DNA from: Crossiella sp. CA-258035
GTDB lineage: Bacteria > Actinomycetota > Actinomycetes > Mycobacteriales > Pseudonocardiaceae
NCBI RefSeq assembly: GCF_030064675.1
Contig: NZ_CP116413.1
Coordinates: forward strand, 5,302,001 to 5,366,000
Direction of reading: 5' to 3'
DNA length: 64,000 nucleotides
The translations under genes and the position numbers were made by a program. Of this stretch, positions 1 through 64,000 are shown one piece after another (position 1 is the first letter of the stretch; each line of letters begins with the position of its first letter). The notes beneath the pieces are model-generated. The model ran no database searches and was not told where the DNA came from. It saw only the letters and a program-made list of their open reading frames with translations.

Positions 1-652
1 GGCCCTTGGCGCGCTCGCCGAGGCGGCGGGTCAGGTACCCGGCCAGCAGCGGGATGCCGAGGAAGATCAGCACCGACCGGGCGATGGCCCAGCCGGAGAC
101 CGCCAGATCCGCTTGCGGCAGGCCGAGCCAGCCGGGCAGCACGGTGAGGTAGAACCAGCCGAGCACGCCGAAGGCGATGACCTGGAACACCGAGTTCAGC
201 GCGACCAGCACCGCGGCGGCCTCGCGGTCCCCGCAGGCCAGGTCGTTCCAGATGATGACCATCGCGATGCACCTGGCCAGGCCCACGATGATCAGTCCGG
301 TGCGGTACTCGGGCAGGTCCGGCAGCAGCAGCCAGGCCAGCGCGAACATCAGCGCCGGGCCGAGGATCCAGTTGAGCAGCAAGGAGAGCAACAGCAGCCG
401 CCGGTCACCGGTGACGGTGTCCAGCCGGTCGTAGCGGACCTTGGCCAGCACCGGGTACATCATCACCAGCAGCCCGAGCGCGATGGGCAGGGAGATGCCG
501 TCGACCTGCACGGCGTCGATCGCCGCGTTCAGTCCGGGCAGCGCGCGCCCCGCGCCGAGGCCGAGCAGCATCGCGGCCAGGATCCAGACCGGCAGGAACC
601 GGTCCACAGTGGACAGTTTGCCCGGCACGCCGGGCTCGGTGACGGCGCTCAC
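1..652 (-). CDS. acr3: Arsenite efflux permease Acr3 (C-terminal part beyond window)
   Basis: Integral membrane arsenite exporter of the ACR3 (BART) family, truncated by the window edge. The reading frame starts at a GTG that overlaps the arsR stop (GTGA), so the two genes are translationally coupled. The visible 217 residues hold several hydrophobic segments and the family signatures MMYPVLAKVRYD and GLARCIAMVIIWNDLACGD. Cys128 in the ARC motif is the thiol known to be essential in Acr3 proteins. It is the last visible gene of an arsR-acr3 unit divergent from cadI. The family assignment is secure; the C-terminal end cannot be judged. Confidence 0.9.
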   Translation of the reverse strand, partial: MSAVTEPGVPGKLSTVDRFLPVWILAAMLLGLGAGRALPGLNAAIDAVQVDGISLPIALGLLVMMYPVLAKVRYDRLDTVTGDRRLLLLSLLLNWILGPALMFALAWLLLPDLPEYRTGLIIVGLARCIAMVIIWNDLACGDREAAAVLVALNSVFQVIAFGVLGWFYLTVLPGWLGLPQADLAVSGWAIARSVLIFLGIPLLAGYLTRRLGERAKG

Positions 653-1014
653 GCGGTCGTGGCCTGGGCCGGGGTCATCAGGACCGCGGACAGGGTCTGC
701 AACATGCTCGGCAGCACCCGGTAGTAGATCCAGGTCCCGCGCCGCTCGCCGTCGATGATCCCGGCCTCCCGCAACACCTTCAGGTGGTGGGAGATGGTCG
801 GCCCGGTCAGCTCGAAGGCGTCGGTCAGGTCGCAGACGCACGCCTCGCCGCCGGCGTGCGAGGCGATCAGCGAGAGCAGCCGCAGCCGCACCGGGTCGCC
901 GAGGGCCTTGAACACCCTGGCCAGCTCCGCCGACCGGGTCTCGGTCAGCGGCTCGCGCGTCAGCGGCGAGCAGCACAGCGTCTCCTGCGCGACCACCGGC
1001 AGCTGTTTCGACAT
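649..1014 (-). CDS. arsR: ArsR/SmtB-family metalloregulator
   Basis: Arsenic/metal-sensing repressor of 121 residues with a winged helix (residues about 25-105, recognition region TISHHLKVLREAG). Two thiol sites are visible: Cys14-Cys15 in ETLCCSPL near the N-terminus and Cys59/Cys61 in ACVCDL, the alpha-3 metal box of ArsR proteins. The ATG at 1014 is preferred; upstream extension to 1095 would run through the divergent promoter. The gene overlaps acr3 by four bases and faces cadI. It probably binds the palindrome at 1066-1079 and represses both directions until arsenite binds. The presence of two Cys pairs leaves open which one senses the metal. Confidence 0.9.
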   Translation of the reverse strand: MSKQLPVVAQETLCCSPLTREPLTETRSAELARVFKALGDPVRLRLLSLIASHAGGEACVCDLTDAFELTGPTISHHLKVLREAGIIDGERRGTWIYYRVLPSMLQTLSAVLMTPAQATTA

Positions 1015-1065
1015 ATCTCTATCTTGACAGCTCTCTAACCAGACGGCAATGTGGGCCTCGTTGAT

Positions 1066-1079
1066 TAGATGAACATCTA
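1066..1079. promoter_or_regulatory. Putative ArsR operator between arsR and cadI
   Basis: TAGAT-GAAC-ATCTA is a perfect 5-bp inverted repeat with a 4-bp spacer. It lies in the divergent arsR/cadI intergenic region, 14 bp before the cadI ATG and just upstream of its AAGGAG ribosome site. Its position suits a repressor site; binding is inferred. Confidence 0.55.
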
Positions 1080-1093
1080 TCCAAGGAGACGTC

Positions 1094-1528
1094 ATGTCCC
1101 GTGTCCAGCTGGCCCTGCGAGTGTCCGACCTGGACGCCTCGATCGCCTTCTACACCAAGCTCTTCGGCGTCGAACCGGCCAAGCTCCGCCCCGGCTACGC
1201 CAACTTCGCCATCGCCGAGCCGCCGCTGAAGCTGGTGCTGCTGGCAGGCGAGCCGGACCAGGAGACCGCGCTGGACCACCTCGGCGTGGAGGTCGAGACC
1301 AGCGAGCAGGTCGACCAGGCCACCGAACGGCTGGCCTCGCTGGGGCTGTTCACCGCGGTGGAGAACGACACCACCTGTTGCTACGCGGTGCAGGACAAGG
1401 TGTGGGTGCACGGACCGGGCCGGGAGCCGTGGGAGGTCTACGTGGTCAAGGAGGACTCGGCCGCCTTCGGCGAGGACGTCCCGCCCACGGTCCAGCCCGA
1501 GGCCCAGGCGGCGGCCTGCTGCAAGTGA
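1094..1528 (+). CDS. cadI: CadI/ArsI-type VOC-fold metal- or arsenic-induced protein
   Basis: Vicinal-oxygen-chelate protein of 144 residues related to cadmium-induced CadI and to ArsI, which breaks C-As bonds of organoarsenicals. The signature DTTCCYAVQDKVWV carries the vicinal Cys pair that binds trivalent arsenic in ArsI. A metal-ligand His is visible in LDHLGVEV and a Glu in PWEVY. The third ArsI ligand, an N-terminal His, is Gln5 here (MSRVQLAL), the form I recall from mycobacterial CadI. The protein ends in another Cys pair (AACCK). The start follows AAGGAGAC. Co-regulated with arsR-acr3; whether it is a lyase or a metal-binding protein is open. Confidence 0.85.
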   Translation: MSRVQLALRVSDLDASIAFYTKLFGVEPAKLRPGYANFAIAEPPLKLVLLAGEPDQETALDHLGVEVETSEQVDQATERLASLGLFTAVENDTTCCYAVQDKVWVHGPGREPWEVYVVKEDSAAFGEDVPPTVQPEAQAAACCK

Positions 1529-1546
1529 CCCACAGCCGGGCTGAGC

Positions 1547-4500
1547 TCAGCTGGCCGCCGGTAGCGCGGACAGCGCGCGGTTCACCTCCGCCGCCTCCGG
1601 TGAGCCCAGCTCGGTGAGCAGGGCCACGGCCTGGCGGAGGTGGTCCGCGCCGCGCTCGGGGTCGCCGAGGTGGACCAGGCAGCGGCCCATGCCGGTCAGG
1701 GCGGCCGCGATCGCGGCGCGGGCGCCCAGGCGGCGGCCGAGGCCGAGGGCCTGGCGGAACTCGCGCAGGGCCTCGGTGTGCCCTCCGGTGGCCAGGTGCA
1801 GGGTGGCCAGGCGGTGCCGGGCGGTGGCGTGGCCCAGCGGCTCGTCGGCCCCGGCGAAGGAGGTCAGCGCCTGGTCGAGGTGGCGTTGTGCGGCAACGGG
1901 ATCACCGGCCTGGCGGTGGCAGTCGCCGAGGTGGCTCAGCGTGGTGGCCTGGCCGAGCTGGTCGCCGAGCGCGCGGTAGCCGGCCAGCGCCTCGGTCAGC
2001 GCGGCCAGCGCCACCGGGAACTCACCGGCCTCGGTGCCCAGGTGACCGATCGCGGCCAGCACGTGCGCCTGGCCGAGCGGGTTGGCCAGCAGCCGGTAGC
2101 GGTGCCGGGCGTTGCACAGGTGGGCGGCGGCGCCGGGCAGGTCGCCGAGCTGGTGGCGCAGGATGCCCAGGTGCAGCTGCACGTGCGCCTGGCCGAGCGG
2201 GTTGCCCAGCAGGCGGTAGCGGCGCTGGGCGTCGCGCAGGTGGGTGGTCGCGGTGTCGGGCGCGCCGGTGGCCGTGTCCAGCACGCCGAGCTCGGTGAGC
2301 ACGCCGGCCTCGCCGCGCAGGTGGCCGAGCGCGCGGTAGCGGGCCAGCGCGTCGCCGAGGTCCCGGCGCGCGCCGGGGTGGTCGCCGGTCAGGCGCCGCA
2401 ACGTGCCGAGGTTGTGCAGCACGGCGGCGCGGGCGGGTTCGTCGCCGATGTCCTCGGCCAGGGCCAGCGCCGCCTGGTGCAGGCTGATCGACCGGTGCCA
2501 GTGGCCGCGGCTGCGCAGGTACGGGTGCAGGGCGGTGGTGAGCGAGACGGCCAGCGCGGCGTGCGCGCTGGCCGACGGACAGGTGAGGCAGGCCACCAGG
2601 TTGTCGCCTTCCCGGTCCAGCCAGGCCAGCGCGCCGGCGTCGGTGTCCACCGCGGGGTCGTGCGCGAACCGGCAGGCCAGCACGGGCACCGCCATCGGCG
2701 CGTCCGCGAGCACCCTGGTGCTGATCAGCGCGGTGGTGTCCAGGTAGTACTCCAGCAGCCGGCCCGCCGCGGCTGCCCGCGGCGCCGGGTCGTCCTGTTC
2801 GGCCAGGGTGAGCGCGTACTCCTTGACCAGGTCGTGCAACAGGTACCGGCCGGGCTCGGACTCGGTGAGCAGGTGGTCGTCGTAGAGCTGTTCGAGCTCG
2901 TGCCGGGTCTCCGGCACCTCCAGTCCGGCCAGCGCCGCGGTGGCGTGCACCTCGATCTCGTTGCCCGGCAACAGGGCCAGCGACCGGAACAGCCGCTGCT
3001 GCCCCTCGGTGAGGTTGCGGTAGGACAGCTCGAACGCGGCGGTCAGCGTGACGTTCTCCGCGTGCAGCTCCCCCAGCGTCATCCGCGAGGAGGCCAGCAG
3101 GTCCACCAGGTAGCGCAGTGTCCACCGTGGACGGTGCCGCAACCGCCCGGCCAGCAACGTGATCGCCAGCGGCAGCCGCCCGCACAGCGCGGTGAGCTCG
3201 GCCAGCGCCACCGGGTCGGGCTCCTGCTCCGGCCGCCCGGCCAGGCGCAGGAACAGGGCACGGGCCTCCTCGGCCGGCAGCGGGTGCAGCTCCAGGGTGC
3301 GCAGGCCTTCCAGCGCGGTCAGCCTGCGGCGGCTGGTGATCAGCACCAGGCAGCGGCCGGGGCCGGGCAGCAGCGGGCGGAGCTGTTCGTGGCCGGTGGC
3401 GTCGTCGAGCACCAGCAGCATCCGCTTCCCCCGCAGGCTGGCCTGCCACCGCGCGGCGCGGGCCGGTAGCCCGTCGGGGATCTCCGCGCCGGGCACGCCC
3501 ACCGCGCGCAGCAGGTCGGCCAGCGCGTCCTCGGGGGCCACCGGCGGCCGGTCCGCGCTGAAGGCGCCCAGCCGCAGGTAGATCTGGCCGTCCGGGAAGT
3601 GCTCGGCCACCGCGCGGGCGGCGTGCACGGCCAGCGCGGTCTTGCCCACCCCCGGCATCCCGTCGATGGCGATGATCTCGCTGTCCTGCCGGTCCGGGTC
3701 GGCCGCGCCGGAGGCGGCCAGGATGAGCTGCGACAGCTCGGCGTCCCGGCCGGTGAAGGCGCGCACCGCGGCCGGCAGCTGGGCCGGCGCCACCGGGACG
3801 GCGGGTCGCGGGGCGGGCGCGACCTTGATCGCGGCGGGCGCGGGCGGCGGTTCCGGGTCCTCGGCCAGGATCCGCTGGTACAGCTCGCGCAACCCGGTAC
3901 CGGGGTCGATGCCGAGCCGGTCGGCCAGTGTGGTGCGCGCGTCCTGGTAAGCGGAGAGCGCCTCGGCCCGCCTGCCCGAGCGGCACAGCGCGAGCATCAG
4001 CAGCTCGCGCGGCCGTTCGCGCAGCGGGTGAGCGCTTACCAGCGCGGTCAGCTCGGCCACCACCGCCGCGGGCTCACCGCGCGCCAGCAGCAGTTCGGCC
4101 CACAGCTCCTGCGCGGTCAGCCTGCACTCGGCCAGCCGCAGCCGTCTGGTGTGCAGGTACGAGCCCTCCAGGCCGCTGCACGGGTCCCCGCGCCAGCGGC
4201 GCAGGGCCGACTCCACCGAGGTGGTCGCGGCGGCCAGGTTCCCGGCCCGCCGGTGCTCCCTGGCCGCGGCCAGCTCCTGCTCGAAGGCCAGCGCGTCCAC
4301 CTGGGACGCCTCGGCGCGCAGCAGGTAGCCGGCGTCGGTGCGCACCACCAGGTCGTCCCGGTCCGCCGAGGGGTCCGCGCGCAGCGCCCGGCGCAACCGG
4401 CTGATGTTGGTCTGCACGGTGTTGCGCACGCCCTGCGGCGGCGCCTCGCCCCACACCGCGTCGATCAGCGCGCACACCGGCACCGGGCGGTTCAGCTCCA

Positions 4501-4621
4501 GCAGCAGCACCGCCAGCACGGCCTGCTGCCGTGGCCAGCCCAGATCGATCTGGTGCGCGCCGCGCCAGGCCGCCACCGGTCCCAGCACCCCGAAGCTCAA
4601 CTCGTGTTGCTGCGGCCCCAC
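1547..4621 (-). CDS. AfsR-type SARP regulator with NB-ARC and TPR domains
   Basis: Large transcriptional activator of about 1,024 residues. The order is: OmpR-like winged helix (about 8-95, motif NTVQTNISRLRRAL), bacterial transcriptional activator domain BTAD (about 100-250), NB-ARC ATPase (P-loop GMPGVGKTA with Lys327; LLVLDDA as Walker B), then C-terminal TPR repeats of about 40 residues, including two near-identical copies around YRLLxNPLGQAHV. The GTG at 4621 is chosen because SARPs begin just before the winged helix; a longer open frame upstream would run through the lanthipeptide promoter. It is divergent from the precursor gene and is very likely the pathway activator, acting at the 11-bp-spaced repeats at 4749-4798. 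A global AfsR-like role is the alternative. Confidence 0.88.
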   Translation of the reverse strand: MGPQQHELSFGVLGPVAAWRGAHQIDLGWPRQQAVLAVLLLELNRPVPVCALIDAVWGEAPPQGVRNTVQTNISRLRRALRADPSADRDDLVVRTDAGYLLRAEASQVDALAFEQELAAAREHRRAGNLAAATTSVESALRRWRGDPCSGLEGSYLHTRRLRLAECRLTAQELWAELLLARGEPAAVVAELTALVSAHPLRERPRELLMLALCRSGRRAEALSAYQDARTTLADRLGIDPGTGLRELYQRILAEDPEPPPAPAAIKVAPAPRPAVPVAPAQLPAAVRAFTGRDAELSQLILAASGAADPDRQDSEIIAIDGMPGVGKTALAVHAARAVAEHFPDGQIYLRLGAFSADRPPVAPEDALADLLRAVGVPGAEIPDGLPARAARWQASLRGKRMLLVLDDATGHEQLRPLLPGPGRCLVLITSRRRLTALEGLRTLELHPLPAEEARALFLRLAGRPEQEPDPVALAELTALCGRLPLAITLLAGRLRHRPRWTLRYLVDLLASSRMTLGELHAENVTLTAAFELSYRNLTEGQQRLFRSLALLPGNEIEVHATAALAGLEVPETRHELEQLYDDHLLTESEPGRYLLHDLVKEYALTLAEQDDPAPRAAAAGRLLEYYLDTTALISTRVLADAPMAVPVLACRFAHDPAVDTDAGALAWLDREGDNLVACLTCPSASAHAALAVSLTTALHPYLRSRGHWHRSISLHQAALALAEDIGDEPARAAVLHNLGTLRRLTGDHPGARRDLGDALARYRALGHLRGEAGVLTELGVLDTATGAPDTATTHLRDAQRRYRLLGNPLGQAHVQLHLGILRHQLGDLPGAAAHLCNARHRYRLLANPLGQAHVLAAIGHLGTEAGEFPVALAALTEALAGYRALGDQLGQATTLSHLGDCHRQAGDPVAAQRHLDQALTSFAGADEPLGHATARHRLATLHLATGGHTEALREFRQALGLGRRLGARAAIAAALTGMGRCLVHLGDPERGADHLRQAVALLTELGSPEAAEVNRALSALPAAS

Positions 4622-4748
4622 AGCCCACCCCCAAGACGGCACAGCCACTCCCCAGATCGTGACCGCGGTCGCGCCCACCGTAGCCGCAGGCACACGGATC
4701 GTGCAGCCCCTGGCGGAACAAGGGGCTTGAACTGGGCGGCCAGCCGGG

Positions 4749-4813
4749 TGACAGCGCTCTGACAGAGCTGTGTACGCGGCCGTCAGCGCCGTGTACGCGC
4801 CGCGAATTACGTT
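4749..4813 (+). promoter_or_regulatory. SARP-type direct heptad repeats and -10 element of the lanthipeptide operon
   Basis: Heptads TGACAGC (4749), TGACAGA (4760) and TGTACGC (4771) are spaced exactly 11 bp apart. A weaker GTCAGCG follows at 4782 and TGTACGC recurs at 4792. A TAnnnT element (TACGTT, 4808-4813) begins nine bases after the last heptad. SARP regulators are known to bind heptameric direct repeats with 11- or 22-bp periodicity, the last one about 8 bp from the -10, so the layout matches. The predicted transcript would start near 4820 and carry about 70 nt of leader before the precursor ATG. Confidence 0.65.
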
Positions 4814-4891
4814 GGCCACGGCGATGCGAATCGCAGTCAATCCGCACCGGCCCATTCCGGCCGGTGAATTCTCCGAAAGGAAAAGGCGAAC

Positions 4892-5068
4892 ATGGACGCA
4901 TTCGATCTGGACGTCAGAATCACCACTCCGGCGGGCGCCGACGGCGCGGCCGGGCCGCTGTCCATCATCAGCAGGCTGACCTGCTCGCGCACCCCGGTCT
5001 GCTCCAAGACCACCTGCAAGTGCAGCCAGACCTGCACCCCGATCTGCACCGCGGGCTGCATGCGCTGA
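4892..5068 (+). CDS. lanA: Class I lanthipeptide precursor peptide (LanA)
   Basis: A 58-residue peptide read directly from the DNA. The N-terminal half is acidic and contains FDLDV at residues 4-8, a variant of the FNLD box recognised by LanB and LanC in class I leaders. The C-terminal half carries seven Cys (31, 37, 42, 44, 48, 52, 56) and about a dozen Ser/Thr. Each Cys has a Ser or Thr three or four residues before it: S27-C31, T34-C37, S38-C42, T41-C44, S45-C48, T49-C52, T53-C56. No Cys lies in the leader. The start follows an AAAGGAAAAGG ribosome site. The gene is followed by a hairpin, then lanC, lanB and an exporter. The leader cleavage site is unclear; a cut near Gly21-Pro22 would leave a core of about 36 residues. 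Confidence 0.88.
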   Translation: MDAFDLDVRITTPAGADGAAGPLSIISRLTCSRTPVCSKTTCKCSQTCTPICTAGCMR

Positions 5069-5074
5069 GCAAGA

Positions 5075-5109
5075 GGGTGCTGCCGTGTGTGGAAGACACG
5101 GCAGCACCC
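5075..5109 (+). terminator. Perfect hairpin between lanA and lanC
   Basis: A 14-bp perfect inverted repeat (arms 5075-5088 and 5096-5109, GGGTGCTGCCGTGT and its complement) with a 7-nt loop begins six bases after the lanA stop. There is no T-tract. In lanthipeptide operons such a structure commonly acts as a partial terminator or 3' stabiliser, giving more precursor than enzyme mRNA. It contains the GTG at 5087, which makes that codon an unlikely lanC start. Confidence 0.8.
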
Positions 5110-5152
5110 ACTCGGCAAAATACCGCATTCGTCACAAGAAAAGGGGGCGTTC

Positions 5153-6523
5153 GTGCGCCAGTTGTCCGAACACGCCTCGGCCGGCCCGAGCGCCCCGGCA
5201 CCCGCCTGGCACGGCTCGCTGCCGGGTGCGCTGGCGCGCCGGGCCACCGCGACCGCGCTGGAGATCGCGCGCCGCAGCACCGACCCCGAGTCGGTCATCG
5301 ACCTGGTCATGGCCTCCGCCGAGCAGGCGGTGCACCCCTACGGCTGGTCCTATCCCGGCTTCGCGCACGGGCACGCCGGCCTCGCGCTGCTGCACGTGCT
5401 CGCCGCCGAGGCGGAGCCGGCGGAACCGGGCCGCCGCGCCGCGCTGGACACCGCGTTCAGCTACATCCGCGAGGCGGTCGCCGGAACCGCGGGCACCCCG
5501 CTGACCGAGCCTGGGCTGCTCTCCGGCACCAGCGGGCTGGCGCTGGCCCTGGCCGCCTGCACGCGCGCCGAGGAACGGTTCGGCCCGAGCCTGGACCGGC
5601 TGCACGAGAAGCTGGCCGCGCAGGTCATGGACCTGCCGCTGCCCACGGTGGAGCGCGGGGTCAGCGACTCCGACTACGACATGGTCAGCGGCGCCGCGGG
5701 CACCCTGTCCTACCTGTGCGGCATCGACTCGCCCAGCCCCGCCGTGCGCGCGGCGGCCGACCGGCTCCTCGACTACCTGGTGTGGCTCGGCGAACCGCCG
5801 CGCGACCTGTCGCTGACCCGCCGCTGGCTGATCAGCCCCGAGCTCTGCCGGGGCGAGCGCGACCACCCCTACGGCCACCTCAACGTGGGCCTCGCGCACG
5901 GCATCCCCGGCCCGCTGGCCGCGCTGGCCACCGCCTGGCTGGCGGGCTACCGGCGGCCGGGCCAGGAGGCCGCGCTGCGCGGGGTGCTGGAGTGGGTGCT
6001 GGCGATCCGGCGCGCCGACGGCCAGGGCCCGGTGTGGCCGAGCGAGGTGCCCATCGACGAGACCGGCGCCGAGCTCCGGCCCAGTGCGCCGCTGGACCAG
6101 ATCGCCTGGTGCTACGGCACCGCGGGGGTGGCCGTCGCGCTGCTCCCGGTGGCCGAGGCGCTGGGCGAGGAGTCGCTGCGCGCGCTGGCCGTGGCCTCCT
6201 TCGAGGCCGTGCTGCGCCGCCTGCCCGAGCGCGCGTCCTTCTCTCCCACGTTCTGCCACGGCCTGGCCGGGGTGCTGGTGCTGTGCCTGGAGTTCGCCGC
6301 GCACGGCAGCGAGCTGGCCGCCGCCGAGACGCCCCGGGTGCTGGAGCTGCTGCTGGAGCTGGCCGATCCGGACCTGCCGGTGCTCTTCCGCGACGAGGAG
6401 GAGCCGGGCGTCTTCGTGGACAGCCCCTCCCTGCTCTCCGGTTCGACCGGGATCGCGCTGGCCCTGCTCGCCGCGACCGCGCCGCGCCGTCCGTCCTGGT
6501 TCCGCGCCTTCCTCACGAGGTGA
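5153..6523 (+). CDS. lanC: Lanthipeptide cyclase LanC
   Basis: Zinc-dependent enzyme that adds Cys thiols to dehydroalanine/dehydrobutyrine to form (methyl)lanthionine rings. It has 456 residues, close to NisC. The ligands of the LanC zinc site are visible: Cys320 in WCYG and Cys368-His369 in FCHG; the conserved His249 in LAHGIPG matches the catalytic His of NisC. Further Gly-rich repeats of the alpha/alpha toroid are GFAHGHAGLA, LLSGTSGLA and LLSGSTGIA. The GTG at 5153 is chosen because it has a strong AAAAGGGGG site; the in-frame GTG at 5087 lies inside the hairpin stem. Eight bases separate it from lanB. Confidence 0.93.
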   Translation: MRQLSEHASAGPSAPAPAWHGSLPGALARRATATALEIARRSTDPESVIDLVMASAEQAVHPYGWSYPGFAHGHAGLALLHVLAAEAEPAEPGRRAALDTAFSYIREAVAGTAGTPLTEPGLLSGTSGLALALAACTRAEERFGPSLDRLHEKLAAQVMDLPLPTVERGVSDSDYDMVSGAAGTLSYLCGIDSPSPAVRAAADRLLDYLVWLGEPPRDLSLTRRWLISPELCRGERDHPYGHLNVGLAHGIPGPLAALATAWLAGYRRPGQEAALRGVLEWVLAIRRADGQGPVWPSEVPIDETGAELRPSAPLDQIAWCYGTAGVAVALLPVAEALGEESLRALAVASFEAVLRRLPERASFSPTFCHGLAGVLVLCLEFAAHGSELAAAETPRVLELLLELADPDLPVLFRDEEEPGVFVDSPSLLSGSTGIALALLAATAPRRPSWFRAFLTR

Positions 6524-6530
6524 GTGCCCG

Positions 6531-9500
6531 ATGACCGAGTCCCGTTACCGCGCCAGCGAGTTCTACCTCCTCCGCTCGCCCGCCCTGCCCGCGGAGACCT
6601 TCCGCGAGCTGCTGGCGGGCGAGGGTGACGACGAGCAGCGCCGCGCCGAGGCCCTTTCCCGGCTGCGCGCGCTGGCCCGGACCCCGCTGGTGCGCCGCGC
6701 GCTGGCCGTGGCCAGCACCGACCTGGTGGACGCGCTGGACCGGCTGGACGCCGACGGCGGCGGGAAGAAGAGCAAGCGGGTGCACTCCCGGCTGCTGCGC
6801 TACCTGACCAGGATGTCCACCCGGCCCACCCCCTTCGGCGCCTTCTCCGGGATCGCGCTCGGTGAGTTCGCCGAGCGGACCACGCTGGAGCTCGGGGCGC
6901 CCGCGGTGCACCGGGGCCGGGTGCGCGCCGACATGGGCTGGCTGCTGGCGCTGATCAAAGATCTCGAACAGGACCCGGCGCTGCGCCCGCACCTGCGGCT
7001 GGTCCGCAACGCGGGCGCGCACCTGCGGGGCGACCGGCTGGTGCTGCCCTACGCCGACATCTACGGCAAGGCGGACAACCGCAGCGTGCGGGTGCGCGCC
7101 ACCGCCCCGGTCACCGCGGTGCTGCGGATGGCCGCTACTCCGACCCCGGCCGAACAGCTCGTCGACGAACTCGCCCAGGAGTTCCCCGAGGTGCCACGGG
7201 ACCGGGTCGCCGGTCTGGTGGAGCAGTTGCGGGAGCTCAACTTCCTCATCAGCGACCTGCGTCCGCCGCAGTCCAGCCCGTTCCCCGAGCAGCACGTGGC
7301 CAAGCGGCTCACCGGGATCGAGGCGGCCGCACCAGCCGCCGAGGCGCTGCGCGAGATCATCGAGCTGGTGCACCGGGCCGCCGCCGAGCCGGGCACCGAG
7401 CCGTTGCGCGAGCTGCGAGCCGCCCAGCAGGCGCTGGTGCCCGGCCACCAGAGCGACACCTTCCAGCTGGACTCCGCGCTGGAGCTGCGCGGCGCCGGGC
7501 TCAGCCACGCGGTCGGCGCGGCCGTGGCCGACGCGGTGGACTGCCTGATGCGCCTGGCCGCCGCGCTGCCCGGCCACAACCACCACCTGGTGCAGTACCG
7601 GGAAGCCTTCACCGAGCGCTACGGCGACCACGCGCTGGTCCCGGTGCTGGAGGTGCTCAGCCCGGACACCGGCCTGGACGCGCCGTACAACTACCTCGAA
7701 CCGCCGCGCTCGCACCCGGTGCCGAACAACACCCCGGAACCGTCCACAGCGGACTACGACCTGCTGCTGACCGAGTTCGCCAGCCAGGCCTGGTGCTCCG
7801 GTGCGACCTCGGTGGAGCTCACCGACGCCTGGCTGGACCGGATCGCCCCGCGGGCCGACAAACCCGCGCTGGGCCTCTACCCCGCACTGGACGCCTACGC
7901 CCAGCTCCAGCTCACCGACCCGGAGGGCCGGATCGACGACGGGCAGTGGCGGCTGGTGCTGCGCGAGCTGAGCCTGGCCTACGGCGGGCGCACCACCGGG
8001 CGGTTCTTCGACCTGCTCGGCGAGGACGCGCTGGGCCACCTGCGCGAGCACACCAAGCGGGTGAGCGGCCTGCAACCCGAGGCGGTGCACGCCGAACTGT
8101 GCTTCCTGCCCACCTCGGGGCGGGCGGCGAACGTGGCGTTCCGGCCGCTGCTGCACGAGTACGAGGTGCCGGTCAACGCCACCCCGTCGGCGCGGCCCGA
8201 GCGCACCATCAGCCTGGCCGACCTGCACGTGGGCGTGGCCGGGAACCGGTTCTACCTGTGGTCACGGACCCTGGGCCGCGAGGTCGTGGTCACCCAGGGG
8301 CACATGCTCGGCCCGCACCTGGCGCCCAACGCGGCCCGGTTCGTGCTGGAGGTCTCCCAGGACGGCTACGCCATGCCCACCGGATTCCGTTGGGGCCCCT
8401 TGGAGAACCTGTCGTTCCTGCCCAGGGTCACCAGGGGCGAGGTGGTGCTGCGGCCCGCGCAGTGGACCCTGCGCGCCACGGACCTCACCGGTGATTTCGG
8501 CCCGGCGCTGGCCGCCTGGCGGCAGCGGTGGCGGGTGCCGCGCTACGTCTACCTGGTGGACGAGGACAACCGGCTGCTGCTGGACCTGGAGCACCCGCTC
8601 GGCCTTGACGAACTGGCCGGGCAGATCGGTGGCGAGCACGGCCCGGCGGTGCTGCACGAGATGCTGCCCGCCTTCGACGACCTGTGGCTGTCCGATGTGG
8701 ACGGTGCGAGGTACCTGGAGGAGATCGTGGTGCCGCTGGTGGCACACTCCGCCGAGGACACCGCGCGCAGCCCGGTGCCGCTCTCCGGCAGGCTGGAGTC
8801 CATCGCCGAGGTCGGCGCCAGCCGCAGCCTGCGACGGCGGCACCTGCCCGGCGAGGAATGGGCCTACCTCAAGGTGTACTCGGCTTTCAGCAGGCACGAC
8901 GAGATCATCGCCGGGCCGCTGCGCGCGCACATCGCCGCGCTGCGCGAACAGGGCCTGATCGACCGCTGGTTCTACCTCCGCTACGCCGATCCCCAGCCAC
9001 ACCTGCGCATCCGCTGCCGGGCCGCCGACGCGGGCGCGGCCACCGAGGTGCTGCACCAGCTGATGGCCTGGGGCCGCGGGCTGGTCGAGGCGGACCTGGC
9101 CTTCGACACCGCGGTGGCGACCTACCTGCCGGAGATCGAGCGCTACGGCGGGCCGCGCACCTTCGAGCCGGTGGAGGACCTGTTCACGGTCAACAGCGAC
9201 ACCACCGCCGAGCTGGTCGCGCTGCTGCAACAGGAGGAACCGAAGCTGCGCCCGGAGTTCGTCGCGATCGCCACGGTGGACGCGCTGTACCGGCAGTGGG
9301 GCCTGACCCCGGCGGAGCGCCCGGCGCTGATCCCGCCGGTGGCCGAGTCCGAGGCGGTGCGCAAGGAGTTCCAGGCCAACCGCGACTACCTCGGCGAACT
9401 GCTGCTGCCGTGGGACTTCCGGCCGCACCAGGAAGGCCGCGCGCACCACGAGCTGATCAACGGCCTGCTCGCCCCACAGGCCGGGGCGGTGGCCACCGCC

Positions 9501-9698
9501 GCGCAGGCGGTCCGCGCCGCGATCGCGGCGGAGGCGTTGTGGGGCAACCAGTTCAGCGTGCTCGGCAGCCTGGCGCACATGCAGATCAACCGGTTGATGC
9601 CGGTGGACCTGCCCAGGGAGTCGGCGTGCTACGCGCTGTGGCGGCACGTCCTGCGCGCGGTCGGCGGCCGCCCGGCACACCTGCGAGGGGATTCCTGA
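6531..9698 (+). CDS. lanB: Class I lanthipeptide dehydratase LanB (full length)
   Basis: Dehydratase of 1,055 residues that glutamylates precursor Ser/Thr using glutamyl-tRNA and then eliminates glutamate. Both parts are fused, as in NisB: the N-terminal glutamylation domain (about 1-740, signature RPTPFGAFSG at 98-107) and the C-terminal elimination domain (SpaB_C, from about Trp777, with WFYLRYADPQPHLRIR and YLPEIERYGG). This separates it from the split LanB of thiopeptide clusters. The ATG follows the lanC stop by seven bases. Its presence with a FNLD-type leader makes the system class I rather than thiopeptide. Start and length are normal for the family. Confidence 0.93.
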   Translation: MTESRYRASEFYLLRSPALPAETFRELLAGEGDDEQRRAEALSRLRALARTPLVRRALAVASTDLVDALDRLDADGGGKKSKRVHSRLLRYLTRMSTRPTPFGAFSGIALGEFAERTTLELGAPAVHRGRVRADMGWLLALIKDLEQDPALRPHLRLVRNAGAHLRGDRLVLPYADIYGKADNRSVRVRATAPVTAVLRMAATPTPAEQLVDELAQEFPEVPRDRVAGLVEQLRELNFLISDLRPPQSSPFPEQHVAKRLTGIEAAAPAAEALREIIELVHRAAAEPGTEPLRELRAAQQALVPGHQSDTFQLDSALELRGAGLSHAVGAAVADAVDCLMRLAAALPGHNHHLVQYREAFTERYGDHALVPVLEVLSPDTGLDAPYNYLEPPRSHPVPNNTPEPSTADYDLLLTEFASQAWCSGATSVELTDAWLDRIAPRADKPALGLYPALDAYAQLQLTDPEGRIDDGQWRLVLRELSLAYGGRTTGRFFDLLGEDALGHLREHTKRVSGLQPEAVHAELCFLPTSGRAANVAFRPLLHEYEVPVNATPSARPERTISLADLHVGVAGNRFYLWSRTLGREVVVTQGHMLGPHLAPNAARFVLEVSQDGYAMPTGFRWGPLENLSFLPRVTRGEVVLRPAQWTLRATDLTGDFGPALAAWRQRWRVPRYVYLVDEDNRLLLDLEHPLGLDELAGQIGGEHGPAVLHEMLPAFDDLWLSDVDGARYLEEIVVPLVAHSAEDTARSPVPLSGRLESIAEVGASRSLRRRHLPGEEWAYLKVYSAFSRHDEIIAGPLRAHIAALREQGLIDRWFYLRYADPQPHLRIRCRAADAGAATEVLHQLMAWGRGLVEADLAFDTAVATYLPEIERYGGPRTFEPVEDLFTVNSDTTAELVALLQQEEPKLRPEFVAIATVDALYRQWGLTPAERPALIPPVAESEAVRKEFQANRDYLGELLLPWDFRPHQEGRAHHELINGLLAPQAGAVATAAQAVRAAIAAEALWGNQFSVLGSLAHMQINRLMPVDLPRESACYALWRHVLRAVGGRPAHLRGDS

Positions 9699-9699
9699 G

Positions 9700-11526
9700 A
9701 TGGCGAAGAGGTTGCGGGACAACCACTGGCTGCGCATCGCCGCGATGCTGTGGCGGCTGAGCCCAGTGCGGGTGAGCGCGCTGATCCTGGTCACCGTGGC
9801 GGTGTCGGTGGTGCCCGCGGTGCAGCTCCAGCTCACCGCGAGCGCGGTGCAGTCGGTGGCCGACGCGGTCACCACCGGCAGCACCGAGGGCCTCACCGGC
9901 CAGGTGTTGTTCGTGGGCCTGCTGATCGTGGCGGTCAGCGTGGCCGCGCACCTGTCCGGGGTGTGGCACCAGTACCTGGACGCGGTGCTGCGGCTGCACC
10001 TGGCCACCGCGGTCGGCGAGCAGGTCATGCGCAAGGGCACCCGGATGGACCTGCAGGACTACGAGAACGCCGACTCCTACGACAAGTTGCAGCGGGCCTT
10101 CCAGGAGAGCAGCGGATCCAACATCCACCAGCTGTTCGCCGACACGCTCTCCACCGCCCGCGAGCTGATCACCATCGTGTCGGTCTCCGCGGTGCTGTTC
10201 TCCTGGCACCCGTGGATCGCGCTGCTGATCCTGCTGGCGCCGGTGCCCTCCGCGCTGGCGCAGATGTGGTACGGCAAGAAGATGTACGAGATCGAGTACG
10301 AGCGGGCCGCGGACCGGCGGCGGCTGTTGTACTTCCAGTACCTCACCACCACCGACCACTCCTTCAAGGAAGTCCGGCTGTTCCAGCTCGGCGACTTCTT
10401 CATCGGCCGGTACCGGGAGCTCGTGCACCGCTTCCTCAAGGTCGACCGCTCGATCAACCGCAGGCAGTCGGTCGCCTTCGGGCTGCTCGGCCTGATCAGC
10501 GTGCTGGCCTCCGGCGCGGCGCTGATCTACGCGATGCTCACCACCATGGGCTCCGGCCAGATCGGCCAGCTGGCCGGTTACCTCCAGGCCATCGGCGTGG
10601 TGCAGGCCTCAGGACAGGCGCTGCTGGTCGGGCTGGCGATGCTGTTCCAGAACAAGCTGTTCGTCAGCAACCTGTTCGAGCTGTTCGACCTGCCGGAGCG
10701 GCAGATCGGTGGCGGCAGCAGGCCCTTCCCCGCGCGGCTGAGCCGGGGCATCGAGTTCCGCGAGGTCAGCTTCACCTACCCCGGCACCAGCGAACGCGTG
10801 CTGGACCGGGTCAGCTTCACCATGCCCGCGGGCGAGTGCGTGGCGCTGGTCGGCCAGAACGGTGCGGGCAAGACCACCCTGGTGAAACTGCTGACCCGCC
10901 TCTACGAACCCACCAGCGGGCAGATCCTCGTCGACGGGGTGCCGATCCAGGAGTACGACCTGGACGACCTGCGCCGCAACATGGGCGTCATCTTCCAGGA
11001 CTACATCCGCTACGAGATGAGCGTGCGGCACAACATCGGTTTTGGCGCGGTGGAACACCTCGAGGACACCGACCGGGTGCGCAAGGCCGCCACCGCCAGC
11101 GGCGCGGACACCGTGGTCGAGGGGCTCGGCGGCGGCTACGACGCGATGCTGGGCCGCCACTTCGCCGAGGGCAGCCAGCTCTCCGGCGGGCAGTGGCAGA
11201 AGGTCGCGCTGGCCAGGGCGTTCATGCGGGGCGCGCCGGTGGTGGTGCTGGACGAGCCGACCGCGGCCATCGACGCCGAGGCCGAGGCGGAGATCTTCGG
11301 CCGGTTCCGCACCATCGCGCGCACCTCGACCAGTCTGCTGGTGGCGCACCGCTTCTCCACCGTCCGGATCGCCGACCGGATCATCGTGATCGAGGGCGGC
11401 AGGCTGATCGAGCAGGGCACGCACGCGGAGCTGATGCGCCGGGACGGGCACTACGCCTACCTGTTCAACCTGCAGGCCGCCGGGTACCAGCCGGAGCCGG
11501 ACGCCGAGGCGGTCGGCCCGGCATGA
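9700..11526 (+). CDS. lanT: ABC transporter, fused membrane and ATPase domains (LanT-like exporter)
   Basis: Half-transporter of 608 residues: a six-helix membrane domain (about 20-310) followed by an ATPase domain. The Walker A motif GQNGAGKTT is at 385-393, the signature LSGGQWQ at about 494 and Walker B VVVLDEP ends with Asp518-Glu519. It lacks an N-terminal C39 peptidase domain, so it would export the modified peptide with its leader still attached, or serve immunity. The start lies one base after the lanB stop with a GAGGGG site just upstream, so it belongs to the operon. No separate LanFEG immunity transporter is seen. Confidence 0.88.
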   Translation: MAKRLRDNHWLRIAAMLWRLSPVRVSALILVTVAVSVVPAVQLQLTASAVQSVADAVTTGSTEGLTGQVLFVGLLIVAVSVAAHLSGVWHQYLDAVLRLHLATAVGEQVMRKGTRMDLQDYENADSYDKLQRAFQESSGSNIHQLFADTLSTARELITIVSVSAVLFSWHPWIALLILLAPVPSALAQMWYGKKMYEIEYERAADRRRLLYFQYLTTTDHSFKEVRLFQLGDFFIGRYRELVHRFLKVDRSINRRQSVAFGLLGLISVLASGAALIYAMLTTMGSGQIGQLAGYLQAIGVVQASGQALLVGLAMLFQNKLFVSNLFELFDLPERQIGGGSRPFPARLSRGIEFREVSFTYPGTSERVLDRVSFTMPAGECVALVGQNGAGKTTLVKLLTRLYEPTSGQILVDGVPIQEYDLDDLRRNMGVIFQDYIRYEMSVRHNIGFGAVEHLEDTDRVRKAATASGADTVVEGLGGGYDAMLGRHFAEGSQLSGGQWQKVALARAFMRGAPVVVLDEPTAAIDAEAEAEIFGRFRTIARTSTSLLVAHRFSTVRIADRIIVIEGGRLIEQGTHAELMRRDGHYAYLFNLQAAGYQPEPDAEAVGPA

Positions 11527-12482
11527 GGGTCTCGCTGATGGTGCCGGTCATGCCGCACGAGCCCGAGCACCTGCCTGCCTACGCCGAGCTGGTCGGGGAC
11601 AGCGGGGCGCACCGGCTGTGGCAGGGCCAGTCGCTGGCGCTGGAGACCTTCCAGGGCTTCGCCTACCTGGCCGGGCGCGGACTGCGGGTGCCGGTGGGCA
11701 CCAGCGTCACCCTCACCGCGCTGCGCCACCCCTACGAGGCGGCCCTGCAGGCCAGGTCGCTGGCCCGGCTCACCGGGCACGACCTGGTGCTGGGCCTGGG
11801 CACCGGCACGCCGGAGCTGGTGGCCTCGCTGCGCGGGCGGCCCTACCGCAGTCCGCTCACCGCGGCCCGCGACCAGCTCACCATCCTGCGCGGCCTGCTG
11901 GACGGCGAACCCGTGGCGCACGAGGGCCGCTACGACACCATGCTGGGCGCGCTGCCGGAGTTCGCGCATCCCGCTGTCTCCCTTGGGCTTGGCGTGCTGC
12001 GGCCCGGCATGGCCAGGGTGGCCGGTGAGCTGGCCGAGGTCGCGATCACCTGGCTCACCCCGCCGTCCTACCTGCGCGAGGTGCTGCTGCCGGAACTGCG
12101 CGCCGCGGCCGGGGCGGCGGGCAGGCCGGCGCCGAGGGTGGTGACGGTGGTGCAGGTCGCGGTGGCCCGGCCCGGTCGCGATCCGCACCTGGTCGCGCTG
12201 AACGGCTCGCGCGAGCACCTGGCCGCGCCGCACTACACCGACATGCTGCGGCGGGCCGGGGTGCGCGTGCACCCGGCGCAGGTCGCGCTGAGCGCCCGCG
12301 CGCTGGTGCGCTCGGGCGTCTTCCTGACCGGCACGGTCGCCGAGATCGCCGAGGGCCTGGCGGAGTACCGGGCGGCCGGGGTGGACGAGGTGGTGCTCAA
12401 CACCGCGGGGGTGCACCTGACCGAAGGCCGCGCCGCCGCGCTGGACGACCTCGGCGAGCTGCTGGCCGCCCGGCCCGGCTGA
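11523..12482 (+). CDS. Luciferase-like (F420-type) oxidoreductase, candidate LanJC reductase
   Basis: Flavin/F420-dependent luciferase-like monooxygenase family protein of 319 residues with a TIM-barrel fold; visible features are GTSVTLTALRHPYEAALQARSLA, GHDLVLGLGTG and the C-terminal GVDEVVLNTAG. Its ATG overlaps the exporter stop (ATGA), so it is translated with the lan genes and is the last gene of the operon. Known LanJC enzymes are F420H2-dependent members of this superfamily that reduce Dha/Dhb to D-Ala/D-aminobutyrate. That role is an inference from position and family; oxidation of a residue elsewhere in the peptide is the main alternative. Cofactor choice cannot be proved from the sequence. 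Confidence 0.75.
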   Translation: MRVSLMVPVMPHEPEHLPAYAELVGDSGAHRLWQGQSLALETFQGFAYLAGRGLRVPVGTSVTLTALRHPYEAALQARSLARLTGHDLVLGLGTGTPELVASLRGRPYRSPLTAARDQLTILRGLLDGEPVAHEGRYDTMLGALPEFAHPAVSLGLGVLRPGMARVAGELAEVAITWLTPPSYLREVLLPELRAAAGAAGRPAPRVVTVVQVAVARPGRDPHLVALNGSREHLAAPHYTDMLRRAGVRVHPAQVALSARALVRSGVFLTGTVAEIAEGLAEYRAAGVDEVVLNTAGVHLTEGRAAALDDLGELLAARPG

Positions 12483-12491
12483 GCCGTCCGG

Positions 12492-12950
12492 TTACAGGTC
12501 CTTCGAGCTCAGCGGCTGGTTCGCCGCGTAGCCGGCCAGGCCGTCGGCCATCCGCCGCATGGTCTGGCTCATCACGCGCTGCATCATCCGCCGCATGCCC
12601 CACCTCGCGGTGTAGGTGCCGTGCCAGTTGATGATGGTGCCGCCGTCGGGGGCCGGGGTGAGGTCGATGACCGCGCGGTAGTCGCGCAGGGCCCAGTTGA
12701 AGGCGTCCTCGTAGGTCAGCTGTTTCTGCTCGGTCAGCCCGGTGATGCGTTCGCCGGTCACCGTCCGCCCGGTGCGGAAGGCGCGGACCGCGCCGACCGG
12801 GTCCCTGCCGTTGCGGTCCAGGCCGCTGGAGCGCTCCGGCACCAGACTGTCCACAGTGGACCAAGCGGGCCAGGTGCGGGCGTCCAGCAGCAGTCGCCAG
12901 ACCACGGCCGGGGGCGCGGGGGTGGTGGCGGTCGCGTGGTATTTCTGCAC
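12492..12950 (-). CDS. SRPBCC (polyketide cyclase/START-like) protein
   Basis: A 152-residue protein of the SRPBCC superfamily, a helix-grip fold with a deep hydrophobic pocket. The N-terminus HATATTPAPPAVVWRLLLDA-TWPAW and the middle strand INWHGTYTARWG are typical of the Polyketide_cyc2 group. The ligand is unknown. It converges with the end of the lan operon, separated by nine bases, and lies downstream of an AraC regulator on the same strand. It is probably not part of the lanthipeptide pathway, because it is on the opposite strand. Confidence 0.75.
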   Translation of the reverse strand: MQKYHATATTPAPPAVVWRLLLDARTWPAWSTVDSLVPERSSGLDRNGRDPVGAVRAFRTGRTVTGERITGLTEQKQLTYEDAFNWALRDYRAVIDLTPAPDGGTIINWHGTYTARWGMRRMMQRVMSQTMRRMADGLAGYAANQPLSSKDL

Positions 12951-13008
12951 GGCTCGAAACTAGGTCGGGCCCCGGCCGTGGGACATGCGGCGGATTGCGC
13001 GGTATCGG

Positions 13009-13887
13009 TCAGATCTTGCGGTAGACCGAGGGCCGGACGCCGACCTGGCCGAGGAAGGCCGCGGACAGCGCGCCGGGGCTGGCGAAGCCGCAGCGCTCGG
13101 CGATCTGGTCGATGGTCAGGGTGGTGCCGGTGAGCAGTCGCTGGGCCTGCTCGATCCGCAGCCGGGTGAGGTGCCGGTGCGGGGTCTCGCCGGTCGCCTC
13201 CCGGAACACCCGGATGAAGTGGAAGACGCTCAGGTGCACCTGGGCGGCGATGTCGGCCACCCGCAGCGGCTCGGCCAGCCGGTCCCGCATGATCGCCTCG
13301 GCCGCGCGGACCGCGGCGTGCTCGGGGCCGGGCCTGTGCTGCTGGCGGCCCTGGGTGAGCAGGTGGGTGACCAGGAAGGCCGCGGCGGACTCGGCGTAGA
13401 GGTCGTTGGCGTCCTGGGCGGCGGGCAGGGCGCGGACCAGGTGTTCGACCAGCGGGTCGCCCGCGGTCAGCGCGGCCGAGAGCGCCTGGAAGTCCGGTTC
13501 CGCGCCGCCGAGCTGGGCCGCGGTCCGGCGCACGGTCGCGGAGGGGATGTGCACCTGGACGGTGCGCATCGCCGACCTGGACCGGTAGCTGCGCACGCTG
13601 GACAGGCCGGGGACCATCAGCTCCAGGCTGCCGGGCACCCAGCGGCGGCGGACCGGCTTGCCGTCGGCGGCCACCTGGATGTCCACGTCCCCGGCCACGC
13701 AGAGCACCAGGTGCAGGTCGGCCACGCCGGGCAGCGGCAGGCACTCGGCCTCGGGGGCGTGCGCGAAGCTCTGCACCAGCATCGACCGCCAGCCGGAACC
13801 GCCCCAGCTGCAGTACTCGCGCCGGACGGACTTCGGCGAGCCGGGGTTCGCATACGGCGCCAGGTCGAAGTCGGCCGAGTCGAACAC
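13009..13887 (-). CDS. AraC-family transcriptional regulator
   Basis: A 292-residue regulator. The N-terminal half is a cupin-like sensor (AraC_binding_2 type). The C-terminal half, from about residue 190, holds the two helix-turn-helix units of AraC proteins: LRVADIAAQVHLSVFHFIRVFREATGETPHRHL and TIDQIAERCGFASPGALSAAF, ending FLGQVGVRPSVYRK. The start is a GTG at 13887. It lies upstream of the SRPBCC gene on the same strand and divergent from tspO. The effector is not predictable. Confidence 0.88.
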   Translation of the reverse strand: MFDSADFDLAPYANPGSPKSVRREYCSWGGSGWRSMLVQSFAHAPEAECLPLPGVADLHLVLCVAGDVDIQVAADGKPVRRRWVPGSLELMVPGLSSVRSYRSRSAMRTVQVHIPSATVRRTAAQLGGAEPDFQALSAALTAGDPLVEHLVRALPAAQDANDLYAESAAAFLVTHLLTQGRQQHRPGPEHAAVRAAEAIMRDRLAEPLRVADIAAQVHLSVFHFIRVFREATGETPHRHLTRLRIEQAQRLLTGTTLTIDQIAERCGFASPGALSAAFLGQVGVRPSVYRKI

Positions 13888-13954
13888 CCCGCCCAGTCTA
13901 GAGATCGTGACGCCTGGCGGCCGGTCTCCGGTTGTCCACTTCCTGCCGCCACCC

Positions 13955-13978
13955 TAGAATCGATCCACATTCGATTCA
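13955..13978 (+). promoter_or_regulatory. tspO promoter with tandem 11-bp AATCG-type repeats
   Basis: A -10 element TAGAAT (13955-13960) overlaps two consecutive 11-bp units, GAATCGATCCA and CATTCGATTCA, which share eight positions. The same stretch reads as GAATCGA-7-TCGATTC, a perfect inverted repeat. The core AATCG also forms 11-bp direct repeats before whiB. A repressor site is likely because it covers the -10 and start region. Confidence 0.5.
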
Positions 13979-13991
13979 GACGGGAGGAGCC

Positions 13992-14483
13992 ATGGCCACT
14001 GCCAGCCATCCGACCGTGCCCCGCCAGCTCGGCGCGGGCGCGGTCTTCGCCGTCTCGGTCGTGCTCGCCGCGACCCTGGGCGCGCTGGCCAGCACGAGCA
14101 CCTCGGCCGACTACCTGGCCCTGCGCCAGCCGTCCTGGGCCCCGCCGTCCTGGCTGTTCGGTCCGGTGTGGACGGTGCTCTACGCGATGATCGCGATCTC
14201 CGGCTGGCTGCTCTGGCGGCACACCAGCGGACCGGCGACCCGCTCCGCGCTCGCGGCCTACGGCGTGCAGCTGGCGCTCAACGCGGCCTGGACCCCGATC
14301 TTCTTCGGCGCGCGGCTGTACGGCCTGGCCTTCGCCGAGCTGGTGCTGATGTGGCTGGCCATCGGCGTGACGGTGTGGCGCTTCTTCCCGCTGCACCGGA
14401 CCGCGGCGGTGCTGCTGCTGCCGTACTGGGCCTGGGTGAGCTTCGCCGGGGCGCTGAACTTCGCCATCTGGCGACTGAACTGA
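13992..14483 (+). CDS. tspO: TspO/MBR-family membrane protein
   Basis: A 163-residue, five-helix membrane protein of the TspO/peripheral-benzodiazepine-receptor family, which binds porphyrins and is often encoded in bacterial carotenoid or light-response loci. The family signature ALRQPSWAPPSWLFGPVWTVLYAMIAIS is present near residues 38-65 (shown here only as a description of the conserved Trp/Pro region) and the helix-3 motif LNAAWTPIFF follows. The ATG has a GGGAGGAG site. The next gene begins within a few bases, so the two form an operon. The promoter resembles that of whiB-litR, suggesting joint control. Confidence 0.9.
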   Translation: MATASHPTVPRQLGAGAVFAVSVVLAATLGALASTSTSADYLALRQPSWAPPSWLFGPVWTVLYAMIAISGWLLWRHTSGPATRSALAAYGVQLALNAAWTPIFFGARLYGLAFAELVLMWLAIGVTVWRFFPLHRTAAVLLLPYWAWVSFAGALNFAIWRLN

Positions 14484-14487
14484 GCCG

Positions 14488-15951
14488 GTGACCAGCATGC
14501 GTTGTGTCGTCTTCGGCGCCACCGGCTACCTCGGCGGCAGGCTGGTGCCCGAGCTGCTGCGCGCCGGCCACCAGGTGCGGGCGGTCGCGCGCGATCCGGG
14601 CAAGCTGGCCGAGGTGCCCTGGCGGGACTCGGCGGAGATCGTGCCGGGCGACGTCCTCGATCCGGACTCCGTCACCGAAGCCGTGCGGGACCAGGAGGTC
14701 GTCTACTACCTGGTGCACTCGCTGAACCGCCGCGACTTCGTGGCCCTGGACCGCGAAGCCGCCCGCACGGTGGCGCGGGCCGCGGCCGGAGCCGGGGTAC
14801 ACCGGATCGTCTACCTGGGCGGGATCACCCCGGCCGGGGAGCGGTTGTCGCCGCACCTGGCCTCGCGGGCGGAGGTCGGGGAGATCCTGCTCGCCTCCGG
14901 GGTGCCCACCGCGGTGCTGCGCGCGGCGATCATCCTCGGCTCCGGCTCGGCCAGCTTCGAGATGCTGCGCCACCTCACCGAACGACTGCCCGCGATGGTC
15001 ACCCCGCGCTGGGTGCGCAACCGGATCCAGCCGATCGCGGTCCGCGACGTGCTGCACTACCTGGTGCGCGCCGCGGAGCTGCCGCCGGAGGTGAGCCGGG
15101 GCTTCGACATCGCGGGCCCGGACGTGCTCACCTACCTGGCGATGATGCGCCGGTACGCGGTGGTGGCCCGGCTGCCGCGCCGGGTCGTGCTGCCGGTGCC
15201 GGTGCTCACCCCGTGGCTGTCCGCGCAGTGGGTGAACCTGGTGACGCCGGTGCCCAACAGCATCGCGGTGCCGCTGATCGAGTCGCTGGTGCACGAGGTC
15301 GTCCAGCAGGACAAGGACATCGCCGCGCACATCCCCGACCCGGACGGCGGCCTGACCGGCTACGAGCGGGCCATCGAGCTGGCGCTGGCCCGGGTCAGGG
15401 ACGCCGACGTGCCGACCCGCTGGTCGGACGCGGGCGACCCGGCCGACCCGCTGCCCACCGACCCGGAGTGGTCCGGCGGCACCCGCTACCTGGACGTCCG
15501 CGAACGGCACACCCCCGCCGCGGCGGAGACGGTGTGGCGGGTGATCGAGGCCATCGGCGGCGAGCACGGCTGGTACTCCTTCCCGCTGGCCTGGTCGGTG
15601 CGCGGCTGGATCGACCGCCTGGCCGGTGGGGCCGGCCTGCGCAGGGGCCGCCGCGACCCGCGCCGGCTGCGCGCCGGCGAGGCCCTGGACTGGTGGCGGG
15701 TGGAGCACCTGGAGCGCCCGCGCCTGCTGCGGCTGCGCGCGGAGCTGCGGGTGCCCGGCCGCGCCTGGCTGGAACTGTCGGTGACCCCGGCGGACTCCGG
15801 CGGCTCGGTCTACCGGCAGCGGGCGATCTTCGAACCGCACGGCCTGGCCGGGCACCTGTACTGGAAGTCGGTCGCGCCCTTCCACGCGGTGGTCTTCGGC
15901 GGCATGGCCCGCAACATCACCGGCACGGCCGAGCGCCGCCCTTCGAGTTGA
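14488..15951 (+). CDS. NAD(P)-binding epimerase with DUF2867 domain
   Basis: A 487-residue protein (GTG start; an ATG three codons later is equally possible). The first 300 residues form an extended SDR/NmrA-like Rossmann fold with GATGYLGGRLVPELL and YYLVHSLNRRDF. The last 150 residues (from about 325, YLDVRERHTPAAAETVW) are a DUF2867/SRPBCC-like domain. Such two-domain proteins are often found near actinobacterial carotenoid genes; the substrate is unknown. It follows tspO by four bases, so it shares the tspO transcript. Confidence 0.8.
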   Translation: MTSMRCVVFGATGYLGGRLVPELLRAGHQVRAVARDPGKLAEVPWRDSAEIVPGDVLDPDSVTEAVRDQEVVYYLVHSLNRRDFVALDREAARTVARAAAGAGVHRIVYLGGITPAGERLSPHLASRAEVGEILLASGVPTAVLRAAIILGSGSASFEMLRHLTERLPAMVTPRWVRNRIQPIAVRDVLHYLVRAAELPPEVSRGFDIAGPDVLTYLAMMRRYAVVARLPRRVVLPVPVLTPWLSAQWVNLVTPVPNSIAVPLIESLVHEVVQQDKDIAAHIPDPDGGLTGYERAIELALARVRDADVPTRWSDAGDPADPLPTDPEWSGGTRYLDVRERHTPAAAETVWRVIEAIGGEHGWYSFPLAWSVRGWIDRLAGGAGLRRGRRDPRRLRAGEALDWWRVEHLERPRLLRLRAELRVPGRAWLELSVTPADSGGSVYRQRAIFEPHGLAGHLYWKSVAPFHAVVFGGMARNITGTAERRPSS

Positions 15952-15976
15952 ATCGGTTGCGAATCGGTTCTACCGT
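15950..15976 (+). promoter_or_regulatory. whiB-litR promoter with 11-bp direct repeats
   Basis: GAATCGGTT occurs at 15950 and again at 15961, an 11-bp period, immediately followed by a TAnnnT -10 candidate (TACCGT, 15971-15976). CarH/LitR proteins are known to bind tandem 11-bp repeats around the -35, which is where these repeats lie. The transcript would begin near 15983, about 30 nt before the whiB ATG. Confidence 0.5.
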
Positions 15977-16012
15977 AGAGGGCGGAACCCCTCAGCCAGG
16001 AAGGAGCCGGTG

Positions 16013-16297
16013 ATGCCCGAACTGAGCCGATTGCCCAAACCGGTCGTCGAGGAGTGGGACTGGCAACTGCGGGCCGCCTGCCGGGGCCGCGACGTGGCAC
16101 TGTTCTTCCACCCGTTCAACGCCAGAGGGGTGAGCCGCAAGGCCCGCGAGGAGGCGGCCAAGGCCGTCTGCGCCTCCTGCCCGGTGGTGCCGGAGTGCAG
16201 GCGGCACGCGCTGGAGACCGAGGAGGTGTTCGGGGTCTGGGGCGGCCTTGGAGAGAATGAGCTGCGCGAGCTGATCACCCGGCAGCGGCGAAGATGA
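16013..16297 (+). CDS. WhiB-like iron-sulfur regulator
   Basis: A 94-residue WhiB-family protein expected to hold a [4Fe-4S] cluster. The four ligands are Cys23, Cys53, Cys56 and Cys62 (pattern C-x29-C-x2-C-x5-C). The conserved GVWGGLGENEL turn is followed by a short basic tail (RQRRR) for DNA or sigma contact. The ATG at 16013 follows AGGAGCCGGTG. It lies 15 bp before the MerR gene, probably in one transcript. In actinomycetes WhiB proteins tune redox or developmental genes; a role in carotenoid control here is inferred from context only. Confidence 0.9.
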   Translation: MPELSRLPKPVVEEWDWQLRAACRGRDVALFFHPFNARGVSRKAREEAAKAVCASCPVVPECRRHALETEEVFGVWGGLGENELRELITRQRRR

Positions 16298-16312
16298 GGG
16301 GAGCGTCCCGGC

Positions 16313-17218
16313 ATGATCGGACCTGGGGAGAGGCCGGCCTCGGGTGAGTGGACGCCGAAAGCGGTGGCCCAGCGACTGGGCGTCTCCGCGATCACCCTGC
16401 GCACCTGGGAACGCCGCTACGGCCTCGGCCCCGGCGATCGCCAGCCGGGCAAGCACCGCCGCTACACCGAGGAGGACGTGCGCAGGCTCCGCCGCATGGT
16501 CGAGCTGACCGGTCAGGGCATGGCCGCGGCCGCGGCGGCGGCCACCGCGCTCGCCGAGTCGGACCCGGCGGCCGGACCGGTGTTCCCCACGACGCCCGAG
16601 CTGACCACCGAGTCGGCCGTGCGCGGACTGCACGCGGCCGCGCTGCGCATGGACGCGCCCGCGCTGCGCCACCTCACCCGCACCGCGATCGCCGAGTTCG
16701 GCGTGATCGGGGCTTGGGAGCGGGTGTGCACGCCGGTGCTGGTCGAGCTCGGCCAGCGGGTGGCCGAGTCCGGCAGCGGTGTGGAGATCGAGCACGTGAT
16801 CAGCGACAGCATCGAGCACGTGCTGCGCGAGCTCACCCACCTCCCCGAACAGGGCAACCTGTGCGCCCTGCTCTCCGCCGCCCCCGACGAACACCACACC
16901 CTGCCCCTGGACGCCCTCGCCGCCGCACTGGCCGGCCTGCGCCGCAGCTCCCGCATGCTCGGCGCCAGGGTGCCCCCGGCCGCGCTGCTGGGCGCGGTGC
17001 GGCGGTTACGGCCGCTGGTGACCGTGGTGTGGTCGCACCAGCCGGCGACCGCGCTGGCCACCCCGGTGCGGGAGCTGACCGAGGACCGGCGCACGGTGCT
17101 GGTGCTCGCGGGTCCGGGCTGGGCGGAGGTCGAGGTGCCGGAGCACGCGCGACGGGTGCAGGACCTGCGCGGGGCGGTGCGGTTCATCGACGAGGCGGCG
17201 AGCAGGCGCTGGGGCTGA
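16313..17218 (+). CDS. litR: MerR-family regulator with cobalamin-type sensor domain (LitR/CarH-like)
   Basis: A 301-residue protein. The N-terminal MerR winged helix (about 12-80, ITLRTWERRYGLGPGDRQPG) is followed by a four-helix region and a Rossmann-like domain, as in LitR/CarH photoreceptors that use adenosylcobalamin. The Glu160-His161 pair of the W-x9-EH motif is kept, but the Trp position is Val150. The cobalamin lower-ligand motif is PDEHHTLP with His195, whereas family members normally end this motif in Gly. It is upstream of crtE and crtI, as LitR is in Streptomyces. It probably represses the local promoters in the dark; true B12 binding needs testing because of the changed residues. 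Confidence 0.8.
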   Translation: MIGPGERPASGEWTPKAVAQRLGVSAITLRTWERRYGLGPGDRQPGKHRRYTEEDVRRLRRMVELTGQGMAAAAAAATALAESDPAAGPVFPTTPELTTESAVRGLHAAALRMDAPALRHLTRTAIAEFGVIGAWERVCTPVLVELGQRVAESGSGVEIEHVISDSIEHVLRELTHLPEQGNLCALLSAAPDEHHTLPLDALAAALAGLRRSSRMLGARVPPAALLGAVRRLRPLVTVVWSHQPATALATPVRELTEDRRTVLVLAGPGWAEVEVPEHARRVQDLRGAVRFIDEAASRRWG

Positions 17219-17315
17219 GGCGGCCTGCTTTCGCACTACAGAGCGGTTTGGCGTGCGACTGCCCGCACCCGCTGTTTAGCTCGGCCATGATCGCCCCAAC
17301 CGCGAGGAGGCCCCG

Positions 17316-18386
17316 ATGTCCGTGGTGACCGACACCCCGCTGGTCTTCCGCGGCCTGCTGGCGGAGGAGCTGGCCGACTTCTTCGCCCGGGCGCCGCACC
17401 GGGAGCTGGTGCCGGAGCTCGCCGACGAACTGTCCGCCCTGATCCTCAGCGGCGGCAAGCGCCTGCGCCCCGCCTTCGCCTGGTGCGGCTGGCTGGCCGC
17501 GGGCGGTCCGGCGACGGGACCGGCCGCGCGCGCCACCCTGCGCGCCCTGGTCGCACTGGAGCTGCTCCAGGGTTGTGCGCTGGTGCACGACGACGTGATG
17601 GACCGCTCCGCCACTCGCCGGGGCAGGCCGAGCGCGCACGAGGCGTTCGCGCGGCGGCACGAGCGCGGGGCCTGGGCGGGGCAGGCCCGGCGCTATGGCG
17701 AGTCCTCGGCGATCCTGGTCGGGGACCTCGCGCTGGCCTGGGCGGATGACGCGCTGGTCACCGCGGGGCTGCCGTCGGCGGCGCTGGGCAGGGCGTGGGA
17801 GCCGTGGCGGGCCATGCGCACCGAGATGATCGCCGGTCAGCACCTGGAACTGCTGGGCGGGGCGCGGCGGGCGGAGTCCACCGCCGAGGCGGTGCGGGTG
17901 GCCGAGCTCAAGACCGCCGCCTACACCGTGGAGCGGCCGTTGCAGCTGGGCGCGGCGATCGCCGACGGCGCACCGGAACTGGTGGCCGCGCTGCGCGCCT
18001 ACGGCCGGGACGTCGGGGTGGCCTTCCAGCTGCGCGACGACCTGCTCGGCGTCTTCGGCGACTGCGCGCGCACCGGCAAGCCCGCCGAGGACGACCTGCG
18101 GGAGGGCAGGCGCACGGTGCTGATGACCACCGCCCTGGAACTGGCCCGCGCGAACGGAAACCGGGTCGCCGAGCGCATCCTGCGCGCCTGCCTCGACGGC
18201 GGTGCGACCGACCTGGAACGGGTGCGGACGCTGCTGATCGACCTCGGCGCGGTGGCCGCCGTCGAGCAGCGGATCGACCAGCTGACCGACCGGGGCCTGC
18301 GCGCGCTCGACCGCCTGCCCCTCGCACCCGAACCCCGCGAACAGTTGCGCCTGCTGGCTTCGCGGGCCACCCGGCGCGGGCGGTAG
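17316..18386 (+). CDS. crtE: Geranylgeranyl diphosphate synthase (polyprenyl synthetase)
   Basis: All-trans prenyl diphosphate synthase of 356 residues that condenses isopentenyl diphosphate with allylic diphosphates. Both aspartate-rich magnesium sites are present: DDVMD at 92-96 and LRDDLLGVFGD with Asp241-Asp242. The substrate-binding GGKRLRP is also seen. The ATG follows GAGGAGG. The following crtI starts two bases after its stop, so C20 product for carotenoids is likely. Chain length is not fixed by the motif alone. Confidence 0.9.
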   Translation: MSVVTDTPLVFRGLLAEELADFFARAPHRELVPELADELSALILSGGKRLRPAFAWCGWLAAGGPATGPAARATLRALVALELLQGCALVHDDVMDRSATRRGRPSAHEAFARRHERGAWAGQARRYGESSAILVGDLALAWADDALVTAGLPSAALGRAWEPWRAMRTEMIAGQHLELLGGARRAESTAEAVRVAELKTAAYTVERPLQLGAAIADGAPELVAALRAYGRDVGVAFQLRDDLLGVFGDCARTGKPAEDDLREGRRTVLMTTALELARANGNRVAERILRACLDGGATDLERVRTLLIDLGAVAAVEQRIDQLTDRGLRALDRLPLAPEPREQLRLLASRATRRGR

Positions 18387-18388
18387 GT

Positions 18389-19864
18389 GTGGCGCGCGCC
18401 GTCAGCGGCCGCACCGAGGAGGTCGTGGTGGTCGGGGCCGGGCTGGCCGGACTGGCCACCGCGCTGCACCTGCGCGGCGCGGGCCACGAGGTCACCGTCC
18501 TGGAACGACTCCCCCATCCCGGCGGACTGGCCGGGCGGCTGGACGTGGACGGCCACCGGATCGACCCCGGCCCCACCGTGCTGACCATGCCCGAGCTGCT
18601 CGAGGAAGCGCTGGCCGCGGTCGGCGAAAGTCTGGCCGACCACCTGCAACTGCTCCCCCTGCACCCGGCCTACCGGGCCCGCTTCCACGACGGCAGCACC
18701 CTGGACGTGCACACCGGGGCCGCGGCCATGGAGCAGGCCGTGCGCGAGTTCGCCGGGCCCCGCGAGGCTGAGGGTTACCTGCGGATGCGGTTGTGGCTCA
18801 AGCGGTTGTACGAGGTCGAGCGGGACCGGTTCATCGGCTCCTCCTTCGACTCCCCGCTGGACCTGCCGATCCGGGACCTGCTCGCGCTGGCCCGACTCGG
18901 CGGTTTCCGCTCGCTCTCCGGCGCGGTGGGCCGGTTCCTGCGCGATCCCAGGCTCCAGCGGGTCTTCACCTTCCAGGCCCTCTACGCCGGCGTCTCCCCC
19001 GCCGACGCGCTGGCCGCCTACGCGGTGATCTCCTACATGGACACCGTCGCCGGGGTGTGGTTCCCCAAGGGCGGCATGCGCGCGGTGCCCCAGGCCATGG
19101 CCGACGCGGCGCACGGTGCGGGCGTGCGTTTCCGTTACGGCGCGGAGGTTGTCCGGCTGGAGCGCACCGGCAACCGGGTGCGCGCGGTGCACACCCAGGA
19201 GGAGCGTTTCCCCTGCGACGCAGTGGTCCTGGCCACCGGACCCGGCCCGGCCCGCGAGCTGCTGGTGCGGCCACCGCGCAGACCGCTGCGGCCGAGGTGG
19301 TCGCCCTCGGCGGTGGTGGTGCACCTGTCCGCCGAGCACGTCGCCGAAGACCAGGCGCACCACACCATCTCCTTCGGCCGCGCGTGGAAACGCACCTTCC
19401 GCGAGATCGTGCGGCAGGGCAGGCTGATGAGCGACCCGTCCCTGTTGCTGACCACGCCCACGGTCACCGACCCCGGCCTGGCGCCGCCGGGCAGGCACCT
19501 CCAGTACCTGCTCGCCCCCTGTCCACACCTGGGAAACTCGACCGTGGACTGGTCCCGCACCGGCCCCGCCTACGCCGAGGAGCTGGTGGATGTCCTGGCA
19601 CAGCGCGGAATCCTGCCCGACCGGACCGCGGTGACCCGGCTGTCGCTGACCACCCCGCTGGACTGGGCGGCCGGCGGACAGGCGGCGGGCACACCGTTCT
19701 CCTTGGCGCACAACGTGTCCCAGACCGGGCCGTTCCGGCCGGGCAACCTGCCGTTCCGGGACGGCAACATCGTGCTCGCGGGCAGCGGCACCACCCCGGG
19801 AGTGGGCATCCCGCCGGTGCTGATCTCCGGCCGCCTGGCCGCCGAGCGCGTGCACGGCGGCTAG
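18389..19864 (+). CDS. crtI: Phytoene desaturase (CrtI-type FAD oxidoreductase)
   Basis: FAD-dependent carotenoid desaturase of 491 residues. The dinucleotide-binding motif VVVVGAGLAGLATALHL lies at the N-terminus, PGPTVLTMP follows near 55, and the C-terminal carotenoid-desaturase signature FRDGNIVLAGSGTTPGVGIPPVLISG is intact (quoted in two parts: FRDGNIVLAGSG and TTPGVGIPPVL). The GTG start sits two bases after crtE. No phytoene synthase is present in the window, so its substrate must be made by an enzyme encoded elsewhere, or the protein acts as a diapo-type or other CrtI-like desaturase. Confidence 0.87.
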   Translation: MARAVSGRTEEVVVVGAGLAGLATALHLRGAGHEVTVLERLPHPGGLAGRLDVDGHRIDPGPTVLTMPELLEEALAAVGESLADHLQLLPLHPAYRARFHDGSTLDVHTGAAAMEQAVREFAGPREAEGYLRMRLWLKRLYEVERDRFIGSSFDSPLDLPIRDLLALARLGGFRSLSGAVGRFLRDPRLQRVFTFQALYAGVSPADALAAYAVISYMDTVAGVWFPKGGMRAVPQAMADAAHGAGVRFRYGAEVVRLERTGNRVRAVHTQEERFPCDAVVLATGPGPARELLVRPPRRPLRPRWSPSAVVVHLSAEHVAEDQAHHTISFGRAWKRTFREIVRQGRLMSDPSLLLTTPTVTDPGLAPPGRHLQYLLAPCPHLGNSTVDWSRTGPAYAEELVDVLAQRGILPDRTAVTRLSLTTPLDWAAGGQAAGTPFSLAHNVSQTGPFRPGNLPFRDGNIVLAGSGTTPGVGIPPVLISGRLAAERVHGG

Positions 19865-19959
19865 TCCGGAACCGGTCAGCCTCCGGACTTGACTGTGCCG
19901 CGACGGCACGGTTTGGACTCTTCGGTGTCCGCAGGATCGACCCGAAGAGGGGGAACAAC

Positions 19960-21519
19960 ATGCGCAGGCGATCGCTCGCCGCCGTGGTCGTCCCGGTGCT
20001 CGCGGGTGGGCTCATCGCCGGGATGTCCCCGGCGCTGGCCGACCCGGCCGAGGCGCTCGGCACCACGCACATCCCGGCCCGCTACGCGAAACAGACGCTG
20101 GACTGGCACCTGTGCACCGCCGAGGAGCTGCCCTCGCCGGTGCCGGGGCTGGAGTGCGCCACCTACCGCACGCCGAGGGACTGGGAGCGCCCGCACCAGC
20201 GGCCGGAGCTGACCATCGCGATCAGCCGGTTCGCCGCCACCGGCAAGGCCACCGCCTCGGTGCTGACCAACCCCGGTGGCCCCGGCGGTCCCGGCCGCAC
20301 GCTGCCCGCGGTCTTCCGCAACCAGAGCAAGCTGCGGGAGCACCAGGAGGTCATCGGGATCGACACCCGTGGCACCGGCAAGAGCACCAACGTCAGCTGC
20401 GGCGGCGCGATTGGCTCCGAGCTGATCCCGGACGCGCGCGACCGGAACCCGGCCAACCTGGACCTGGTCGTGGACACGGTGCGGCGCCAGGCTGCGGACT
20501 GCCGGAAGGCCTCCGGCGAGCTGGGGCCGTTCATCAACACCTTCCAGATGACCAAGGACCTGGACCTGCTCCGGGTGCTGCTGCGCCGGGACAAGATCAA
20601 CTGGATTGGCTACTCCGCGGGCACCTGGCTGGGCGCGCACTACGCCCAGCGGTTCCCGAACCGGGTCGGCCGGTTCGTGCTGGACTCCGCGACCGAGTTC
20701 ACCGCGAGCTGGCAGCAGTCCTTCGACTGGCAGCCGATGGCCTTCGAGCGGCGCTGGCGGCAGGACTTCCTGCCCTGGATCGCCCGCTACGACGCCAAGT
20801 ACCACTTCGGCGCCACCGCCGAGGCGGCCCGGCAGAACTACGAGCGGATCCGGCAGGCGCTCAGCCGCAAGCCGGTGGTCATCGACGGCATGAAGATCGG
20901 CCCGACCGAGCTGGACCTGCGCACCCTGGGCGAACTGAAGTCCAAGGCCCGGTTCACCGCGCTGGCCGAGGACTTCGTCCGGCTGCGCACGCTGACCGAG
21001 CCGGGCACCCCGGAGCAGGCCAAGATCGAGGCTCGGGACGGCCTCAAGGAGGGGGTGGCCAAGCAGCGGGCCGAGGCGCCGGACGCGCTGGTGGCCACGC
21101 TGTTCAACACGCTGTGCAACGACGGTCCGTGGACCGGTGACCGTGAGTCGCTCATCCGCCGCTCGCAGCAGTTCCTCGACCGCGGCCAGACCCTGCACAG
21201 CGGCTGGCTGGGCTTCCAGGTGTGCGCGTTCTGGGGCACCCAGCCGCGCCCGCTGCCCAAGCTGGACGGCAAGGGCGTGCCGCCGGTGCTGATCGTGCAC
21301 GCCGAGCACGACGGGGCCACCGCGATCGAGGGCGCGCGCCGGGCGCACGCGGCCTTCGCGAACTCGCGGCTGCTGACCGTGACCGGCGAGGGCGACCACG
21401 GCGTCTACGGCATGGGCAACCCGGCCGTGGACAAGATCGTCAACGCCTACCTGGTCGACGGCGTGGTCCCGGCGGACCAGAACGTGCCAGGCATGCCGCT
21501 GCCCGTCCCGGCAGGCTGA
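19960..21519 (+). CDS. Secreted tripeptidyl aminopeptidase (alpha/beta hydrolase, TAP family)
   Basis: Exported peptidase of 519 residues resembling Streptomyces Tap/SlpD proteins, which remove N-terminal tripeptides. A Sec signal peptide covers about residues 1-30 (cleavage near ALA-DP). The alpha/beta fold has the oxyanion stretch NPGGPGGPG, the nucleophile Ser219 in GYSAG, Asp451 in AEHDG and His480 in GDHGVYG. The C-terminal TAP domain is full length. The ATG follows AGAGGGGG. It ends five bases from a converging gene. It could serve nutrition or trim secreted peptides, including lanthipeptide leaders, but no link to that cluster is visible. Confidence 0.87.
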   Translation: MRRRSLAAVVVPVLAGGLIAGMSPALADPAEALGTTHIPARYAKQTLDWHLCTAEELPSPVPGLECATYRTPRDWERPHQRPELTIAISRFAATGKATASVLTNPGGPGGPGRTLPAVFRNQSKLREHQEVIGIDTRGTGKSTNVSCGGAIGSELIPDARDRNPANLDLVVDTVRRQAADCRKASGELGPFINTFQMTKDLDLLRVLLRRDKINWIGYSAGTWLGAHYAQRFPNRVGRFVLDSATEFTASWQQSFDWQPMAFERRWRQDFLPWIARYDAKYHFGATAEAARQNYERIRQALSRKPVVIDGMKIGPTELDLRTLGELKSKARFTALAEDFVRLRTLTEPGTPEQAKIEARDGLKEGVAKQRAEAPDALVATLFNTLCNDGPWTGDRESLIRRSQQFLDRGQTLHSGWLGFQVCAFWGTQPRPLPKLDGKGVPPVLIVHAEHDGATAIEGARRAHAAFANSRLLTVTGEGDHGVYGMGNPAVDKIVNAYLVDGVVPADQNVPGMPLPVPAG

Positions 21520-21523
21520 GCGC

Positions 21524-23104
21524 TCAGGCGGCCGAGTAGCCGAGCAGCGCCTCTACCTGCTGGCCCTCACACTGCGGATCGGCGGCCACGAAGTGGTCGC
21601 CGATCCGCGGCACCAGGCAGCGGTAGAGCGCGGTCCGGCCCGGCGCGGGGGCGGTGTGCACCGAGCCGACCGGACCGAGCGGCGGCAGCCCCTCGCAGCG
21701 CGGATCGGTGGTGAGCAGGTTGTGCCCGCCCACCCCGCACTCGTAGAGCACCGCGGTCCCGGCCGCGGGCTCGCGGAGCAGCAACCAGGACTGCTGGGCG
21801 GTGAAGCCGGGCGGCAGCAGCCGGGAGGTGGCCCAGTGGCCGCGGGCCGGGTTGAACCCGCGCACCAGCCTGGTGTGCGGCAACTGCTCGAACCCGCAGG
21901 ACAGCCCGCCCCGGCCGAGGTCGGCGCGGTTGGCCAGCGCCCAGGTCGTCCACGCCGGTTTGGGCGCGCCGTTGTCCTGCCACAGCCCGAGTGCGAGCCC
22001 GGCGCCGGTCTCGTCGGGGTGGTCGCGCATCCGGTGGTACACGTGGCTGGTCACGCCGGGGGTGCCCAGCACCGCGCGGAAGGAGTCGCAGACCGCGGCG
22101 GCCTGCCGCTCCGGGGTGGACGGCGCGCTGGAGTTGATCCCGCTCTCGGTGAGCTGGATGTCGGTGGCCGCGACGCTGCCGGGGAACTCCGCGGCCAGCC
22201 AGCCGGCCAGCACGCCGAGGTTGCCGTAGGTGACGTACGGGAAGTCGTCCGCGCTGGTCTCCGGTCGCCGCAGATCCTTGGGGTACGGGTGGAAGGCGAC
22301 CCGCCACTGCCGCGCCCCGGCCCGCGCGGCCAGCGCGCGCAGCACGTTCTGCCCGGCCAGCACCGGTTCCCGCGCCGACGGGCTTTCCAGCTCCACGCCG
22401 AACCGGTGGTCCAGCGAGATCAGCACCTTCGCGTGCGGCTGCTCGGCGATGACCCGGTCGTAGGCGGCCACGTACAGCTCGCTGATCTCCGCCAGCCACC
22501 GCTGCCGGTCGCAGGGCACGCCCTGGCCGCAGCCGATGTCGAACCAGGTGTTGGTGTTCACCTCGTTCAGCACCACGAAGTCGGCCACCCGCCCGTGCCC
22601 GCGCAGCCCGCTGTACCGGCGGGCCAGCATGCCGGCGAACCGGGCGTAGTCGGCGGCCTGGTTCGGCGTGCAGTGCACCTCGAAGCCCGGCTCGGCCGGG
22701 GAGCACGGCTTGGCGTAGCGGGCCCAGGCCGGGGTCCCGTAGGTGACGCCGGTGACCACCAGCCCGCGCGCGGACCAGTCCTTGATCGCGCTGTCCACCT
22801 CGGCGGGGACGCGGAAGCAGTGGTTGTCGAAGAGCTCCTCGCCCTCGGCGCAGGGCGCCGGTTTCCGGCTCGGCTCCCACTCCGCCCAGACCAGGTTGAG
22901 CGCCACCCCGCCGGTGTTGTTGCCCGCGATGGTGTCCTTGTCGGCCCAGGAGTCCGGCTGGATGGACTTGATCCGGTAGCCGTCACGTGCGGGGTAGGGC
23001 AGCGGATCCGTGGTGGCCGAGGCGGGTGCGGTGAGCAGGCCGCCGCAGAGCAGGACGATCAGCGCGACGGCCAGCGACGGCGTGCGGCTGAGGTGGACCT
23101 TCAC
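21524..23104 (-). CDS. Secreted glycosidase-like TIM-barrel protein (DUF5722-like)
   Basis: A 526-residue exported protein with a Sec signal (LIVLLCGGLLTAPASA). The main domain reads like a glycoside-hydrolase clan A barrel: a conserved NEVNTNTWFDIG segment places a Glu at the usual acid/base strand and TDIQLTESG a Glu at the nucleophile strand. The last 120 residues hold two copies of a short Cys-containing motif (YECGVGGHNLLTTDPRCEG and YRCLVPRIGDHFVAADPQCEG), a DUF5648-like tail probably used for binding. The GTG at 23104 is chosen for its GGAG site. The family call is tentative and the substrate is unknown. Confidence 0.6.
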   Translation of the reverse strand: MKVHLSRTPSLAVALIVLLCGGLLTAPASATTDPLPYPARDGYRIKSIQPDSWADKDTIAGNNTGGVALNLVWAEWEPSRKPAPCAEGEELFDNHCFRVPAEVDSAIKDWSARGLVVTGVTYGTPAWARYAKPCSPAEPGFEVHCTPNQAADYARFAGMLARRYSGLRGHGRVADFVVLNEVNTNTWFDIGCGQGVPCDRQRWLAEISELYVAAYDRVIAEQPHAKVLISLDHRFGVELESPSAREPVLAGQNVLRALAARAGARQWRVAFHPYPKDLRRPETSADDFPYVTYGNLGVLAGWLAAEFPGSVAATDIQLTESGINSSAPSTPERQAAAVCDSFRAVLGTPGVTSHVYHRMRDHPDETGAGLALGLWQDNGAPKPAWTTWALANRADLGRGGLSCGFEQLPHTRLVRGFNPARGHWATSRLLPPGFTAQQSWLLLREPAAGTAVLYECGVGGHNLLTTDPRCEGLPPLGPVGSVHTAPAPGRTALYRCLVPRIGDHFVAADPQCEGQQVEALLGYSAA

Positions 23105-23148
23105 CAAGTGCTCCGATCCGGCGCGTCGACAGTGGCTCGGCTGTTGGC

Positions 23149-23643
23149 CTACCCGGTGTTGATGCTGCCAGAAACGAGCGCCGAGGTGTCCCAGGTCAGG
23201 AAGCGGTAGTGCAGCCCGGTCTCGGACGCCAACCAGGCCCCCGCGGCATCCGGCGCGCGGCCCACTCCGGGCGCGTGCGTGTCCCCCTCGAAGGACTCGC
23301 GGATCTCGGTGACCACGATCCGGTCGGCGAACGGCAGCGCCGCCCGGTACACCGCCGCGCCGCCGATCACCCACACGTCCCCGGTCACCGCGGCCAGTGC
23401 CGCCGCCAGGTCGGGGAAGGTCTCCGCGCCCTCCTGCGGGGTGCGCGAGAGCACCAGGTTGCGCCGGCCCGGCAGCGGCCGGAACCGCGGCGGCAGCGAC
23501 TCCCAGGTGCGGCGGCCCATCAGCACGGTCGCGCCCGCGGTCAGCGTGCGGAAGTGCTTGAGGTCCTCCGGCAGGTGCCACGGCAGCGTGCCGTCGCGGC
23601 CGATGACGCCGTTGGCCGACTGCGCCCAGACCAGCCCGATCAC
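23149..23643 (-). CDS. folA: Dihydrofolate reductase
   Basis: NADPH-dependent reductase of 164 residues that regenerates tetrahydrofolate. Visible family motifs are [29 protein letters not shown], here noted by its LPWHLPEDL core with the catalytic acidic residue, [12 protein letters not shown] and [13 protein letters not shown]. The GTG start overlaps the thyA stop (GTGA). Thymidylate synthase oxidises methylene-tetrahydrofolate to dihydrofolate, so coupling with folA is metabolically logical. The length is normal. Confidence 0.95.
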
Positions 23644-24437
23644 ACCGCCACCGGGGCCTTGATGCCGGGGTGCGGGTGGTAGCCGTCCAGGGCGATGTGC
23701 TCGTAGGTGTAGTCGAACAGGCTCTCCGCGGGCTTGAGGCTCAGGCTGGGGAACGGCCGCGCCTGGCGGGCGAGCTGGGTGCGGACCTGCTCCTCGTGGT
23801 TGTCGTAGATGTGGCAGTCGCCACCGGTCCAGATGAAGTCGCCGACGCCCAGGCCCACCTGCTCGGCGATCATGTGCGTGAGCAGCGCGTAGCTGGCGAT
23901 GTTGAACGGCACGCCGAGGAAGAGGTCCGCGCTGCGCTGGTAGAGCTGGCAGGAGAGCTTGCCGTCGGCGACGTAGAACTGGAAGAACGCGTGGCAGGGC
24001 GGCAGCGCCATCCGCGGGATGTCGGCCACGTTCCAGGCGGAGACGATGATCCGCCGGGAGTCCGGGTTCTCCCGCAGCGTGCGCAGCACCTCGCTGATCT
24101 GGTCGACGTGCCCGCCGTCGGGGGTCGGCCAGGACCGCCACTGCACCCCGTAGACCGGGCCGAGGTCGCCGTCCGGCGCGGCCCACTCGTCCCAGATGGT
24201 GACGCCGTGCTCGCGGAGCCAGTTGACGTTGGCCTCGCCGCGCAGGAACCACAGCAGCTCGTAGGCGATCGAGCGGAAGTGCACCTTCTTCGTGGTGATC
24301 AGCGGGAAGCCGTCGGCGAGGCGGTAGCGCAGCTGGTGACCGAAGATCGACCGGGTGCCCGTGCCGGTGCGGTCCTGCTTGCGCGCGCCCGTGTCGAGTA
24401 CCTGGCGGAGCAGGTCTTCGTACTGCGTGTCCAGCAT
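23640..24437 (-). CDS. thyA: Thymidylate synthase
   Basis: Classical ThyA of 265 residues that methylates dUMP with methylene-tetrahydrofolate. The catalytic Cys148 lies in [26 protein letters not shown] supplies phosphate-binding Arg residues and [16 protein letters not shown] the dUMP site. Start ATG at 24437. It is the first gene of the thyA-folA pair. Many actinobacteria also or instead use the flavin enzyme ThyX; that cannot be judged from this window. Confidence 0.97.
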
Positions 24438-24509
24438 GCCCGCGAGCCTAGACGAGGGGCTCGACCCGCTCCGCGACCCAGCGGCGGCGGGTCTCCACCC
24501 CGCCCTGCC

Positions 24510-24533
24510 GATCCGCTGACGCGGATCTATAAT
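24510..24533 (+). promoter_or_regulatory. Leaderless promoter and overlapping palindrome of the molybdate operon
   Basis: GATCCGC-TGAC-GCGGATC is a perfect 7-bp inverted repeat (24510-24527) abutting a consensus TATAAT at 24528-24533. The ATG of the next gene is at 24541, seven bases after the -10, so the transcript should begin at or next to the ATG. The palindrome fills the -35/-10 spacer and should act as an operator, plausibly for the HTH-TOBE protein encoded next. Confidence 0.65.
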
Positions 24534-24540
24534 CGCTTTC

Positions 24541-24939
24541 ATGCCGAATCTGCGGATCAGTGAGGCCGCCGCGCTGCTGGGCGTCAGCGATGACTCCGTG
24601 CGCCGCTGGATCGACCAGGGCCGGTTGACCGCGCTCACGCTGGACAACGGCCGCAAGGGCGTGGCCGGCACCGAGCTGGCCGCCTTCGCCCAGCAGCTGT
24701 CCGAGTCGGCCGAGCCCGGCGTCACGGTCGCCGCCTCCGCGCGCAACCGGATGAAGGGCATCGTCACCCGGGTGGTCAAGGACGGGGTGATGGCGCAGGT
24801 CGACATGCAGGCAGGCCCGTTCCGGATCGTGTCGCTGATGAGCCGGGAGTCCGCGGAGGAGCTGGGCCTGGAGGTCGGCAGTGTCGCGGTGGCCTCGATC
24901 AAGTCCACCCATGTCGTCGTCGAGATCCCGGAGGCCTGA
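24541..24939 (+). CDS. Helix-turn-helix protein with molybdate-binding TOBE (Mop) domain
   Basis: A 132-residue protein. Residues 1-60 are an excisionase-like HTH ([25 protein letters not shown]), and residues 64-132 are a TOBE/Mop domain ([24 protein letters not shown]-, [13 protein letters not shown]) that binds molybdate or tungstate oxyanions. It sits just before modA and is apparently translated from a leaderless message. It plausibly takes the place of ModE as a molybdate-responsive regulator; a storage role is the alternative. The HTH is of the small MerR-like type, not the ModE winged helix. Confidence 0.85.
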
Positions 24940-24940
24940 G

Positions 24941-25693
24941 GTGCGCAGACTGACCGCACTGCTCGCGGTGCTGGCGCTGGCCGGTTGTGGCACCGCGCAG
25001 CCGGGCTCCTCCCCCACCGGCGGCACGCTCACCGTGTTCGCCGCCGCCTCGCTGACCGAGTCCTTCACCAAGCTGGGCAAGGACTTCCAGGCCGCCAACC
25101 CCGGCACCACGGTCAAGTTCAACTTCGCGGGCAGCTCGGCGCTGGCCCAGCAGCTCAACCAGGGCGCGCCCGCCGACGTGTTCGCCGCGGCCGCCCCGGC
25201 GAACATGAAGCAGGTGACCGACACCGGCACGGTCACCGCCGCGCCGGTGACCTTCGCCAGGAACACGCTGCAGATCGCGGTGCCGCAAGGGAATCCGGCC
25301 AAGGTCGGCGGGCTGGCCGACTTCGGCCGGGGTGAGCTGAAGATCGCGTTGTGCGCCGAGCAGGTGCCCTGTGGCGCGGCCGCGAAGAAGGTGTTCGAGG
25401 CGGCCGGGATCACCGCGCGGCCGGACACCCTGGAACAGGACGTCAAGGCGGTGCTGACCAAGGTCTCCCTCGGCGAGGTGGACGCCGCGCTGGTCTACCG
25501 CACCGACGTCAGGGCCGCGGGCGGCAAGGTCGAGGGCAGGGACTTCGCCGAGGCCGCCCAGGCGGTCAACGACTACCCGATCGCGCCACTGGCCAAGGCC
25601 CCCAACACCCTGGCCGCCAAGGCTTTCGTCGACTACGTCCGCTCGGAGAAGGGCCGCGCGGTGCTCACCGAAGCCGGCTTCGCGGCCCCGTGA
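24941..25693 (+). CDS. modA: Molybdate ABC transporter substrate-binding lipoprotein
   Basis: Periplasmic-type binding protein anchored as a lipoprotein: signal [16 protein letters not shown] with a perfect lipobox (LAGC, Cys16). The mature part shows ModA signatures [25 protein letters not shown] and ADVFAAA, where Ser residues bind the oxyanion, and [10 protein letters not shown]. It has 250 residues. GTG start one base after the HTH-TOBE stop. It delivers molybdate to ModB/ModC encoded next. Confidence 0.95.
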
Positions 25694-26493
25694 GCAGGAC
25701 GCGCAGGGCACGGGGCCGGCGGCCGCTCATCCTGGTGCTGCCCGCGGTGATCGGGCTGGTGTTCCTGCTGGTGCCGCTGGCCGGGCTGCTGGTCACCGCG
25801 CCCTGGACCACCCTGCCCGGCAGGCTGTTCAGCCCCGAGGTCGGCCAGGCGCTGCGACTGTCGGTGGTCTGCGCGAGCCTGGCCACGGTGCTGTGCCTGC
25901 TCTTCGGCATCCCGCTGGCCTGGCTGCTGGCCCGCGGCGAGGTGCCCGGCCGGGGCTTCCTGCGCGCGCTGGTCACGGTGCCGCTGGTGCTGCCGCCGGT
26001 GGTCGGCGGGGTGGCGCTGCTGCTGGTGCTGGGCAGGCGCGGGCTGCTCGGGCAGTACCTGGACCAGTGGTTCGGCATCTCGCTGCCGTTCACCACCGCG
26101 GGCGTGGTGCTGGCCGAGGCGTTCGTGGCGATGCCGTTCCTGGTGATCTCGGTGGAGGGCGCGTTGCGCGCGGCCGACCCCCGGTTCGAGGAAGCCGCCG
26201 CCACCCTGGGCGCCTCCCGCTGGCTCACCTTCCGCCGGGTCACCCTGCCCTCGATCATGCCGGGCGTGGTCGCGGGCACCGTGCTGTGCTGGGCGCGGGC
26301 CCTCGGCGAGTTCGGCGCCACCATCACCTTCGCCGGCAACTTCCCCGGCGAGACCACCACCATGCCGCTGGCGGTCTACCTGGCGCTGGAAAGCGATCCG
26401 GACGCCGCCATCGTGCTCAGCGTGGTGCTGCTGCTGGTGTCGGTCGGCGTGCTGGCGGGCTTGCGCGACCGCTGGATCAGTGGCGCCTCATGA
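25690..26493 (+). CDS. modB: Molybdate ABC transporter permease
   Basis: Inner-membrane channel of 267 residues with about five or six hydrophobic segments. The EAA loop that contacts the ATPase is EEAAATLGASRWLTFRRVTLP, followed by ARALGEFGATITFAGN, a stretch typical of ModB/CysT permeases. GTG start overlaps the modA stop (GTGA) and its own stop overlaps modC (ATGA), so the three genes are translationally coupled. Confidence 0.95.
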   Translation: MSRTRRARGRRPLILVLPAVIGLVFLLVPLAGLLVTAPWTTLPGRLFSPEVGQALRLSVVCASLATVLCLLFGIPLAWLLARGEVPGRGFLRALVTVPLVLPPVVGGVALLLVLGRRGLLGQYLDQWFGISLPFTTAGVVLAEAFVAMPFLVISVEGALRAADPRFEEAAATLGASRWLTFRRVTLPSIMPGVVAGTVLCWARALGEFGATITFAGNFPGETTTMPLAVYLALESDPDAAIVLSVVLLLVSVGVLAGLRDRWISGAS

Positions 26494-27521
26494 CCCTGCG
26501 CGCCAACCTGCGGGTCACCCGCGAGACCTTCGCCCTGGACCTGGACCTGACCATCGAGCCCGGCGAGGTGGTCGCCCTGCTCGGCCCCAACGGCGCGGGC
26601 AAGACCACCGCGCTGCGCGCACTGGCCGGACTCCTGGCCTCGGACAGCACAATCCGGCTCGGTGAGTCCACTTGGGACGGTCTGCCCACCGAGCTGCGGC
26701 CGATCGGCGTGGTCTTCCAGGACCACCTGCTCTTCGCCACCATGACCGCACTGGACAACGTCGCCTTCGGCCTGCGCGCCCGCGGCCTGCGCAAGTCCGA
26801 GGCCAACACCAGGGCCGCACACTGGCTGGCCAAGGTCGGCCTCACCGGCCACGCCGCGGCCAAACCCCGCACCCTCTCCGGCGGCCAGGCCCAGCGGGTC
26901 GCCCTGGCCCGCGCCCTGGCCACCGACCCGGATCTGCTGCTGCTCGACGAACCCCTGGCCGCCCTGGACGCGAGCACCCGCCTCCGGGTCCGCGCCGAGC
27001 TGGGACGGCACCTGCGCGACTACCCCGGCCACACCCTGCTGGTCACCCACGACCCGCTGGACGCGATGGTGCTGGCCGACCGGCTGGTCATCCTGGAACA
27101 CGGCCGCGTGGTACAGCAGGGCAGCCCGCGCGCGGTGGTCCGCCAGCCCCGCACCGACTACGTCGCCCACCTGGTCGGCCTCAACTTCTACCGCGGCACC
27201 GCCCACGACACCGAGATCCACCTCGACGAGGGCGGCACGCTCACCGTCGCCGAACCGGCCACCGGCCCGGTGCACGTGGTGTTCCCACCCAGCGCGGTGA
27301 GCCTGTACCCGGCCAAACCCGTTGGCAGCCCACGAAACACCTGGCAGGCCACGGTCGCCGGGATCGAACAGCACGCGCACACCACCAGGATCGAGCTGGA
27401 CGGCACCCCCGCCGTGCTGGCCGACATCACCACCGCCACCGTCGCCGACCTGCGCCTGCACCCCGGCGACACCCTGTGGGCCTCGGTGAAGGCAACCGAG
27501 ATCCACACCTATCCCCGCTGA
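26490..27521 (+). CDS. modC: Molybdate ABC transporter ATP-binding protein
   Basis: ATPase of 343 residues powering ModB. Walker A GPNGAGKTT near 33, Q-loop VVFQDHLLF, signature LSGGQAQRVALARAL and Walker B LLLLDEPLAALD are all intact. The C-terminal 90 residues form a TOBE domain (TWQATVAGIEQHAHTTRIEL) that binds molybdate and can inhibit transport when the oxyanion is plentiful. It overlaps modB by four bases. It ends five bases from a converging phosphotransferase gene. Confidence 0.95.
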   Translation: MTLRANLRVTRETFALDLDLTIEPGEVVALLGPNGAGKTTALRALAGLLASDSTIRLGESTWDGLPTELRPIGVVFQDHLLFATMTALDNVAFGLRARGLRKSEANTRAAHWLAKVGLTGHAAAKPRTLSGGQAQRVALARALATDPDLLLLDEPLAALDASTRLRVRAELGRHLRDYPGHTLLVTHDPLDAMVLADRLVILEHGRVVQQGSPRAVVRQPRTDYVAHLVGLNFYRGTAHDTEIHLDEGGTLTVAEPATGPVHVVFPPSAVSLYPAKPVGSPRNTWQATVAGIEQHAHTTRIELDGTPAVLADITTATVADLRLHPGDTLWASVKATEIHTYPR

Positions 27522-27526
27522 CCGGC

Positions 27527-28351
27527 TCAGCGGTACCCCGAGAGCCCGTCCGCCAGCTCCTCCTCATCCCCATCCCGCAGCCCCGCCAACGCCTGCTGCA
27601 AGGCGAAAGTGCCACCGATGACCCTGGCCCGGTCGAGCAACGCCTCGTCCGGAGGAAGGTGTGCCACCACGGCACGAGCCATCTCCTCTCCATAGCTGGC
27701 CCGGATCGCGGCCAGGTCCTCCGCCTGGTCGCCCAGCCCGGCCTCGTCCCAGTCCACCACGCCGGACAGTCGCGGCAGGCCGTCCCGTTCGTACCACAGC
27801 ACGTTCTCGCCGCCGAGGTCGCCGTGCACCAGCCCGGTGACCCAGTGCGGCAGCTCCCCGACCGCGACCAGCTCCGCCTCGGCCCTGGCCCGGCCGGACC
27901 CGGACATCAGCGGGAACAACTCGGCCCGGACACCCTCCGCGAACTCCGGCCAGCTGCCCGTCGACGGGAATCCAGTCTTCACCCCGGCCAGCTCCCGCAG
28001 CAGCGCGCCAAAACCGGCGGCCACCGCCTCGAACACCGGTGGCGCGGTCAGCCGGTGCGCCGCCAGCGGGTCGCCGGGCACCCGGCTGAGCACCAGGCAG
28101 GCCGGGTCACCGTCCACTTCGGACAGAGGAACGGGGGTGGCGAAGCCGAGACCCATGCCCGCCACCGATCGCAGCCGGGCCGCGCGGGCGGGCAGCCGGG
28201 ACGCGGCCGGGGCGGTGCGGGCGAAGCACACCACCCGGTCCGCGCCGAGGACCACCTCGTGGAACTGGCCCTGGTGCACCACCAACCCGTCGAGGTCCGC
28301 CCCGGGCAGCTCCCGGCGCAGCACCTCGCGGTGACGAGCGGAGATCGGCAT
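27527..28351 (-). CDS. Aminoglycoside phosphotransferase-family kinase
   Basis: APH-fold small-molecule kinase of 274 residues. The catalytic loop LVHGDLGGENVLW and the metal-binding VVDWDEAGLGD are conserved. The N-terminal Lys-bearing nucleotide loop is weak (VVLGADRVVCFAR). The start overlaps the upstream SRPBCC stop (TGATG), so the two are coupled. Such proteins include antibiotic kinases and sugar or choline kinases; the substrate cannot be told, and its partner gives no clear clue. Confidence 0.82.
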   Translation of the reverse strand: MPISARHREVLRRELPGADLDGLVVHQGQFHEVVLGADRVVCFARTAPAASRLPARAARLRSVAGMGLGFATPVPLSEVDGDPACLVLSRVPGDPLAAHRLTAPPVFEAVAAGFGALLRELAGVKTGFPSTGSWPEFAEGVRAELFPLMSGSGRARAEAELVAVGELPHWVTGLVHGDLGGENVLWYERDGLPRLSGVVDWDEAGLGDQAEDLAAIRASYGEEMARAVVAHLPPDEALLDRARVIGGTFALQQALAGLRDGDEEELADGLSGYR

Positions 28352-28857
28352 CAGGCGGCTCGCCTGCGGACCACGCGCTCCAGGATGCCGAGGGTGGCCT
28401 TGAGCGCGGACTCGGGCACCACCGGGAAGACCAGGCGCTGCTTCCACTCCGGGGCGAGCTCTGACCAGTCGTAGTAGGAGGTGACCAGGGTGCCGTCCTC
28501 GGCGGGGGCCAGGCGGTAGCCGTAGATGTGCCGGACGTGCGGGCGGACCCCGGCTTCGACGGTCCAGGCGATCTCCCGCTCCGGGACGAGCTTGGTGATG
28601 ATCACCTCCACCTGGTACTTGCCGAGGGGGCGGTCGCCGAGGGCTTCCCGGTCCATGTGCACCCGGAACCGGTCGCCTGCCCGGGTGACCGGTTCGCCCT
28701 CGGCGTCCATGAGCATGCCCGAGGCGTCGATGTCCACATGCCCCAACGGATCGGTCAGCACCGCGAAGATCGCGCCGGCGGGGGCGGGGATGAGCCGGGA
28801 CACCTCGATCCGTTCCGCGCTCTCGGCGGGTCGGGTGGCGGGGTCGTTGGTGGTCAT
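28351..28857 (-). CDS. SRPBCC-family protein
   Basis: A 168-residue START/SRPBCC protein: the opening strand RIEVSRLIPAPAGAIFAVLTDPLGH and the closing helix ESALKATLGILERVV are typical. The ligand is unknown. It is transcribed divergently from the GntR regulator and shares its intergenic palindrome, so it is a probable target of that regulator. It is translationally coupled to the downstream kinase. Confidence 0.8.
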   Translation of the reverse strand: MTTNDPATRPAESAERIEVSRLIPAPAGAIFAVLTDPLGHVDIDASGMLMDAEGEPVTRAGDRFRVHMDREALGDRPLGKYQVEVIITKLVPEREIAWTVEAGVRPHVRHIYGYRLAPAEDGTLVTSYYDWSELAPEWKQRLVFPVVPESALKATLGILERVVRRRAA

Positions 28858-28874
28858 GAGGTCGACGATAGCAG

Positions 28875-28890
28875 AAATAATCGATGATTT
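28875..28890. promoter_or_regulatory. Putative GntR operator between SRPBCC and gntR genes
   Basis: AAATAATCGATGATTT is a 16-bp palindrome with one mismatched pair, centred on ATCGAT, in the short divergent intergenic region. AT content stands out in this high-GC DNA. It is 24 bp before the gntR ATG and 18 bp before the other start, so one bound dimer could control both genes. Confidence 0.5.
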
Positions 28891-28913
28891 GCTGGATCGT
28901 CTATGGTGGCCGC

Positions 28914-29558
28914 ATGACGCTGATGCTCTCCGAGCAGGTCTACGCGCACCTGCGGGAAGCGATCATGCGCGGGGACCACGCCCCCGGCACCGCGCTCAAA
29001 CCGCACGAGCTGGCCAAGGAGCACGGGGTGAGCCTGGCCGTGGTGCGTGAGGCGCTGGTGCGGGTGGTCGGCGAGGGCCTTGCCGACCGGCTGCCCAACC
29101 GCGGCTTCGCCGTGCCCGCCTTCTCCGACCGCCGCTGGCAGGAGATCGCCGAGGCCCGCCGGACCGTGGAACCGGTGGTGCTGCGCCTGTCCATCGAGCG
29201 CGGCGACCTCGATTGGGAGGCCCGGGTGCGCGCCGCCCACCACCGCCTGGCCCGCACCCCGCCGTTCGAGCCCGCCGAGGGCGAGCACTACACCCGCGCC
29301 TGGGCGCAGGCGCACCGGGACTTCCACCGCGCGCTGCTGGAGGGCTGCGGCAACCCCGTGCTGCTGGAGACCTTCGACCGGATGTGGACCGCGAGCGAGC
29401 TGGCCCGCCGCTGGTCGGCGCTGCGCACCCCCGACCGGGACCACCTCGGCGAGCACCGCCGCCTGGAGGAGGCCGCGCTGGCCCGCGATGCCGACGCCGC
29501 GGCCGAGGCCCTGGCCCAGCACCTCACCCTGACCGCGGCCGGACTGGCCGAGGACTGA
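28914..29558 (+). CDS. GntR-family regulator, FadR/FCD subgroup
   Basis: A 214-residue repressor. The N-terminal winged helix (about 5-70, LREAIMRGDHAPGTALKPHELAKEHGVSLAVVREALVRV, core HELAKEHGVSLAVVREAL) precedes an FCD effector domain of helices with metal-ligand candidates: EARRTVEPVVLR, AHRDFHRALLEGCGNPVL and GEHRRLEEAAL. ATG at 28914; a TATGGT -10-like element lies six bases upstream, so the message may be leaderless. It probably controls the divergent SRPBCC-kinase pair. Confidence 0.88.
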   Translation: MTLMLSEQVYAHLREAIMRGDHAPGTALKPHELAKEHGVSLAVVREALVRVVGEGLADRLPNRGFAVPAFSDRRWQEIAEARRTVEPVVLRLSIERGDLDWEARVRAAHHRLARTPPFEPAEGEHYTRAWAQAHRDFHRALLEGCGNPVLLETFDRMWTASELARRWSALRTPDRDHLGEHRRLEEAALARDADAAAEALAQHLTLTAAGLAED

Positions 29559-30557
29559 TCACCCCTTGAGGAAGCGCAGCAGCTCCTCGGTGACGAACCC
29601 TGGGTTTTCCTCGACAAGCCAGTGTCCGGCCTTGGGCACGTCGACCGCGCGCACGATGTCGGTCAGCCGGGGGGCCACCGTCGCCTTGATCGCCTCCGCC
29701 TGTCCCTGCGCGGCCATGACCAGGGCCGGGACCCGCACCGGCGCGGTCGCCACGGTGTCCCGGACATCCTTGTCCAGGGCGCGGTAGAGCTCGAAGCCAC
29801 CGGAGAGGGCATCGGGCCGGGAGTAGGTCCGCGCGTACTCGCTGATCTCCTCCTCGCTGAACGGGGACCGGTCCGAGGTGCCGCCGAAAGCCGTGCCACC
29901 AAAGGAAACCTGGGGGTAGAACAGCTTCAGGTACTCGCGGACGTCGTTGCCCACCACCGCCTCGGGCACCCGCCGCTGGGAGTGGAAGGCGATGTGCCAG
30001 CTCAGCGAGCGGTAGGTGGCCCCGTCGATGCCGGGGCCGGGCAGCGGCAGGTCGAGGTAGCCCAGCCGCGCGGTGTCGGCCGGGAACTGGGCGGCGTACT
30101 GGAAGGCCACCGCGGCGCCGAGGTCGTGCCCGACCACGCGGGCGTCCCGCAGGCCGAGCCGGTCGGCGATCAGGGTGTGCACGTAGCGGGCCAGGGTGGC
30201 CTTGTCGTAGCCGGTCGGCTTGCCGGTGCTGTCGCCGAGCCCCGGCAGGTCGACGGCGTAGACGGTGTGGTGCTCGGCCAGCGCGGGCATGATCGGCCAC
30301 CAGCCGAACCAGGTCTGCGGCCAGCCGTGCAGCAGCACCACCGGTGTGCCGCGGCCGCCGGTCACGTAGTGCATGCGGACCCCGTCGACCTCGGTGAACT
30401 CGTGCCGGAAGGCGCCGGTGAACTTGGGATCGCCCTGGGTGGCCGCGGCGTGCGCGGGCACCTCGGGGGCGGCGGGTGCGGCACAGGCCGCGCCGGTGAG
30501 CAGGAGGGTCAGCGCAAAAGCCGTTGCCGCGCGGGCGAACCTTGATGTGGAGATCAT
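29559..30557 (-). CDS. Exported alpha/beta hydrolase, epoxide hydrolase type
   Basis: A 332-residue hydrolase with an N-terminal export signal (TAFALTLLLTGAACAAPA; a lipoprotein Cys is possible). The HGWPQ oxyanion loop, the nucleophile Asp in VGHDLGAAVAFQY, and the catalytic His in KAGHWLVEENPGF fit soluble epoxide hydrolases and haloacetate dehalogenases, which use Asp rather than Ser. The cap region contains HIAFHSQRR. It stands alone; its stop abuts the GntR stop tail to tail. The substrate is unknown. Confidence 0.83.
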   Translation of the reverse strand: MISTSRFARAATAFALTLLLTGAACAAPAAPEVPAHAAATQGDPKFTGAFRHEFTEVDGVRMHYVTGGRGTPVVLLHGWPQTWFGWWPIMPALAEHHTVYAVDLPGLGDSTGKPTGYDKATLARYVHTLIADRLGLRDARVVGHDLGAAVAFQYAAQFPADTARLGYLDLPLPGPGIDGATYRSLSWHIAFHSQRRVPEAVVGNDVREYLKLFYPQVSFGGTAFGGTSDRSPFSEEEISEYARTYSRPDALSGGFELYRALDKDVRDTVATAPVRVPALVMAAQGQAEAIKATVAPRLTDIVRAVDVPKAGHWLVEENPGFVTEELLRFLKG

Positions 30558-30582
30558 GTTATCTGTCCTATGTAGACGGTGG

Positions 30583-31050
30583 TCAGCGCCCGGTGGCGCC
30601 GTCGATGAGCTCGCGCAGGATGTCGGCGTGGCCAGCGTGGCGGCCGGTCTCCTCGATCAGGTGGGTCAGCGCCCAGCGAGCGCTGGCGCGGCCGCCGGGA
30701 ACGGGTGCGCCGAGGTCGGCGCAGCGGTCGAGCACCTCGTTCGCGCGCTCGACGGTCTCCCGGTAGCGGGCGAGCACCTCGGCGACGCTGTCCTCCGGCG
30801 CGGCGTGGAAGGTGGCCTGCCAGTCGGCGACCTTCGCGCCGAGGAAGGTGGCCCGCTCGACCTGGGTGAGGTGGTTGAGCAGGCCGAGCAGGTTGGTGCC
30901 CGAGGGCACCCCGGCGGTCCGCACCTGCGGCTCGGGCGCGCCGTGCACCTTCGCCGCGATCGAGTCGCGGAGGTAGTCCAGGAACCCGCGCAGGGTCTCG
31001 GCTTCGCTGCCGCCGGTGCGCGGCGGTGGCTGATCGCGGCGGCGGGTCAT
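30583..31050 (-). CDS. DinB/DUF664-family protein
   Basis: A 155-residue four-helix protein of the DinB-like DUF664 group (mini-circle protein type). The signatures are TLRGFLDYLRDSI, LLGLLNHLTQVERATFLG with the metal-site His in NHL, and RWALTHLIEETGRHAGHADILRELIDG with the HIEETGRHAGH metal cluster. Such proteins are thiol-dependent transferases or of unknown role. Its ATG overlaps the methyltransferase stop (ATGA), so the two are coupled. Confidence 0.85.
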   Translation of the reverse strand: MTRRRDQPPPRTGGSEAETLRGFLDYLRDSIAAKVHGAPEPQVRTAGVPSGTNLLGLLNHLTQVERATFLGAKVADWQATFHAAPEDSVAEVLARYRETVERANEVLDRCADLGAPVPGGRASARWALTHLIEETGRHAGHADILRELIDGATGR

Positions 31051-31673
31051 CCGGCCCGCCGGAGCAGCAGCACGTGGTCGGTGACCTCGGCGGTGCGCCC
31101 GCCCGGCCCGGTGGCGATCCGGCGCGGCGACTCGGCCCGCGCCACCGCCCACTCCGCCGGATCGAGGTCGAGCTCGGCCGCGACCTCCGGTGGCGAGGGG
31201 AAATGCGCGTCCGGGTCCTGGTCCCAGGACCACGGCGCGGTGGAGCCGTGGTCCACGACGAGTAGCCGCCCGCCAGGGTGCAGCGCGTGCGCGGCGGTGC
31301 GCAGCACGCTCGCCCGGTCCAGGTCGAACGGGGTGTGCAGGTAGTGCGCGGAGATCAGGTCGAACCGGCCACTCGGGAAGGATTCGCGCAGGTCGTGGCT
31401 CTGGGCGGTGAGCCGCTCGCCGAGGCCGAGGGACTGGGCGCGGTCGGCGAGCCGCTGGGTCGCCACAGCCGAGATGTCGACCGCGGTGACCTGCCAGCCC
31501 CGGCGGGCCAGCCACAGCGAGTCGCCGCCGCTGCCGCAGCCCAGGTCCAGCGCGGCACCGGGCGGCAGGTCCGAGGTCAGGTCGACGAGCGTGCTGTTCG
31601 GCCGCGGATCGGCGGCCGTCGGACGGGCGGCGTAGAGGTCGTTCCAGAAGGCGACCGGATCAGTGGTGTTCAT
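31047..31673 (-). CDS. Class I SAM-dependent methyltransferase
   Basis: A 208-residue methyltransferase of the TehB/UbiE-like kind. SAM-binding motif I is ALDLGCGSGGDSLWLARRGW, motif II VTAVDIS, and SAHYLHTPFDLDR follows at the active-site edge. ATG at 31673. It is divergent from an XRE-cupin regulator, a common arrangement for small resistance or detoxification methyltransferases. The substrate is unknown. Confidence 0.87.
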   Translation of the reverse strand: MNTTDPVAFWNDLYAARPTAADPRPNSTLVDLTSDLPPGAALDLGCGSGGDSLWLARRGWQVTAVDISAVATQRLADRAQSLGLGERLTAQSHDLRESFPSGRFDLISAHYLHTPFDLDRASVLRTAAHALHPGGRLLVVDHGSTAPWSWDQDPDAHFPSPPEVAAELDLDPAEWAVARAESPRRIATGPGGRTAEVTDHVLLLRRAG

Positions 31674-31740
31674 GCGGCCAAGTCTCAACAGGCCCTGGTT
31701 CGACTGGCACGGAATCTTGCCGTTCTGGCAACCTGTTCCC

Positions 31741-32319
31741 GTGGACGACATGGACGAGGTGCTTGAGGCGGTCGGACCGCGACTGCGGGCGCTGCGCAAC
31801 GCCCGCGGCATCACCCTGGCCGACCTGGCGGTGACCACCGGCATCTCGGAGAGCACCCTGTCCAGGCTGGAAAGTGGACAGCGCAAGGCGACGCTGGAAC
31901 TGCTGCTGCCGCTGGCGCGCACCTACGACGTGCCGCTGGACGACCTGGTCGGCGCACCGCGCACCGGCGACCCCCGCATCCACCTCAAGCCGATCCACCG
32001 GTTCGGCCTGACCTTCGTGCCGCTGTCCCGGCGGCCGGGCGGGGTGCAGTCGTTCAAGATGCTCATCCCGGCCCGGCGGGAACCGGTCGAACCGACCCCG
32101 CAGACCCATCCCGGCTTCGAGTGGCTGTACGTGCTCAACGGCCAGCTCCGCCTGCTGGTCGGCGACCGCGACCTGGTGCTGCCGCCCGGTCAGGCCGCCG
32201 AGTTCGACACCTCCGTGCCGCACTGGCTGGGCAGCGCCGACGGGGAGGCGGTGGAGCTGCTGGTGCTGTTCGACCCGCAGGGGGTGCGCGCGCACGTGCG
32301 GCCCAGCGCGGAGCGGTAG
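31741..32319 (+). CDS. XRE-family regulator with cupin domain
   Basis: A 192-residue regulator: helix-turn-helix (about 10-65, RNARGITLADLAVTTGISESTLSRLE) and a C-terminal cupin sensor (about 105-180, THPGFEWLYVLNGQLRLLVGDRDLVLPPGQAAEFDTSVPHWLG; core HPGFEWLYVLNGQ). GTG at 31741 or ATG at 31750; neither has a clear ribosome site. It is divergent from the methyltransferase and may regulate it in response to a small ligand. Confidence 0.87.
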   Translation: MDDMDEVLEAVGPRLRALRNARGITLADLAVTTGISESTLSRLESGQRKATLELLLPLARTYDVPLDDLVGAPRTGDPRIHLKPIHRFGLTFVPLSRRPGGVQSFKMLIPARREPVEPTPQTHPGFEWLYVLNGQLRLLVGDRDLVLPPGQAAEFDTSVPHWLGSADGEAVELLVLFDPQGVRAHVRPSAER

Positions 32320-32338
32320 TTCGCGCGGGCTCGGCTGG

Positions 32339-32761
32339 TCACTGTGCCGCGCGGCCGCGGAGCCAGGCGGCGGCCCTGGTCGGCGAGGCGCGGGACAGCC
32401 AGGCGTCCTGCACGACCTCGGTCAGCTCCCGCAGGGTGAGCTCGCCGATCCGGCTGGCCCGCAACAACACCGACGGGTGACCGTTGAAGTGCGGCGTGGT
32501 GAAGAACGGTGACCCTTGGTCTTGGACCAGGGCCTGCTTGTCGTGTTCGGAGGGCACCCAGAACACGATCACGTCCGGGTAGCGTTCACCGGTTTCCGGA
32601 TCGACGGCATCGGGACGGGGGTTGCGGAAGAACACGAACGACTTCCGGCCGACCTGGTAGACCGGGTTGTCCGCGGTGCCCATCACCACCGTGACGTGGG
32701 GCATCCCCAGCGCCAGCTCGTGCACGTCCCGCACCCGCGCCCGGCGCGACCTTGCCGACAT
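32339..32761 (-). CDS. MmcQ/YjbR-family protein
   Basis: A 140-residue protein with the CyaY-like fold of the MmcQ/YjbR family (DNA-binding-like; function not settled). Typical features are ELALGMPHVTV, a YQVGRKSFVFFR strand and FNGHPSVLLRASRIGELTLRELTEVVQDAWL at the C-terminus. It lies 23 bp after the WYL regulator gene on the same strand and may be cotranscribed with it. Confidence 0.8.
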   Translation of the reverse strand: MSARSRRARVRDVHELALGMPHVTVVMGTADNPVYQVGRKSFVFFRNPRPDAVDPETGERYPDVIVFWVPSEHDKQALVQDQGSPFFTTPHFNGHPSVLLRASRIGELTLRELTEVVQDAWLSRASPTRAAAWLRGRAAQ

Positions 32762-32784
32762 GACCACAGGGTACGTCCGCGGGC

Positions 32785-33792
32785 CTACTCCACGGCGCGG
32801 GCGTAGCGGCGGCCCAGGGTGCGGAGGTGCTCGACCAGCTCGGGTGGCTCGGTGACGTGGAAGTCCAGGCCCAGCATGCCGGTGTAGACCGCGATCATCT
32901 CCAGGCTGTCCGCGCCGGTGACCAGCACCGAGGTGGTCTCGTCCACCGCCTCGACCACGCCGACGGCCGGGTTGATCCGGGCCAGCACGTCCTCGGCGGG
33001 GGCGCGCACGGTGATCCGGGCGTGCACCTGCCACCCGGCGGTGGCCACATCGCGCAGCACGAAGCTCGCGTAGTCGCCGCCGGGGAACTCCACCGGGGTG
33101 AAGCGGCGGCCGGTGGCCATCCGCAGGGTGATCCAGTCCGCCCGGTAGGTGTGCCAGGCGCCGGTCTCGGGGCCGCGCGCGACCAGGTACCAGTGCCGTT
33201 CCCAGCTCACCAGGCGGTAGGGCTCGACCAGCACCGGCCAGTCGCCGAAGGGCGCGGAGGCGTCGTTGCGGCGCGGGGTGTCGTCCTCGCGGGCCGGGGC
33301 GGTGTAGTCGAAGCGGAGCAGTTCGGCGTCCCGGACCGCCGCGGCGATGGTGGAGAGCACCGCGGCGTCCACCACCGGGGCGACCACGTTGGTGCCGGTG
33401 TTGTCCGGGCCTTCGGAGACCGCCTGGTGCAGCGCGCTCACCTGACGCCGCAACCGGTGCGGCAGCACCTGTTCGAGCTTGCCCAGCGCGCGGGCGGCGC
33501 TCTCCTCGATGCCGGTGACGCCTCGGCCGGCCCGCAGACCGATCGCGACGGCCACCGCCTCCTCGTCGTCGAGCAGCAGCGGCGGCAGCTTGGCCCCGGC
33601 GCCCAGCCGGTAGAACCCGGCGGGCCCGCGCTCGGCCTCGACCGGGTAGCCCAGGGTGCGCAGCCGCTCGATGTCGTTGCGGATGGTGCGGCCGCTGACT
33701 GCCAGCCGTTCGGCCAGCTGGGCGCCGGTCCACTGCGGCCGGGACTGCATCAGCGCGAGCAGGGCGAGCAGCCTCGACGAGGTGTCCAACAT
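32785..33792 (-). CDS. WYL-domain transcriptional regulator
   Basis: A 335-residue regulator: N-terminal DeoR/HTH_11 winged helix (about 5-60, QLAERLAVSGRTIRNDIERLRTLGYPVEAERG), a central WYL ligand domain (about 140-240, with VEPYRLVSWERHWYLVARGP) and a C-terminal WCX extension. A perfect TATAAT on this strand lies 9 bases before the ATG, so the message has almost no leader. It is divergent from the epoxide hydrolase-type gene and probably represses it. Confidence 0.9.
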   Translation of the reverse strand: MLDTSSRLLALLALMQSRPQWTGAQLAERLAVSGRTIRNDIERLRTLGYPVEAERGPAGFYRLGAGAKLPPLLLDDEEAVAVAIGLRAGRGVTGIEESAARALGKLEQVLPHRLRRQVSALHQAVSEGPDNTGTNVVAPVVDAAVLSTIAAAVRDAELLRFDYTAPAREDDTPRRNDASAPFGDWPVLVEPYRLVSWERHWYLVARGPETGAWHTYRADWITLRMATGRRFTPVEFPGGDYASFVLRDVATAGWQVHARITVRAPAEDVLARINPAVGVVEAVDETTSVLVTGADSLEMIAVYTGMLGLDFHVTEPPELVEHLRTLGRRYARAVE

Positions 33793-33801
33793 GAACTTCA
33801 G

Positions 33802-33839
33802 ATTATAGGAACCGAACGTGCCTAATGGGTACCTAGAGT
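33802..33839. promoter_or_regulatory. Divergent promoters and inverted repeat between WYL regulator and hydrolase genes
   Basis: On the minus strand TATAAT (33807-33802) serves the WYL gene. On the plus strand TAGAGT (33834-33839) lies seven bases before the hydrolase ATG. Between them TAGGAACC (33806-33813) and GGTACCTA (33828-33835) form an inverted repeat matching at seven of eight positions and overlapping both -10 boxes, a likely operator. Confidence 0.5.
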
Positions 33840-33846
33840 CTGCGTC

Positions 33847-34983
33847 ATGACGAACTCCACGAACGCCACCGAGATCCGCCCCTTCCGCATCGACATCGCC
33901 CAGGCCGAGCTGGACGACCTCAACGAGCGCCTGGCCCGCACCCGGCTGCCGCAGCCCGCGCCCACCGACGACTGGGAGTACGGCACCCCGAACAGCTACC
34001 TGCGCGAGACCGTCGAGCACTGGCGGACCGAGTTCGACTGGCGCGCGCAGGAAGCCCGGATGAACGAGTTCCCGCACCACCTCACCGAGATCGACGGCCA
34101 GACCGTGCACTTCATCCACGTGCCGTCCAAGGAAGCGAACGCGACCCCGCTGTTGCTGCTGCACACCTACCCGGGCTCCTTCGCCGACTTCCTCGACCTG
34201 ATCGGCCCGCTCACCGACCCGGTCGCGCACGGCGGCGAGGCCGCGGACGCCTTCTCGGTGGTGGTGCCCTCGATCCCCGGCACCGGTTTCAGCATGCCGC
34301 TGACCGGCCGCGGCTGGACCATGCGCAAGGTCGCGGAGACCTTCGACGCGCTGATGCGCCGCCTGGGCTACGACTCCTACGGCGTGCACGGCAGCGACAG
34401 CGGCGCGATGATCTCCCGCGAGCTCGGCCTGTTGCAGCCGGAAGGCTTCCTCGGCCTGCACGTGCAGCAGCTGTTCTCCTTCCCCTCCGGCGATCCGGCG
34501 GAGTTCGAGAAGCTGGAGCCGAAGGACTACGCCGCGCTGGAGCACCTCCAGTGGTTCCAGTCCGTGGGCGGCTACAACCAGATGAACGCCACCCGCCCGC
34601 AGACCATCGGCGCGGCCATCGCCGACTCGCCGGTCGGGCAGCTGGCCTACAGCGAGCTGTTCAACAACTTCGGCAACGGCACCAGCCTGGTCAGCACCGA
34701 GCAGATCCTGACCCAGGTGTCGCTGTACTGGTTCACCAACACCCAGGCCACCGCGAGCCGCTACTACTTCGAGGAGGCCAAAGCGGCGCGGGAGCCGGAG
34801 GTCAACCCCTCCCGCACCGGGGTCGCGGTCTTCGCCGACGACTTCACCACGATCCGCACCTTCGCCGAGCGGGACAACTCCAACATCGTGCACTGGTCGG
34901 AGTTCCCCGAGGGCGGGCACTTCGCGGCGATGGAGCGCCCCGAGGTCCTGGCCGGCGATCTGCGGGCGTTCTTCCGCTCCTGA
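33847..34983 (+). CDS. Epoxide hydrolase-family protein (EHN domain)
   Basis: A 378-residue alpha/beta hydrolase with the N-terminal EHN segment of microsomal-type epoxide hydrolases (IRPFRIDIAQAELDDLNERLARTRLP; core ELDDLNERLARTRLP). The oxyanion loop is HTYPGSF in place of HGWPGS. The nucleophile is Asp in VHGSDSGAMISRELG and the catalytic His lies in EGGHFAAMERPE. No signal peptide, so it is cytoplasmic. ATG directly downstream of a -10, suggesting a leaderless message. The divergent WYL regulator is the likely controller. A strong terminator follows. Confidence 0.87.
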   Translation: MTNSTNATEIRPFRIDIAQAELDDLNERLARTRLPQPAPTDDWEYGTPNSYLRETVEHWRTEFDWRAQEARMNEFPHHLTEIDGQTVHFIHVPSKEANATPLLLLHTYPGSFADFLDLIGPLTDPVAHGGEAADAFSVVVPSIPGTGFSMPLTGRGWTMRKVAETFDALMRRLGYDSYGVHGSDSGAMISRELGLLQPEGFLGLHVQQLFSFPSGDPAEFEKLEPKDYAALEHLQWFQSVGGYNQMNATRPQTIGAAIADSPVGQLAYSELFNNFGNGTSLVSTEQILTQVSLYWFTNTQATASRYYFEEAKAAREPEVNPSRTGVAVFADDFTTIRTFAERDNSNIVHWSEFPEGGHFAAMERPEVLAGDLRAFFRS

Positions 34984-34993
34984 AACCCAGGCC

Positions 34994-35030
34994 CATCGGC
35001 CACCTGCCGGGTGACGGCGGGTGGCCGATG
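34994..35030 (+). terminator. Strong hairpin between converging genes
   Basis: Arms 34994-35009 and 35015-35030 pair over 16 bp with a single T-G wobble and a 5-nt loop, eleven bases after the hydrolase stop and just before the stop of the converging permease gene. No T-run follows, as is common in actinobacteria. Confidence 0.8.
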
Positions 35031-35035
35031 AGGTG

Positions 35036-36328
35036 TCACCCGGTCCGGCGTCGCGTCCGCAGTGCCACACCGGCCGCGAGGACCAGGCCGACGGCCAGTA
35101 CCAGCATGCCGCGCAGCCACACCCCGGCCTCGACCTGTGCGGCCAGCAGTACACAGGACACCGCGCCCAGGACCGGGAACACCGAGGCGATGCGGAAGTG
35201 GTCGTGCTCGACCTCGTCGCGCCGGAGCACCAGCACGGCGATGTTCACCGCGAAGAACACCACCAGCAGCAACAGCACCAGCGTCGAGGCCAGCGAGGCC
35301 ACGTCACCGGTGAGCGCGAGCCCCAGCGACGTCACCGTGGTCGCCACGATGGCCACCCACGGCGTCCGCCGCCGCGGCAGCACCCGGGCCAGCACCGCGG
35401 GCAGCAGACCGTCCCTGGCCATGCCGTAGGCCAGCCGCGAGGACATGATCCCGGTCAGCAGCGCCCCGTTGGCCACCGCCGCCAGGGCGATGAGCCCGAA
35501 CAGCCACATCGGCACGCCACCGGCCAGCCGGACCACCTCCAGCAGCGGGCCGCTGGAGGCGCTCAGCACCTCGGGCGGCACCACCGCGGCCGCGATCGAA
35601 CCGACCGCCACGTACACCACGCCGGCGAAGGCCAGCGCCCCGAACAGGGCACGCGGGTAGGCCCGGTGCGGGTCCCTGGTCTCCTCCGCGACGTTGACCG
35701 AGGTCTCGAACCCGACGAAGGAGTAGTAGGCGAGCACGGCTCCGGCCAGCACCGCCGACAGCGGCCCGTGCTCAGCCGTGCCGAACTGCACCAGCCGCCC
35801 CGGGTCCGCCTCTCCCCTGGCGATCAGCACGATCCCGAGCACGATGACGAGCAGCAGCCCACCGACCTCCACCACGGTGGCGGCCATGTTGGCGCGCAGG
35901 GAGTCCTTGATGCCACGGGCGTTGAGCAGGCCCAGCGCGGCCAGGAAGACCCCCGCCACCAGCACGGTGGGCAGCGTGACGAACTGGCTCAGGTACTCCC
36001 CGGCGAAGCCGAGCGCGAGGGCCGCCACCGACACCACCCCGGCGGCGAGCATGCAGAAGCCGACCAGGAACGCGGCGAACGGCCCGAACGCGCGCTGCGC
36101 GTAGTGCGCCGCGCCACCGGCACGCGGGTACTTCGTGGCCAGCTCCACATAGGACCCCGCCGTCAGCATCGCCAGGCACCAGGCGAGCAGCAGCGGCGCC
36201 CACACGGCACCACCGGACTGCCCGGCCACCTTGCCCACCAGCACGTAGACCCCGGCGCCGAGGATGTCCCCCAGGATGAACAGGAACAGCAGCGGGGTCG
36301 TCACGGACCGTTTCAGCGAGAGCGCCAT
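35036..36328 (-). CDS. APC-superfamily amino acid permease
   Basis: Integral membrane transporter of 430 residues with about twelve hydrophobic helices. Helix 1 carries GDILGAGVYVLVG, the Gly-rich substrate loop of APC permeases; GSYVELATKYPRAGGAAHYAQRAFGPF and AYYSFVGFETSVNVAEETRDPHRAYPRAL, here cited by their cores YPRAGG and SFVGFE, match cationic or general amino acid transporters. The start is ATG at 36328. No linked catabolic gene indicates the substrate. Confidence 0.88.
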   Translation of the reverse strand: MALSLKRSVTTPLLFLFILGDILGAGVYVLVGKVAGQSGGAVWAPLLLAWCLAMLTAGSYVELATKYPRAGGAAHYAQRAFGPFAAFLVGFCMLAAGVVSVAALALGFAGEYLSQFVTLPTVLVAGVFLAALGLLNARGIKDSLRANMAATVVEVGGLLLVIVLGIVLIARGEADPGRLVQFGTAEHGPLSAVLAGAVLAYYSFVGFETSVNVAEETRDPHRAYPRALFGALAFAGVVYVAVGSIAAAVVPPEVLSASSGPLLEVVRLAGGVPMWLFGLIALAAVANGALLTGIMSSRLAYGMARDGLLPAVLARVLPRRRTPWVAIVATTVTSLGLALTGDVASLASTLVLLLLVVFFAVNIAVLVLRRDEVEHDHFRIASVFPVLGAVSCVLLAAQVEAGVWLRGMLVLAVGLVLAAGVALRTRRRTG

Positions 36329-36358
36329 ACCGCGCAGAGTTCTCCCCCGTCATCCCAG

Positions 36359-36949
36359 CTAAACAAGGTCCTGCCGCTGGTCCGCCGGGGGAAAGCGCGC
36401 GGCCCACTGCTCGAGCTCGACGCCCGCGACGTTGATGACGCTGGAGATGGTGCGGTACCAGCCCGCGGTGATCACCAGCTCGAGGATCTGGTCCGCCGTG
36501 AATTGCGCGGCCAGCTCGGTGAACAGCTCCTCGGACATCCCGCTGGTGGCGTGCACTTCGTCGGCCAGGCGGAAGACCAGCGCCTCGGGCCGCGACCACA
36601 CCGGGTCGTCGGCGTTGCCGTGCACGGTCGAGAAGAGCTGCGCGTCGGTCAGGCCGAGGGGTCTGCCGAAGACGACGGCGTGGACTCCCCATTCGTACTC
36701 GGCCCCGCAGAGCGCGCAGGTCCGATGGATCACCACCTCACGCAGCCGGGGCTCGACCCGGCCGTGGCCGAGGATGCCCGCGCCCAGCGGCAGCATTCGG
36801 GAGAACAGTTCGTCATGCACGCCGAACGTGCGGAACAGCGCCAGCGGCTCAAGCGCCGTGTTCGGCGGCATCCACTTGTCGAGCATCGCCTTGATGTGCG
36901 GCGCGTAGGGAGGTTCGAGGGGCGGGATACGGGGAGCGGTGGTGGCCAT
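36359..36949 (-). CDS. Carboxymuconolactone decarboxylase/AhpD-like protein
   Basis: A 196-residue protein of the CMD family. CALCGAEYEWGVHAVVFG carries the CxxC-x6-H pattern of AhpD-like thiol peroxidase partners, and REVVIHRT precedes it as usual. It is divergent from the HxlR-type regulator, a redox- or electrophile-sensing family, with a tandem palindromic operator in between. A role in removing peroxides or reactive electrophiles is inferred. Confidence 0.87.
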   Translation of the reverse strand: MATTAPRIPPLEPPYAPHIKAMLDKWMPPNTALEPLALFRTFGVHDELFSRMLPLGAGILGHGRVEPRLREVVIHRTCALCGAEYEWGVHAVVFGRPLGLTDAQLFSTVHGNADDPVWSRPEALVFRLADEVHATSGMSEELFTELAAQFTADQILELVITAGWYRTISSVINVAGVELEQWAARFPPADQRQDLV

Positions 36950-36962
36950 GGGCTACCCTCCT

Positions 36963-37010
36963 GCTTCGGTAAACGAAGCGCAACCTATCGCTTCGGAAAC
37001 AGAAGCGCAA
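36963..37010. promoter_or_regulatory. Tandem palindromic repeats between CMD and hxlR genes
   Basis: Two 21-bp direct repeats (36963-36983 and 36990-37010, 27-bp period) differ at few positions; each is itself near-palindromic (GCTTCG...CGAAGC and GCTTCGG...GAAGC). The inner arms also form CGAAGCG-8-CGCTTCG (36974-36995). This fills the divergent intergenic region and is the probable HxlR-type operator. Confidence 0.65.
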
Positions 37011-37020
37011 GGAGGACCCG

Positions 37021-37398
37021 GTGCCCGACATCCCTCGCCCGGGACGGCCGGTCCGCGGCTCCGGCACGGGCAAGCCGATCATGGCCCTGCTCGACCTGCT
37101 CGGCCGCCGCTGGGCACTGCGCGTCATCTGGGAGCTGCGCGAGGACCCGCTGAGCTTCCGCGACCTCCAGGCGCGCTGCGACGGGATGTCCTCCTCCGTC
37201 CTCAACCAGCGCCTCGCCGAGTTGCGCGCCGCCTGGATCGTCGAGCAGGACGACAACGGCTACCGGCTCACCACGGAAGGAACGGAACTGCTCCTCGCCT
37301 TCCCCGCCTTCCAAGCCTGGGCTGACCGCTGGGCCGAGCGGGAAGGGGTCAGCCGAGCAGGCGCGCCGCCGGGTGGCGGTCCAGGCCGTGCAGGGTGA
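37021..37398 (+). CDS. HxlR-family transcriptional regulator
   Basis: A 125-residue winged-helix regulator. MALLDLLGRRWALRVIWELREDPLSFRDLQ is the HxlR core (cited by LLGRRWALRVIWEL), followed by SSSVLNQRLAELRAAWIVEQ and the wing GYRLTTEGTEL. GTG start with AAGGAGG. Only one Cys (in ARCDGM) is present as a possible redox sensor. Its 3' end overlaps the converging gene by 50 bp. It is divergent from the CMD gene and likely controls it. Confidence 0.88.
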   Translation: MPDIPRPGRPVRGSGTGKPIMALLDLLGRRWALRVIWELREDPLSFRDLQARCDGMSSSVLNQRLAELRAAWIVEQDDNGYRLTTEGTELLLAFPAFQAWADRWAEREGVSRAGAPPGGGPGRAG

Positions 37399-38101
37399 GC
37401 GCGAGGCGCACGGCACGGCGGACCAGACCGGGCACCGCCGCCGCGGGCCCGCCGGCGAGGAAGAGCGGGCGGCTGAAGTCCGACAGGTCGGGCCGCTCGT
37501 CCAGCACCGGCTCCGGAGCGGGTATCAGCTCCACGTCGATCCGGGTCAGTGACGTGCCCACCAGACCACCGCCCGACCAGAGCAGCGCGGCCACCCGGTC
37601 ACCGATGCCGTCCGGGTCCCCGGGCAGCACGCGCACCAGTTCCGGCGCGGCGGTGTCGTCGCGCCGGATGCGGTCCAGCAGGGTGGTGACGATGTTGTTG
37701 CCGAGCAGCGCGGGATGCCGCTCCCCCAGCTCGCGAACGACCCGCGCGCAGAACTCCCGCAGCGCCACGTGCAGCGCCGTGCGGCCGACTTCGGCGCTGC
37801 CGCCGGTGAACCAGGAACGCAGCACCACGTCGTCGCGCCGGAAGACGAACTCGACGAGCCGTTCCACCTCGTACGCCTCGGCGTAGGAATGCCCCTGTGC
37901 CACCGCCAGGTAGAGCCCCCTGGCCACGGCGAGGACCGGCACGAGCGCCGGTCCGACCCGGAGGTCCTGCCCGCCCACGGCGAAGTCGACCTCGCCGAGG
38001 AAGCAGTCCGACCCGAGCACCCACTCATCCGCCGTGGCGAGGTTGACGTGCCGCTGGTACGACTCGTAGGACTCGTCGAGCCGGTAGTCCAGCAGCAGCA
38101 C
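37349..38101 (-). CDS. Protein of unknown function
   Basis: A 250-residue protein I do not recognise. It is acidic and soluble, with no signal peptide or membrane segment; one internal run (LVPVLAVARGLYLAVAQ) is moderately hydrophobic. Codon use is normal for the window. The GTG at 38101 has a GAGG site and lies 17 bp after the stop of the large secreted hydrolase, so it could be the last gene of that operon. Its 3' end overlaps hxlR by 50 bp. Confidence 0.65.
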   Translation of the reverse strand: MLLLDYRLDESYESYQRHVNLATADEWVLGSDCFLGEVDFAVGGQDLRVGPALVPVLAVARGLYLAVAQGHSYAEAYEVERLVEFVFRRDDVVLRSWFTGGSAEVGRTALHVALREFCARVVRELGERHPALLGNNIVTTLLDRIRRDDTAAPELVRVLPGDPDGIGDRVAALLWSGGGLVGTSLTRIDVELIPAPEPVLDERPDLSDFSRPLFLAGGPAAAVPGLVRRAVRLALTLHGLDRHPAARLLG

Positions 38102-38118
38102 GTCAACCTCGCCTCAAG

Positions 38119-40974
38119 TCAGCGGCCGGTGGTCGGGAGTGTAGACAGGCCGTACACCTTGAGCTCGGTTAAACCGGTGTGGAAGCCGGCCGCGTGGGTC
38201 AGCCGCACCCGCAGGCGGTCGGTGCTGACCGGGGTGAACCGCACCTGGTTGTAGTTGGCCCTCGGCGTCTCCGGTGTCCTCGTCTGCCCGGAGACATCGG
38301 CCCAGGCTTGGCCGGTCCAGTACTGCACGGTGTAGGCGGCGGGGGCCCGGTACCGGTTGCCCGCCCGGTCGTCCCGGAAGTACAGGCGCGCCTCCTGGAC
38401 CGTCTGGGACCGGCCGAAGTCGAGCTGGTACCAGTCCGTGCCGTTGGGTGAGCCGGAGCTGCCCCAGATCGGCGCGTTGATCGGGAACCCGTCCACCGCA
38501 CCGCCGACCGAGGTGTCCGCGGCGGTGTGCGAGGCCGAGGCTGTGGCGCCCTGGGCCAGGTTGGGCCGCGCGGAGGTCAGGTCCACGCCTGCCTTGGCGA
38601 ACACGTCGACCATCCGCGCGCTGTTCTGCACCACCTCCTGTGCGGCCTGCAAACCGGTGATGGCCGTGCTGTGCGTGAGGTTTCCGCCCGCGGGGAGCGT
38701 CACCGCGCCGGTCGCCGGGTCGTAGACCGCGCGGGTGAGCCGGTCCACGGTGAAGGCGCGGGTTCCGTTGAGGTAGACCGAATACCCCTGCGGCACCCCG
38801 GGGTAGCGGGTGATGCCGTCGGCCGGGTCGTCCCAGACGATGCTCAGGTCCATGTTGCGGTACCGCAGGTTGTTCACCGCGAAGTGCGACCAGCCGATGC
38901 CGATCGGCCACAGCTCGACCTTGGCGTCGGTGCGCGGGCGCAGGCCGGCCACCTCCTCCACCACGGTCCAGTTGCTGCTGCCCAGGATGTTGTGGTGGAT
39001 CCAGGAGCGGTAGTCGATCCGCTGGGCGCCCGCGTTCCAGTTGGCCCAGAACTCGTTCGCGTCCGGCCACTGCGTGTTGCCACCGACGTACTGCGCCCAG
39101 GCGTTCCAGTGCAACAGCTTCTTGTAGTCCTCGGCGGTCATCCACTGGTTCGGGTAGTGGCGCAGCACCGAGGCGTAGAGCCGGAACTGCACGGTGGAGT
39201 TGATGGTGGAGAAGTTGTTCGAGCCGGGGTGCCCGGCGGCCGCGGCCTCGGCCTTGTCCTTCTGGTTGGCGGTGTAGAACGGGAACACCGGGTACTCGGC
39301 CGGGCTGGCGAACAGCCGCAGCGCCTGCTTGTACTGCTCGGTGCCGGGCATCATGCCGACCGAGAACGGGTAGTAGTTGTTGATCTCCTTCCACGGCACG
39401 TGGGTGTTGGTGGGCACGTGCTTGTGCTCGAGCAGCTGGCGGTCGGGGTTCCACAGCGTGTTGAGCACGCCGGTGCGGATGCGGTCGGCGAGGGCCTGCA
39501 TCTCGGCGGCCTTGGCGGTGTTGCCGATGAGCGCGTAGGCCCGTTGTGCGGCAACGGCTCCGCTCCACACGTAGGCGGTCTCGGCGCGGTCGAGGCGGCC
39601 CGGCCGCCAGTCGAAGGACACCGCGTCGGCGTCGTTGCCGGTGAGCGCGCCCCAGTCGTACTCGATCACGCCGTTGTTGTTGGTGTCGTAGAAGGACAGC
39701 TGACCCTTGGCATCGCCCTCGGCGTAGCGGGCCAGCAGCCCGGCGATCGCCGGTTGCCCGCCGTGCAGCTGGTAGCTGCGCCAGGCCGCCTCGGAGATGT
39801 ACTGGGTGTAGGAGTTGGACCAGTTCTCCGGGTCACCGGGGTTGTCCATGAACCGGCCGCCGCGCGAGGTCTGCCCGGCCGAGAGCCACGGACCGTAGGA
39901 GTAGACCGGGTCGCGCAGGTACTTGAGGTCGTCGATGTGCATCGGCTGGGTCAGCGCGATCGCGTTGTTGTACCCCGTGACGCCCTCGATGGAGACCGGG
40001 AACTGGTAGTCCTGGCCGGGGATGTCGACGTCGAGGTGGTTGAACCGCATCAGCCACCAGCGGTAGTAGACGCTCTTCTTGATCGCCGCGTCCGGCACGT
40101 CGATGTACGGGATGTTGTCGGCCCACCAACGGTTGTACGCACGCACGTGCGTGGCGAAGGCCGTCGCTGGCGAGTGTCCCCGGTATGCCTGGTACTCGGT
40201 GCGGGACTCCGGGATCTCGGTGGTGGGGAACCCCATGACGACCTTGGTGGTCACCGTCTGGCCCGCGCCGACGGTCATCGACCTGCTGAGGCCGCCGGTG
40301 CCGGCGGCGAACCCGTCGCCGGAGAGGCGTGGCTGGATGGTGGTCAGGTTGTTCTTCACCGCCCTGCTGCCGGTCAGCTCGTCCCCGGCGACCGTGGTCG
40401 CGTACGGCGAGGTGGCGTTCAGCCGCAGGGTTGCCGGCGCGCCGCTCGTGTTGACGATGGCCAGGTTGGTCACCGCCACGTTGTTGTGGGTGATGAACTT
40501 GGTCAGCTCCAGCCGGATCGCGCCGCTGGTGAAGACGGCCTTGTAGTGACTGGGTTTCTGCAGCCTGCTGCCCACCTGCTCGGTGAAGGCGCCAGGGGAC
40601 ACCGCGATCGAGTAGGCGTGCTGGCCGCTGAGGTCGTCCCAGTAGGCGGCCTTGCCGCCGAAGCCGATGACCGCGGGGTCGTGGGTGTACATGAACAACC
40701 CGCGGCCGCGGGTCATCAGCAGCGTGCCCGCCGGGTCGTTGCCGGGGCGGGCGAGCAGGCGGTCCAGCCAGAAGTCGGTGCCGGAGCTCTCCGCGTCGTA
40801 GATCGCCCGCATGGTGCTGCCGGTGTGGTACCCGACCGGCGGTGCGGGGATCGGGGGTCCGGAAAAGGTCGGGTAGCCAATGGTTTGCGCCGCGTGCGCG
40901 GGCTGCGCGGTGGTGGGCGCGGTCAGCGTCGCGGCGAGCAGCACGGCGGCGAGTGCGCGGTGGGTGCGCATCAT
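38119..40974 (-). CDS. Secreted (alpha/alpha)6 glycoside hydrolase with F5/8C carbohydrate-binding module
   Basis: An exported protein of about 951 residues (signal ALAAVLLAATLTAPTTAQPAHA). An N-terminal beta-sandwich (about 60-320) leads to a six-hairpin (alpha/alpha)6 catalytic domain of the MGH1/GH63-like type (about 330-780; YYRWWLMRFNHLDV, IEYDWGALTGNDADAVSF, WSHFAVNNLRYRN). The last 140 residues are a discoidin-like F5/8C module of CBM32 type (NLAQGATASASHTA to LTELKVYG). The exact GH family is not certain; GH63- or GH142-like activity on plant side chains is possible. The ATG overlaps the GH43 stop, placing it in the operon. Confidence 0.75.
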   Translation of the reverse strand: MMRTHRALAAVLLAATLTAPTTAQPAHAAQTIGYPTFSGPPIPAPPVGYHTGSTMRAIYDAESSGTDFWLDRLLARPGNDPAGTLLMTRGRGLFMYTHDPAVIGFGGKAAYWDDLSGQHAYSIAVSPGAFTEQVGSRLQKPSHYKAVFTSGAIRLELTKFITHNNVAVTNLAIVNTSGAPATLRLNATSPYATTVAGDELTGSRAVKNNLTTIQPRLSGDGFAAGTGGLSRSMTVGAGQTVTTKVVMGFPTTEIPESRTEYQAYRGHSPATAFATHVRAYNRWWADNIPYIDVPDAAIKKSVYYRWWLMRFNHLDVDIPGQDYQFPVSIEGVTGYNNAIALTQPMHIDDLKYLRDPVYSYGPWLSAGQTSRGGRFMDNPGDPENWSNSYTQYISEAAWRSYQLHGGQPAIAGLLARYAEGDAKGQLSFYDTNNNGVIEYDWGALTGNDADAVSFDWRPGRLDRAETAYVWSGAVAAQRAYALIGNTAKAAEMQALADRIRTGVLNTLWNPDRQLLEHKHVPTNTHVPWKEINNYYPFSVGMMPGTEQYKQALRLFASPAEYPVFPFYTANQKDKAEAAAAGHPGSNNFSTINSTVQFRLYASVLRHYPNQWMTAEDYKKLLHWNAWAQYVGGNTQWPDANEFWANWNAGAQRIDYRSWIHHNILGSSNWTVVEEVAGLRPRTDAKVELWPIGIGWSHFAVNNLRYRNMDLSIVWDDPADGITRYPGVPQGYSVYLNGTRAFTVDRLTRAVYDPATGAVTLPAGGNLTHSTAITGLQAAQEVVQNSARMVDVFAKAGVDLTSARPNLAQGATASASHTAADTSVGGAVDGFPINAPIWGSSGSPNGTDWYQLDFGRSQTVQEARLYFRDDRAGNRYRAPAAYTVQYWTGQAWADVSGQTRTPETPRANYNQVRFTPVSTDRLRVRLTHAAGFHTGLTELKVYGLSTLPTTGR

Positions 40975-41981
40975 CCCTCCCGCGAGAGGTGCGGGCCTGC
41001 CGGGTTCGGCGGCGGGCCGGTGGTGGTCTGCTGGACCCGCCGCATGGTGCCGTCGGCGTTGAAGTGCACCAGGTCCACCGCGACCGAGCGCCGGAAGTTG
41101 CCGCCACCGGGTGCGTTGGCGTTGTGGTAGACCATGTACCACTGGCCCTTGAACTGCACCACGCCGGCGTGGTTGGTGGTCGAGGAGACCTGGCCGAGCA
41201 CCACCCCGCGGTGGGTCCACGGTCCCATCGGGCTGGTGGCGGTGGCGTAGCGCTGGCAGGCGTAGCTCGTCGAGCTGACGCAGCCGTTGGTGTCGTTGGC
41301 CGCGTAGACCATGTGGTAGAGACCGTTGCGCTTGAACAGGAACGGCGCTTCCCAGAAGTTCGTCAGCCCCTGCGGGGTGACCACCGGGCCGTCCAGCTCG
41401 ACCATGTTCGGCTTGAGCTTGGCCGCCCTGGGCGCCCAGTAGCTGCCCCAGTAGAGGTATGCCTGGCCGTCGTCGTCGGTGAAGACGGTGGGGTCGATGT
41501 TGAGGCTGGCGGAGTTGGGGGTGCTGTCACTGACCAGCGGGCCGCCCTTGGCGTCGGTGAACGGCCCCAGCGGGCTGTCCGCGACCGCGACGCCGATGTT
41601 CATCCAGCCGGGACCGTTGCCGTTGACCGAGGTGTACCAGTAGTACTTGCCGTTGCGGGGCTCCACCTCGCTGGCCCAGGCGTCCGCGCCTGCCCAGCGG
41701 AAGGTGCCGATGTTGGCGCGTGCGCCCCGGTCGGTCCAGGTGGCCGCGTCCGTGGAGGACAGCACACGCCACTCCCGCATCTGGAAGTTGGTCTGGCCGG
41801 GCGTGGCCTCGTCCCGGCCGGCGTAGATGTAGAGGGTGTTGCCGACGACCAGTGGTGCGGGGTCGGCGGTGTAGACGGAGGTGATGATCGGGTTCGCGGC
41901 GTGCGCGGCCGGTGTCGCCACGGTGCTGACGGCGACGGTGACCACGGCGCCGAGGATCAGCCCTCGGCGGGTGGCTCGCAT
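40971..41981 (-). CDS. Secreted glycoside hydrolase family 43 enzyme
   Basis: An exported five-bladed beta-propeller enzyme of 336 residues (signal ending TPAAHAAN). The GH43 catalytic triad is visible: base Asp in YTADPAPLV, pKa-tuning Asp in NIDPTVFTDDDG and acid Glu in FWEAPFLFKR. Activity on alpha-L-arabinofuranosides or xylosides is typical. Unlike many GH43 proteins it has no added binding module. Start with GAGGAGG. It lies between the GH127/146-type gene and the (alpha/alpha)6 hydrolase, all overlapping or closely spaced. Confidence 0.9.
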   Translation of the reverse strand: MRATRRGLILGAVVTVAVSTVATPAAHAANPIITSVYTADPAPLVVGNTLYIYAGRDEATPGQTNFQMREWRVLSSTDAATWTDRGARANIGTFRWAGADAWASEVEPRNGKYYWYTSVNGNGPGWMNIGVAVADSPLGPFTDAKGGPLVSDSTPNSASLNIDPTVFTDDDGQAYLYWGSYWAPRAAKLKPNMVELDGPVVTPQGLTNFWEAPFLFKRNGLYHMVYAANDTNGCVSSTSYACQRYATATSPMGPWTHRGVVLGQVSSTTNHAGVVQFKGQWYMVYHNANAPGGGNFRRSVAVDLVHFNADGTMRRVQQTTTGPPPNPAGPHLSREG

Positions 41982-41990
41982 GGGTCCTCC

Positions 41991-43844
41991 TCAACGACCG
42001 GTGGTGCCTTCGGTGACCTGCCAGTAGACGGTGTAGCGCTGCCCGTGCAGCTGGTAGAACGGCATCAGCGTCACCGGGCCGGTGCTGGCCGTCGCGGAGT
42101 ACCGCAGCGGGCCGGCAGCGGGCCGGATCGTGGCCGGCTGGAGCGCGGGCATCGAGGTCAGGTTCGTGCTGCCGTAGGCGCCGGCCAGCACGATCGGGCC
42201 GTGCTTGACCGCCTGCACCGCGCTGTTGTCCATTGTGGACTCGCGGTGCAGCACCATCGGCAGGCTGATGTCCACCACGTCGCCACTGGCCCAGGTGCGG
42301 TTGATCCGCGCGTAGGAGCCGGGGGTGACCGGGGTGTGCGGTGCGCCGTTGACCAGGATCCGCGCGCCCGCCGCCCAGGCCGGCACGCGCACCCGCAGGT
42401 CGATCGGCCCGGAGCCGGTGATGGTCAGCCTGCTGCCGGGTGTCTCCGGGAAGGAGGTGTCCTGCCGCACCGTGATGCCGCGTCCCGGCCAGCGCAGGGT
42501 GGCGGCGATGAACAGGTTGACCCACAACGTGGTGCCGGCGTGGGCGTAGATCCGCCCGGAGTGCCCGCTGTTGGTCTCCATCCCGGTGCCGTGGCAGCAG
42601 GTGAAGTTGTGGTAGTCGTTGCTGTAGGTGCGGATGCCGCCGGGCCGCAGCGGGGTGAAGTAGCTGTGGTGGCCGTGGCTGGAGCCGGGGTCCTGTGCGC
42701 CCAGCAGGTGGTTGTACAGCGTCTTCTCGTAGAAGTCGAAGTACCGCGCCTCGCCGGGCCTGGTGCGGAACAGCTGGGTGGCGAGTTTGAGCATGTTGTA
42801 GGAGTTGCAGGACTCGCAGGTGCTGTCGGAGAGTTCGGCGGCGATCCGGCCGGGCGCCTTGAAGTACTCGCCGTTGGAGTTGCCGCCGATGGCGTAGCTG
42901 TGCGCGCCGACCACGATGTCGAAGAAGTTGCTCGCGATGTCGCGGTACCGGGTGCTGCCGGTGGCGTGGTACTCGCGGATCGCGCCGATCGCCTTGGGGA
43001 TCTGGGTGTTGGCGTGGTAGCCGTCGAGCGCGTCGCGGTTGGCCGCCAACGGGTCGAAGATCTCGGCGTGGTCGAAGTACTGGGCGCTGGTCAGGTGCGC
43101 CTGCGTCCCGGTGAGCTGGTAGAGGTTGGCCAGCACCTCGTTCATGCCGCCGAACTCGGTGCGCAGCATGGCCTGCCGTTGCGCGTAGCCGAGTCTGCCG
43201 TTGCGCCAGCCGACCCAGGCCGCCATCCGGGTGAGCACGGTGAGCGCCTGCGCGTTGCCCGCCAGCACGTGCATGTCCAGCAGACCGGCCATGATCTTGT
43301 GCAGGGTGTAGTAGGGGGCCCAGACCTGTTGCCGGGCCTCGACCCGGTCGATGAAGCTCTCCGGGAACGCGGCCAGGTAACCGGTGTTGAAGCCCGCGGT
43401 CCTGGCCCGGTCCTGGCAGATCGCCAGCTGTGCCACCAGGTACTCGCCTTTTGCCTTGAACGCGGTGTCGCCGGTGCTGGCGTAGGCCTGGGCGAGTGCG
43501 GTGAGCAGGTGGCCGGTGGAGTGGCCGCGCAGTTCCGTTGCCGGGGACTCCCAGCCGCCGCAGGGGGTGGCCGGGCTGGGCAGGCCGACGTTGAGCCGGA
43601 AGGTGTGCAGCAGCCGGTCGGGGTCGAGGAACTTCAGGTAGGCGTGCGTGCGGATCGTGTTGGTCTGGAACGGGCCGGGCAGCAGGGACACCGCGCCGAG
43701 CGGGAACAGCTCGGCCGAGACACCGATGTCGGGACGGGCCGCGGCCGGTACGGGTGCGGCCGACGCGGAGGTGGGCAGGGCCGCGGCCGCGGCGGCCAGG
43801 ACGCCCGCGCGCAGCACCGCGCGCCGGGAGGGCGGGGGGATCAT
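41991..43844 (-). CDS. Tat-exported GH127/GH146-type beta-L-arabinofuranosidase
   Basis: A 617-residue enzyme. Signal SRRAVLRAGVLAAAAAALP has the twin Arg of the Tat pathway. The catalytic (alpha/alpha)6 domain holds the zinc-thiolate site of this clan: Glu and Cys in CESCNSYNMLKLA and the adjacent Cys pair in FTCCHGTGMET, one of which is the nucleophile in HypBA1-like enzymes. FGGMNEVLANLY is another family motif. It would act outside the cell on beta-L-arabinofuranose in pectin or hydroxyproline-linked arabinans. GH127 and GH146 cannot be separated by eye. Confidence 0.87.
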   Translation of the reverse strand: MIPPPSRRAVLRAGVLAAAAAALPTSASAAPVPAAARPDIGVSAELFPLGAVSLLPGPFQTNTIRTHAYLKFLDPDRLLHTFRLNVGLPSPATPCGGWESPATELRGHSTGHLLTALAQAYASTGDTAFKAKGEYLVAQLAICQDRARTAGFNTGYLAAFPESFIDRVEARQQVWAPYYTLHKIMAGLLDMHVLAGNAQALTVLTRMAAWVGWRNGRLGYAQRQAMLRTEFGGMNEVLANLYQLTGTQAHLTSAQYFDHAEIFDPLAANRDALDGYHANTQIPKAIGAIREYHATGSTRYRDIASNFFDIVVGAHSYAIGGNSNGEYFKAPGRIAAELSDSTCESCNSYNMLKLATQLFRTRPGEARYFDFYEKTLYNHLLGAQDPGSSHGHHSYFTPLRPGGIRTYSNDYHNFTCCHGTGMETNSGHSGRIYAHAGTTLWVNLFIAATLRWPGRGITVRQDTSFPETPGSRLTITGSGPIDLRVRVPAWAAGARILVNGAPHTPVTPGSYARINRTWASGDVVDISLPMVLHRESTMDNSAVQAVKHGPIVLAGAYGSTNLTSMPALQPATIRPAAGPLRYSATASTGPVTLMPFYQLHGQRYTVYWQVTEGTTGR

Positions 43845-43880
43845 GCGCAGCACCTTTCTGTGCAGGGGAGGCAACGCGGG

Positions 43881-44705
43881 TCAGTGGCCGTAGCGGTTCT
43901 TCAGGTGCCGCCACCAGTCGCGCAGCATCCAGCGGTCGAACTCGGTGATCACCGCGGAGCTGCCGGCCTTCATGATGAAGCCGCCGACCCCGCTGGGTGT
44001 CCAGTCGTAGAAGTCGTCCAGGCCGAAGGTGTGGCCGATCTCGTGCAGCAGGATGGTCACGTCGGCGGCGTTGAGCGAGTTCATGAAGTACTCGCTGCCC
44101 ATCCGCTGGCCCCAGTCACCGCCTGCTCCCCCGCCCATCCCTGCGGTGAGCCACAGCGACTGGTCGTAGTGCCGCGCCACGCCACCGGGGCAGCGCGGGT
44201 AGCTGCCGTTGCGGTTGAAGAAGCGCCCGCAGCCCTCCGCGCACTGCGGCGCGCCCTCGCGGATGTCGTTGACGTAGATGTCGACGGAGTTGTCGTTCCA
44301 CTTCAGCTGGTTGCGGTCACGCACCGCCCAGCCCACCACCTTGACCGGCACACTGGCGTAGGGCCAGTTGTTGTGGCCCGCCATGGCATCCATCCACTTC
44401 TTGTACTGCCGGGCCAGCTGCGCGTGCACGGCATCGCGCTGTGCCGCGGTCACCGGCGCCGGGGAGTCCCAGCGCACGCAGAAGTTCAGGTAGCCGCGGT
44501 TGGCGAAGATCTGGTCCCAGCCGTAGTTGCGGAAGCCGTAGAGGTTCGGGTAAGTGCTTTCCTGGTGCTGCCACACCTGGTTCAGCGGGGTGACCAGGTG
44601 CGCGGGCGGCGACCACGAGTCCGCAGCCGTGGCCGGGGTCGTCCCGGTCAGCACCAGCACCGCCGCGAAGACAGCGGCCGTGAAACCCTTCCAGAGCCGG
44701 ATCAT
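43881..44705 (-). CDS. Secreted HExxH zinc metalloprotease (metzincin-like)
   Basis: A 274-residue exported protein (signal AAVFAAVLVLTGTTPATA). The zinc motif HEIGHTFGLDD at 221-231 fits HExxHxxGxxD, and IMKAGSS downstream resembles the Met-turn. Four Cys (CVRW, CAEGC, RCPGG) could form disulfides. I do not recognise the exact peptidase family. It sits in the middle of the carbohydrate operon, with an AAGGAGG site and short spacings, so it is expected to be induced with the glycosidases. The likely target is a glycoprotein backbone. Confidence 0.8.
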   Translation of the reverse strand: MIRLWKGFTAAVFAAVLVLTGTTPATAADSWSPPAHLVTPLNQVWQHQESTYPNLYGFRNYGWDQIFANRGYLNFCVRWDSPAPVTAAQRDAVHAQLARQYKKWMDAMAGHNNWPYASVPVKVVGWAVRDRNQLKWNDNSVDIYVNDIREGAPQCAEGCGRFFNRNGSYPRCPGGVARHYDQSLWLTAGMGGGAGGDWGQRMGSEYFMNSLNAADVTILLHEIGHTFGLDDFYDWTPSGVGGFIMKAGSSAVITEFDRWMLRDWWRHLKNRYGH

Positions 44706-44722
44706 CTTTCCTCCTTCGGTTG

Positions 44723-45520
44723 TCAGCCCTTCACCGCGCCGGAGGCGAACCCCCGCACGTAGCTGCGCTGCAGGACGGCGAAGAGCAACAGGCAGGGCAC
44801 CGCCATGACCACCACGCCCGCTTCCAGTGCGGCGTAGTCGATCGAGCCGTGGCTCGCGGTGCGCATGTTGACCACGGCGAGCGTGGCGGTGAACTTTTCG
44901 GTCGAGTTGAGCAGGATCAGCGGCGCGAAGAACTCGCTCCACGAGGACAGGAAGGCGAACAGGCCCACCGTGAGCAGGCCAGGCCGGACCACCGGCAGCA
45001 TGATCCGCACCAGCGTGCCGAAACTGGAGCAGCCGTCCACCCGCGCGGACTCCTCCAGCTCGACCGGGACGGCGGCGAAGCTGTTGCGCATCATGAAGGT
45101 GGCGAACGGCAGCTGGAACACCACCAGCACCACGCTCAGCCCGATCAGCGAGTCCTGCAGCCCGAACCAGCCCAGCAGCACGTACAGCGCGATCAGGATG
45201 GTGGCGTAGGGCACCATGAGGATGGCCAGGGTAAGCAGGAACAGCAGGTCGCGGCCGGGAAAGCGGAACCGGCCGAAGGCGTACCCGCCCAGGGTGGAGA
45301 CCAGCAGCGTGCCGCCGACGGTCAGCGCGCTCACCAGCACGCTGTTGAGGATGTGCCGGGGACTGATCCCGCTGGCCGAGGTGAACAGCCGCTGGTAGTT
45401 CTCGGTGCCGAACCCGGTCTCGGTGTGCACCGACGCCCAGCCGCTCCACAGCAGCGGGAGCAGGAACAGGATCGCCAGGCTCGCGCCCGTGAGGTGGAAG
45501 CCCCAGCTCGACCGTCTCAT
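44723..45520 (-). CDS. Carbohydrate ABC transporter permease (MalG type)
   Basis: A 265-residue inner-membrane permease with six helices. The ATPase-contact EAA loop is ELEESARVDGCSSFGTLVRIMLP. The C-terminal GFASGAVKG is typical of MalG/UgpE proteins. Its ATG overlaps the stop of the partner permease. It forms a channel with the MalF-type subunit; the ATPase is not encoded here and is probably a shared MsiK-like protein. Confidence 0.93.
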   Translation of the reverse strand: MRRSSWGFHLTGASLAILFLLPLLWSGWASVHTETGFGTENYQRLFTSASGISPRHILNSVLVSALTVGGTLLVSTLGGYAFGRFRFPGRDLLFLLTLAILMVPYATILIALYVLLGWFGLQDSLIGLSVVLVVFQLPFATFMMRNSFAAVPVELEESARVDGCSSFGTLVRIMLPVVRPGLLTVGLFAFLSSWSEFFAPLILLNSTEKFTATLAVVNMRTASHGSIDYAALEAGVVVMAVPCLLLFAVLQRSYVRGFASGAVKG

Positions 45521-46368
45521 GTGGACCTCCGGCGCAGCACGCGCAGCTGCACCGCGCTCACCACCAGCAGCACGGCCAGCAGCACCACCGAGATCGCGGC
45601 GGCCGAGCCGAGGTCCAGCCGCACGAAGGCCTCCCGGTAGATCACCATCACCAGCGAGGTGGTGCTGTTGTCCGGCCCTCCCCTGGTGAGGATGAAGAAC
45701 TGGTCGAAGGCGAGCAGGGAACCGGTGGTCATCATGGTGAGCACCAGCGCGATCGTCGGGCGCATGAGCGGGATGGTGATCCGCCGGAACAGCTGCCAGC
45801 CGGAGGCGCCGTCGATGCGCGCGGCCTCGTAGACCTCCACCGGGATGGCCTGCAACCCGGTGAGCAGGATGAGCATGTTGAAGCCCGCGAACCGCCACAG
45901 CACCAGCAGCACCGCCGATCCCAGCGCGGAACCGGGGCTGCCACTGGTCAAGGAGACGTCCCCGGCCACCAGGCCGAGCCGGGCCAGCGGGCCGATCTCG
46001 TTGCTCAGCAGGCCGAGGAACAGCAGCGAGGCGCTGGCGAAGCCGAGCACCGTGGGCAGGAAGAACGCGGTCCGGTAGAACCCCACGCCCGGCCTGCGGT
46101 GCTGCACCAGCAGGGCGAGCCCGAAAGCCACCGCGAACAGCAGCACCGTGATGATCACCGTGTACTTCAGGGTGAACCAGGCCGCGGTGCCGAGCAGCTC
46201 GTCGTCGGCCAGCGCGGTGTAGTTGGTCGGCGCGTTGAACACCGGCTTGCCCAGCAACGGCCACCGGTGCAACGACATCCAGCCGAGCAGTCCCAACGGC
46301 ACCAGGAAGAACACCCCGACCAGGACCGCGGTCGGCGTGGCGTAGAGAACGCCGGCCAGCCGGGACAT
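45517..46368 (-). CDS. Carbohydrate ABC transporter permease (MalF type)
   Basis: A 283-residue inner-membrane permease of the MalF/UgpA group, with six hydrophobic helices and the EAA loop VEVYEAARIDGASGWQLFRRITIPLM (core EAARIDGASGWQLF). The stretch FDQFFILTRGGPDNSTTSL near the C-terminus is a typical family motif. It starts one base after the binding-protein stop and overlaps the MalG-type gene by four bases. Confidence 0.93.
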   Translation of the reverse strand: MSRLAGVLYATPTAVLVGVFFLVPLGLLGWMSLHRWPLLGKPVFNAPTNYTALADDELLGTAAWFTLKYTVIITVLLFAVAFGLALLVQHRRPGVGFYRTAFFLPTVLGFASASLLFLGLLSNEIGPLARLGLVAGDVSLTSGSPGSALGSAVLLVLWRFAGFNMLILLTGLQAIPVEVYEAARIDGASGWQLFRRITIPLMRPTIALVLTMMTTGSLLAFDQFFILTRGGPDNSTTSLVMVIYREAFVRLDLGSAAAISVVLLAVLLVVSAVQLRVLRRRST

Positions 46369-46369
46369 C

Positions 46370-47614
46370 TCAACCCTGCCGCAGCGACTTGGTGATGGCC
46401 GAGTTCCCTTCGGCCAGCGACCGCGCGGCGTCGCCGAACAGCGCCCCGCGCACGGTGCGCAGCCACGGGCTCTGCGGATCGTTGAAGGAGGCGTTGAAGT
46501 TGCGGGCATACGGCGTCCGGCCCTTGGCCACCAGGCCGTTCACGGTCACCAGCCGGGGATCCGCCGCCGAGTACCTGTTCACCGCGAGGTCGGTGCGGGC
46601 GGGCACGCCCTTGCCCTTGGCGATGACCTCCACCTGCGCCTGCTCCGACATCGTCCAGGCCAGGAAGTCCCAGGCGCGCTCGGCTTTCCGGCTGGTCGCG
46701 CCGATGCCGATGGCGTCGCCGCCGACGAAGGTGGACTCCCCGCCTGCCAGGCCGGGGATCGGCGCCACGCCGAGCTTGGTGCCCTTGCTCTCGATCGGGT
46801 CCAGCCACACCGACGGTCCCGGCGCGATGCCGACCTTGCCACTCTGCAGGGCGCCGAGCCAGGTCGGTCCGGCCTCGTCCTTGGACGCGGGCGCGGCCAC
46901 GCCCTGCTCGTAGAGCCCGCGGTAGAGGGCGAACACCTCGGCCATCTCGGGTGAGTCCACCTTGGCGGTGCGGCCCTCAGCGTCCAGCACCTCACCGCCG
47001 GCGGCCCACACCGACGGCCACAGCGTGAACTCCACGCAGCCACCGCAGTTCCCGCCGAGGTAGGTGCCGTGCACCTCGCCGCCGAGCCGGTCGACGCGTT
47101 GCGCGTGCTCGGCGAACTCGCGCAGGGTGCGCGGCGGGCGCTCGGGGTCCAGGCCCGCCTTGGCGTACAGGTCCTTGTTATAGAGCAGCACCGACACGTC
47201 GATCGTGTGCGGCAGGGCGTAGTTGCGGCCCTCAGAAGTGCCCGCCCGGACGTGTGCGGGCGCGATCGAGTCCTTGTGCGGCAGGGCGGCGAACCGGTCG
47301 GTGATGTCGGCCCACAGGCCCTGTGCGCTGTACTGCGGCGCGAACACCACATCCGCGGCGAACAGGTCCGGCAAAGCCCGCGCGCCCGCGGCTGAGGCGA
47401 GCTTGGCCGGGTACTCCTCGTTGGGGTAGGCGGTGACCTGGACCTGGTCGCGGTGGGCGGCGTTGTATGCCTCGGCATAGGCCTTGGTCACCGACTCGGT
47501 CGCCGCCCTGGTCCACAGGGTGAGCATCACCCCGCCACCCGCGGCCTCCGTCCCGTCGGCACCGCAGGCCGCGGTGGCCAGCACCAGCGCGAGCGCCGCC
47601 AGCATCGCTTTCAC
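46370..47614 (-). CDS. Sugar ABC transporter substrate-binding lipoprotein
   Basis: Extracellular solute-binding protein of 414 residues (SBP_bac_1 fold), anchored by Cys17 (signal ALALVLATAAC). TLWTRAATESVTKAYAEAYN and ITDRFAALP are typical of the family; NNYALPHTIDVSVLLYNKDLYAKAG-like text (core YNKDLYAKAG) marks the hinge strand. GTG start with AAAGGAG. It should capture oligosaccharides released by the secreted enzymes of the same operon, most likely short arabinosides. Confidence 0.92.
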   Translation of the reverse strand: MKAMLAALALVLATAACGADGTEAAGGGVMLTLWTRAATESVTKAYAEAYNAAHRDQVQVTAYPNEEYPAKLASAAGARALPDLFAADVVFAPQYSAQGLWADITDRFAALPHKDSIAPAHVRAGTSEGRNYALPHTIDVSVLLYNKDLYAKAGLDPERPPRTLREFAEHAQRVDRLGGEVHGTYLGGNCGGCVEFTLWPSVWAAGGEVLDAEGRTAKVDSPEMAEVFALYRGLYEQGVAAPASKDEAGPTWLGALQSGKVGIAPGPSVWLDPIESKGTKLGVAPIPGLAGGESTFVGGDAIGIGATSRKAERAWDFLAWTMSEQAQVEVIAKGKGVPARTDLAVNRYSAADPRLVTVNGLVAKGRTPYARNFNASFNDPQSPWLRTVRGALFGDAARSLAEGNSAITKSLRQG

Positions 47615-47641
47615 GGTCTCTCCTTTGAGACGTGGCGCGGA

Positions 47642-49549
47642 TCAGGCCGTGGGCAGCCAGACCCGCATGGTGGCCGGGCCCCGGCGGGCCCAGCGGTGGT
47701 AGGGAACCAGCCGCAGCGCGGCCGTCGGGCCGGGGAGCCCAGCTCGGTCGCCGTAGGGCCAGGAACGGTCGTCCAGCAGGTCGGAGCGGGCGCGCACCAC
47801 CGCGCCGTCGCCATCGGCCACCGGGGCGGACCCGGTGTCGACCCGCAGCGCGTCGAGATCGAGCTCGCCCAGCGACTCGGCGCACAGCACCAGCGGGCCG
47901 CGTTCGACCGCGACGCAGCCGCGCACCGCGTCGATGCGCGGATCCGGCCAGGTGAACCGGGGCCGCATCGGCAGCTCCAGCCGGAGCTGCTCCCCCACCG
48001 CGAAGTCCCGGTGCACCACGACCTCACCCGGCTCAACCGGGCGGTGCTCCTCGCCCACCACGAGCGCCGCCCCGCTCGCCCATTCCGGCACCCGCAACGA
48101 GATCGACCAGGGACCACCACCGGTCCGCGTCACCCGCACGGTCACGGTGCCCTGCTCGGGGTAGGCGGTGCGCACCTCCAGCCCGGCCTGGCGTCCGTCG
48201 GCCAGCCGCGTGGAGATCTCGCAGTCGGTGTACTGGTGCAGGCGCAGCCCGGTCGAGTCCGCGGTGCCGACGTAGGCAGCCAGGCTGGCCAGCAGCCGCG
48301 CCAGGTTGGGCAGGCAGCAGGACACCTCGAACCACGGCGCCCGCGATCCGCCGCCGACGCCCAGCCGCTCGCCGTCGCCGGCCCCTGACCGGGCGGCCGC
48401 GCGCTGGTGCAAGGTGTTGGTGTAGGAGAAGCTCCGGCCGTCGTCGCCGATCGCGGCCGCGACCAGGTTGTGCAGCAGGCGTTCCACCACCTCGGCGTAG
48501 CGGCCCTCGCCGGTGGCCAGCAGCAGCCGCCAGGCCAGCATGATCGCGGCCACCCCGGCGCAGGTCTCCGCGTAGGCCCGGTCCGCGGGCAGCTCGAAGT
48601 CCTCACCGAAGGACTCGTCCTGGTGCCGCGAGCCCATCCCGCCGGTGAGGTGGGTGCGCCGGGCCCAGGCGCGGTCGAACTGGGTGATCACCGCGCCCAG
48701 CAGGTCCTCGTCGCCGGTCTCCACCGCGACGTCCACCGCGCCGCAGGCCAGGTACAGCGCGCGCACCGCGTGCCCGCGCAGCGTGCTCGCCTCGCGCACC
48801 GGCAGGTCGTCGCTGAAGTAGGACCAGCCGAACTCGTGCGCGGGCAGGCTGCGGAAGCCGCGCCGGCCCAGGAACAGCGCGGCCTGGTCGAGGTAGCGCT
48901 GCTCCCCGGTCACCCTGGCCAGTTCCACCAGCGCGGTCTCGATCTCCGGATGCCCGCACACCCCGGGCAGGCCGCCCTGGCCGAAGGTCGCGCAGACGTG
49001 GTCGGCGGCGCGGCGCGCGATCTCCAGCAGCGGCCCGGCGCCGCTGGTGCGGGTGCGCGCCACCGCAGCCTGCACCAGGTGGCCGGTGCAGTACAGCTCG
49101 TGGCCCCAGGCGAGATCGCTGTACCGGGGCGGCTGCCCGGGCCTGCCGAAGGCGGTGTGCGCGTAGCCGTCCGGGGACTGCGCCGCGCCGATCATCCCGG
49201 TCAGCGCGTCGATCCGGCTGTCCAGGTCGGGAGCGGCGGTGCGGCCGTGTTCCCAGGACATCGCCTCGACGATCTTGTAGACCTCGGAGTCGGCGAACTC
49301 CCGCCCGCGCCGCCGCGGTGAACCCGCGCCCGCGGCCACGGTGGTGAAGTTGCCGGTCCAGCCGAGCTTGTCCATCCAGGCCAGCGCGTGCTCCAGCGTC
49401 ACCGCGCCGTTGACCTGTTGGCGCTGCGCCCAGAACCCACCGGTGAGGCGCACCTCGTCCATCCCAAGTGGACGGAGCGCGCCCCGGGACGGGACTACCG
49501 GCCCGACGCTGGTCTGGGTGTTGCCTCGCATGGCCACATCACGCACCAT
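47642..49549 (-). CDS. Cytoplasmic GH127 beta-L-arabinofuranosidase
   Basis: An enzyme of about 635 residues (DUF1680 family, HypBA1 type) with no signal peptide. The opening LTGGFWAQRQQVN and SWEHGRT are family motifs; the zinc-thiolate site is seen as Glu-Thr-Cys in AYAETCAGVAAIM and the Cys pair in EVSCCLPNLARLL. It would cleave imported beta-L-arabinooligosaccharides. ATG at 49549 or at 49531 (MRGNTQ); neither has a clear ribosome site. It is the first gene of the eight-gene operon, directly behind the LacI-type operator. Confidence 0.88.
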   Translation of the reverse strand: MVRDVAMRGNTQTSVGPVVPSRGALRPLGMDEVRLTGGFWAQRQQVNGAVTLEHALAWMDKLGWTGNFTTVAAGAGSPRRRGREFADSEVYKIVEAMSWEHGRTAAPDLDSRIDALTGMIGAAQSPDGYAHTAFGRPGQPPRYSDLAWGHELYCTGHLVQAAVARTRTSGAGPLLEIARRAADHVCATFGQGGLPGVCGHPEIETALVELARVTGEQRYLDQAALFLGRRGFRSLPAHEFGWSYFSDDLPVREASTLRGHAVRALYLACGAVDVAVETGDEDLLGAVITQFDRAWARRTHLTGGMGSRHQDESFGEDFELPADRAYAETCAGVAAIMLAWRLLLATGEGRYAEVVERLLHNLVAAAIGDDGRSFSYTNTLHQRAAARSGAGDGERLGVGGGSRAPWFEVSCCLPNLARLLASLAAYVGTADSTGLRLHQYTDCEISTRLADGRQAGLEVRTAYPEQGTVTVRVTRTGGGPWSISLRVPEWASGAALVVGEEHRPVEPGEVVVHRDFAVGEQLRLELPMRPRFTWPDPRIDAVRGCVAVERGPLVLCAESLGELDLDALRVDTGSAPVADGDGAVVRARSDLLDDRSWPYGDRAGLPGPTAALRLVPYHRWARRGPATMRVWLPTA

Positions 49550-49555
49550 GGACGC

Positions 49556-49569
49556 CGAAAACGATTTCG
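49556..49569. promoter_or_regulatory. Putative LacI-type operator
   Basis: CGAAAACGATTTCG has 5-bp inverted arms (CGAAA/TTTCG) around a central CG, the usual LacI-family layout. It lies seven bases before the GH127 ATG and 64 bases before lacI. A second small palindrome, CGAATTCG, is at 49597-49604. Confidence 0.55.
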
Positions 49570-49632
49570 ACAATGGACCATTCGAGGCAGTGCCATCGAA
49601 TTCGCAGTCGATACCGCGTCGAAAGGATCTTG

Positions 49633-50643
49633 ATGGGCAGGCGCCGGTCGGAGGCGGTGACGCTGGCGGATGTGGCCAGGCTGGCGGGTGTCTCGATCGC
49701 CACCGCGTCGAAGGCGATCAACGACCGGGACGAGGTGGCCGCGGCCACCCGGGCCCGCGTGCTGCGGGCCGCGGCCGAGTTGTCCTTCCAGCCCAACGCC
49801 CTGGCCCGCAGCCTGACCTCCGGCACCACCCGCGCCATCGGCCTGCTCACCGACGACCTGGGCGGCCGGTTCGCCATGCCGATCCTGCTGGCCGCGGAGA
49901 ACGCGCTGGCCAACGAGGAGATGTCGGTGCTGCTGTGCGATGCCCGCGGCGATCCGGTCCGGCGCAGGCAGCACATCCGCACGCTGCTGGCCCGGCAGGT
50001 CGACGGTTTCCTCATCGTGGGGCACAGCAACGACATCCGCCCGTCGGTGACCGCCGACCTCCCGGTGCCCGTGGTGTACGCCTACTGCCAGAGCGCCGAT
50101 CCGGCCGATCTCTGCCTGGTCTCCGACGACGCGGGCGGGGCCCGGCTGGCCATCGAGCACCTGATCTCCTTGCGGCGCAAGCACATCGCGCACATCACCG
50201 GCCCGCAGGGCTACCAGGCCGCGCGGGTGCGCGCCGCCGCCGTCCGCCAGGTGCTGGCCGAACACGGCCTGCCGCTGGCCGGTGGTGAGCCGCGCCACGG
50301 CGAGTGGTCGCAGCGCTGGGGCAGGCGGGCCGCGCGCGAGCTGGTCGCGGGCACCCGGGACGTGGACGCGGTCTTCTGCGGCAACGACCAGATCGCGGCT
50401 GGTGTCACGCAGGTCCTGCCGGAGCTGGGCCTGCGGGTGCCCGAGGACGTCGCGGTGGTGGGTTACGACAACTGGGAGATCTTCGCCGAGGACGGCCGTC
50501 CCTCGCTGACCACGATCGACCTGGATCTCCCCCGGCTGGGCACGGCCGCCGTGCGGCACCTGCTGGCCGCGCTCGGCGGCGCACCGGCCACCGGCGCGGT
50601 GCGGCACCCTGGCCGCCTGGTGGTGCGGGAGTCCACGGCCTGA
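49633..50643 (+). CDS. LacI-family transcriptional regulator
   Basis: A 336-residue repressor. The N-terminal HTH with hinge reads VTLADVARLAGVSIATASKAIND and ALARSLTSG; the C-terminal periplasmic-binding-like sensor contains VFCGNDQIAAGV and DVAVVGYDNWEIF. The ATG follows AAAGGATC. It is divergent from the arabinoside operon and probably represses it until an imported sugar binds. Family call is secure; the inducer is inferred. Confidence 0.93.
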   Translation: MGRRRSEAVTLADVARLAGVSIATASKAINDRDEVAAATRARVLRAAAELSFQPNALARSLTSGTTRAIGLLTDDLGGRFAMPILLAAENALANEEMSVLLCDARGDPVRRRQHIRTLLARQVDGFLIVGHSNDIRPSVTADLPVPVVYAYCQSADPADLCLVSDDAGGARLAIEHLISLRRKHIAHITGPQGYQAARVRAAAVRQVLAEHGLPLAGGEPRHGEWSQRWGRRAARELVAGTRDVDAVFCGNDQIAAGVTQVLPELGLRVPEDVAVVGYDNWEIFAEDGRPSLTTIDLDLPRLGTAAVRHLLAALGGAPATGAVRHPGRLVVRESTA

Positions 50644-50661
50644 GCACGCGCTGGTATCCGG

Positions 50662-51204
50662 TCAGTCCCGGAACAGCTCCGCCGCCGCGCACACCCGCAC
50701 CGTGCCGCCGGGATGGATGCCGGTGCTGAGGATCCGGTTGTGCCGGTTGACGATCTGCTCCGCGCTCAGGCCCGCATCGGGGTCACCCTCGGCGGCCGGG
50801 GCGTGGCCGTCGGCGACCAGCAGCACGTCCAGGCCGTGGCTCAGCGCGGACCGGGCGGTGGCGTCCACGCAGTAGTCGGTGGCCACGCCGGTCAGCACCA
50901 CGGTGTCCACACCTCGCTCGGCGAGCAGGGCCGCGAGATCGGTGCGGTAGAAGGCATCCGTGGCGGTCTTGGGGACGTCCAGGTCCGTCGGCTCCAGGCC
51001 CAGGCGCGCGCTCAGCCTGCTGCCCGGCGACTCGGGGTCGAACAGCGTGCCGAGGTCGCCGGTCTGCCGCAACGCGATCACCGGCACGCCCCGGTCGCGG
51101 GCGGTGCGCGCCAGCACGGCGATCCGGTCGGCCAGTGCCGCCCCGCGCCAGATGAGCGGGATCAGCACCTCCTGCATGTCCACGATCAGCAGCGCCGGCC
51201 TCAT
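50662..51204 (-). CDS. Isochorismatase-family cysteine hydrolase
   Basis: A 180-residue hydrolase. The catalytic triad of the family is visible: Asp in LLIVDMQEVLIP, Lys in DVPKTATDAFY and Cys in GVATDYCVDATARSA. Members cleave isochorismate, nicotinamide, N-carbamoyl amides and similar compounds; this one resembles the nicotinamidase-related group. Its ATG overlaps the MerR stop (ATGA), so it is cotranscribed with that regulator. Confidence 0.88.
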   Translation of the reverse strand: MRPALLIVDMQEVLIPLIWRGAALADRIAVLARTARDRGVPVIALRQTGDLGTLFDPESPGSRLSARLGLEPTDLDVPKTATDAFYRTDLAALLAERGVDTVVLTGVATDYCVDATARSALSHGLDVLLVADGHAPAAEGDPDAGLSAEQIVNRHNRILSTGIHPGGTVRVCAAAELFRD

Positions 51205-51938
51205 GTCCGGGCCGCCGGTGCCGCGGCCGTCCGGCGGCGGTGGTCCAGTTCGGCGAGGATGCGTTGCCAGGTCGGGGATGCCTCGGTGACCCGGGAGAAG
51301 GCGAACCGGGTGTGGTCCACCTCGGCGGCGTCGTGTTCATGTTCGAGCTCCCAGGCGTAGAGCTCCTCGATGAACTCGTCCACCCGGGGATCGTCCGGCT
51401 CCCAGCCGAGCGACTCGTCGCAGCGCAGGAACAGGCGCACTGTCTCCGGGTCCTCGAAGCTGGCCTTCTTGGCCGCCGCCCACCGCGGCAGCGCCGCCGG
51501 GTCCACCGCCTGCAACAGGATCCAGGTGTCGCGTTCCAGCCGCAGCGTGCGCTCGCTGACTCCGAGGGCGCGCATCCGGTCCAGGTTGGCGACCACCTCC
51601 GGCGGCAGCACCAGGCCGTCGCCGCTGGCCAGTGCGGCGATCCGGCGGCGGTGCTCGGCGAGCTGGTCCATCTTGCGCCGCAGCTCCGCGTCGATCTCGG
51701 CCACGGCCTCGGCGAACTCGGCTGGCTGGGCGTGCCGCAGCGCGTCGATGCGGGCCAGCGGCACCCCGGCCTCGGCCAGGGTCTTGATCCGGATCAGGTC
51801 CACCGCCGCCTGCGCCGGGTAGCGGCGGTAGCCGGAGGAGTCCCGTTCGGGCTCGGGCAGCAGGCCGACCTGGTGGTAGTGCCGGACCGCGCGCACGGTC
51901 ACGCCCGCGGTGGCCGCGAGCTGGCTGATGGTGAGCAC
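51201..51938 (-). CDS. MerR-family regulator
   Basis: A 245-residue regulator. MerR winged helix at the N-terminus (LTISQLAATAGVTVRAVRHYHQVGLLPEPERDSSGYRRY; core VRHYHQVGLLPEP), then a coiled-coil (about 75-115) and a helical C-terminal effector domain without obvious metal-binding Cys. GTG start at 51938. Divergent from the phosphatase pair and coupled to isochorismatase. Confidence 0.88.
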   Translation of the reverse strand: MLTISQLAATAGVTVRAVRHYHQVGLLPEPERDSSGYRRYPAQAAVDLIRIKTLAEAGVPLARIDALRHAQPAEFAEAVAEIDAELRRKMDQLAEHRRRIAALASGDGLVLPPEVVANLDRMRALGVSERTLRLERDTWILLQAVDPAALPRWAAAKKASFEDPETVRLFLRCDESLGWEPDDPRVDEFIEELYAWELEHEHDAAEVDHTRFAFSRVTEASPTWQRILAELDHRRRTAAAPAART

Positions 51939-52006
51939 CGGCCCAAGTCTAGCGGCCGGTGGCCCGCGCACTGTGGGAAGTCACAGCCCTCGCGCAGGCC
52001 GATTGA

Positions 52007-52032
52007 CTTTAGTAAAGACTGCTTCCTAACCT
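52007..52032 (+). promoter_or_regulatory. Promoter region of the phosphatase pair with CTTTA-G-TAAAG palindrome
   Basis: A perfect 5+1+5 palindrome, CTTTAGTAAAG (52007-52017), precedes a TAACCT -10-like element (52027-52032) six bases before the ATG, so the message may be leaderless. The palindrome could be a site for the divergent MerR protein or another regulator. Confidence 0.35.
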
Positions 52033-52038
52033 CGGAGA

Positions 52039-53619
52039 ATGCGCGATCCAGCCGCTCGACCCCGCCTCGCGGAGCGGTACGAGCACTCCCGCCGCGGCAT
52101 CCTCCGGCTCGGCGCCGTGGGCGGTGCCGCGCTGGCCACCGGCGGCCTGCTGGCGCCCAACGCCGCCGCGTCCACCACCTTCACCGCGCCTGCCCTGCTG
52201 CTCAACGCGCCCACGGTGCCCGGGTCGGCCCTGCGCCCCTTCGGACGGCACCTGGCGTTCGGCGCGGACCCCGCTCGGACCGTCGTGGTGTCCTGGCAGA
52301 CCCCGGCCAGGGTGACCGCGCCCTACCTCCGATTCGGCACCGTGGCAGGGGAGTTCGGCTCTCCGGTGCCTGCCGAGGTGCGTGCGCTGACCAGTGATCT
52401 GGCCTGGCAGAAGCCGGATCACACGTTCTCGCCGCACCTCGGCAAAGCCATCACCCAGTACTACCACCACGTCCGGCTGGACAACCTGCTGCCCGACACC
52501 ACCTACTACTACGTCCTCGGCCACCAGGGCTACGACCCGCTCACCAGCGGGCGGCTCGGCGAGATCGCCACCTTCCGCACCGCGCCGACCCCGGCGAGCA
52601 CCGCCGCGTTCTCCTTCACCGCCTTCGGCGACCAGGGGGTCGGCTACAACGCGCTGGCCACCAACAGCCTGGTCGCCGACCTCGGCCCGGAGTTCCACCT
52701 GGCCATGGGCGATATGAGCTACGCGCTCAACGGCGAGGGCGGGCACCCGGAGGAGGACATCTACGACGCGCGCAAGTGGGACTCCTTCTTCGCGCAGAAC
52801 GAGCCCATCGCCGCCGAGGTGCCGTGGATGGTCGCGCTGGGCAACCACGAGATGGAGGGCTGGTACGACAACCACGGCTACGGCGGCATGCGGGCCCGGT
52901 TCAGCATGCCGGACAACGCCTGGGACGGCTCCACCTGCATCTACTCCTGGCGGTACCAGAACGTCGGCCTGATCAGCCTGGACGGCAACGACATCTGCTA
53001 CAACAGCCCGTCCAACCTGGACTACACCGAGGGCAAGCAGCTCAAGTGGCTCGGGGCGCAGCTGGCCAAGTTCCGCGGCGACCCCACGATCGACTTCATC
53101 GTGGTCTACTGCCACCAGTGCACCTACTCCACTTCGGACTCCAACGGCGCTGAGCTTGGCGCGCAACAGAAGTGGGCCCCGCTGTTCGACCGGTACCAGG
53201 TGGACCTGGTGCTCAACGGGCACAACCACGTCTACGAGCGCACCGACCCGATCCGCGCGGGCAAGGGCACCAGGCAGGCCGCGATCCGCAGCACGGTCAA
53301 CCCGGTCAAGGACGGCACCACCTACATCACCGCCGGTGGCGGCGGCGAGAGCGTCAACAAGTGGACCGACCGCTCGATCGAGGACTCCTACCTCGGCCAC
53401 GTCCGGGACGCCACCGCCACCATGCGGCTGGACCAGGAGAACGGGCCGACCGAGAAGATCAAGGTGGGCTGGTCCCGGGTGCGCTACCGCGGCTACAGCC
53501 TGGTCGCGGTGGACGTGACCCCGGCCAAGGACGGCGCGCCCGCGCAGCTGAAGGTTCGCGCACTCACCGAGACCGGCAAGCTGGTCGACGAGATCACCAT
53601 GCGGAGAAGCAATGTCTGA
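52039..53619 (+). CDS. Tat-exported purple acid phosphatase-like metallophosphoesterase
   Basis: A 526-residue exported enzyme: Tat signal (SRRGILRLGAVGGAALATGG), an N-terminal fibronectin-like purple-acid-phosphatase domain (about 65-185), then the metallophosphoesterase core. All five metal blocks are intact: GDQG (Asp198), GDMSY (Asp225), GNHE (Asn269), YCHQ (His359) and GHNH (His395, His397). It should hydrolyse phosphomonoesters outside the cell with a dinuclear metal centre. The second copy follows with an 8-bp overlap. It may scavenge phosphate from plant or soil organics. Confidence 0.88.
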   Translation: MRDPAARPRLAERYEHSRRGILRLGAVGGAALATGGLLAPNAAASTTFTAPALLLNAPTVPGSALRPFGRHLAFGADPARTVVVSWQTPARVTAPYLRFGTVAGEFGSPVPAEVRALTSDLAWQKPDHTFSPHLGKAITQYYHHVRLDNLLPDTTYYYVLGHQGYDPLTSGRLGEIATFRTAPTPASTAAFSFTAFGDQGVGYNALATNSLVADLGPEFHLAMGDMSYALNGEGGHPEEDIYDARKWDSFFAQNEPIAAEVPWMVALGNHEMEGWYDNHGYGGMRARFSMPDNAWDGSTCIYSWRYQNVGLISLDGNDICYNSPSNLDYTEGKQLKWLGAQLAKFRGDPTIDFIVVYCHQCTYSTSDSNGAELGAQQKWAPLFDRYQVDLVLNGHNHVYERTDPIRAGKGTRQAAIRSTVNPVKDGTTYITAGGGGESVNKWTDRSIEDSYLGHVRDATATMRLDQENGPTEKIKVGWSRVRYRGYSLVAVDVTPAKDGAPAQLKVRALTETGKLVDEITMRRSNV

Positions 53620-55123
53620 GCCACGGCAGGAAGCCCGGTACTCGCGCCGGTCGCTGTTCCGGGCAGGCGCCATGGGCGGTGCGGTGGTCACCGCGGGCAC
53701 GCTGCTGCCCGCCGCCGCGACGGCGGCCGCGGCCCAGCGGCTGCGCCCGCTGGGACGGCACCTCGCTTACGGCGCGGACCCGTCCAGGCAGGTGGTGATC
53801 TCCTGGCAGGAACTGGGCGCGGTGACCCGCCCGTACGTCCGGATCGCCACCACAGCGGGAAAGTTCGGACCACCGATCGCCGCTGAGGCCCGCAAACTCG
53901 ACAGCGAGCTGGCCTGGCAGCAGTCCGAACACGACTTCCCGCCGCACGCGCCCGCCACCATGAGCCAGCACTACCTGCACGTCCGGCTCACCGACCTCTC
54001 CCCTGCCACCACCTACTTCTACGTGGTGGGCCACCAGGACTACGACCCCACCACCAGCGGCCGCCCCGGCGAGATCGCCACCTTCCGCACCGCCCCGGCC
54101 GTCGGCAGCACCGAGCCGTTCACCTTCACCGCCTTCGGTGACCAGGGCGTCGGCTACAACGCACGCCGGGCCAACAGCCAGCTCGCCGACCTCGCCCCGG
54201 CCTTCACCCTCGGCCTCGGCAACCTGAGCTACGCCATCACCGCGGGCACCGCGGGGGTGGAAGGCGGGCACACGGACACCGACGAGTACGACGCGGCCCG
54301 GTGGGACTCCTACTTCGCGCAGAACGAGATCGTCGCCGCGGGCACCCCGTGGATGGTCGCGCTCGGCAACCACGAGATGGAGGACTGGTACTCCGCCAAC
54401 GGTTACGGCGGGTTCAAGGCGCGGTTCACCATGCCGGACAACGCCTGGAACGGCGCCACCGGCATCTACTCCTGGCGCTACCAGAACGTCGGCCTGATCA
54501 GCCTGGACGGCAACGACATCTGCTACCGCAACACCGCCAACTACGACCACACCAAGGGCAAGCAGCTGAAGTGGCTGGACGCCCAGCTCGGCAAGTTCCG
54601 CGCCGACCGCACGGTCGAGTTCGTCGTGGTCTACCTGCACCACGCGCCGTACTCCACCGCCGACGCCGGTGGCGCGGAAAGCGCGGCCCAGCAGAAGTGG
54701 GCCCCGCTGTTCGACAAGCACAAGGTCGACCTGGTGCTCAACGCGCACAACCGCCTGTACGAGCGCACCGACCCGATCCGCGCGGGCAAGGGCACCAAGC
54801 AGGTCAAGCCGAAGGGCACGGTGGTCCCGGCCACGGACGGCACCACCTACATCACCGCCGGTGGCGGCGGGCAGGGGCTGGACAAGTTCTACCGGGACGC
54901 GCCGGAGAGCTACCTCGGCCACGAGGACAACAGCGGCTCGCCGACGATGAAGTGCTTCAAGAAGAACAGCGCCAGCCACACCGACACCAAGGTCGGCTGG
55001 TCCCGGGTGCGCTACCGCGGGTACGGCCTGGTGGCGGTCGAGGTGGCGCCGGCGCGGATGACGGTGCGGGCGCTCGCCGAGGACGGCACGCTGATCGACG
55101 AGATCACGGTGCGCCGCGGCTGA
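53612..55123 (+). CDS. Tandem purple acid phosphatase paralogue with altered metal ligands
   Basis: A 503-residue Tat-exported paralogue (SRRSLFRAGAMGG) of the preceding protein, collinear over its length. Three metal blocks remain (GDQG with Asp177, GNHE with Asn253, YLHH with His343), but the bridging Asp has become Asn204 (GNLSY) and the last His has become Arg381 (NAHNRLYER, normally GHNH). Both residues are ligands in purple acid phosphatases, so the dinuclear site is probably impaired. The gene is otherwise undamaged, which suggests a kept non-catalytic or altered role. Confidence 0.87.
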   Translation: MSEPRQEARYSRRSLFRAGAMGGAVVTAGTLLPAAATAAAAQRLRPLGRHLAYGADPSRQVVISWQELGAVTRPYVRIATTAGKFGPPIAAEARKLDSELAWQQSEHDFPPHAPATMSQHYLHVRLTDLSPATTYFYVVGHQDYDPTTSGRPGEIATFRTAPAVGSTEPFTFTAFGDQGVGYNARRANSQLADLAPAFTLGLGNLSYAITAGTAGVEGGHTDTDEYDAARWDSYFAQNEIVAAGTPWMVALGNHEMEDWYSANGYGGFKARFTMPDNAWNGATGIYSWRYQNVGLISLDGNDICYRNTANYDHTKGKQLKWLDAQLGKFRADRTVEFVVVYLHHAPYSTADAGGAESAAQQKWAPLFDKHKVDLVLNAHNRLYERTDPIRAGKGTKQVKPKGTVVPATDGTTYITAGGGGQGLDKFYRDAPESYLGHEDNSGSPTMKCFKKNSASHTDTKVGWSRVRYRGYGLVAVEVAPARMTVRALAEDGTLIDEITVRRG

Positions 55124-55187
55124 ACACCGGGGCGGCACCTGGTGTACTTCCCGGACAAGGGCGTACGGGTTCGGGAGGGGTGGCGCA

Positions 55188-55958
55188 GTGGTTGAGCGCA
55201 GAGGGGTGCTGGTCACCGGGGCGTCGCGGGGCATCGGCAGGGCGGTGGCGGTGGCCTTCGCCGGCGCGGGTGAGCGGGTGGCCGTGCACAGCACCAGGGC
55301 GCACGAGGACGCCGAGGCGACCCTGGCCGCGCTGCCGGGCGAGGGGCACGCGCTGGTGACCGGTGATCTCGGTGATCCGGTTGCCGCACAACGGATCGCC
55401 GCGGACGCGGTGGCCGCGCTGGGCCGGGTGGACGTGCTGGTCAACAACGCCGCCGTGGCTCCCACCGCGGCCAACCGGCACGACCCCGCCGAGGTCGGCT
55501 ACCCGGACTGGGTGGCCGCCTGGCGGCAGATGATCGAGGTCAACCTGCTGGGCGCGGCCAACGTTTCCTGGGCGGTGGCCCGCCACCTCATCGACCGCGG
55601 CGCGCCGGGCAACATCGTCAACATCGGCTCACGCGGCGCCTTCCGCGGCGAGCCCGCCCACCCGGCCTACGGCGCGAGCAAGGCCGCGCTGCACGCCCTG
55701 GGCCAGTCGCTGGCGGTGGCGCTGGCGCTACACGGGATCGCGGTGACCTCGGTCGCGCCGGGGTTCGTCGCCACCGAGCGGCAGCAGGCCAAGCTCGGTG
55801 GCGAGAAGGGGGACGCGCTGCGCCGGGAGAGCCCGTTCGGCCGGGTCGGCACGCCCGAGGAGGTCGCGCACACCGTGCTGCACCTGGCCGCGCCGGAGTC
55901 GGCCTGGGCGTCCGGGACGATCGTGGATCTCAACGGGGCTTCGTACCTGTGGTCCTAG
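55188..55958 (+). CDS. Short-chain dehydrogenase/reductase
   Basis: A 256-residue classical SDR. Cofactor motif TGASRGIG near 10, NNAAV after strand 4 and the catalytic Tyr-Lys in HPAYGASKAAL are present, with Ser in NIGSRGAF. GTG start with GGGAGGGG. The substrate is unknown. Its TAG stop shares CTAG with the stop of the converging GH115 gene, so the two 3' ends overlap by four bases. Confidence 0.9.
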   Translation: MVERRGVLVTGASRGIGRAVAVAFAGAGERVAVHSTRAHEDAEATLAALPGEGHALVTGDLGDPVAAQRIAADAVAALGRVDVLVNNAAVAPTAANRHDPAEVGYPDWVAAWRQMIEVNLLGAANVSWAVARHLIDRGAPGNIVNIGSRGAFRGEPAHPAYGASKAALHALGQSLAVALALHGIAVTSVAPGFVATERQQAKLGGEKGDALRRESPFGRVGTPEEVAHTVLHLAAPESAWASGTIVDLNGASYLWS

Positions 55959-58900
55959 AGACGCAGGCTCTCCGGTGGGCCGAGGTAGCTGGGGCGCAGC
56001 CCGCCGGTGTCGACGATGAGGTGTTGCAGCACCACGGTCGGATCGACCATCCACACCGTGAGCAGGTGCGGCCCGGGCTCGGCGATGAGGTGCCGGGTGG
56101 CGATGCGGTGCACGTTGTCCGAGGTGGCGCGGGCCCACTGGCGGTTCATGGTCATGTCGTCGCTGCCGGTGGCGGTGGTGGTGTTGACCACCTGCGGTCG
56201 CTCCCCGTCGAAGCCGACCGCGTAGCGCGGACCGCTGCCCGGCAGCACGTTGCACCGCGGCGACAGGTAGGCCCACACCGTCACGGGGCCGGTGGTGAAC
56301 AGCGTCATCCGGTATTCGAGGCGCGGTCCCGCGCCCACGGCCTGGCTCGGCGCGGTGACCGGGAACGGGGTCATCCCGGCGCCGGTCCGGCCCAGGTCCG
56401 GGATGCGCCGCCATGTCGCGGCCGCGGTGCCGATGTTGGCCGAGCAGTGCTCCGCCGACATCGAGACGTGGCCACCGGCCTCGATGAAGCCGCGCCGCCA
56501 CGCCGCTGGTAGCTCGAGGTTGGCGATGACGGCCTGCACGGTTACCTGCCGTCCAGCGCCGGAAACTGTTATCGGCACACGGGTTGTGCCCTTCGGCGCT
56601 CGCGCCCAGTCCACCCGCACGGCCAGCCGCAGCTCGGTGGTCACCTTGCCGCCCCTGGGTTCGACCAGCAGCCAGGGCGCGCCCGTGGTCACCGTGCAGT
56701 GGAACGGGGTGCTGCCGCGGTTGAACACGTCGAGGTACTGCCCCGGCGTGGTCTGGAACGGGCTGAACTCCGGCAGCACGGGGTTTCCTGGCGCGGCGGG
56801 CCACCAGCGTTCGTCGCCGTCGACGGCGACCCCCAGTTCGGCCTCGGCGGGCAGCGTGAGCCTGCGCACCGGCGGGAAGACCTCGTCCGGCAGCGCGATG
56901 TGGTCGCGTTCCGGTTGCTGCCACGGCGCGTCCGGGCCGTAACGGGCGATGTCGCCGTACCCGATGTGCGGCTGGGTCTGGAATCCCCGCCACTTCCCAC
57001 CGGCGATCCCGGTGTTGTACCGCTCGGCCAGCGCCTGGTCCCGTGCGAAGTGGGCCTCGGTGACGGCGGCCAGCTCGTTGGCCGAGGCCCGGCCCTGGGC
57101 GGCGTGCAGCAGGTTGGTGAACTCCGCGCGGCGCAGGGCGTACAGGTTGGCCGAGGCCAGGACCGGGTAGCCGACCAGCTCGAAGTAGGCGTCCCGGTGG
57201 GCCGGGGGCACCCGGGCGGCGAGCCGTTCGGCGCGGGCGGCCAGGTCCTGCCACTGCTCGGTGACGGTGTCCAGCTCGCGGTAGTGCACCAGGCTGAACG
57301 GACTCGCCTGATCGTCGTAAACGACGGCGGCGGGGTCGGTCGCCGGGTCCAGGGTGATCCGCCGGTTGAGCAGCTCCGGCTTGCGACGGGACTGCAACGA
57401 CCCGTAGCTGTGCATCACCTCGGCCACCTCGGCCGCCAGTCCCCGGCCGAAGTTCCCCCCGGCGAACTGACGCTCCCATGTGGACAGTCGCGCCAGCGGC
57501 CACGCGTGCGGATCCCACGCGTAGTCCAGGAAGAACTGCAACGGCAGCTCGTTGCCCTTCATGTCCCCGACGTTGACCACCCAGAGCCGGTCGGTGCCGT
57601 GCGCCATGGCCTGGTGCAGCTGTTCCCAGGTGTTGGCCAGCAGGGTGGTGTCCACCCACTTGTAGTTGCGGCCCAGCCCCACGTAGTCGAAGTGGTAGTA
57701 CAGCCCGTACCCGCCCGCACGCGGCGGAAGCTTGGGATCGGGGTGCTTGCGGATGTTGCCCCAGTTGTCGTCGGTGAACACCACGGTCACGTCGTCCGGC
57801 GGGCGCAAACCCTTGTCCCAGTAGCGCTGGACCTCCTTGTAGAGGGTCCAGACCTGCGGCACGGTGGTCACGTCCCGGCCGGTCTCGCGGGCCAGGATCT
57901 CCCGCTCCGCCGCCAGGATCTCCCGCATCAGCTCGATGCCGTCGCCGTCGGGCAGGCGGGTGTCGCCGTTGCCGCGCATGCCGATGGTGACCACGCCCTC
58001 GAAGTCCTCGCGCACCATCCGGCGGATGCCGTCAGCCCAGTACGCCTTGACCGCGCCGGCGTTGCGCCGGAAGCTCCACTCCCCGGTGCCGCCGTAGGGA
58101 TCCCGCCCGGGGGTGACGATCTTGCCGTCCTGGTCGCGCACGGCGGGCACGGCATGCCGGTTCCACTCCTCGATGCCGCGCATCATGGGCGCCTCGTGCG
58201 AGGTGCCGATGACCACGCCGTACTCCTTGGCCATGGCGTGGTTGCCGGGGTCGTCCTCGGCGAAGGCGCGTCCCCACACCGCGGGCCAGAGGTAGTTGGC
58301 GCGCAGCCGCAGCATCGTCTCGAAGACCTTGGCGTAGAAGTGCCGGTTGAACCCGCCGGGGTGGCCAGGTGCCAGGCCGGGTCCGAAGTAGGCGGGTGCC
58401 CAGGTGCCCAGTGCCGGGTTCTCGTCGTTGATGAAGAACCCGCGGTACTTCACCACCGGCGTGCCCAGGCTCTGCCGTTGCGGCCGCACGTGCAGTTCGG
58501 CGGCCCGGACCGGCGGCACGTCGGCCCACCAGTACCACGGCGAGACGCCGATCCGCCGGGACAGCTCGTAGACGCCGTAGATCACCCCGCGCTGGTCGCT
58601 GCCGGTGAGCACCAGCCGGCCGCCGACCACCTGGCTCAGCGAGGTCTCCCACGCCCCTGCGATGCCGGTGACGTCCAACCGTTGGGCCGCAACGAGTTCA
58701 TCCACCAGCGGACTGCGGCCGATGGTGCCGATCAGCACCACCGGGCCGGGCGGGATCCGGTCGGTCACCAGTTCGGGCCGGATGCCGGTGACCCGTTCGA
58801 CATCGGCCTGGAGGTCGGCGGCCACCCGGCGCACCCCGGGCGCATCCGCCGAGCTGACCACCAGCGTCGCGGCCTTTCCCTTCGCCACCAAGGGAAAGCG

Positions 58901-59032
58901 GCCGCCACCGCGCTGCGCGGTGACGTACTCCTCGGTTCCGGCCGAGGCCACGCCGGGGCTGAGCGCGCTGCCGGCGGCCAGCGCCGTGAGCAGCCCGAGG
59001 AAGTCCCTGCGCCGCACGCCTTCGGCCGTCAT
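55955..59032 (-). CDS. Exported GH115 alpha-glucuronidase
   Basis: A 1,025-residue enzyme of family GH115, which removes (4-O-methyl-)glucuronic acid from internal xylose units of glucuronoxylan. Tat-like signal (RRRDFLGLLTALAAGSAL). The family core is seen in YRGFFINDENPAL, RLRANYLWPAVWG, VVIGTSHEAPMMR, WTLYKEVQRYWDKG and VFTDDNWGN. The C-terminal beta-rich part extends from about 650. The ATG overlaps the SGNH esterase stop (ATGA), so it is the second gene of a two-gene operon. Confidence 0.92.
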   Translation of the reverse strand: MTAEGVRRRDFLGLLTALAAGSALSPGVASAGTEEYVTAQRGGGRFPLVAKGKAATLVVSSADAPGVRRVAADLQADVERVTGIRPELVTDRIPPGPVVLIGTIGRSPLVDELVAAQRLDVTGIAGAWETSLSQVVGGRLVLTGSDQRGVIYGVYELSRRIGVSPWYWWADVPPVRAAELHVRPQRQSLGTPVVKYRGFFINDENPALGTWAPAYFGPGLAPGHPGGFNRHFYAKVFETMLRLRANYLWPAVWGRAFAEDDPGNHAMAKEYGVVIGTSHEAPMMRGIEEWNRHAVPAVRDQDGKIVTPGRDPYGGTGEWSFRRNAGAVKAYWADGIRRMVREDFEGVVTIGMRGNGDTRLPDGDGIELMREILAAEREILARETGRDVTTVPQVWTLYKEVQRYWDKGLRPPDDVTVVFTDDNWGNIRKHPDPKLPPRAGGYGLYYHFDYVGLGRNYKWVDTTLLANTWEQLHQAMAHGTDRLWVVNVGDMKGNELPLQFFLDYAWDPHAWPLARLSTWERQFAGGNFGRGLAAEVAEVMHSYGSLQSRRKPELLNRRITLDPATDPAAVVYDDQASPFSLVHYRELDTVTEQWQDLAARAERLAARVPPAHRDAYFELVGYPVLASANLYALRRAEFTNLLHAAQGRASANELAAVTEAHFARDQALAERYNTGIAGGKWRGFQTQPHIGYGDIARYGPDAPWQQPERDHIALPDEVFPPVRRLTLPAEAELGVAVDGDERWWPAAPGNPVLPEFSPFQTTPGQYLDVFNRGSTPFHCTVTTGAPWLLVEPRGGKVTTELRLAVRVDWARAPKGTTRVPITVSGAGRQVTVQAVIANLELPAAWRRGFIEAGGHVSMSAEHCSANIGTAAATWRRIPDLGRTGAGMTPFPVTAPSQAVGAGPRLEYRMTLFTTGPVTVWAYLSPRCNVLPGSGPRYAVGFDGERPQVVNTTTATGSDDMTMNRQWARATSDNVHRIATRHLIAEPGPHLLTVWMVDPTVVLQHLIVDTGGLRPSYLGPPESLRL

Positions 59033-60342
59033 CGCAGGCTCCCGTTCAGGCCGGTGAACAGGCGTTCCGGCACGGCGTTGGCCAGCGCCTGGTAACCGGC
59101 CGGGTTGAGGTGCAGGTGGTCGCCGGTGTCGTAGGCGGGCAGCAGGGTGGACGCATCGCGCGGGTCCCGGACCGCCCGGTCCAGGTCCAGGACCGCGTCG
59201 AAGCGGTTGCTGGTGCGGACCCAGTCGTTGACCCGCTGGCGGGTGGCCTCGCGGAGGTTGCCGGGGTCGTCGTAGCTGGAGCCGCCGAAGGGCAGCAGGG
59301 TCGCCCCGTACACCCGGATGCCCTGGGCGTGCGACTGGATGATGATCTGGTCGTAGGCGGCGATCAGCTCCTGGGACAGCTGTTGCTGCGCCTGCTCGGT
59401 GAGTGCGGAACCGCCGATGTCGTTGATCCCCTCGAACAGCACCAGCCAGGCGACCCCGCTGTGCGCCAGCACATCCCGGTCCAGCCGGGACAGCGCGCTG
59501 GGGCCGATGCCGTGGTTGAGCACGCGGTTGCCGCCCGCGGCCTGGTTGAGCACCGCGACCGCGGCCGTGGCCGGGTTGGCCTGCAACCGGGCGAGCAGCC
59601 GGTCCGGCCAGCGGTTGTTCACGTTGTGAGTGGAACCGCGGCCGTCGGTCAGCGAGTCGCCGACGACCGCCACGGCCGCGGCGGAGGCCCCCGACCAGAC
59701 CTCGATCCCGCTGAGCAGGTACCAGCGGTCGGTGGCGGTCGGCCGGGTCAGCTCATCGGCCATGACCTGGTTGCCCGCCGCCAGGTGCGAGGTGGTGCGG
59801 GAACCGGGGTGAGCGGTGACCGAGTTCGCCGCCAGCCCCTGCGCCAGGTGCGCGGTCACGGCCAGGTTGGCCTGGGCGGCCAGTGGGAAGTCCAGCGGAT
59901 CGGACACCGCCTGCGCGCCCTGCTGCACGATGGTCGACGCCTTGCCCTGGAAGGTCACCGGCCGCACGGAGCCTGCCTGGACAGCGCTTACCCCGGCCGC
60001 GCCGCCCTGCGGCAGCGCCACCGACACCGCGGCGATCGGCAGGGCCGCGGCGCCGAAGGCGTTGGAGAACCGCAGTCGGATCCGGGTGCCGCCGAGGGAG
60101 GCGTGCACGGTCTGGCGCAGCGTGGCGTTGGCCATCACCACCCCGTCCTGGGTGAACGGCGGCGGCAGGTCGGCGGTGGCGGCCAGCTGCGGCATGGCGG
60201 TCCAGGTGTGCACCCAGTGCGCGCCCGCGCGGTCCGGCCTGGTCGCGGCGGCTCCCGAGGAGGTGGCCAGTACCAGGGCGAGCACGGCCAGCACGAGTGC
60301 GGCGGGTCTGCCCCGGCGGGGGCGGGCGGCGAAGGGGTACAA
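59029..60342 (-). CDS. Secreted SGNH/GDSL-family esterase
   Basis: A 437-residue exported hydrolase (signal ALVLAVLALVLATSSGAAA). An N-terminal beta-sandwich (about 40-215) leads to the SGNH domain with Ser in VVGDSLTDGRG, Gly-Asn-type block GINDIGG and catalytic Asp-His in DTGDHLHLNPAGY. Such proteins include acetylxylan and rhamnogalacturonan esterases; co-transcription with GH115 favours xylan deacetylation. The upstream GAAACTTTC motif supports that reading. Confidence 0.87.
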   Translation of the reverse strand: MYPFAARPRRGRPAALVLAVLALVLATSSGAAATRPDRAGAHWVHTWTAMPQLAATADLPPPFTQDGVVMANATLRQTVHASLGGTRIRLRFSNAFGAAALPIAAVSVALPQGGAAGVSAVQAGSVRPVTFQGKASTIVQQGAQAVSDPLDFPLAAQANLAVTAHLAQGLAANSVTAHPGSRTTSHLAAGNQVMADELTRPTATDRWYLLSGIEVWSGASAAAVAVVGDSLTDGRGSTHNVNNRWPDRLLARLQANPATAAVAVLNQAAGGNRVLNHGIGPSALSRLDRDVLAHSGVAWLVLFEGINDIGGSALTEQAQQQLSQELIAAYDQIIIQSHAQGIRVYGATLLPFGGSSYDDPGNLREATRQRVNDWVRTSNRFDAVLDLDRAVRDPRDASTLLPAYDTGDHLHLNPAGYQALANAVPERLFTGLNGSLR

Positions 60343-60401
60343 GGACAGCTCCTTCCGGGCCGGGAGACCGAATGTAGGGAGCGCCCATCAGACGTAACAA
60401 C

Positions 60402-60418
60402 AAGTTTCGGAAACTTTC
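60402..60418. promoter_or_regulatory. GAAACTTTC xylan-type operator
   Basis: AAGTTTC-G-GAAACTT (60402-60416) is a perfect 7+1+7 palindrome, and GAAACTTTC (60410-60418) matches the GAAAnTTTC inverted repeat described before actinomycete xylanase genes. It lies 60-76 bases before the esterase-GH115 operon start and 41 bases before the divergent gene. Confidence 0.55.
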
Positions 60419-60458
60419 GGGCGAGCACGGTGGTCCAGTCCGCCGGTAACTTGCGGCC

Positions 60459-61115
60459 ATGGATCTGTTCACCGACTCCTGGACGGCGCTGCGCACGGCG
60501 GTCGCCGACCTCCCGGACGAGGACTTCGCCCGGCCGTCGGGCTGCGCCGGCTGGCTGGTGCGGGACCTGGTGTGCCACCTGGTGATCGACGCCCAGGACG
60601 TCCTGATCACGTTGGCCACGCCCGCGGACACCGAACCCACCAGGGACGCGGTGACCTACTGGTCGGTCGGGCACACCCCGCCCACCGGCGAGGACCCCCT
60701 GGACGCGCTGATCGTCCGGCTGGCCGCGGCCTACCAGGACCCGGCACTGCTCAAGTTCCACCTGGACGACGTCGGCGCGGCCGCGGGCCGGGCGGCCAGG
60801 CTCGCCGATCCCGGCCGACCGGTCGGTACCCAGGGGCAGGTGCTCACCGCCGGCGACTACCTCGGCGCGTACGTGCTGGAGTGGACGCTGCACCACCTCG
60901 ACCTGGTGGCACACCTGCCAGGGGTGGCCGGGCCGCCCGAGGCGGGGCTGGCCCGGACCAGGGAGATGCTGGAGCAGCTCGCCGGGACCAGGTTCCCCGC
61001 CTCGTTCACCGACCGGGACGCGTTGCTGGTGGGCACCGGGCGGCGGGCGCCGACCGCGACCGAGCGGGCCGAGCTCGGTGAGCTGGCCGCGCGGCTGCCG
61101 TTCGTGCTCGGCTGA
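60459..61115 (+). CDS. Maleylpyruvate isomerase N-terminal/DinB-like protein
   Basis: A 218-residue protein with the MDMPI N-terminal domain (mycothiol-dependent isomerase/DinB fold). WTALRTAVADLPDEDFARPSGCAGWLVRDLVCHLV (core PSGCAGWLVRDLVCHL) supplies the first metal His, and VLEWTLHHLDLVAHL the later ones. Proteins of this type are usually mycothiol-dependent transferases; the substrate is unknown. It is divergent from the esterase-GH115 operon. Confidence 0.85.
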   Translation: MDLFTDSWTALRTAVADLPDEDFARPSGCAGWLVRDLVCHLVIDAQDVLITLATPADTEPTRDAVTYWSVGHTPPTGEDPLDALIVRLAAAYQDPALLKFHLDDVGAAAGRAARLADPGRPVGTQGQVLTAGDYLGAYVLEWTLHHLDLVAHLPGVAGPPEAGLARTREMLEQLAGTRFPASFTDRDALLVGTGRRAPTATERAELGELAARLPFVLG

Positions 61116-61140
61116 GGGTCAGCGCCCGTGCCGCCCCGGC

Positions 61141-61506
61141 TCAGGCGTTGACCGTGGCGAAGGTGTCGAGGTTGTTGTTCTTGGCGTAGGCGTTCTCCAC
61201 GCCGACCAGGATCTCCACCACCTCGAAGTAGCGGTCCCAGAACGGGGTGTCCCGCAGCGCCTCGATGAGCAGCTGGTACGACTCGTGGTCACGGGCCTCC
61301 CAGAGCCACACGTCGGTCACCCGCGCCGAGTAGAACTCCGTGTCGAAGAACCGCGACCGGACGCCCTTCGCCCGCTCGTTGATCGCGGGCAGGACCTCGG
61401 TGGTGAACGCGTGCACGCGCTGTTCCACCGACATGGCAAGCCATTCCGGCGAGGTCTTCACCAGCATGAACGCCGTCAAGCCTGGCTCGAACGTCTCTTC
61501 GGGCAT
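61141..61506 (-). CDS. Darcynin-like small protein
   Basis: A 121-residue protein that resembles the darcynin family: [49 protein letters not shown] (core [18 protein letters not shown]) and [18 protein letters not shown]. Its role is not established. The fold is likely a small ferredoxin-like barrel. It is divergent from the LysR regulator with one strong inverted repeat in between, so it is the probable target. Confidence 0.75.
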
Positions 61507-61570
61507 CGCTTTCTCCTTCTTGTTGATGTGCTGTGACACCGAAGTTAGGGACCAGCCACACCTGCGCGCC

Positions 61571-61603
61571 ACGCAACTTGAGCAAGCCAGAGTTGCGTAG
61601 TAT
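61571..61603 (+). promoter_or_regulatory. LysR-type binding site and -10 box
   Basis: ACGCAACT and AGTTGCGT (61571-61578, 61591-61598) form a perfect 8-bp inverted repeat with a 12-bp spacer. TAGTAT (61598-61603) is a -10 element seven bases before the ATG at 61611, implying a leaderless message. The site suits LysR autoregulation and control of the divergent gene. Confidence 0.6.
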
Positions 61604-61610
61604 GCAAACC

Positions 61611-62510
61611 ATGCCCGACCAGCTCGACCTCAACCTGCTGCGCGTCTTCGACGCCCTGCTCCAGGACGGCAGCGTCACCGCGGCCGCCGAGCGCCTGCAC
61701 CTGTCCATCCCGGCGACCAGCCGGGCACTGGGCCGGTTGCGCCGGGCCATGGGCGACCCGATCCTGGTGCGCGCCGGTCGCGGCCTGGCGCCCACCCCGT
61801 TCGCGCTGCGCACCGCGCCGAGGGTGCGCTCGCTGCTGGAGGAGGCCGCCGCGCTGATCAGCGCCGACCGGGAGATCGCGCCAGGGGAGCTCAAGCGCAC
61901 CTTCACCATCCGCATCAACGACGGCGTGGCCGCCACCCTGGCCACCGCGGTGGTCGAGGCCACCGCCGCCCTCGCGCCGGGGGTGGTGCTGCGCTTCGTC
62001 ACCGAGGGCACCGAGAGCATCGAGGCGCTCCGGGACGGCTCGGTCGACCTGGACATCGGCGCGGACCAGGAGGCCACCGCGCCCGACCTGCGCACCGCCC
62101 TGCTGTACCGGGAACGCGCGGTCGGCATCGTGCACGCCGACAGCCCGCTGGCCCGCGTCCGCAAGCCGACCTTGGCTCAACTGTGCGAACATCCGCACGT
62201 CTCGGCCTCCCGCCGCGGCCGCGCCCGCGGTCCGCTCGACGAGGTGCTGGCGGCCGAGGGTCTGCGCCGCCACGTGGCCACCGTGGTGCCGACCGCCGCG
62301 GTGGCCGTGCTGCTGGTCGCGGCCAGCCGCCAGGTCGGCCTGGTGCCGCAACGCCTGGCCGAGCAGTTCGGCGAGGCGCTGAACCTGCGCTGGTTCCCGA
62401 TTCCGGCGCGGCTGCCGGGGACCGGGGTGCGAATGTGCTGGCACGCGCGGCTGGACGCCGACCCGGCGCAGCGCTGGCTGCGCGAGACCATCCGCGCCAC
62501 GCTGGACTGA
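61611..62510 (+). CDS. LysR-family transcriptional regulator
   Basis: A 299-residue regulator. The N-terminal HTH is [57 protein letters not shown] (core [19 protein letters not shown]), and the C-terminal two-lobed sensor runs from about 95. The ATG at 61611 is preferred over 61602 because of the -10 position. It is likely to control the darcynin-like gene. Confidence 0.9.
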
Positions 62511-62541
62511 CGCCGATGTCGGTGCGGTCGTTAAGGTCATC

Positions 62542-63636
62542 ATGGTGACCGTTCTCGACACCCGGGCGCTCAACCGCGCGACGCTGGCCCGGCAGCTGTT
62601 GCTCGACCGCGCCGAGCTGCCGGTGCTCGACGCCGTCGCGCACGTGGGCGGCCTGCAGGCCCAGGAACCGCAGGAACCCTTCATCGGGCTGTGGTCGCGG
62701 CTGCGGGCCTTCGACCCCTCGGCGCTCTCCGAGCTGCTGACCGGCCGGCAGGTGGTGCGCACCCACCTGATGCGGCGGACCGTGCACCTGCTGACCGCCG
62801 CGGACACCCTCGCCTGGCGGGCCCGCCACAACGCGATGCTCCGCCAGCGGGTGACCGGGGTGTACCGCAGGGAGCTCGCCGGAGTGGACCTGGACGAGCT
62901 GGCCGCCGCGGGCCGGGCGGCGATGGCCGACGGGGCGCACCGCTCGATGCCCGAGCTGGCCAGGGCGGTGCTGGAGCGCTGGCCCTCGGCGGATGCCAAG
63001 GCGCTGGGCGAGATGCTGGTCGCCGGGCTGCTGACCATGGTGCAGACCCCGCCGCGCGGGCTGTGGCGGGCCAAGGGCGGCGCGCGCTACGCGCTGCTCT
63101 CCGACTGGGTGGGACGCGAGATCGACCCGCTGGACCCGGATCCGGCCGATCCGGTCGGCCAGCGCCTGCTCCGGCGCTACCTCGCCGCCTTCGGCCCCGC
63201 GGCCACCGCCGACCTGCGGGCCTGGAGCGGTGCGGCCGGGCTGCCCGCCGCGGTGGCCGCGCTGCGCCCGGAGCTGGTCAGCTACCGGGACGAGCGGGGC
63301 AGGGAGCTGCTGGACCTGCCCGGCGCGCCGCTGCCCGATCCGGAAACCCCGGCCCCGGTGCGGTTCCTGCCGGCTTTCGACAACGCGATCCTCGGCTACC
63401 AGGACCGCACCCGGATCATCGACGACGCCCACCGCAACCTGTCCGTGGCCGGCGCCCGCGTGGTGCTGGTGGACGGCCGGGTCGCCGCGACCTGGACCGT
63501 GCAGGCGGACACCGTGGTGGTGACACCGTTGGACCGCTTCACCAAGGCCGACCGGACGGCGGTGGCCGAGGAGGCGGAGGAGCTGGCGTTGTTCCTCTCG
63601 GACAAGGAGAGCAACCGGCTGCGGATCGAGTCCTGA
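62542..63636 (+). CDS. Winged-helix HTH_42 protein, AlkZ-like DNA glycosylase candidate
   Basis: A 364-residue protein of the HTH_42 family. Near the N-terminus, Gln39-Ala40-Gln41 in GGLQAQEPQ matches the QxQ catalytic motif of AlkZ, a glycosylase that unhooks azinomycin crosslinks. VRTHLMRRTVHLLTAAD and the later FLPAFDNAILGYQDRTRII (core PAFDNAILGYQDR) are also typical. It probably removes bulky or crosslinked bases; some relatives give self-resistance to genotoxic metabolites. ATG at 62542 or GTG at 62545; a TAAGGT box lies just upstream, so the message may be leaderless. A strong terminator follows. Confidence 0.82.
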   Translation: MVTVLDTRALNRATLARQLLLDRAELPVLDAVAHVGGLQAQEPQEPFIGLWSRLRAFDPSALSELLTGRQVVRTHLMRRTVHLLTAADTLAWRARHNAMLRQRVTGVYRRELAGVDLDELAAAGRAAMADGAHRSMPELARAVLERWPSADAKALGEMLVAGLLTMVQTPPRGLWRAKGGARYALLSDWVGREIDPLDPDPADPVGQRLLRRYLAAFGPAATADLRAWSGAAGLPAAVAALRPELVSYRDERGRELLDLPGAPLPDPETPAPVRFLPAFDNAILGYQDRTRIIDDAHRNLSVAGARVVLVDGRVAATWTVQADTVVVTPLDRFTKADRTAVAEEAEELALFLSDKESNRLRIES

Positions 63637-63645
63637 CACCGGAAC

Positions 63646-63674
63646 GGCCCGTTCGCGCGACGGGCGAACGGGCC
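63646..63674 (+). terminator. Hairpin terminator between converging genes
   Basis: GGCCCGTTCGC and GCGAACGGGCC form a perfect 11-bp stem with a 7-nt loop, nine bases after the HTH_42 stop. It can serve both this gene and the converging repeat protein. Confidence 0.85.
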
Positions 63675-63697
63675 GAACCCGGTGTGGTCACACAGTT

Positions 63698-64000
63698 TCA
63701 GGCACGGGCGCGCACGATGTACTGGCCCATGCCGCCGCAGCCGTTGGGGTTGGTCATGGTGATGACGTAGCCCGGCGGGATCGGCGAGCCCAGGCAGACC
63801 CACTGCCCGTCACGGGGCAGTTCGATGTAGCGCCCCATGCCGCCACAGCCGTTCGGGTTCAGCATGGTGATCACGTAGCCGTCCGGGATCGGTGAGCCGA
63901 GGCAGGTCCACTGCCCGTTGCGCGGCAGCTCGATGTAACGGCCCATGCCGCCACAGCCGTTGCCGTTCAGCATGGTGATCACGTACGGGACCGGGATCGG
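63698..64000 (-). CDS. Cys/Gly-rich protein of 36-residue tandem repeats (C-terminal part)
   Basis: The visible 100 C-terminal residues consist of a 36-residue (108-bp) unit repeated almost exactly: two full copies and a shortened last one. Each has GYVITMLNPNGCGGMGRYIE, then LPRDGQWVCLGSPIP, with two Cys per unit. The last copy ends QYIVRARA. The N-terminus lies outside the window, so a signal peptide cannot be checked. Regular Cys, Gly and aromatic residues suggest a small disulfide-stabilised, possibly extracellular repeat. I do not recognise the family. Confidence 0.75.
   Translation of the reverse strand, partial: PIPVPYVITMLNGNGCGGMGRYIELPRNGQWTCLGSPIPDGYVITMLNPNGCGGMGRYIELPRDGQWVCLGSPIPPGYVITMTNPNGCGGMGQYIVRARA

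Follow-up and report, generated by a model that had tools for sequence, protein, structure and literature searches.

Luciferase-like reductases encoded beside a Ser/Thr dehydratase have been described for several modified peptides, namely LxmJ (lexapeptide), Cao12 (cacaoidin), RosJ (rosin), the birimositide LLM enzyme and TfDapJ (daptide). In the available portions of these reports, the reductases belong to class V, class II or daptide pathways and are tied to the formation of D-Ala from Ser; the accessible text of the rodencin paper likewise places LanJ-made D-amino acids primarily in classes II and V. No report of a D-Ala-making reductase in class I lanthipeptides was found in the literature. 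The partial texts available for the actinobacterial class I peptides microbisporicin, planosporicin and embleporicin describe LanA, LanB and LanC, and the words 'luciferase' and 'LanJ' are absent from the main text of the embleporicin paper. Canonical LanB and LanC are also found in families I 1-4 of Actinobacteria and in the olv/coi type, which, in the sections available, carry in addition an O-methyltransferase and, for I 1-4, a conserved Asp in the core.

We analysed a 64,000-nucleotide stretch of the genome of Crossiella sp. CA-258035 (hereafter, the window), in which LanA, LanB and LanC occur as in the above class I systems and in which, unlike in the LxmJ-type pathways, a luciferase-like reductase (J) is a fixed part of a LanB/LanC operon. 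No PF01135 (O-methyltransferase) match was obtained among the seven window proteins scanned, and the predicted LanA core contains no Asp, so that the mark of families I 1-4 is missing. A role of J as a daptide core enzyme was discarded, the daptide papers treating the LLM protein, in the text available, as an accessory making D-Ala. The locus is organized as follows:

1547..4642, (-) strand: divergent AfsR/SARP-like regulator with Trans_reg_C, BTAD, NB-ARC and TPR domains; start codon uncertain
4760..4778, (+) strand: conserved promoter-region element TGACAGMGCYGTGTACGCG, derived from 10 aligned upstream regions; a second, partial copy lies at 4784-4799
4892..5068, (+) strand: lanA, 58-aa precursor with a predicted core from Ser24; above the NF038155 cut-off, with relatives at 9 other Crossiella loci
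4961..4963, (+) strand: Ser24 codon, predicted Dha to D-Ala site (sole invariant Ser in 20 J-linked precursors; site inferred)
5075..5109, (+) strand: hairpin with a 14-bp perfect stem between lanA and lanC
5153..6523, (+) strand: lanC, cyclase (GTG start preferred, ORF opening at 5087; LANC_like domain, NisC/MadC alignment, zinc ligands)
6531..9698, (+) strand: lanB, full-length dehydratase of 1055 aa (Lant_dehydr_N, Lant_dehydr_C; structure alignments)
9700..11526, (+) strand: lanT, ABC exporter of 608 aa (ABC_membrane and ABC_tran)
11523..12482, (+) strand: lanJ, LanJC-like F420-type luciferase-like reductase of 319 aa (Bac_luciferase; F420 LLM families), overlapping the lanT stop

The lanA, lanC, lanB and exporter frames are all intact. 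A first-pass annotation had proposed that this locus makes a lanthipeptide, and the complete set of class I genes supports that view: judged from its genes, the locus is a compact Crossiella operon of the class I lanthipeptide type, and its product is very probably a ring-rich modified peptide. The range covered by that annotation also contains the exporter and the reductase, neither of which its text mentioned.

A 58-aa peptide with an FDLD box and seven Cys is indeed encoded at 4892-5068, with GAAAGGAAAAGG upstream of its ATG; it combines the FDLD-type leader and the Ser/Thr/Cys-rich core of a class I precursor. On the NCBI model NF038155 ('FDLD family class I lanthipeptide') LanA scored 27.9 bits (cut-off, 20); this score and the presence of the same neighbours at all 10 precursor loci of the five Crossiella genomes speak against a chance finding. 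The earlier assertion that so short a precursor escapes gene finders was not supported: it passes a curated NCBI model and is therefore visible to annotation. According to the available text of Walker et al. (2020), some 24% of the class I precursors had been left unannotated, so 'sometimes missed' would be a fair description of these genes. NF038155 was also matched above cut-off by a second copy in the same genome and by 5 of 5 relatives tested, with the FDLD leader, the core start and a class I LanB and LanC common to the family and the window; the model nevertheless covers the precursor only, without J or the hairpin, and no characterised product of the family was found in the literature. 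A class-wide search with NF038155 returned our own genome as the sole match among 394, despite the 5 relatives matching directly, and was not used for counts. The precursor profile across the family gave matches in 7 of 390 genomes, those in G085 and G087 being weak and confined to the leader; matches of precursor relatives with E >= 0.08 were treated as chance and dropped. Close LanA relatives (86-93%) are encoded in three other Crossiella genomes, and no match to the core was found in plasmids. Nor did we find a characterised lanthipeptide with this core in the literature, which was surveyed mostly as listings, BAGEL, MIBiG and antiSMASH being outside the scope. A nisin/gallidermin-type lipid II binder was rejected: the core sequence SRLTCSRTPVC lacks the motif SxxxCTP(G/S)C given for those peptides in the available part of PMC7268733.

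Both modification enzymes appear complete. LanC contains a LANC_like domain (Pfam, E 4.1e-44) and aligns with MadC and NisC across the zinc site. GTG 5153 looks a better start than GTG 5087, because the latter lies inside the hairpin and AAGGGGG precedes the former; counted from 5153, the zinc ligands, which in the longest ORF are Cys342, Cys390 and His391, take the numbers 320, 368 and 369 named previously. Among 22 related loci, the Trp-Cys, Cys-His-Gly and (Ala/Ser)-His-Gly motifs were present in all 22 and Asp-Tyr-Asp in 19. The arginine matching MadC Arg294, proposed as essential in the part of the source available, is absent from the window LanC, which has Gln338. Gln also occupies this position at each of the other seven loci read in Crossiella, while the 11 Streptomyces J loci have Arg (7), Gln (3) or Val (1); as Arg294 has been proposed as essential and not as class-defining, the class I assignment was kept. 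The full length claimed for LanB was confirmed by its glutamylation and elimination domains (Lant_dehydr_N, E 1.9e-160; Lant_dehydr_C, E 3.2e-51) and by alignment of the 1055-aa protein with the solved structures 9g04 (residues 5-1044), 5ehk (40-903) and NisB (44-913). For SapT, the GluRS/tRNA-Glu pair of Thermobispora is reported to have been needed. No C39 peptidase domain was found among the Pfam matches of LanT.

The reductase had been overlooked in the first-pass annotation. Its Pfam domain is Bac_luciferase, and 20 NCBIfam families were matched, including F420 LLM families. The best profile, TIGR03564, gave 126 bits against a 234-bit cut-off; relatives from a class V locus (L066, 113 bits) and a LanKC/daptide locus (L079, 130 bits) also fell below it, indicating that this cut-off does not separate LanJC proteins. 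The same domain (MSMEG_4879) is reported for LxmJ and Cao12 in the available text of PMC8068269. Every one of the six solved relatives of J with E <= 1e-10 is an F420-dependent Mer, and so are the chains of the five best folds for its structure model (pLDDT 95.5), with FMN enzymes, including FMN monooxygenases, appearing from rank 11. The genome also encodes CofD, for F420 synthesis, with a score above cut-off. J is thus an F420-type luciferase-like protein by its family, its relatives in sequence and its modelled fold, and it likely converts one serine to D-alanine.

J was found at all 10 precursor loci of five Crossiella genomes, the window being read directly, and at each of them the cassette is accompanied by the divergent AfsR-like regulator, which the Streptomyces cassette lacks. 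One of these loci is a second operon copy in the same genome, unnoticed in the first pass. When 392 Streptomyces genomes were searched starting from LanB, 11 matches were obtained, with J present at 7 of 7 with 50-56% identity and at none of the 4 with 37-43%. Starting from J, and with either of two short J motifs required, a scan retained 80 of the 108 relatives and gave 18 loci with LanB, 32 with class V genes, 13 with LanKC-type genes plus a daptide aminotransferase, and 17 unassigned, where no dehydratase could be named. Hence 63 of the 80 carry some Ser/Thr dehydratase gene, and 45 adjoin two unrelated dehydratase types. These labels come from tblastn with representatives of the same loci, leaving LanM out, with one representative checked per type and rough calls for the associated genes; the 'class V' label of L084 comes from a weak kinase match only, and at L108 the LanKC gene is truncated by the stretch end (E 9e-07). 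The J proteins of class I loci group as a single clade (SH-aLRT 96), which also takes in two unassigned rows, L056 and L090, where no LanB was found. An SRPBCC gene at 12492-12950 was dropped as a cluster member, given a tblastn match at just one of nine other Crossiella loci, the same-species L032.

Taken together, we favour, with a probability of about 0.68, a class I operon in which LanB would dehydrate Ser and Thr of the LanA core, Cys addition by LanC would close (methyl)lanthionine rings, at most seven, and J, presumably F420H2-dependent, would hydrogenate at least one dehydroalanine to D-alanine, most likely the residue that arises from Ser24, the first position of the predicted core. 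The peptide would be exported by LanT, its leader being removed by a protease coded elsewhere, probably after Pro22-Leu23, and the hairpin 3' of lanA would make the precursor mRNA more abundant than the enzyme mRNA. The calculated mass of the linear core (S24-R58) is 3738.73 Da; 12 dehydrations would lower it to 3522.60 Da, and one reduction in addition would give 3524.62 Da, each reduced residue adding 2.016 Da.

In the 20 J-linked precursors Ser24 is the only position always occupied by Ser, with Ser or Thr at 27, 32 and 45 and Thr at 41 and 53; since these precursors are related, one invariant Ser is weak evidence. Reduction of Dha24 to D-Ala is the best reading, although Ser24 might instead be in a ring or be left as Dha. 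J could also act on several dehydro residues, perhaps converting Dhb to D-Abu: with 12 Ser/Thr against 7 Cys in the predicted core, up to five dehydro residues would be left over, and two reductions are indicated by the rosJ deletion in the text available. We consider this rather unlikely, because three other hydroxyl positions alternate between Ser and Thr and LxmJ, in the accessible part of the lexapeptide work, reportedly cannot reduce the Dhb of an S28T variant. Still less probable is an ordinary class I lanthipeptide free of D-amino acids, with J reducing some other peptide group or a small molecule; the diversity of LLM enzymes, visible in the families and folds matched by J, and its score under the TIGR03564 cut-off would suit that explanation, but one LanB clade invariably carries J, F420 is the cofactor of the solved relatives nearest to the reductase, and its relatives in other clusters have the published link to D-Ala. 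The last LanA Cys is absent from the three direct orthologues, as might occur if the operon were silent or decayed in this strain; this seems very improbable, as all frames are open and the orthologous loci (L032, L033 and L034) retain lanC, lanB, lanT and lanJ with identities of 78-99%.

The conserved hairpin, a third feature missed in the first pass, is present in a single copy at each cluster and is otherwise absent from the five Crossiella genomes, and the promoter element TGACAGMGCYGTGTACGCG likewise had no site elsewhere in them (reversed control, 0); both patterns were built from the ten loci, so that matching those ten is by construction and absence elsewhere is the result. The hairpin is found in most Streptomyces loci, being missing at L125 and L150, and its use as a DNA probe revealed two previously unseen clusters among the 392 Streptomyces genomes. 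Stem-loops directly 3' of the precursor gene are common in lantibiotic operons, and changes in the stem are paired, in line with a partial terminator. A DNA binding site or mRNA processing signal is a less favoured but appreciable possibility, given that the stem sequence, not the fold alone, is conserved between genera, no T-run follows it, and the four Rfam matches were all far below the gathering score. The regulator, whose best NCBIfam matches (AfsR and HaaT) were both below cut-off, adjoins lanA at 9 of 9 other Crossiella loci, once partial at the stretch end.

If the favoured reading is correct, this small, defined operon offers a named residue for the study of D-Ala formation, and a LanJC linked to LanB would provide a means of inserting D-alanine into peptides. 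More tentatively, and with odds somewhat short of even, the Crossiella/Streptomyces class I clade may have recruited LanJC once to convert an N-terminal core Dha to D-Ala, with a clade-specific conserved hairpin setting the precursor-to-enzyme ratio. D-Ala at the core N-terminus would then prevent hydrolysis to a pyruvyl group after the leader is cut.

The 58-residue peptide with an FDLD box and seven cysteines reported by the first-pass annotation is real: it occupies 58 codons at 4892-5068 and scores above the curated cut-off of NCBIfam NF038155 ('FDLD family class I lanthipeptide'). Genes for LanC, LanB, an ABC exporter and an oxidoreductase (J), which had been absent from the earlier description, all follow lanA in a single direction and are tightly packed. 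The neighbouring features are:

6531-9698, same direction as lanA, lanB
9700-11526, same direction as lanA, ABC exporter
11523-12482, F420-type luciferase-like oxidoreductase (J), its ATG overlapping the exporter stop
end at 1547, opposite direction to lanA, large AfsR/SARP-like regulator

The original observation is confirmed. In its core the window locus is a known kind of class I operon; what sets it apart is a reductase shared by its whole clade together with a hairpin common to most of that clade. The seventh cysteine (Cys56) is not general, being Cys in 16 of 20 aligned J-locus precursors and Arg or Ser in three direct orthologues of the window precursor. Elsewhere in the window (16313-19864), genes for a MerR-type regulator, a polyprenyl synthetase and a protein like FAD amine oxidases stand in a row, an arrangement resembling a carotenoid cluster.

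LanB had been called full-length, and indeed both domains are present, with a near end-to-end alignment to the solved 9g04 and alignments to 5ehk and NisB covering most of its length. LanC was aligned with MadC and NisC over the catalytic region, the zinc ligands of both being listed in the excerpt of PMC9889658. The ligands earlier read as Cys320, Cys368 and His369 keep this numbering if translation begins at GTG 5153, the preferred start because GTG 5087 sits within a hairpin. One point counts against an intact LanC: MadC Arg294, proposed as essential in the same excerpt, has Gln338 as its counterpart. This position is Gln in all seven other Crossiella loci read, and Arg (7), Gln (3) or Val (1) in 11 Streptomyces J loci. 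The domain scan found no C39 peptidase domain in the exporter and no protease among seven scanned proteins of the locus; the leader is therefore probably cleaved by an unlinked protease coded outside it. The SapT cluster is comparable in this respect, according to the part of its description available.

Sequence families placed J among the F420-dependent luciferase-like (LLM) enzymes, the best being TIGR03564, below its cut-off, and its six solved relatives with E values of 1e-10 or below are without exception methylene-H4MPT reductases that depend on F420. Chains of such reductases were also the five best folds for the J structure model (mean pLDDT 95.5), followed by other F420 enzymes and, from rank 11, by FMN enzymes. 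CofD, for F420 synthesis, is present in the window's genome.

As far as the excerpts of the respective papers go, the name LanJC was given by Walker et al. 2020 to the birimositide LLM; the cited reductases LxmJ and Cao12, and likewise RosJ, belong to class V, and TfDapJ comes from a daptide cluster, whereas the window J sits in a class I operon with LanB and LanC. An excerpt of the decRiPPter paper counts sprOR homologues in canonical lanthipeptide clusters (124 of 462 at a 30% identity cut-off, class not given), so that an association in bulk between this kind of enzyme and lanthipeptide clusters was already published. The rodencin paper (2024), in the part seen, places LanJ D-amino acids primarily in classes II and V. 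In the paper listings and excerpts covering such reductases and D-Ala in lanthipeptides, class I among them, we found no report that a LanJC enzyme makes D-Ala in a peptide of class I.

A J-alignment scan of genome contigs, in which 80 of 108 relatives were kept, revealed LanB and LanC beside J at 18 loci (5 Crossiella, 13 Streptomyces), class V genes at 32, and LanKC-type genes with a daptide aminotransferase at 13; the other 17 had no nameable dehydratase neighbours, nine of these being stretches under 14 kb. One representative per locus type was checked (HopA1, LxmK NF038156, LanKC NF038151, daptide aminotransferase NF041821), and the latter three scored above cut-off. J therefore accompanies three unrelated Ser/Thr dehydration routes. 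A tree of the 84 J proteins, made by a quick method without bootstrap, groups all 22 class I rows with two unassigned ones in one clade (SH-aLRT 96). These two Streptomyces loci (L056, L090) keep part of the exporter, LanB and LanC not being found there, and are possible relics of the operon. At four other loci (L062, L064, L068, L074), which may represent another dehydratase-bearing RiPP type, J adjoins M16 peptidases and a protein that matches nothing in NCBIfam or Pfam. At 11 of the 13 Streptomyces class I loci (e.g. 11078-12352 of L125), J has a gene of the erythromycin-esterase family (PF05139) nearby, which was not seen after J in Crossiella.

As a check for bias from starting with J, 392 Streptomyces genomes were queried with LanB only, yielding 11 matches (E up to 1e-130). 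J was present at all seven loci with 50-56% LanB identity (G1140, G1118, G1070 and G1044, fetched; G781, G785 and G788, known from J loci), and was not found within the 18 kb read at the four of 37-43% identity (G1143, G848, G1050, G921). A scan of the eight fetched stretches for FxLD-type precursors saw none in G1044, G1143 and G921; the LanB of G1044 carries one in-frame stop.

Twenty J-locus precursors (8 Crossiella, 12 Streptomyces) were aligned, leaving out four identical ones (L035, L039, L067, L151). Ser24, directly after Pro22-Leu23 and for that reason possibly the first core residue, is Ser in all 20. Class I leaders often carry Pro at -2, and an unreduced Dha as first core residue would be unstable. 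Of the other conserved hydroxyl positions, 27, 32 and 45 vary between Ser and Thr and 41 and 53 are Thr throughout, and LxmJ failed to reduce Dhb in an S28T variant, according to the excerpt describing it; Ser24 is therefore the predicted site, where Ser would be converted to Dha and then to D-Ala.

This precursor type was found at ten loci, counting the one in the window, in five Crossiella genomes, of which G004 belongs to the window's own species; the accepted matches have E values of at most 6.5e-15, and those at E 0.08 or worse were discarded. Regulator, A, C, B, T and J keep an identical order at all ten, one regulator being cut by the end of the fetched stretch. Four of the five genomes carry two or three copies; the second in the window's genome (6512-13999 of L031, at 3,950,511) encodes proteins 58-79% identical. 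A profile of the ten precursors, run over 390 genomes of the family, matched seven: the five of Crossiella and two others, each with a weak match to the leader only. A Crossiella genome paper, in the portion available, refers in a general way to lanthipeptide clusters of classes I, III and V.

Upstream of lanA, TGACAGMGCYGTGTACGCG, derived from the ten Crossiella loci, was recovered at ten positions across the five genomes, and therefore nowhere else in them. At 4760-4799 the window has GTGTACGCG twice, the second copy imperfect and 21 bases further on, and a longer form of this element is restricted to these clusters in the five genomes. The second copy would be in line with the direct-repeat sites that SARP-type regulators use.

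At 5075-5109, after lanA, is a hairpin whose 14-bp stem is perfect and whose loop has 7 bases. A pattern built from this hairpin itself hit ten sites in the five Crossiella genomes: each cluster has a single site, there is no other, and the reversed control gave 0. A near-identical stem directly follows lanA at 10 of 11 Streptomyces J-scan loci with a visible precursor, L125 being the one where it was not found, and at two of three further precursor loci (absent at L150), hence at 12 of 14. Nine of the 14 genomes behind the J-scan loci have the pattern, each a single time, at the cluster and nowhere else; the five without a site include those of L125, of the two possible relics, and of L058 and L059, where no precursor is visible. 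Ten of the 392 Streptomyces genomes have a site: the five of CCGTG/CACGG type are all at a lanA, two of these clusters having first been found this way, and around the five whose inner stem reads otherwise, no such precursor lies within ~1.5 kb. Stem changes are paired (T-A to G-C in L053, T-A to C-G in L057), and no Rfam family reached its gathering score. The likeliest role, we infer, is that of a partial terminator or processing site favouring the precursor mRNA, and the hairpin can be used as a search probe for this lanthipeptide family.
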